In this document: in pieces, positions 1-22,811 of the stretch
How positions within the stretch are numbered: position 1 is the first letter of the stretch
Layout of the letters: each line of letters begins with the position of its first letter
IMG/VR virus record: IMGVR_UViG_3300007074_000118
Span: 1 to 22,811 of that record
Reading direction: 5' to 3' (one strand)
From: a virus
Length of the DNA: 22,811 nucleotides
Program-made: the position numbers and the translations under genes
The notes under the pieces: generated by a model
Seen by the model: only the letters and a program-made list of their open reading frames with translations
Database searches by the model: none
Told to the model about the DNA's origin: nothing

Positions 1-726
1 CTTGAAACTATTTTGGGCGTCTACGAAGGTACATCACTTGCTCGTCAGGAGCTCTATGGAGAGATGCTTGACAATATGGAAGGAGCGATGTGGAATGAAG
101 AATTGGTTGAGGCAGCTAGACACACTAATTACCCTGCGTCTACTCCGTTACGTGTTATCGGCGTCGACCCTTCAGTTGCTGAGAATCCCCGCGACGAGTG
201 CGGTATTGTTGTCTGCGCATCGTCTGCAGAAGGAGACCTCTATAAGCGCCATGCTTGGGTTCTTGAAGACGCTTCAATTCATGGTTCCCCAGACACCTGG
301 GCCCGTAAAGTTGTGGAAATGGCTCGCAAATGGGGTTGTCCCGTTGTTGCCGAAGTTAATCAAGGTGGCGCACTCGTACGAAACGCAATTAACTCTATTG
401 ACCCCAGCGTCAAAGTCCTCGAGGTCCACTCAAAGTACGGAAAGCAGTTAAGAGCAGAGCCAATTCTTCTTGCATACGAGCAAGGACGAGTTCACCACGT
501 TAACTACCTCCCAGAACTAGAATCTCAGATGTACTCTTGGATCCCAGGAGAGGGTAAATCCCCTGATCGGGTAGATGCAATGGTTCACGCCATGACCGCG
601 CTCCTAATTAAGCCCCCTCCGGGCTTTTCTGGTGGTAAATTACGTGCAAAAAGCCTCGCGGATCGCAAAATGGGCGTCAGCAGGCCAAATACTGGCAACG
701 TTGGCCGCGTTTTTAAGGTCAGGTAA
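1..726 (+). CDS. Terminase large subunit, C-terminal part (5' truncated)
   Basis: This is the nuclease half of the DNA-packaging motor, which cuts concatemeric phage DNA and drives it through the portal. The frame is open from the first base, so the gene begins upstream of the window and the ATPase domain is not seen. Counting from the first codon, an RNase H-fold nuclease pattern is visible: a first acidic residue in IGVDPS (Asp at codon 56), a second in VVAEVNQGG (Glu at codon 118) and a third in SPDRVDAMVHAM (Asp at codon 192). These three match the usual Asp/Glu/Asp metal-binding set of TerL nucleases. The tail after the third motif is basic, with a Pro-rich stretch. Its position two small genes before the portal supports the call. 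An apparent start codon at base 13 is only an internal Leu codon. Confidence 0.9.
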   Translation, partial: LETILGVYEGTSLARQELYGEMLDNMEGAMWNEELVEAARHTNYPASTPLRVIGVDPSVAENPRDECGIVVCASSAEGDLYKRHAWVLEDASIHGSPDTWARKVVEMARKWGCPVVAEVNQGGALVRNAINSIDPSVKVLEVHSKYGKQLRAEPILLAYEQGRVHHVNYLPELESQMYSWIPGEGKSPDRVDAMVHAMTALLIKPPPGFSGGKLRAKSLADRKMGVSRPNTGNVGRVFKVR

Positions 727-1088
727 TGACAAAAATCATTTTAGACAGGTTCCCGTGCCATCTAGTTGCTATTGCTGCGGGTGAGTTAGACGACATACTG
801 AAGCTAAGAAGCTACGAGCCTACACCTGGTGCTAAATATTTAGAGATAACTAGGGTAATATTAACAGAAACAGAAATAGTAGTAGCAAAAGATGGAAATT
901 CTGGCCCTATTATTGTCTTCCAGGAGGCTTACGATCAGGCCTCACTGTCAGAAAAGCCAACCGAGGACACAAGAGTTGTTACATCTAGCGGAAAGATGCT
1001 AGCATTTAAGAAAGATACAGGCTGCGGATGCGGTTCTCGCCTTCGTGGCTGGAATCCATATAAAACCTTAGGATCGAGTAGAGATTAA
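726..1088 (+). CDS. Small phage protein with Cys-rich C-terminus, function unknown
   Basis: This 120-residue protein starts in a TAATG overlap with the terminase stop, so translation is probably coupled. Residues 1-80 read as a mixed alpha/beta soluble domain (hydrophobic-alternating stretches such as LEITRVILTETEIVVAKDG). The C-terminus carries a compact GCGCGSRLRGWNPY motif with Cys residues in C-x-C spacing and a basic-aromatic tail. A similar tail is familiar from small proteins between terminase and portal in actinobacterial phages, but I know no assigned function. The C-x-C could bind metal or form a disulfide; that is inference. The next gene, also small, starts two bases after the stop. 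Confidence 0.6.
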   Translation: MTKIILDRFPCHLVAIAAGELDDILKLRSYEPTPGAKYLEITRVILTETEIVVAKDGNSGPIIVFQEAYDQASLSEKPTEDTRVVTSSGKMLAFKKDTGCGCGSRLRGWNPYKTLGSSRD

Positions 1089-1089
1089 C

Positions 1090-1380
1090 ATGGAACTTAC
1101 CGCACTAAATTTTGTAATTGTTGCCCTTGCGGCCTTTCGGGCAACGCATATGATTACCACTGATGTCATTGCAGAAGGTTTTCGAAATAAAATCTGGTCG
1201 AAGTTCCCGCCGAGCACTAAACTTGGATACTTAATCACATGTAACTGGTGTACGGGTTTCTGGATGTCAGGAATCTTTGTATTTGGAGCAATTATTTTAC
1301 CCCAAATCACAATTGTGGTATCATTAGTCTTGGCTATCTCCGCCTTGATTGGACTTATCTCCGCTTGGACCGAGCGCTAA
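1090..1380 (+). CDS. DUF1360-like small membrane protein
   Basis: This 96-residue protein has an N-terminal hydrophobic segment (about residues 5-22) and one or two further hydrophobic segments (about residues 52-92). Between them lies a cytosol-like loop containing TTDVIAEGFR and the motif CNWCTGFW. The order (R-x-T...TTD-x-I...R) followed by a C-x-W-C-x-G-F-W motif is the signature of the DUF1360 family, found in bacilli, actinobacteria and many phages next to terminase or portal genes. The biochemical role of the family is not known to me. The paired Cys at the membrane edge could bind metal or be redox active (inference). The ribosome binding site is weak, and the gene probably relies on coupling to its neighbour. 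Confidence 0.7.
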   Translation: MELTALNFVIVALAAFRATHMITTDVIAEGFRNKIWSKFPPSTKLGYLITCNWCTGFWMSGIFVFGAIILPQITIVVSLVLAISALIGLISAWTER

Positions 1381-1398
1381 ACAGACAGGGAGCCCATC

Positions 1399-3144
1399 TT
1401 GGGTATTTTTAAGAAAGAACCAGCAGGAACACGGAACGAAAGCCCGAAGATACGTGCGGCCTCTCCAAGGAACACTACACGCGTTGCGCCCGGAGTTTCC
1501 GTAGACTCTTTTGGAATTGTTTACGCTGAGCCACAAGTTTTTAACGCCCCACGTGCAATGACCGCTGCCGCTGCTCAGGTAAAACTAGACGACAAGACCG
1601 AAGCTCAATATTTTAAAGCTCGCAGAGACTCCTCAGCCTCTTCGTGGCAATCAGAAGCCTGGGAGTACTACGATGCAATCGGTGAAATCAAATATGCATT
1701 CAACCTAGTTGCGTCCGTTGTTTCAAGAATTCGTCTTTACCCCGCTGCTGTCAGCAATCCAAGCGAAACACCTTCACCGATTGATTTTGTAGAGAGTGTA
1801 GACCCGCGTTTAGCTGCTGCAGCAACTCGCGTGCTCGACCGCCTAAGCTCTGCCTACGGTGGACAGCCTGGACTTCTAAAGGACGCCGCTCTAAACTTGC
1901 AAGTTACTGGAGAATGCTATCTGGTTCAAATTCCGGAACGAAAAGGCTCCGGCCTTCCGGAGACATGGGACATTCGTTCCACAGACGAACTTCAGGTTGA
2001 CTCTAGAGGGAACTACATAATTAACCCCCGTCGCGATGTTGGTGGTGGTGGCGCTTCTGTGATGGCTCAGGGCAATAATGACACAATTCAACTACCTACA
2101 TCTGCATACGTAGGGAGAATATGGCGAGCTCACCCTCGTTACACGCAGGATTCCGACTCTTCACTACGCAGTCTATTAGACCTTTGCGCAGAATTGCTTT
2201 TGTTGAACAGGACTTTCCGTGCGACTGCACGTTCACGCCTAAACGCTGGCGCTCTCTACTTGCCAGACGGCCTTTCGGTCGCTGCATCACCTGACCCCGA
2301 CTACCCATATGACGAAGATGGAGATTTCAACGAGCAGTTTAACCCAGAAGAGGCCGCAGACGACTTCGAAGATCAACTAATCGATGCAATGACCACCCCG
2401 ATTAAGGACGAAGACTCCGCGTCTGCTGTCGTTCCTTTGATCATCCGTGGCCCAGCAGAGCTTGGCGACAAGATCCATCAGTTTAAGTTCGAACGTTCGT
2501 TCGACCCAGCACTAGCTGAGCGCTCCGATCGTGTACTAGAGCGCATCATGCAGGGCCTAGACGTCCCCAAAGACATCGTGACGGGACTTGCCAACGTTAA
2601 ATACTCTAACGCTCTACAAATCGATGAGAGCCTATATAAGGCTCACATAGAGCCTCTGATGCTACTAATCGTTGACGCACTAACTGTTATGTACCTGCGT
2701 CCATACCTAATTGCCAATGGATATTCCGAAGCAGAAGTTAAAAATGTCTGCATTTGGTACGACCCTAGTCTTGTAGCGACCAGGAATGACCGCGCTACAG
2801 ATGCAGACTCTGGATTCGAAAAGATGGCGATATCTTACGACACATGGCGTCGTGCTCACGGCTTCTCTGAGTCCGATGCGCCAGACCCTAAGGAACTTGC
2901 ACTTCGCCTAGTAATACAAAAAGGCCAAGTAACACCCGAGCTTACAGAGGCAATGCTTCAAGCTGTTGCTCCTGAACTTATGGCAGGTATTCGAAACAAG
3001 GCCATGGAAGAAAGCGGAGCCGAGATTCCTCCAGAGATTGACCGGCTTCTCACTGGCGTGCCAGCTGAAGACGCAGGAGCTGCAGAGGCTCCTACCGAAG
3101 ATACAACAGAAGAAGTCCCACCACTAGCAGAACCAGAGGCTTAA
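1399..3144 (+). CDS. Portal protein
   Basis: This 581-residue product is of usual size for a siphovirus portal, the dodecameric ring at the unique vertex through which DNA enters and leaves. The start is TTG at 1399 with GGGAG at 1388-1392 about six bases upstream; no ATG with a better site exists nearby. Residues about 70-120 (SWQSEAWEYYDAIGEIKYAFNL and the following helix) match the typical portal entry helix. Residues about 385-440, beginning GLDVPKDIVTG and containing NALQIDESLYKAHIEPL, are the conserved stem/clip-like segment of this family. The first 60 residues are basic and disordered, and the last 45 are Pro/Glu/Ala-rich and acidic. It sits after terminase and before the Dps-like gene, two bases from the next start. 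Confidence 0.88.
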   Translation: MGIFKKEPAGTRNESPKIRAASPRNTTRVAPGVSVDSFGIVYAEPQVFNAPRAMTAAAAQVKLDDKTEAQYFKARRDSSASSWQSEAWEYYDAIGEIKYAFNLVASVVSRIRLYPAAVSNPSETPSPIDFVESVDPRLAAAATRVLDRLSSAYGGQPGLLKDAALNLQVTGECYLVQIPERKGSGLPETWDIRSTDELQVDSRGNYIINPRRDVGGGGASVMAQGNNDTIQLPTSAYVGRIWRAHPRYTQDSDSSLRSLLDLCAELLLLNRTFRATARSRLNAGALYLPDGLSVAASPDPDYPYDEDGDFNEQFNPEEAADDFEDQLIDAMTTPIKDEDSASAVVPLIIRGPAELGDKIHQFKFERSFDPALAERSDRVLERIMQGLDVPKDIVTGLANVKYSNALQIDESLYKAHIEPLMLLIVDALTVMYLRPYLIANGYSEAEVKNVCIWYDPSLVATRNDRATDADSGFEKMAISYDTWRRAHGFSESDAPDPKELALRLVIQKGQVTPELTEAMLQAVAPELMAGIRNKAMEESGAEIPPEIDRLLTGVPAEDAGAAEAPTEDTTEEVPPLAEPEA

Positions 3145-3145
3145 T

Positions 3146-3604
3146 ATGCATATCGACCAAAAAACGGAATTAGTATCAAAGTTAGCGCTTCTGCTAGCTG
3201 ATACTGTGACTGCCAAGTTTATTTTTCATGGCTACCACTGGAACGTCTTAGGCCCAGACTTTGGTGAGTATCACAAGTTCTTCAAAACTCTTTATAAGGA
3301 TGTGGACAGTTCGATCGACCCGCTGGGCGAGAATATCCTTAAGGCTGGATTCCCTGCTCCTTACTTTTTGACAGATTATGCAGAGATGTCCCTCATCAAA
3401 GAAGAGCGTCTAGACGGATCTTCTCCTACATTCATGCTTCAGTCGGCTAAAAGAGTAAATGACCAGATAATGCACTCGCTGTTTGGAGCATTTGAAGAAG
3501 CAGAAAAATGCAATGAGCAAGGATTGCTGGATTTCCTTGCAGCACGTATTGACATGCACAAGATGTGGAACTGGCAAATCAACGCATTCCTAGGAGTCCG
3601 CTAA
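3146..3604 (+). CDS. Dps/ferritin-like protein (mini-ferritin)
   Basis: The product has 152 residues, the normal length of a Dps subunit. Dps proteins form 12-subunit shells that oxidise Fe(II) with peroxide, store iron and in some cases bind DNA. The hallmark HWNVLGPDF is at residues 31-39. The ferroxidase set is complete: His31, His43, Asp58 and Glu62, with the spacing and even the numbering I recall for bacterial mini-ferritins. The remaining sequence fits the four-helix bundle (helices near residues 5-32, 36-65, 92-120 and 124-148). There is no long Lys-rich tail for DNA binding, only a short N-terminus with two Lys. AGAGG at 3135-3139 precedes the ATG by six bases. It is embedded directly between the portal and head genes, suggesting a virion or late-infection role (inference). 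Confidence 0.87.
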   Translation: MHIDQKTELVSKLALLLADTVTAKFIFHGYHWNVLGPDFGEYHKFFKTLYKDVDSSIDPLGENILKAGFPAPYFLTDYAEMSLIKEERLDGSSPTFMLQSAKRVNDQIMHSLFGAFEEAEKCNEQGLLDFLAARIDMHKMWNWQINAFLGVR

Positions 3605-4345
3605 ATGTCCGAGTATATAAACAAAGTAGTGAACGCTTCAGGCGAGTACGCAGCGCCGGTAGATAAGATAGAAGAAGAAGAAACAGAAGAGAAAAAAGAA
3701 GCTCCCGAAGGTTATCACTACATGCCAGACGGCGAGCTAATGAAGGATTCAGCTCACGAAGCCGCAGCTTTAGAGAAAGAATCTGATGATCCTTGCTGGA
3801 AGGGCTACGTCCAAGTAGGCATGAAAAAGAAGAACGGCAAAAAAGTACCAAATTGCGTCCCTTCTGCGGCATCCATAGATGAGATAGTTGCAAGTGTTAA
3901 TAGTGAGTTTGGGCACTCCAGGCGAGTTCGCGAAGAAGATGCCTATCAAGTGGCTAGAAAAGCCTGCGACAAATATAGCTACCTCGGAGACACCGAAGAA
4001 CTTGAGTTAGCGATTCTGTGGGAAGTATTCACATACGTAGAGTATGCAACCGAAGGCGTTTCTGAGGATCTTGAAGATTTATCAGAATATTCTATTCTTC
4101 TACCAGCCGGACATCCGGGAAGAGAATCTTCAATTGCGGACTCCCTCGAGTGGGTCTATGGTGCCCCTGACTTGGATGACTTTGCCAAAGAAGCACTTCT
4201 TTCTGCTTTTGATATAGGCTCCGGCGGCATAGAGGTATTGCATGCGACCACTAGGCTAGAGGTTTTAATGGCTAGTGGAGGTCTTTCCGAAGTCACCGTC
4301 TCTCATTTAGAAGCTTTAAAAAAGAAGCATACTAAAGACAGCTAG
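3605..4345 (+). CDS. Acidic head-region protein with CWKGY/VPNCVP motif
   Basis: This 246-residue protein begins directly after the Dps-like stop, with AGGAG at 3592-3596 at good spacing. The N-terminus is a charged Glu/Lys segment (residues 20-35). It is followed by GYHYMPDGELMKD (residues 37-48) and then a compact motif at residues 62-87 with Cys64-Trp65-Lys-Gly-Tyr, a Lys-rich centre and VPNCVP ending near Cys84. Both short motifs recur in phage structural proteins of several groups. I know no proven role; they look like small modules or tags. The rest (residues 90-240) is acidic and helical and contains no recognised catalytic pattern. Its place among head genes suggests an internal or scaffold-associated protein, which is inference only. 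Confidence 0.55.
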   Translation: MSEYINKVVNASGEYAAPVDKIEEEETEEKKEAPEGYHYMPDGELMKDSAHEAAALEKESDDPCWKGYVQVGMKKKNGKKVPNCVPSAASIDEIVASVNSEFGHSRRVREEDAYQVARKACDKYSYLGDTEELELAILWEVFTYVEYATEGVSEDLEDLSEYSILLPAGHPGRESSIADSLEWVYGAPDLDDFAKEALLSAFDIGSGGIEVLHATTRLEVLMASGGLSEVTVSHLEALKKKHTKDS

Positions 4346-4363
4346 TTTTTATTGAGGTAAAAT
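4335..4363 (+). promoter_or_regulatory. Possible promoter ahead of the two-frame multidomain gene
   Basis: AAGACA at 4335-4340 (four of six matches to TTGACA) and TAAAAT at 4358-4363 (five of six to TATAAT) are separated by 17 bases. A start of transcription near 4370 would leave a leader of about 30 bases containing the AAAGGA ribosome binding site at 4386-4391. This is the only gap in the window where both boxes fall at proper spacing. It is a pattern match only, since the phage may use another sigma factor. Confidence 0.3.
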
Positions 4364-4399
4364 TTTAAGTAGTCTTCTACTATATAAAGGATCAACTCT

Positions 4400-7186
4400 A
4401 TGCCTAATCTCTTCGACGCCATAATCGCAGTTGGTGGCAACTCTTCTGCAGCAAAGAGTGCAAGAGCTAGGCTTCAGCCCCGTGATAAAAACGGCCGCTG
4501 GGTACTAACTGGTGCAGGCATGTTTGCAAGTGTATCCCTACCTAACGGTAAAACCATTAAGGTTACTGGTAAGGCTATCGGCGGTACTGCAGTTAACAAG
4601 GGTGAGAAGAATAATATCCGCATGCTAGTCGGAGAAGGCTTCGCTAGCTCAGGAATCCCAGAGAGCACAGTACTTGAAGTAGCCTCCAAAAACGGTGAGC
4701 TAGAATCCAAGATTCAGCTAGATCGTGATTTCTTGAAGAGCAAGGGTATTGACCCAGATCTCAAGCATACTCTTCCTGCGTCAATAGCTGATCAGCCACA
4801 AAAACTAGAGGACATGAATGCTCAGCCGGGCGATGAGCTAGATATTGAACTAGCCACTAACGGACTAACCGACGAAGAGGACAAGGACTTCCGCGCAATA
4901 CGTGAGAAAGAGCCTCTAGCAAAACTTCCACCAGCACTTGCAGAGCAAGCTGTTGAAGGCGAAGACGTTAACAAACTTGTTGAAGACGGACCTGAGGGTG
5001 AGGCTATTGTTGATGCATACACCCCCTCTTCGGCCGAAGAACCAAGCTCCACTAAAGCCGCAGACGATGCAGTTGCAAATATCATGGATGAAGTCAGCCT
5101 ACATGGCGATACTGAAGTAAAATTAGACAACTTAGTAGAGTCCCTTAGCCCTGAAAGCAGCGTAAAACCGACAACTCCCATGAACTTAAATGTCGGAGAT
5201 GTAGTTCGCTCGAGGGCAGGTAGAGATTCTGTTGTCCTGGATATAAGATTGGACCCCAGTAGCGGCGGTAGATCATTCATGAGACTACAGAATGAGGATG
5301 GCATCGTAGCAGAGTTTCCTCTAGATCTTACTAGGCAACTTAACGTTGTGCAGGGCAGAAAGGCTACTATCGCTCGGCCTACTGAGCCTACTGAGCCTAC
5401 TGAGCCTACTGGGCCTACTATCGCTCGGCCTACTGGGCCTACTATCGCTCGGCCTACTGAGCCTACTGAGCCTACTGAGCCTACTGAGCCTACTGAGCCT
5501 ACTGAGCCTACTGAGCCTACTGAGCCAGCCAAGCCCTCCAAGCCAGCCAAGCCAGCCAAGCCTACCCCCGAGGGTGTAGACACTCCTGAGGGAGAGGCAG
5601 TCACACAGACTAGCGATGGATCACCTCCTGTGAACTTCCCTCCACCCGGCAGAATGGACGACGGTAGCAACTTTAACTTGCCAGTACTGTCCAAAGAAGA
5701 GCTAGAGAGGGAAAGAGCCAGAAAGCTCACCCCTGTGATGGGCCCTGACGGCACGCCTGTCGGCTACGTAGATGAGCACAATAGGATTCTTTCCGCCGAT
5801 GACCCGTTTGCAATGATGGATGCTTTAGCTAAAATATACCCGGACGCTAAGTTTACTGAAGAGGGTGCTCTAGTTCTTCACAGGCAAGAAGACAAAGACG
5901 GCAAAATATTTGAACTACGGGCAAACAACTCTGGTAAAAAGGCTATTGTGTACACTATGCGCTGGACTGACCCAGAAACTGGAGAATTCAAAGAGTACCA
6001 GCACAAAGATGATCGTCACTCCATTGCGCCACTTCTGAGCAAAGCTAACGGCCCTCAGGGGCTACTTGATAGACTGATGGGCAGGGTCGATAATGATGGT
6101 TTTGATTGGGCAAACGTAAAGTTTGGTAGAGGCGGCAAGGGGAATGCATGGGGCCCGAATGACAGCTTATCTAGTCGTCTTAAGTGGCTTATGTCTGGAA
6201 CAGGCGACCGAAAAAAGATGGAAGAAATCGGTGATAACGCCGTACGACTTGCCGATGGTAGGAATGTAACCTACCACGCAGGTACGAAGATTGTTAAAAA
6301 CAGCGAGCTCCCTAGCCTATGGAATACCTATGATGAGTTCATGAGCTCAGGAACGTCAAGACGCGACAGAGATGTAGCTCTTAAAGAAGATATGTATGAC
6401 ATTCTGTATTCTATATTTGGAAGTACACCTCTCGGTGAGAAGGCGCATGCAGACGCAAGAAAGGCTATTAGAGCCGAGTTCAGACGAAGAAACCCTAATG
6501 CGAGCCAGAGAAGTACCCAGAGCTTCGACTACTATGTATCCGCCGCATCAGAGCGTATGCGGGGGATCTACAGGAACCCGGACTCTAATACTAGATCAAT
6601 TAGGTACGCCTCAAAGGATATGACGAAGTCTATCGAGAAGGGTATGACCGTTGAGTATACAAACAACGTAGGCGAAACATCTATCCTTAAAGTTTCTGGT
6701 TTAGTGCAAAACGTTAACGCCACTCCCGGAGACAAAGCATCTTACGATTATGGGGACTACGTATTGGTAGTAGATGCGAACGGCAATACGAGGGAGATAA
6801 ACGCGCTAAAACTCAGGCAGACGAGAGATCAAGACACTCCTCTAACAGATTACACTGCTAACCTACAGGGCCAAGCACTAGCAGAAGCCAGGAGAGACCC
6901 CGATTCAGAGCCGATCCCTGCACCTAGGCAGCGAGCGAAGCCTGTTGGTACTGATACTGTTATCTCTGCTCAGCCCTCTCCTCCTATGCTTATAGATGAT
7001 GTTGTTCAAGGAGATATGCTGCACAATAAAGAAGGAAGGCCTCTTGGTATCGTAAAGACGGCTCCTCGACCTGTTACAAGCAGAGATGGCTCTCCAGCAC
7101 TGGCATTCTTGTATACAGGAGCAGACGGAGTCGAAGGTTCGGCGGTCTACAAGCTTGGTACGGAGGTAACACCAAAAAAAGCCTAG
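4400..7186 (+). CDS. Large multidomain head-region protein, zero-frame product
   Basis: The zero frame encodes 928 residues. ATG at 4400 is preceded by AAAGGA at 4386-4391 with eight bases of spacing. Residues 26-33 hold a QPRDKNGR tag, a motif that recurs twice in the capsid polyprotein. Residues about 263-316 read as a small beta-barrel (LNVGDVVRSR..., KOW/SH3-like guess). Residues about 322-390 are a low-complexity Pro-Thr-Glu then Pro-Ala-Lys linker. Residues 410-600 begin with a conserved-looking GPDGTPVGYVDEHNR segment, and residues about 650-745 are basic and helical. I recognise no enzyme in this half. The frame ends with AAA AAA GCC TAG, where a -1 slip leads into the downstream frame. 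It is therefore probably both a product in itself and the N-terminal part of a 1629-residue fusion. Confidence 0.75.
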   Translation: MPNLFDAIIAVGGNSSAAKSARARLQPRDKNGRWVLTGAGMFASVSLPNGKTIKVTGKAIGGTAVNKGEKNNIRMLVGEGFASSGIPESTVLEVASKNGELESKIQLDRDFLKSKGIDPDLKHTLPASIADQPQKLEDMNAQPGDELDIELATNGLTDEEDKDFRAIREKEPLAKLPPALAEQAVEGEDVNKLVEDGPEGEAIVDAYTPSSAEEPSSTKAADDAVANIMDEVSLHGDTEVKLDNLVESLSPESSVKPTTPMNLNVGDVVRSRAGRDSVVLDIRLDPSSGGRSFMRLQNEDGIVAEFPLDLTRQLNVVQGRKATIARPTEPTEPTEPTGPTIARPTGPTIARPTEPTEPTEPTEPTEPTEPTEPTEPAKPSKPAKPAKPTPEGVDTPEGEAVTQTSDGSPPVNFPPPGRMDDGSNFNLPVLSKEELERERARKLTPVMGPDGTPVGYVDEHNRILSADDPFAMMDALAKIYPDAKFTEEGALVLHRQEDKDGKIFELRANNSGKKAIVYTMRWTDPETGEFKEYQHKDDRHSIAPLLSKANGPQGLLDRLMGRVDNDGFDWANVKFGRGGKGNAWGPNDSLSSRLKWLMSGTGDRKKMEEIGDNAVRLADGRNVTYHAGTKIVKNSELPSLWNTYDEFMSSGTSRRDRDVALKEDMYDILYSIFGSTPLGEKAHADARKAIRAEFRRRNPNASQRSTQSFDYYVSAASERMRGIYRNPDSNTRSIRYASKDMTKSIEKGMTVEYTNNVGETSILKVSGLVQNVNATPGDKASYDYGDYVLVVDANGNTREINALKLRQTRDQDTPLTDYTANLQGQALAEARRDPDSEPIPAPRQRAKPVGTDTVISAQPSPPMLIDDVVQGDMLHNKEGRPLGIVKTAPRPVTSRDGSPALAFLYTGADGVEGSAVYKLGTEVTPKKA
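5363..5560 (+). repeat. In-frame minisatellite encoding Pro-Thr-Glu / Pro-Ala-Lys linker
   Basis: A 9-base unit CCTACTGAG (Pro-Thr-Glu) occurs three times, then eight times without interruption at 5453-5524. Three copies of a 15-base unit ending CTACTATCGCTCGG (encoding Ile-Ala-Arg junctions) are interspersed at 5363-5377, 5414-5428 and 5438-5452. Four degenerate units encoding Pro-Ala/Ser-Lys follow at 5525-5560. The unit length is a multiple of three, so copy-number change keeps the frame. The encoded stretch is an extended charged Pro-rich linker between two folded parts of the protein. The reverse and alternative frames are also open here because of the repeat, and these are not genes. 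Confidence 0.93.
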
Positions 7187-7204
7187 GCCCTGACCAGGGG
7201 CTAG
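7162..7204 (+). promoter_or_regulatory. -1 programmed ribosomal frameshift signal (dnaX-like)
   Basis: Three elements line up. An internal Shine-Dalgarno-like GGAGGT lies at 7162-7167. The slippery heptamer A AAA AAA at 7174-7180 is in the correct phase (zero frame CCA AAA AAA GCC TAG). A hairpin lies just downstream, with outer arms CTAG (7183-7186 with 7201-7204) and inner arms CCCT/AGGG (7188-7191 with 7196-7199). The inner stem begins seven bases after the heptamer. The -1 frame is open from 7030 to 9288, so a slip at this site adds 702 residues. The Escherichia coli dnaX gene uses the same trio of internal SD, A-rich heptamer and stem-loop. The alternative is an under-called A in the seven-A run. 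Confidence 0.7.
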
Positions 7205-9288
7205 CTCTACTCAGAGAAGTACCTAGCGCTCCTGACTCTGATGAGGGCTACGATTTACCGGCTGACTTCTGGGACGACGTCTCGGAGGAGATTCAATCTC
7301 CTGCCAGTGTGATCCCGGAGCTTCTTGACAGCAGCGATCTAGTAAAAGCCCTTCCCGAGATGAAAAATCTAGCCAACTACGGGGGTACTACACTAGAAGC
7401 GAACTTACAGTTAGCTGTAGCCAGAGCAAATATTTTTAGAAACAAAATCCGTGAAGTAAAGTCACTTATAGGTAATAACGCCGATGTTCTTGGCCCTAAC
7501 TGGCAGCTAGAAACTGCTAGTGCAAGGGGTGTGTTTGGCGCTACTGTAAATACTCAAGACTTAGCTCTCCTGATTACCAGGCCTTCAGTCGATGAATTTA
7601 AACGTTCGGCGTCCTATCGTCCTTTAGGCGGGAGCGCTGAAGACTTTGCCTACTTCCTAGAATTTCTAAGAGCTGACAGGCCGAACGACGGCGTGGCTCA
7701 GACAGTAGACAGGCTCTTTGCATCCGGAGTTAAGTTCAAACCAGTCATAGGCGCGTCTAGTCCAGTTGGACTAGTACAAATTCCATACGAAATAAAGAGA
7801 GACAGTGAGGGCAAGCCTATCAGCGCTGCCCCTTCTGTAGACACTAAGGAATACAAAGAAGCTTTAACTACGCTCTCTGAGTTTTCACTTAACAACACTT
7901 CTGCGATGAACTTTGACCCTCGCTCAGTTATCCTAAGGATCAGTGGGACCCAGGCCAACTTCGAGGAGGCGTACTCTGACATCTCTCCTAATACTAGGGA
8001 CCTAACCAGGGCTCAGGGAGTAAACTTCGTTACTAGGGCAGATGGGTCAGAGATTGGGGTGTCGGAGATATCTTCTCCCCTGCTCCGTAGCTCAAAATCC
8101 GTAATACTAATAAACCATGAATTCGCTTCTAGCTTAGAAGGAGAATTTGGAGGAGATACCTCTATAACAGAGACTGTATTACACGAGTACGGCCACAGTC
8201 TGCACAGAAGTATCGACCCACTATGGGGCGATGAGAGGGGCGGTGAGCTAGATGCTCGCTATTCCGATGTTCGCGATCAAGAAGTGTCTAGCTACGGACA
8301 AAATAACGATCAGGAACATTTTGCAGAAGCGTACGCTAAGTACCTGTATACGGGTGAAGCAACAGACGAATACAAGAAATTTCTTAAAGATACTCTCGGC
8401 ATTTATAAGTTTGATCTAAACGCTGCATTCCCGAAATACCTTAGAGGAAATAATTTTAGGGACGATTTTATCTCGTACTTACAAAACAATACCGATCTCA
8501 AGGGGTACTCCATCGATTGGTCAAGTTCCAGTAGCGTCGGATCTGTTCCAGACTCTGTTTTAATGGACAGAGCTCAGAGAGCAGTGACTAGGGGGGAAGG
8601 TCTGTCTAGAGAAACGGTAAGCCTTAGCGGTAGTCTAATAGCACCTAATGGCTCGTCTGCGGGAACGATTTCTAGGACTTTGACTAGAGGATCAGATGGC
8701 ACCTTAAGCGTATACCACGACCTGTTCAAACTAAAGTCTTCTCATCAAGGCAAGGGGTTAGGCCAAAATGTTATCGAGGGCAGCTTTGCCTATTATAGGA
8801 GCATTGGCGTAGATAAAGTATCAGTCACCGCAGCATTAGATAACGGGCCGTACATGTGGGCCCTTATGGATTTCGATTTCTCGTCCGAAGAACAGCGCAG
8901 TAAGCGTCATATTTACACTCAGAACACTGCCGCTGCCTTGAAGGCATATGAAGGCAATCAGGATGCCTATTCGAATATGACTCCAACTGAAATAGCAGCA
9001 GACATAATGCCACAAATAAGCGTAGTACCAACAAATAGCGGCGTTAATTATGGCCCTGGGAGCATCAGACGATTGATAGAATCACTTAGAGAAAACGGCT
9101 GGGTAGTAGATAATAACTTCATAAACGAGTTAACCTCTATTGCTGAATTGCCTGTTTCGGATGTGACACCTAAAATGATTGCTACTATAGGAAGAAACAA
9201 TAAGCGTACTCAGACTAAGAATTCTTCTTCTCTCGGTAGGTTTATTATGATGACCGTAGGTTCTTGGAGAGGTGAAAGGAGGCCATAA
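7180..9288 (+). CDS. Frameshift extension: zinc metallopeptidase and GNAT-like domains
   Basis: The interval given is the -1 frame after the slip, about 702 residues fused to the preceding 927. The only independent start is GTG at 7309, whose nearest SD-like GGAGGAG ends 18 bases upstream, too far to be convincing. Using numbering from that GTG, HEYGHSLH is at residues 292-299 and QEHFAEAYAKYL at 335-346. This gives His292, Glu293, His296 and a downstream Glu (336 or 340), the layout of gluzincin-type metallopeptidases with a second Glu-rich helix, as in ATLF-like phage domains. Near residue 479, HQGKGLGQNVIEG resembles the GNAT acetyl-CoA motif, and ALDNGPYMWALMDFDF follows as in GNAT tails. 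Such combinations occur in polyvalent phage proteins. It ends in a TAATG overlap with the next gene. Confidence 0.75.
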   Translation, partial: SLGPDQGLALLREVPSAPDSDEGYDLPADFWDDVSEEIQSPASVIPELLDSSDLVKALPEMKNLANYGGTTLEANLQLAVARANIFRNKIREVKSLIGNNADVLGPNWQLETASARGVFGATVNTQDLALLITRPSVDEFKRSASYRPLGGSAEDFAYFLEFLRADRPNDGVAQTVDRLFASGVKFKPVIGASSPVGLVQIPYEIKRDSEGKPISAAPSVDTKEYKEALTTLSEFSLNNTSAMNFDPRSVILRISGTQANFEEAYSDISPNTRDLTRAQGVNFVTRADGSEIGVSEISSPLLRSSKSVILINHEFASSLEGEFGGDTSITETVLHEYGHSLHRSIDPLWGDERGGELDARYSDVRDQEVSSYGQNNDQEHFAEAYAKYLYTGEATDEYKKFLKDTLGIYKFDLNAAFPKYLRGNNFRDDFISYLQNNTDLKGYSIDWSSSSSVGSVPDSVLMDRAQRAVTRGEGLSRETVSLSGSLIAPNGSSAGTISRTLTRGSDGTLSVYHDLFKLKSSHQGKGLGQNVIEGSFAYYRSIGVDKVSVTAALDNGPYMWALMDFDFSSEEQRSKRHIYTQNTAAALKAYEGNQDAYSNMTPTEIAADIMPQISVVPTNSGVNYGPGSIRRLIESLRENGWVVDNNFINELTSIAELPVSDVTPKMIATIGRNNKRTQTKNSSSLGRFIMMTVGSWRGERRP

Positions 9289-9626
9289 TGGACTACTCAG
9301 CGGAGTATCGAGAGCTATTAAAAAGCTTTACTAGCGAACGAAATCTAGATTACGATCTCGATGAATGGCCCGAGGACGCCCAACGGGCTTTTGGAGAGCT
9401 AGACGAATCATTAATGTTTAAGTACCTGGACTTTCTAAAATCCAGGGGTGCAGAGACCGAAAGTGATGATTTTTATATGATTGATGTGACTGTCGATACA
9501 GAAGATGGTCCCGACTATTCAACCATAGACGTCAGAACTCTATCATTAGAGAAGCTTTCAAAGCTTTGCTCTGTGTTTCCACAGTATAATAAATACTACT
9601 TTAATAAAGTAGCAGAGTCACTATAA
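9288..9626 (+). CDS. Small acidic protein, function unknown
   Basis: This 112-residue, strongly acidic protein is coupled to the metallopeptidase frame by a TAATG overlap. It has the best ribosome binding site so far in the window, AAAGGAGG ending at 9282 with five bases to the ATG. It looks like a single compact domain. There is an N-terminal helix region (EYRELLKSF), a DEWPEDAQRAFGELDESL helix, then an acidic beta-like segment DFYMIDVTVDTEDGPDYSTIDV and a C-terminal helix rich in Tyr and Asn. I do not recognise the family. Its size, acidity and position directly after a multidomain effector-like gene would fit an immunity or chaperone partner, but nothing in the sequence proves this. Confidence 0.6.
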   Translation: MDYSAEYRELLKSFTSERNLDYDLDEWPEDAQRAFGELDESLMFKYLDFLKSRGAETESDDFYMIDVTVDTEDGPDYSTIDVRTLSLEKLSKLCSVFPQYNKYYFNKVAESL

Positions 9627-9688
9627 AATTTAGTGTGCTAAAATTGTAGCTAGATCCAGTCTAGCGAGCGAAGAATAGGATCGGACAT

Positions 9689-10090
9689 ATGGCCGAAGAG
9701 CAAGAGTACGATATCTCTCCTGAACCTACTATTTATTTTTACGTAAATAAAGAGACAGAGTCGGTAGAGTATATTTCCATGTATACCATTTTTGGTATTA
9801 CCGTTAGACCTGAGGGAGAAAAGTGGAGGTCTGGGTCAAGAGATGACCTAGAAAAGTACTATTCCTCTAGCTACGAGATTTGGTCATACGAATGGGATAA
9901 CTCAGACGACACTCCTGGCAGCGGCGCTCCCCTTGATCCAGATGATGAAGACGGATGGGAGATTGACCTCATCCAAGATTGGGCAAAGGGGTCAACACTC
10001 AGTAGGGCTGACATAGAAAAGGTCTGCAGAATGGTGAGCTCGGGAGACTATGTAACTAAAGAAGAAGCCGAAAGCTTCCCTGGAGAATGA
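9689..10090 (+). CDS. Small acidic protein, function unknown
   Basis: This 133-residue acidic protein starts at ATG 9689 with AGGA at 9677-9680. The 62-base gap before it contains a TAAAAT box at 9639-9644 without a good -35, and a small CTAGA/TCTAG hairpin near 9650-9664. The N-terminal half alternates aromatic and beta-prone residues (TIYFYVNKETESVEYISMYTI). The middle has an Asp-rich linker (SDDTPGSGAPLDPDDEDGW), and the C-terminal third is helical (SRADIEKVCRMVSSGDYVTKEEAE). No family is recognised. The stop overlaps the first codon of the next gene as ATGA. Two consecutive small acidic genes between the multidomain gene and the capsid protease may be accessory or partner proteins (inference). 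Confidence 0.58.
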   Translation: MAEEQEYDISPEPTIYFYVNKETESVEYISMYTIFGITVRPEGEKWRSGSRDDLEKYYSSSYEIWSYEWDNSDDTPGSGAPLDPDDEDGWEIDLIQDWAKGSTLSRADIEKVCRMVSSGDYVTKEEAESFPGE

Positions 10091-13000
10091 CCTTGTCTAA
10101 AAATCGCATGTATACCATCCCTGGCGGCGTCCAGAATGAAGCTAAAAAAGCTCTAAACTGGCGCAAGGAAACCAAGAGGGGTGGCACCCCCGTAGGGATT
10201 AGCAGTGCTCGCACGCTTGCAAAAGGCGGCCAAATTGGCCTCGAGAAGATTCGCCACATCGCTAAGTATTTCCCTCGTCACGAAGTTGACAAAAAAGCAA
10301 AAGGCTATGAGCGCGGAGAAGATGGCTTCCCGTCTAACGGTCGTATTGCTTGGGCACTTTGGGGTGGGGACGCCGGACAGAGATGGGCTTCTGCAATTGT
10401 AGAGCGTGAAAACAAGAAAGCAATTGCTGCGGGCGGCTATGGCTTTGTGGACGGTCCAACAGGTTTTGAGAACACGCCACATTATGAGCCAGATCTAAAG
10501 GCTTTCAAACAAGCCCACGAATTAGATCTTTTTCTCGGGCCAGAGTTTATGGCTCGTGTTCGTCTAGACAACTCCGCCATTGACCGTCTGTATAAAATTG
10601 ACGTTGACGGCATGGTATCCGTCTGGGACGATTGCGGCTGGGACGACATGGGCCACGTAGATGGAGATGTCTACTCATACGACAGAGCGCTAGATGTTGA
10701 TATCGAAATCTCCGCGTTTGACCATGTACTTATTGATCCTTCAGCCGCAGTTATTATCTCTGCGTTTCTACAAGCTCGCCCTAACCAGCCAGTTACGCTG
10801 AACGAGATAGACCCAGAAGAGACCAGGCTTGTAGCAGATGGTCTTATGGAAGAAGATTTTGGAATGATCGACAGGGTTATGACTGCCGCTGGCGAGTCCC
10901 CTACCGACACCGATGGTGACTACACCCCCGAAGAGCGCTCAAATCTTGCAAAAACCCAGCCTAGAGATGCAAGTGGACTATTCGTAAAAGTGGGCTCCCG
11001 TACTATCGTTGCCGGAGATAAAGAACGTGGCTCTGGAAAGATTACCAGTATTGACTACAAGGCTGGAAAAGTTAACGTTCTACTTGACAGCGGTAAAAGC
11101 ATAGCTGTAGATCCTAAATTTACTCAAGGCGAAGAGAGTTACGACGGACCGTCAATGGTCCCTACCAGTACGCCTACTATTGACTTCAAAGGTATTATAG
11201 GGGAGCCTAGAACTCCTCGAAATTCTAAAATTGCACAATTGCCTGGAACGCTTCCTCAGATGACTGATAGCGACTTAGGGTTGCTTATTCGTGACTTCCC
11301 AGCTTATGTAGCCAAGATGAGAGCGTCCTATAAGACATATGATGACAGTCCTAAGGGCTTAAAGGCGTATGACAAGAAACTTGTAAAAGAACGCCACGGA
11401 ATTAATGCCGCGGCAGCTAAAGAAGACGACTCTATCAATGAGCCTTCTGATTCCGATGTCCCTGCTAAGTACCTAGCTATCGTCTCCCCTGAGGATAAAG
11501 GTGCAGTTATGGATGTGGTTGCCATTGTTCCGGCGTCCAAGACGTCCACCGAGCCATCCATATATGAGCGTCGAGAAGGTAAGTGGCAGAAGAACGATCA
11601 AATACTGCTCGACCTAAAGTCTGCAACACCTCCTCCAGTTGTTGAACTAGACGACTCAGAAGTTCTAAATGATGTTCTCAAGCAGGCAGATGAAGCTACT
11701 GGCGTTCAGGCTTCTGCGTACGAGTTCTCCATTTTCTGGGAAAGGGTAGTAGAGCCGTTGCTTGCAGCTGGCGGTGCTGACCGTAACCGTGGCAATGCAG
11801 ATGCACTTCGTCGCTACTGGACTAAGGGCAAGGGCGCAGCGAAGATCCGTTGGAACACTCCCGGCGACTGGACTCGATGTGTTCGCCAACTCTCTAAATA
11901 CATGGGCCCCCGCGCGAAGGGCTACTGCCAGCTTCGCCACAAGGAAGTAACTGGTGTCTACACTGGAAGCGAGAAAAATGTTGGAAAGAAGAAAGGCTTA
12001 AAAGCTTCTACTTCGCTATTTGCAACTGAGCAAGAACTTGATTCAGCAGTCTTTGAAAAGTCCCGTCTATCAGCGATAGCAGCAGACGCCCGTGAAAAAG
12101 TTGGACTACTTGCCGGTGCTTCAGCGACTAAGCCTGGAGCTACTTTCTTTGTCCCAATGATAGTTCCAGAGGGAGCAGAGTCTGGTGACGGACGTAAGTT
12201 TGAGAAGGGGGCTATCAGCGTTAGAGATCTCCCTGTGCCTCTTTTGTGGCAGATTAAGACTGGGTCCGGGCATGACGGCTCAGTTGTTGTTGGTCGAATT
12301 GATTACATTGAGAGAATTGAAGGCGGCATGGGAAATGCTACCGGCGTATTTGACTCAGGACCATATGGTCGTGAAGCAGAACGCTTAGTTCGTTACGGTT
12401 TCTTGCGCGGTGTTTCGGTTGATTTGGACCAGTTTGAAGCAAGGGAAGATAAAAAGTCAAAGGTAGAAAACTCAGAAGACAGCGAAATTATGAGTAAGGA
12501 TAAACTTACTATAAATAAAGCAAGAATAATGGCTGCTACAATTGTAGCTAAGCCCGCATTCCAGGAATGCACTATTTCATTGCAAAACCAAGGGGATGAA
12601 GAGGACTATATGCCCGAGAAAGACGGCGTCTACGAAGAGTGCATTGATGGTCTTTGCGACCTCGAGCCAATTATGGCTTCCGGGTACCTAGAATCTGAGA
12701 TCCCAATGGCCCCGCCTACTTCTTGGTTCAAGGACCAGAAGCTGGATAGGCCTACTCCCTTAACAGTAGACAAAGACGGCCGTATCTATGGTCACATTGC
12801 CGCATGGCACGTTAGCCACATTGGACTACCACGTTCAACAAAGCCTCCTCGCTCTCGTAGTAAGTACGCATACTTCAACACTGGAGTAGTGCGGACTGAA
12901 GATGGTACTGACGCGACAGTCGGTCAACTTACTCTTGCTGGTGGGCACGCTCCACTAAATGCTAGTGCTGCCGATGCAGCAAAGCACTATGATGATACTG

Positions 13001-14418
13001 CTTCTGCTATTGCAGACGTTCACGCTGGCGAAGATCAGTACGGTATTTGGGTAGCTGGGTCTTTGCGTCCAACCGCAGACGAGATGCAGGTTCGTGCACT
13101 CCGTGCTTCTGCTCCATCTGGAGACTGGCGTCCAATTAATGGTTCCTTAGAACTGGTTGCTGTTTGCCAAGTTAACGTTCCTGGATTCCCCACTGCTCGT
13201 GCAATGATTGCATCGGGTAAGATTTTGGCACTAGTTGCTGCTGGAGCTAGTCACATGGCTGCCCTCAAGAGTCAAGCCGTTCAAGCTCTCGCCTACAGAG
13301 CAGGCACCTTAGGTCAGCTCGCCGCTACTGCTCCAGACCTAAAGATCCGTGTCAGGGAAGCAAAGAAGTCTCTTCGCGCAGCAAACCTTCAAGCACTCAC
13401 TGCTGGTGCAGCTAACATGCGTGAGAGCGCCCTGACCGCGGCCGCTGTCGCAGAGCTAGCCAAAATCTCGGACGACGAGAGAATGGAACTCGCTAAGAAG
13501 GGCCACGCAATGGAAGACGGCGCGTACCCGATCCGTGATGAGTCTGACTTGCGCAATGCTATCCAAGCGTATGGACGAGCAAAGGCTTCTGAGAGACGAG
13601 CTGTCCGTAGACACATCACCAAACGTGCACGAGCACTTAAGAAGTATGACCTTATCCCTCAACAGTGGAAAAACGTAAGCTCCATGGAGGCGGCCGAAAA
13701 AGTAGCGTCCATGCGTGCAAGCATTACAGCCTTTTCCTACTCGGAATTTGCTGAGGGGGATGAAGACGAAATCTCTGAAACTGAGCTAAAGAAGCTAAAA
13801 GACGCAAAGTCTGAAGCCGACAAGCAAACCGAAGAAGAGATTGAAGCAGCTAAGGACGTCAAGTCTGGTAAAATAGACCCCAACGGTCTAGACGAGGATG
13901 GCAAGCCTAAATACATCTCCGGTGTAAACCAGCCACGCGACGCAAAGGGTAAGTACCGAACGGTTCTGGCTCGCCTAAAACAGAACTTAGGTGTTGCAGG
14001 TCTGGCAAAAGCATTGAAAAAAGCTGAAGATGCCGAGAACCTAGACTTTGCTGGTAACTATCAGGCTTCTGCGGACGCAAGCGGTGAGCTGCTTGGTATG
14101 ATCGACCGTATTGACTCTAAGGCGCTTAACCCGGAGGCTTTAGAAAATGTTCGTGCAACTGCCGGAGAGTTGGGGACAGTTATTGCTAACTTACCTCTAC
14201 CCTTTGGCCAGGATGCAGAAAAATTAAGATTTAGCGATCTACCGTCTGGGCTCAAGGACCTCATCGGTCAGATGATTACTCGTGTCGAGGCAAAAATCGG
14301 TAAAAAGGATGCGGATATTGCTACGCAAGATCTAAGATCCTACATGTCGGGTGCAGATTTGTACTCTCAGGGTGAAGTTCAATCTGAGATGAGCACGCTG
14401 CTCCGACTCCTTACCTAA
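10087..14418 (+). CDS. Capsid maturation protease polyprotein (S78-like) with multiple head modules
   Basis: A 1443-codon gene. ATG 10087 overlaps the upstream stop, but TTG at 10093 has GGAG (10082-10085) at seven bases and may be the real start. Modules in order: residues about 20-105 carry GGTPVG...RHEVDKK...PSNGRIAWALWGGD, a recurrent phage N-terminal module; a QPRD tag is at 291; residues about 575-640 have RRYWTKGKGAAKIRW and KGYC...RH. Residues about 685-800 are the prohead protease, with His729 in GHDGSVVVG and Ser777 in RGVSVDL as probable catalytic residues. Residues about 880-1065 hold GRIYGHIAAWH, GGHAPL, KHYDD and SGDWRPI motifs seen in actinophage maturation proteins. Residues about 1143-1195 contain KRARALKKYDLIP, and a second QPRD tag is at 1282. 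It presumably cleaves itself and the capsid protein. Individual module functions beyond the protease are unknown. Confidence 0.8.
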   Translation: MTLSKNRMYTIPGGVQNEAKKALNWRKETKRGGTPVGISSARTLAKGGQIGLEKIRHIAKYFPRHEVDKKAKGYERGEDGFPSNGRIAWALWGGDAGQRWASAIVERENKKAIAAGGYGFVDGPTGFENTPHYEPDLKAFKQAHELDLFLGPEFMARVRLDNSAIDRLYKIDVDGMVSVWDDCGWDDMGHVDGDVYSYDRALDVDIEISAFDHVLIDPSAAVIISAFLQARPNQPVTLNEIDPEETRLVADGLMEEDFGMIDRVMTAAGESPTDTDGDYTPEERSNLAKTQPRDASGLFVKVGSRTIVAGDKERGSGKITSIDYKAGKVNVLLDSGKSIAVDPKFTQGEESYDGPSMVPTSTPTIDFKGIIGEPRTPRNSKIAQLPGTLPQMTDSDLGLLIRDFPAYVAKMRASYKTYDDSPKGLKAYDKKLVKERHGINAAAAKEDDSINEPSDSDVPAKYLAIVSPEDKGAVMDVVAIVPASKTSTEPSIYERREGKWQKNDQILLDLKSATPPPVVELDDSEVLNDVLKQADEATGVQASAYEFSIFWERVVEPLLAAGGADRNRGNADALRRYWTKGKGAAKIRWNTPGDWTRCVRQLSKYMGPRAKGYCQLRHKEVTGVYTGSEKNVGKKKGLKASTSLFATEQELDSAVFEKSRLSAIAADAREKVGLLAGASATKPGATFFVPMIVPEGAESGDGRKFEKGAISVRDLPVPLLWQIKTGSGHDGSVVVGRIDYIERIEGGMGNATGVFDSGPYGREAERLVRYGFLRGVSVDLDQFEAREDKKSKVENSEDSEIMSKDKLTINKARIMAATIVAKPAFQECTISLQNQGDEEDYMPEKDGVYEECIDGLCDLEPIMASGYLESEIPMAPPTSWFKDQKLDRPTPLTVDKDGRIYGHIAAWHVSHIGLPRSTKPPRSRSKYAYFNTGVVRTEDGTDATVGQLTLAGGHAPLNASAADAAKHYDDTASAIADVHAGEDQYGIWVAGSLRPTADEMQVRALRASAPSGDWRPINGSLELVAVCQVNVPGFPTARAMIASGKILALVAAGASHMAALKSQAVQALAYRAGTLGQLAATAPDLKIRVREAKKSLRAANLQALTAGAANMRESALTAAAVAELAKISDDERMELAKKGHAMEDGAYPIRDESDLRNAIQAYGRAKASERRAVRRHITKRARALKKYDLIPQQWKNVSSMEAAEKVASMRASITAFSYSEFAEGDEDEISETELKKLKDAKSEADKQTEEEIEAAKDVKSGKIDPNGLDEDGKPKYISGVNQPRDAKGKYRTVLARLKQNLGVAGLAKALKKAEDAENLDFAGNYQASADASGELLGMIDRIDSKALNPEALENVRATAGELGTVIANLPLPFGQDAEKLRFSDLPSGLKDLIGQMITRVEAKIGKKDADIATQDLRSYMSGADLYSQGEVQSEMSTLLRLLT

Positions 14419-14524
14419 AAAGTAGGGTAAAATTATCCCTAGGTGAAGCGCCTCGCGTTTATTCGATGAGTCCCTAAACCTTGACTGTAATCAAGGATGC
14501 TAGACATCCAACAATAACTGGCCT

Positions 14525-14537
14525 AGGAGGTACAGTG
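14525..14537 (+). promoter_or_regulatory. Strong ribosome binding site setting the capsid gene start at GTG
   Basis: AGGAGG at 14525-14530 is followed after four bases by GTG at 14535, in frame with the capsid protein. The farther TTG at 14481 has no SD-like sequence in front of it. For a gene that must be highly translated, the GTG is the better supported start and shortens the product from 736 to 718 residues. The alternative would mean the AGGAGG only happens to encode Leu-Gly-Gly. Confidence 0.65.
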
Positions 14538-16691
14538 TACGACCAAATTAAAACTCAGTTAGATGCAATATCTGAGCTAGGCGACGATCAAGTCGCGGAG
14601 CTTCAGGCAGACATCATCTCACAGTTTGAAATGGTTGAGGGTGAAGACCCGACTCCTGATTCAGTTGATGCTATGACGTTACTAGCTGACTCCCTAGATA
14701 TGGTGCGTGGCGAATTATCTCGCCGTGAAGCGCAGACTGCAGAACTTGCAGCTAGAGCGGCTGACGCTGCTTCCCGTGTTAAGGATGAAGTAGAAGACGT
14801 TGGAGAGGAAATGGCTATGGCCGAAGAAGACGCACCTATGGACGAGACCCCAGAAGAGGAAACTCCTGCTGTGGAAGAGACCAAAGAGGTAGAGGCAGAA
14901 GAAATGCCAACTGAAGAAGAAGAAGAGATGGAAGAAGAGGAAATGTCGATTAAGGCATCCGCTTCTGACGAGCTCGCTTCTGAAGAAGTTGCTGTTGACG
15001 CTGTTGTCGAGGTTACCGAAGCTGCAGAGCTTTCTGCAGAAGAAGTAACCGAAGAGGTCGAAACTCCAGCTGCCGAAGCTGAACTCGCTGCCGAAGAGGT
15101 AGTAGAAGTCGCTGACGCGGAGGAGACTGTAGCTGAGGCTCCAGTCGAGACCGAGGCTGCTACTGAAGAAATCACCGAAGTTGGAACCGAAGTTGCTGCA
15201 GAGCTTTCTGCAGTTGACGAGGCTTCAACCGAAGAGGTTACTGAAGTACTCGAGGACGCCACAATTCAAGCATCAACCGATCAGGTAGACGGTTCTGAAC
15301 TATCAACCACAACTGAAGAAGCCACTGAGCTCTCTTCAGACGAGAATATTGAAACATCAACAGCTCTTGTAGAAGAGCAGAAGGAGCAAGCAGTGACTGC
15401 TGCAGCTGAACAGCCTTTCGAGGCCCCAGCCGACCGTCAACCTGTAGTTCAGGTAACTGAAGCCCCAGTAGCAATTACTGCTGGCGCTGACATCCCTGGA
15501 TACACCGCGGGAAGCAACATTAAAGACATGTCTGAGGTTTCTCAGGCCATGGAGAAGAGACTTCATACTCTTCGCCGTGTAAACGGTGGCGATGGAGAGC
15601 AGCACATTGTTGCGTCTTTCTCGACACAGTACCCAGAGTCACGCTTCCTAGGAAGCGACGCTGAGTCAAACGCAGCTAAGATCAGCGGTGTTGTAGGTCA
15701 AGAAGCACTTGTTGCTTCTGGTGGACACGCTGCTCCAGTTGAGACCAAGTATGACATCTTCGGTATCGGCTCAACCACAGCACGTCCAGTTCGCGATGCA
15801 TTGCCTCGCTTCCAGGCCGACCGTGGCGGAGTTCGCTTCGTAACTGCCCCTAGTTTCGCTGGTGGTGACTATGCCGATGCTGTTGGTGTTTGGACTGCTT
15901 CTAACGATGCAGCTGAAAGCCCAAGCCCGTCCGCAAAAACTAGCCTAACCGTTTCTGCTGCTGCAGAAAACACGGCTGTAACTGACGCTGTAACACTACA
16001 GCTACAGTTCGGTAACCTCATGACACGTGCGTACCCAGAACTAATTGCTCGACACAATGAGCTAGGTCTAGTACAGCACGCACGCGAGGCAGAGCAGAGC
16101 CTAATTGCTAAGATCGAAGCAGCTTCAACTGCAGTTAGTTCTGGAACCCTTCTGGGCTTCGGTCGTGACTTCTTGGTAACAGTACGTAAGGCAGCTGTTG
16201 CTTACCGTTCACGTCACCGCATCTCGCAGGGAACAGTCCTAAAGGCTATTGTCCCTGAGTGGGTAATGGACGCCATGGCTTCTGACCTTGCTATTGCAAT
16301 GCCAGGCGATGGAACCCTAGGTGTCGGCCAGTCCGAGATCGCCGGGTACCTAGCCGGATCTAACGTTGACATGGTGACATCTCCTGATGCAACTCCATTC
16401 GGCTCACAGGGCGTTGCCGCTCTCCTAGAGTTCCCAGACACCTTCAAGTGGTACCTCTTCGCAGAGGGCACCTTCTTGTTCCTAGACGGTGGAACTCTAG
16501 ACCTAGGTATCATCCGTGACTCCTCACTAGTTGGAACCAACGATTACAAGATGTTCGTTGAAACCTTCGAGGGTATTGCCAAGGTTGGTATCGAGTCTCT
16601 AGTTATCACCCAGACTGTAAATGTCAACGGTGTAGCCGCTGCTCTACGCGACACCACTGGTGGCGCTGCTGCAGCTGCAATCGAGCTCTAA
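14535..16691 (+). CDS. Major capsid protein, HK97 fold, with long acidic N-terminal domain
   Basis: Starting at GTG 14535 the product has 718 residues, long for a major capsid protein. Residues 1-70 are helical (LDAISELGDDQVAELQADI). Residues about 70-280 are extremely Glu/Ala/Val-rich with repeated EEVTE-type steps. After a Pro-rich stretch, the capsid core starts near residue 316 (AGADIPGYTAGSNI). HK97-fold features follow: an E-loop-like region with paired Gly and Arg (PVRDALPRFQADRGG), a long spine-helix candidate (ELIARHNELGLVQHAREAEQSLIAKIEAA), and a beta-rich end (FEGIAKVGIESLVITQTVNV). The acidic N-terminal 315 residues probably act as a fused scaffold (delta domain) removed by the upstream protease; this is inference from gene order. 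Leucine codons in the core are mostly CTA. Confidence 0.85.
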   Translation: MYDQIKTQLDAISELGDDQVAELQADIISQFEMVEGEDPTPDSVDAMTLLADSLDMVRGELSRREAQTAELAARAADAASRVKDEVEDVGEEMAMAEEDAPMDETPEEETPAVEETKEVEAEEMPTEEEEEMEEEEMSIKASASDELASEEVAVDAVVEVTEAAELSAEEVTEEVETPAAEAELAAEEVVEVADAEETVAEAPVETEAATEEITEVGTEVAAELSAVDEASTEEVTEVLEDATIQASTDQVDGSELSTTTEEATELSSDENIETSTALVEEQKEQAVTAAAEQPFEAPADRQPVVQVTEAPVAITAGADIPGYTAGSNIKDMSEVSQAMEKRLHTLRRVNGGDGEQHIVASFSTQYPESRFLGSDAESNAAKISGVVGQEALVASGGHAAPVETKYDIFGIGSTTARPVRDALPRFQADRGGVRFVTAPSFAGGDYADAVGVWTASNDAAESPSPSAKTSLTVSAAAENTAVTDAVTLQLQFGNLMTRAYPELIARHNELGLVQHAREAEQSLIAKIEAASTAVSSGTLLGFGRDFLVTVRKAAVAYRSRHRISQGTVLKAIVPEWVMDAMASDLAIAMPGDGTLGVGQSEIAGYLAGSNVDMVTSPDATPFGSQGVAALLEFPDTFKWYLFAEGTFLFLDGGTLDLGIIRDSSLVGTNDYKMFVETFEGIAKVGIESLVITQTVNVNGVAAALRDTTGGAAAAAIEL

Positions 16692-16705
16692 AAAGTAATT
16701 GAATA

Positions 16706-16744
16706 GGGTGGCTCCCCGGGCTTAGGCTCGGGGGGCTCCCACCC
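16706..16744 (+). terminator. Strong hairpin after the major capsid gene
   Basis: The outer arms GGGTGG (16706-16711) and CCACCC (16739-16744) pair. Inside, CCCCGGGC pairs with GCTCGGGG through one G-U pair, closing on a TTAG tetraloop, with a small internal loop between the two stems. AT-rich sequence (TAAATAATTTTAAATT) follows rather than a clean U run. It may be a leaky terminator or a 3' mRNA stabiliser setting capsid dosage above downstream genes. Confidence 0.7.
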
Positions 16745-16773
16745 CCTAAATAATTTTAAATTAAGGATTTTAA

Positions 16774-17637
16774 ATGGCTTTCTCAAAGACAGGCGTAGTA
16801 TCGGCACCCGCAATCGTGCCATCCGCCTTTGGTCTACTTGCTGTTGTTAAGCCAGAGAACGCTCCAGGAGAGGACCAGTGGGTCCGAGGTTTTGCCCAAG
16901 AATGGGAGACCACCGTACAGGAGCTCAAAAACTGGGATGACACAGATAGCACCAGCGGATCTGTAGTTACCGGCGGAGTTATCAATTATTTTGATTACAT
17001 CAAGCCGTTTTTCATTGAATTGACCGAGGTACGCTCGGGACTAAGTTTCAACGCTATTGACAGAATTGCTCGACTATCTCGTCAGATTGAAGGCATGAGC
17101 CAGAAGTCTATAGAGACAGAACTTTGGGACGGTGCCGTCCGAAAGGGCGAGAGTCACGACAATAAAGCCCTATCCGATGCCGGAACTGCTTTAGTTAATA
17201 GCGGAACTGCACTTGGCGCTATTCTGGCCCTTGCTGAGCTAGAGCGCTCAATGGCAGCCGACTCAGACGCTGGTGAACTTGGAGTAATCCACATGACAAG
17301 CGATGTAGCTTCTCTTCTAAATACAAGATTAGAGAAGTCAGAAGACGGAACTCTAATTACCAGAATTGGTACCCCCGTAGTTGTGGGTGCAGGCTATTCA
17401 GGTAATGGCCCAACTGGTGTAACTGGTGCTGCTGCATCAGGCACTAACAAATGGATTTATGGCACAGGTGTTGTCAAGGTTTACCTTGGTGACGTCGACG
17501 TCGTAAACGACAATCTAGCGCAAGCTTACGATGTGTCGGGCAATGCAAATGACATGCGTATCAAGGCAATTCGCCCAGCGGCGGCTTACTTTGACACATC
17601 CATCCACCTAGCTGTCAGAGTCGATCTAACAGCTTAA
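16774..17637 (+). CDS. Probable second capsid subunit (pentamer/minor capsid candidate)
   Basis: This 287-residue protein has AAGGA at 16763-16767, six bases before the ATG. The middle contains a long helix with SIETELWDGAVRKG. Then come ALAELERSMAADSDAGELGVIHMTSDVA and LITRIGTPVVVGAGYSGNGP, ending with WIYGTGVVKVY. The order of these elements (helix, GVIH plus variable VA, GTPVV...GAGY.G.GP, W-Y-TG) is shared with a family encoded directly after the major capsid gene in actinobacterial phages. Members are annotated as minor capsid or pentamer proteins, and the fold looks HK97-like. I infer that it occupies vertices or another capsid position. It lies between two hairpins, together with the tail tube gene, and could be expressed at a set level relative to the capsid protein. 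Confidence 0.6.
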   Translation: MAFSKTGVVSAPAIVPSAFGLLAVVKPENAPGEDQWVRGFAQEWETTVQELKNWDDTDSTSGSVVTGGVINYFDYIKPFFIELTEVRSGLSFNAIDRIARLSRQIEGMSQKSIETELWDGAVRKGESHDNKALSDAGTALVNSGTALGAILALAELERSMAADSDAGELGVIHMTSDVASLLNTRLEKSEDGTLITRIGTPVVVGAGYSGNGPTGVTGAAASGTNKWIYGTGVVKVYLGDVDVVNDNLAQAYDVSGNANDMRIKAIRPAAAYFDTSIHLAVRVDLTA

Positions 17638-17661
17638 TCAAGAAATAAGGAGAATAGCTAT

Positions 17662-18786
17662 ATGGCTACTCAAGAATATGCAGCCAGCATTCAGGGTGTG
17701 TCAATTCGTGTCACACGCCTAGATGCTGCTGGAAGCCTTATGACAGGGGAGCAGGACAGCTACACTACCTCCGCCTTCATGAGAATTTCCTTCACCCCCG
17801 AGTACGAAGAGGGCGATGAGATCACCGAAAAGGGCGCTAATGGCGTTGTTTGCGTGACCTTTAAAGCTCCGGACACTCTAAAACGAATCACCATGGAACT
17901 TGCTATCTGCGAGCCAGACCCAGAGCTATCAGCTCTAATCTCTGGTGGACTATTGCTACGCAAGAACCTAGGCACTGCACTCGACCCAAACAACAAGTCA
18001 ATCGGTTGGGCTGCTCCTGGTGTTGGTGACGACCCAGCTGGAAACGGTGTCTCCATCGAAGCTTGGTCCCACGCAGTTAAAGATGGAAAGCGCGCGTCGA
18101 CTCTTCCTTACTTCTACTGGGTGTTCCCATACGTCAAGATGCGTCAGTCTGGCGACCGTGTTATCGAGAATGGCCTAATGGCTAACACTTTCGAAGGCTA
18201 CGGTCTAGGAAACGAAAACTTCCAATCAGGTATTGACGGCCGCTGGGAATTCCCAGTTGCTGCAGAGCGTCCATACGCTTATGCACGTTCCGACTGGGCC
18301 CCAACTGGGCTATCTGGCTTCTACACTTGGACTGATAATGCAACTGAGCAGGTTATCTTTAGCTCAGCTACCGCAATCACCCCAACAGCTATCACTGTTG
18401 ACAGCGCTGCAGCCACCCTTGCAGACACCTTGGCCACTCTGACCTTTAGTGCTCCTCATGGCATTGCTATCGGTGACGAGATCTTGGTTCAGAATGTTGG
18501 ATCTCTATTCAACGGCAAGAAGATTGTTAGTGCTGTTGCAACTAACTCGGTTAGCTACGCTAACTCGGGTATTACCGCAGACATTACTACATTCAACGTT
18601 GCAACTGGAGCGCGTGTAACTGCCACAAACTCAGTAACAGAGTCGCACCCAGCACCAGTTGCTGTAACCTCTCTGGGTACCGCAAGTCCAGACAACAGCT
18701 ACAACGTTGCTGGTGGAATCAACTACAATGAGGACAACGCAATCGACAGTATCATTCAGTCGAACGAGAACCCATCGACTTCCTAG
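17662..18786 (+). CDS. Probable major tail (tube) protein with C-terminal extra domain
   Basis: This 374-residue protein starts at ATG 17662, preceded by AAGGAG at 17647-17652. Residues 1-75 (QGVSIRVTRLDAAGSLMTGE, then YEEGDEITEKGANGVVCVTF) match the beta-barrel start of siphovirus tail tube proteins, including an inner-face beta hairpin and the D-x-L-K-R segment. Residues about 75-225 complete the tube fold. Residues about 235-315 form a distinct beta-rich domain (TFSAPHGIAIGDEILVQNVGSLFNGKKIV) of the kind displayed on tail surfaces. The C-terminus is an extended Asn/Ser tail. The position is unusual, before the neck genes rather than just before the chaperones, so a head-surface protein is the main alternative. 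Leu codons again favour CTA. Confidence 0.65.
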   Translation: MATQEYAASIQGVSIRVTRLDAAGSLMTGEQDSYTTSAFMRISFTPEYEEGDEITEKGANGVVCVTFKAPDTLKRITMELAICEPDPELSALISGGLLLRKNLGTALDPNNKSIGWAAPGVGDDPAGNGVSIEAWSHAVKDGKRASTLPYFYWVFPYVKMRQSGDRVIENGLMANTFEGYGLGNENFQSGIDGRWEFPVAAERPYAYARSDWAPTGLSGFYTWTDNATEQVIFSSATAITPTAITVDSAAATLADTLATLTFSAPHGIAIGDEILVQNVGSLFNGKKIVSAVATNSVSYANSGITADITTFNVATGARVTATNSVTESHPAPVAVTSLGTASPDNSYNVAGGINYNEDNAIDSIIQSNENPSTS

Positions 18787-18800
18787 TCGAAATTTAGACA

Positions 18801-18840
18801 CGGGTGGTGGCTTGAGCAAACTAGCTTAGGCTACCACCCG
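18801..18840 (+). terminator. Strong hairpin after the tail tube gene
   Basis: CGGGTGGTGGC (18801-18811) pairs with GCTACCACCCG (18830-18840) over eleven base pairs with one G-U. The 18-base loop can add a short GAGC/GCTT stem. TTAAAATTATCTT follows. It shares GGGTGG, GCTTAGGCT and CCACCC with the hairpin after the capsid gene. Terminator, attenuator or mRNA stabiliser are all possible. Confidence 0.7.
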
Positions 18841-18865
18841 TTAAAATTATCTTAGAGGTATAAAA

Positions 18866-19978
18866 ATGAGCAATGCGAATCTTTGGGTCCAAGCCGATGA
18901 ACTCGGTGACTATGCATACACTGAATATTCGGAAGAGGCAGTGCAAGTTGCGTCTAACCTGCTCTGGGCAATGTCCGGGCGTAAGTACGTAGGAGTCACC
19001 ACTGTTACCGAGCGCTATACCTGCACTCTAAGAAACAACCGTATGGGCCCGTCTAGTGAAACAAATAGCCCAATCCTTTTTGGCGGCGATGTCTACAACA
19101 TCCCGTCTGGCGACTTTAATGAATATTCGGAGTTAATGGCTGACGGTATGTCTCCCGAATCTAGGATCAAACTTAGAGGGCGTCCGGTTACAAAAATACA
19201 TAGCATTCGTAGCAACACCGGGAAAATCCTAGACCCTTCAGGATATTATTTAGTAGACCACTCCACCTTGCATATAAAGGCTGGAACTCCTTGGACTCCT
19301 TGCAATATAGAAATAACATACTCTTACGGTGCACCGGTTCCAGTAGCTGGAAGAATGGCTGCCCGTAAACTAGCGATTGAATTTGCTCGACTTTGGGCTG
19401 GTGACGAAGACTGCGAGCTACCTCAGCGTGTGACATCCGTATCTCGTCAAGGTGTCTCCTACACGATCCTAGATAATCAAGAATTTATTGAGGAACTTCG
19501 TACCGGCCTATACGAAATCGACTTGTTCTTAAAAGTTGTAAACCCAGACAATGCCCGCCGTAAGTCCAAAGTATTCTCCGTAGATGCTCCCCGAGCTCGA
19601 AGGTACTCTCCGAAAACGGTTGAGTTAACCCCGAACGCTAACTATGATTTGGTGATCAGCAAAGCTGTTACAGCTGACTGGTCCTCTGCAGGTGTCTCCG
19701 GTCTAGATTTCAGTAATTTCTTTCCAGATTCTGGCTGGACACCGTTAGTTCGTATCTTTAATTACGGAGGAAGTAAGTCAACACCTCTGGACCCAGCTGA
19801 TGTTTACGTAGATGCTTTTGATGAGATTGTTAATTTCGATGTATCGTACGACAAGGCCTTCTCCATGCTTGGTATGGTGGACCCAGGAACTTGGACGCTC
19901 TATGCGACCAAAATAATAAACGGTGTAGAAAACATCGTTGAACTTGCATCTGGAAACCTCCAGATCAATATGTACTAA
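18866..19978 (+). CDS. Head-to-tail adaptor (connector) protein with C-terminal extension
   Basis: This 370-residue protein starts at ATG 18866 with AGAGG at 18854-18858. Residues 1-235 match the actinophage head-to-tail adaptor pattern: an N-terminal helical part (EEAVQVASNLLWAMSGRKYVGV), a middle beta segment, then a helix with AARKLAIEFARLWAG. This is followed by LPQRVTSVSRQGVSYTILD, RTGLYEIDLFLKVVNPDN and the closing VFSVDAPR. It binds below the portal ring and starts the neck. Residues about 245-370 are an additional beta-rich domain (NYDLVISKAVTADWSS... DPGTWTLYATKI) not needed for the adaptor fold and possibly exposed on the neck. I am fairly sure of the adaptor part; the extension is unassigned. 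Confidence 0.72.
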   Translation: MSNANLWVQADELGDYAYTEYSEEAVQVASNLLWAMSGRKYVGVTTVTERYTCTLRNNRMGPSSETNSPILFGGDVYNIPSGDFNEYSELMADGMSPESRIKLRGRPVTKIHSIRSNTGKILDPSGYYLVDHSTLHIKAGTPWTPCNIEITYSYGAPVPVAGRMAARKLAIEFARLWAGDEDCELPQRVTSVSRQGVSYTILDNQEFIEELRTGLYEIDLFLKVVNPDNARRKSKVFSVDAPRARRYSPKTVELTPNANYDLVISKAVTADWSSAGVSGLDFSNFFPDSGWTPLVRIFNYGGSKSTPLDPADVYVDAFDEIVNFDVSYDKAFSMLGMVDPGTWTLYATKIINGVENIVELASGNLQINMY

Positions 19979-19992
19979 AGAAAGAAGATATT

Positions 19993-20169
19993 ATGTCAGT
20001 TCAGACTAACTTCCGAGCTCAAGATATGATTGGCGCTCAAGAGCAAAAAGCTGCAAAGAAGCCAGCACCAGTTGCACCGGTAGTTGTAGCCCCCCCTGCT
20101 CCAGTTGTAGTAGAAGAGCCAACTCCAGAAGTAGTGGCTGAAGAAGCACCTGAGTCAGAAGTAGAGTAA
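19993..20169 (+). CDS. Short Pro/Ala/Val/Glu-rich protein (58 aa)
   Basis: A 58-codon gene fills the gap between adaptor and terminator genes, with GAAG in front of the ATG as a modest ribosome binding site and four bases to the next start. The N-terminus (MSVQTNFRAQDMIGAQEQKAAKK) is helix-prone. The remainder is low complexity with Pro-Ala-Pro-Val-Val and acidic Glu-Val-Glu steps, similar in style to the acidic linkers elsewhere in this phage. Such a peptide could be a disordered tail or a small neck/head-internal protein. It is called a gene from its fit in the operon and its codon pattern, not from a recognised family. Confidence 0.6.
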   Translation: MSVQTNFRAQDMIGAQEQKAAKKPAPVAPVVVAPPAPVVVEEPTPEVVAEEAPESEVE

Positions 20170-20172
20170 CGC

Positions 20173-20679
20173 ATGTCCACCCTAATTGATGCTTCTGGTA
20201 TTTCGGAAGGTGCAACAAACCTCCGAGATATGATGGAGGGTGTTCTGACTAGGGTAGAGTCCGTGTTTCAATCTTATAATGTGGAACTACCTAACCGTAG
20301 TTACTGGACTATGGGACAGCCCGCTATCGACTGCGAGCAAATTGTAGTCTACTTTCAACAGTTGTACTTAGGTACCCCTGGCGCTGAGGTTGGAGAGCCT
20401 CAGCGGTGTCACGTTCCTCGAAGTGCGACCATAGTTGTAACTATTGCTAGAGCAACTCCTATTGTCGGACAGAACGGTAGACCTCCCACGCCGGCAAAGA
20501 TACAATCTGCATCTGAGATCCTCGCTATCGACGCTTGGGTTTTGATGGAGTCTATAAACCAACTTGATCAGTGGGATGAGACTGGCTACGGCATCGGTGT
20601 TATTGCAACCTTGGATACGACCCCTCCCGAGGGCGGGTTTCAGACTACCAACATGACAATAACTATGGCCGTTCCCTAA
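20173..20679 (+). CDS. Putative tail terminator / neck protein
   Basis: This 168-residue protein starts at ATG 20173, three bases after the preceding stop, with only a weak ribosome binding site. An N-terminal helix (RDMMEGVLTRVESVFQSY) is followed by the segment IDCEQIVVYFQQLYLGTPGAE. RCHVPRSATIVVTIARATPIVG comes next, then a helix with AWVLMESINQL, and beta strands IGVIATLDTTPPEGGFQTTNMTITMAVP at the end. This alternation of a 'C-Q/E-x-I/L-V' strand, an 'R-x-A-x-V-x-V-x-V-x-R' strand and a final strand pair occurs in actinophage proteins lying between adaptor and gp10-like genes. These are usually regarded as tail terminators or connector components. The role is inferred from order plus pattern. 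The stop overlaps the next gene as TAATG. Confidence 0.6.
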   Translation: MSTLIDASGISEGATNLRDMMEGVLTRVESVFQSYNVELPNRSYWTMGQPAIDCEQIVVYFQQLYLGTPGAEVGEPQRCHVPRSATIVVTIARATPIVGQNGRPPTPAKIQSASEILAIDAWVLMESINQLDQWDETGYGIGVIATLDTTPPEGGFQTTNMTITMAVP

Positions 20680-21197
20680 TGCCTAAAGGCTTTCCAGACA
20701 GTTTTGCTCTAACTGCAGCCCTTAGAGCTGTCAGAAGAATCCGCGGTCGTCGTGGAGGCCGTCGAAGAATAGGCGGAGCAGGCCGCACTGGGATTTCGTA
20801 TAAGCTAGTAAATTTAGTTTTATACAAGCCCATACTTGATTTCGAACTACGAAGTCCTCACGGTATGGTTGGTAGAACTCTCAACAAGGTTGGCAGTAGA
20901 GTTCTTCAGGGCGCGCGAAGGCAAGCCGGCGTTAAAAGCGGACGCCTACGCGCAAGTATGAAACTTAGGCATGTCAGAGTCGGTCGGGAGACTGCTGTCA
21001 AGATCGGCGCATACACGGAGTACGCTCTTATGCACCATCAGGGCACTAGACCACACATTATCACACCTAATAAGCCCGGCGGCAACCTGGTCTTTATGAA
21101 GGGCTCCAGGGTCATTCACACTAAAATGGTCATGCACCCAGGGACCAGGGCTAATAGGTACTTAACAGACCAACTAAGGAAACAAATCCTAAGGTAA
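20679..21197 (+). CDS. HK97 gp10-like neck/tail completion protein
   Basis: This 172-residue basic protein starts in a TAATG overlap with the gene before. The first 40 residues are Arg/Gly-rich and look disordered (RRIRGRRGGRRRIGG). The C-terminal 110 residues fit the gp10 family: a helix with VGSRVLQGARRQAGVKSGRLRAS, a beta strand, GAYTEYALMHHQGTRPHIITP with the conserved Y-A...H-x-G-T-R-P-H-x-I motif, and a C-terminal helix after HPGTRAN. Members of this family join the finished tail to the head connector. The Arg-rich N-terminus is an addition and could contact DNA or mRNA (inference). Confidence 0.75.
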   Translation: MPKGFPDSFALTAALRAVRRIRGRRGGRRRIGGAGRTGISYKLVNLVLYKPILDFELRSPHGMVGRTLNKVGSRVLQGARRQAGVKSGRLRASMKLRHVRVGRETAVKIGAYTEYALMHHQGTRPHIITPNKPGGNLVFMKGSRVIHTKMVMHPGTRANRYLTDQLRKQILR

Positions 21198-21255
21198 AAT
21201 TAAAGGGCAGCCAAAACTGCTTAATGATGAACAACACTATGAACAAGAAAGACTA

Positions 21256-21594
21256 ATGATGAGCAAATTTAAAGACTTCGGATCGAGTACATCGATCGAA
21301 GATATGGAGCCAGTCTCCTTCAAGCTTTACGGTGAAGACTTCCACTGCGTAAAGGCACTTCCGGGAAGAGTACTTTTGGACATTGTTGCAAAGTCCTCCT
21401 CAGAAGATGCCGTTGATCAGGCAACTGTAATCAATGACTTTTTCTCGCATGTTCTTGTTGAGGAAAGCCTAGTTAGATTTGATGCCCTAGTAGTAGACAA
21501 AGAAAAAGTTGTCACTACTGAGACATTGGGAGAGATCACCGGATGGTTAGTAGAGCAATACACTAGCCGCCCAAATTCGCAGCCAGAGGTCTAG
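21256..21594 (+). CDS. Tail assembly chaperone, short form (G-like)
   Basis: This 112-residue protein comes from two adjacent ATG codons (21256 and 21259). It is the short product of the two-frame chaperone pair that precedes the tape measure gene in most siphoviruses. Its proposed job is to coat and stabilise the tape measure and recruit tail tube subunits. The sequence (SIEDMEPVSFKLYGEDFHCVKALPG, then a helix region with VDQATVINDFFSHVL) is typical of the acidic alpha/beta N-terminal chaperone domain. Near the end a C CCA AAT heptamer allows a -1 slip, so a fraction of ribosomes make the fusion with the next frame. A small hairpin lies in the 58-base gap upstream (GCAG/CTGC). Confidence 0.75.
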   Translation: MMSKFKDFGSSTSIEDMEPVSFKLYGEDFHCVKALPGRVLLDIVAKSSSEDAVDQATVINDFFSHVLVEESLVRFDALVVDKEKVVTTETLGEITGWLVEQYTSRPNSQPEV

Positions 21595-21618
21595 CACTAT
21601 GGGCCGTGGATCTCTGGC
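21570..21618 (+). promoter_or_regulatory. -1 programmed frameshift signal of tail assembly chaperones
   Basis: The heptamer C CCA AAT at 21570-21576 is in zero-frame phase (CGC CCA AAT) and fits X XXY YYZ. Five bases later a stem begins: GCCAGAGGTC (21582-21591) pairs with GATCTCTGGC (21609-21618) over ten base pairs with one G-U, enclosing a 17-base loop. The -1 frame is open only from 21567, so the slip must occur between there and the zero-frame stop at 21592. This agrees with the heptamer position. Confidence 0.85.
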
Positions 21619-21938
21619 CATATATAAACGGTAAGGCAATAACTCTAGGGCTAGCTCTAGGAGAGATGGAGGCAAGCAAAATGCTTGACGTCATTCATTT
21701 CTTCTTCGAGGAAGACGCTAGATACGCCTCTCCCGAAGAAGCTCAGGGAGTCAGTGACATGAGGACCAGACTTTATGGAAGTATGTATAACGTCACTTAT
21801 AGGTACAAGATGAATAGTACTGGTGGTTCTGGCAATGGGTACGCTGATGGTGAAGTTAAGCCTTACATAGCTCCAACTGAAATGGACGCTGATTCTGGGC
21901 TTCCATTCGGTTCCGCATTAGAAGCCCCTATAGGCTAG
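21576..21938 (+). CDS. Tail assembly chaperone, frameshift extension (T-like)
   Basis: This interval is the -1 frame part; the full protein would be bases 21256-21576 joined to 21576-21938, giving about 227 residues. The extension reads from FAARGLALWAVDLWPYINGKA through GEMEASKMLDVIHFFFEEDARYASPEEAQGVSDMR to a Gly/Ser-rich acidic tail. The only independent start is GTG at 21606, inside the stem-loop and without a ribosome binding site, so separate translation is unlikely. In lambda-like phages the extended form binds tail tube subunits while the shared N-terminus binds the tape measure. This gene keeps the same layout directly upstream of the tape measure start. Confidence 0.75.
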   Translation, partial: FAARGLALWAVDLWPYINGKAITLGLALGEMEASKMLDVIHFFFEEDARYASPEEAQGVSDMRTRLYGSMYNVTYRYKMNSTGGSGNGYADGEVKPYIAPTEMDADSGLPFGSALEAPIG

Positions 21939-21952
21939 GTCAGGTATAATAA

Positions 21953-22811
21953 ATGGCAGTCATTGGTCACGCAGAAGTAATCGTCAAGGCGATAACTACT
22001 GGGTTTGAAGATAGCATTAGGAATGACTTAAAGCGCATTTCTGGTTCAAATGTAGGCCGAGCGGCAGGCCAATCTCTTGGTCAATCTTTCAGTGACGGCT
22101 TTAAAAGAAGCACCTCCGGTAATGTTTTTGGAAAGTTCTCTGATGGTCTTCGGGAGATGGCCCCGGAAGCTGAGAACGCAAGAAAAAAATTCCAGAGTCT
22201 AGTCAGAATTGGATATGTAGTTCAAGGTGTCCTTGGTTTACTAGTTGGTGGAGTCGCAGCTCTTGCCGTCTCTCTAGGAACTCTGGTTGGGGTCCTAGGT
22301 AAGGCCGCCCCTGCGGTCGCTGTTCTGTCTGCCGCTCTTGTCACGCTTAAAGTGGCGCAGTCGGCTGCCAAGTTTGGATTCGGAGATATAGCTAGTGCTG
22401 TAAAGCAAGCAACCTCTCCTACAACCGCTCTTGGAAAATCTATTGCAGAGCTACGTGAAGAGTTCCAGCAACTACAGTTTGCTGCCGAAGGGGCAGCACT
22501 TGGAGAAGAACGTGCAGCTCTAAATTTAGAAGCTGCTGTAGAGAACCTTCGAAGAACTGCTGACCTACCCCCAAACTCTGCAGCAAGGCGAGAAGCAAAT
22601 CTTGCTTACGAAGAGGCTGAACTGGCCTATCGTGAAGCAAAAGACCGTACCCAAGATTTAAACGCCGAAGTAGAAAAAGGTGTAAAAGGACTAGCCAAAG
22701 GCACAGGGGGCTCCGATCCTTTTGCTGACCTGAATGAGGCACAGAAAGAGTTTGCTCAATATCTAGTAACTCTTGCACCTCTGATCGAGGCCCTAGAGCT
22801 AGACGTATCCA
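21953..22811 (+). CDS. Tape measure protein, N-terminal part (3' truncated)
   Basis: The frame from ATG 21953 stays open to the window end (286 codons plus one base). The tape measure protein sets tail length and usually helps DNA cross the host envelope. The start (MAVIGHAEVIVKAITTGFEDSI) is the usual short beta/helix lead of tape measures. Residues about 30-60 are Gly/Ser-rich. Residues about 85-140 form a hydrophobic region with two or three membrane-type helices (VVQGVLGLLVGGVAALAV, then AAPAVAVLSAALVTLKV). Residues about 165-245 are charged and heptad-like, consistent with a coiled coil. The ribosome binding site is weak (AGG eight bases upstream). Position directly after the chaperone pair supports the call. 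Confidence 0.85.
   Translation, partial: MAVIGHAEVIVKAITTGFEDSIRNDLKRISGSNVGRAAGQSLGQSFSDGFKRSTSGNVFGKFSDGLREMAPEAENARKKFQSLVRIGYVVQGVLGLLVGGVAALAVSLGTLVGVLGKAAPAVAVLSAALVTLKVAQSAAKFGFGDIASAVKQATSPTTALGKSIAELREEFQQLQFAAEGAALGEERAALNLEAAVENLRRTADLPPNSAARREANLAYEEAELAYREAKDRTQDLNAEVEKGVKGLAKGTGGSDPFADLNEAQKEFAQYLVTLAPLIEALELDVS

Follow-up and report, generated by a model that had tools for sequence, protein, structure and literature searches.

A Dps-type miniferritin encoded directly behind the portal gene in actinophage-like contigs and fused to head-assembly proteins in related phages

Results

A Dps-type gene abuts the portal gene

The window, a 22.8-kb virus record analysed as a whole, carries terminase, portal and further head-region genes on one strand (Table 1), and among them an ORF that, judged by its sequence and its modelled fold, is a genuine, intact Dps-type miniferritin. 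The portal stop codon (TAA, 3142-3144) is separated from the Dps start codon by 1 nt and the Dps stop codon abuts the ATG of the next gene, in agreement with the original prediction, made from the sequence alone, that the gene has no gap to its neighbours. The same prediction credited the gene with a good ribosome-binding site of its own and with a place between portal and capsid genes; a candidate AGAGG site with a 6-nt spacer is present, but it is fair rather than strong and lies inside the portal end, and the gene does stand directly behind the portal gene, but the capsid gene is non-adjacent, ~11 kb downstream. The CCAGAGGC(T/C)TAA context of the putative site is seen again in most close relatives. 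GC3 of the Dps gene (0.48) falls inside the range of its neighbours (0.36-0.49).

Table 1. Position and assignment of the features discussed in the window
Feature	Position	Strand	Basis and remarks
Terminase large subunit, nuclease part	13-726	+	PF17289, phrog_38; gene truncated by window end
Small DUF1360 protein, between terminase and portal	1090-1380	+	In all relatives covering the region
Portal protein, directly upstream of Dps	1399-3144	+	phrog_776, E 6e-104
Predicted ribosome-binding site AGAGG	3135-3139	+	6-nt spacer; from sequence only; within last portal codons
Dps-type miniferritin	3146-3604	+	152 aa, ATG start; PF00210, PHROG 3636, PDB match, AlphaFold model
Head-region protein, PCWxGY...VPNCVP motif, directly downstream of Dps	3605-4345	+	Function-unassigned PHROG matches
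659-aa head-region protein, HEYGH metallopeptidase-type motif	7309-9288	+	Weak, below-cut-off Pfam match only
Large head-maturation-protease-like protein	10087-14418	+	phrog_18402 head maturation protease, E 6e-62
Major head protein	14481-16691	+	phrog_777, E 3e-75

The Dps ORF matched Pfam PF00210 (Ferritin) at 42.1 bits (E 1e-10; cut-off 24.5 bits) and PHROG 3636, labelled 'DNA binding protein' (E 7e-18), and its top match in a PDB sequence search was 8ff9 (E 9e-19, about 29% identity), identified by its Foldseek title as the Pseudomonas aeruginosa Dps PA0962. An AlphaFold2 model built from 26 phage homologues (pLDDT 95, pTM 0.89) predicts a ferritin-like four-helix bundle (helices 2-33, 39-54 plus 57-66, 94-121 and 125-149) and, in the BC loop, a short additional helix (75-81). 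PA0962 was again the best match when this model was compared with the PDB by Foldseek (TM about 0.9), and Dps or Dps-like proteins were found throughout the matches listed. Thus, the predicted structure did not place the protein outside Dps. It resembles PA0962 in fold, length and the residues H31, H43, D58 and E62, and differs from it in being encoded next to a portal gene, in its variable position 47 and in the family-specific residues P72, G126, R134 and Q144.

The head operon also includes genes with no evident head role, such as those encoding the DUF1360 protein and the HExxH-type ORF, the latter with weak, function-unassigned PHROG matches near residues 440-530. In relatives, the proteins encoded at the position of the gene directly downstream of Dps contain a DUF5824 domain and are sometimes fused to Dps; this domain was not detected in the window's own protein. 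The Peptidase_S78 match of the large head-maturation-protease-like protein was weak and below the cut-off. QPRDxxGxW-type motifs (RARLQPRDKNGRWV, KTQPRDASGLFV, NQPRDAKGKYRTV) recur in this protein and in the product of ORF 4400-7186, as well as in the large head-region proteins of relatives. ORF 4400-7186 contains a PTEP-type repeat stretch (about 5350-5580, plus strand), and in the otherwise identical contig L002 it was only 97% matched and shorter at this repeat, so that the repeat number may vary.

The ferroxidase ligands are invariant and the protein is acidic

All four ferroxidase ligands are present in the window Dps, numbered exactly as in the original prediction, and none of the 122 distinct phage Dps domains, fused forms included, departs from H31, H43, D58 and E62 (in the first scans, the four ligands and Trp32 were retained in all 49 distinct homologues). 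Because one search motif of the Dps scans contains H31, the conservation of this residue was partly selected for; loci found through the portal are free of such bias. Position 47 is Lys in the window Dps and G, A, E, Q, S, K or R across the phage family. In many Dps proteins, though not in all of them, an Asp at this position is also conserved at the metal site, and since the best bacterial match, 8ff9, has Glu there in the sequence alignment, we did not treat Asp47 as defining Dps. P72, G126, R134 and Q144 are among the conserved residues specific to the phage family.

Among relatives, the dN/dS of Dps was mostly 0.03-0.09, roughly equal to that of the portal, with dS close to saturation in most pairs compared. 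The view that the gene is no decayed relic is thereby upheld, relatives being intact and under constraint about as strong as that on the portal. Individual pairs were discordant: L006 and L007 have near-identical portals (dS 0.016) and a Dps dS of 1.0, while L005 and L006 have near-identical Dps genes (dS 0.086) and a portal dS of 1.1, and so Dps alleles appear to have been swapped by recombination with their location unchanged. In contig L003, the portal, Dps and next gene are 99.8-100% identical to those of the window and the two genes before the portal only about 69%, which points to a recombination break just upstream of the portal.

The window Dps has a pI of 5.4 (median 4.8 over the 122 phage domains), and in its model a helix starts at residue 2 and a basic N- or C-terminal tail is absent. 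Protection through DNA binding is therefore unlikely, and both sequence and model make it look like a non-DNA-binding Dps, one that would probably form the usual Dps shell. Many Dps proteins are protective without binding DNA.

The portal-Dps arrangement is conserved in relatives

Fifteen of 15 close Dps homologues sit between the portal and the next head-region gene. A portal scan that was blind to Dps returned 74 decidable loci, and 6 undecidable ones at contig ends, and Dps stood directly behind the portal in 72 of the 74 and was absent from 2. As these relatives were found without using Dps, the arrangement is beyond chance, and the suggested survey of portal-Dps synteny thus revealed an order conserved across actinophage-like contigs. 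Its recurrence on many contigs from different samples also led us to reject a chimeric assembly. A Dps-alignment scan returned 80 loci with Dps behind the portal, re-used loci included.

In the two relatives without Dps (L063 and L064), the next module gene follows the portal immediately, and in L063 its product carries a DUF5824 domain; Dps is therefore a clean insertion or loss. When a more distant portal was used for scanning, Dps was found behind the portal in 53 of 69 decidable loci, fused to the downstream head-region protein in 31 of the 53, and was absent from the other 16. Dps-less relatives keep the remaining head-module genes, and the existence of 2 close and 16 of 69 more distant relatives of this kind indicates that Dps is not essential to the head. 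What follows the portal in Dps-less loci was assessed by a crude count of YRRG motifs, used for this purpose alone. In contig L438, the ORF behind the portal (about 5126-6649) is of this YRRG, DUF5824-like type and its N-terminus resembles helix A of Dps and may be what is left of a fused Dps domain that was deleted.

By portal, the closest named phages were the actinophages DSL-LC01 and Pumpernickel, and also Mimi, and in none of the three was a Dps found behind the portal. Of 25 related contigs, 19 carry WhiB genes, in support of actinobacteria as the hosts of this group.

Dps is not head-bound everywhere. Eight loci (L233-L237 and L239-L241) have the same Dps family without this portal upstream, so that the domain also occurs outside the portal module; in L240, the one case checked, it lies beside a replication-initiation gene. 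In the cultured phages checked, cyanophage S-SRM01, Streptomyces phage LukeCage, Aeromonas phage BUCT695 and Bacteroides phage BS162P1, the Dps gene is found among auxiliary, replication or unnamed genes.

Dps domains are fused to head-assembly proteins

In a viral fold library, the top matches to the window Dps model included Dps domains within long entries named 'Prohead protease'. Dps fusion proteins are present in IMG/VR DNA as uninterrupted open frames, and they are of three types: Dps joined to a DUF5824-type protein behind the portal (about 375-753 aa); a HAD-like domain followed by Dps and a Peptidase_S78 prohead protease (mostly about 640-720 aa); and, in one case (L191), an XkdF-type protease with Dps. 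The S78 fusions are located between the portal and major head protein genes, as in L214, where the order is TerL, portal (phrog_12), HAD:Dps:S78 fusion and major head protein (phrog_10). One of them scores 134 bits, above the curated cut-off of 59 for the HK97 proheadase family (TIGR01543). When the protease domain alone was used for scanning, an in-frame Dps was found in 24 of 35 relatives, and several of the Dps-less protease relatives have another domain between HAD and protease (e.g. L351). The HAD-phosphatase-like N-terminal domain was observed on prohead-protease proteins of L206 (3296-5335), L214 (3416-5359), L225 (3344-5338) and others. The model of one S78 fusion predicts a separate helical Dps bundle at ~215-365 between low-confidence linkers, at a mean pLDDT of only 63.

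A tree built by a quick method gave a minimum of 4 changes on starred branches for the DUF5824-fusion label, gains and losses not being distinguishable in this count. The XkdF fusion of L191 is nested in the S78-fusion clade of the quick tree, and this therefore looks like a change of protease around one Dps, not an unrelated capture.

HK97-type prohead proteases act inside proheads, and a Dps fused to one should therefore be carried there. In the window phage, Dps is encoded as a separate, unfused protein, and the case for its entry into the capsid accordingly comes from relatives that belong to other groups of phages.

The phage Dps genes form one clade

Bacterial genome contigs scanned with the motifs and alignment of the phage Dps family yielded no confirmed relative, and in a looser scan the nearest bacterial Dps was 31-39% identical to the phage Dps. 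With 28 bacterial Dps proteins, chosen by motif, as outgroup, the phage Dps formed one clade (starred value of 100, quick method). Comparison with host Dps had been proposed as a check for recent transfer, and within the genomes sampled it speaks against such an event.

Discussion

The fusion of Dps to head-assembly proteins, the maturation protease included, suggests from gene content that Dps is put to use by phages inside or at the assembling virion. For the window phage, we see an even chance that its Dps is an active ferroxidase made together with the procapsid and probably working in or at it, a location drawn from its relatives. Dps would be translated together with the late head genes and would enter the procapsid or dock onto it, unattached here and within a protease protein in other phages. 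Fe(II) would then be oxidised at the subunit interfaces of Dps, with peroxide or oxygen, and Fenton chemistry would be held off the genome and capsid proteins during DNA packaging and perhaps in the finished particle, such that the hydroxyl-radical load on the genome would be lowered at these stages. The notion of a capsid-internal protein, one of several functions first proposed for this gene, thus gains evidence from the fusions with both the DUF5824-type protein and prohead proteases; damping of host oxidative defence, another of these functions, gained no specific evidence. More tentatively, and with somewhat less than an even chance, this phage lineage may package a working Dps ferroxidase inside the head, supplied either by the free protein encoded next to the portal or by release from a prohead-protease polyprotein; gene arrangement makes a ferroxidase inside the virion plausible.

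The main rival to a procapsid role is a cytoplasmic stress protein of late infection, merely co-transcribed with the head operon and never part of the particle, which would keep the infected cell alive until lysis by storing iron and removing peroxide. We regard this as possible and somewhat doubtful: the same role has been proposed for other phage Dps and ferritin proteins (PMC8008677, PMC6669764, PMC6802176), the cultured-phage genes that we checked lie in auxiliary or replication regions and the ferroxidase ligands are intact, but neither the near-fixed place behind the portal nor the fusions to prohead proteases and to the DUF5824-type protein are explained by it. Position and fusions would also suit a structural or assembly component with the Dps shell as its framework, such as a scaffold, neck protein or portal plug, for which iron chemistry is no longer relevant. 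A purely structural use does not require four ligands that are invariant in 122 of 122 domains, however, and Dps-less relatives retain the rest of the module, and so we find such a part improbable.

Still less credible is direct binding and coating of the phage genome by a DNA-condensing Dps, which the name of the family and its 'DNA binding protein' label in PHROG would favour: the acidity of the protein and of the 122 domains, the helix beginning at residue 2 and the missing basic tail weaken the earlier suggestion of direct DNA protection, and protection by Dps commonly does without DNA binding. Recent capture of a host gene, still without a settled role, is the reading to which we give almost no credence. 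Dps genes are common in bacteria, but the motif scan confirmed no bacterial relative, the closest bacterial sequences are distant and fall outside the phage clade and many contigs have Dps at the same position; within the range of genomes sampled, recent capture is refuted.

We know of no Dps-carrying members of the HK97-family prohead proteases (TIGR01543, Peptidase_S78), which in related phages contain a Dps domain, whereas the window Dps is a separate gene. Fused Dps-protease proteins do already exist as automatic annotations. By analogy, encapsulins with ferritin-like cargo tie an iron-oxidising ferritin-like protein to an HK97-type shell; unlike in encapsulins, the shell system here is that of a phage head, with its portal, terminase and protease, and encapsulation is putative. 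Phage-encoded Dps-type proteins with a proposed role in oxidative stress have been described in Lactobacillus myoviruses and gut 'Gratiaviridae', and in the parts of these reports consulted the Lactobacillus myovirus gene lies near DNA-metabolism genes, unlike the portal-adjacent window Dps, and neither a place in the head module nor a protease fusion is described (PMC6669764, PMC8008677). Ferritin is likewise among the ROS-defence genes listed for freshwater phages, actinophages included, and the sections consulted mention no portal linkage or fusion, unlike the Dps group of the window (PMC6802176). Our search of the open-access literature found no description of a portal-adjacent, prohead-protease-fused or virion Dps. 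Thus, phage Dps and ferritin genes were already known, and what is new here, within the open-access literature, is a Dps that is portal-adjacent and protease-fused.

Dps in phages has so far been treated as an auxiliary gene that aids host tolerance of oxidation. Its place behind the portal and its repeated fusion to head-maturation proteins point to iron or redox chemistry in virion assembly, and three kinds of protein, the portal-adjacent Dps, Dps:DUF5824 and HAD:Dps:protease, are now supplied for testing. If the ferroxidase is indeed packaged, the virion would act as the viral equivalent of an encapsulin-ferritin compartment, bringing to the next host its own safeguard against iron and peroxide, and possibly iron itself. 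The finding thus bears on whether virions handle iron and on how ferritin-like cargo became associated with HK97-type shells.
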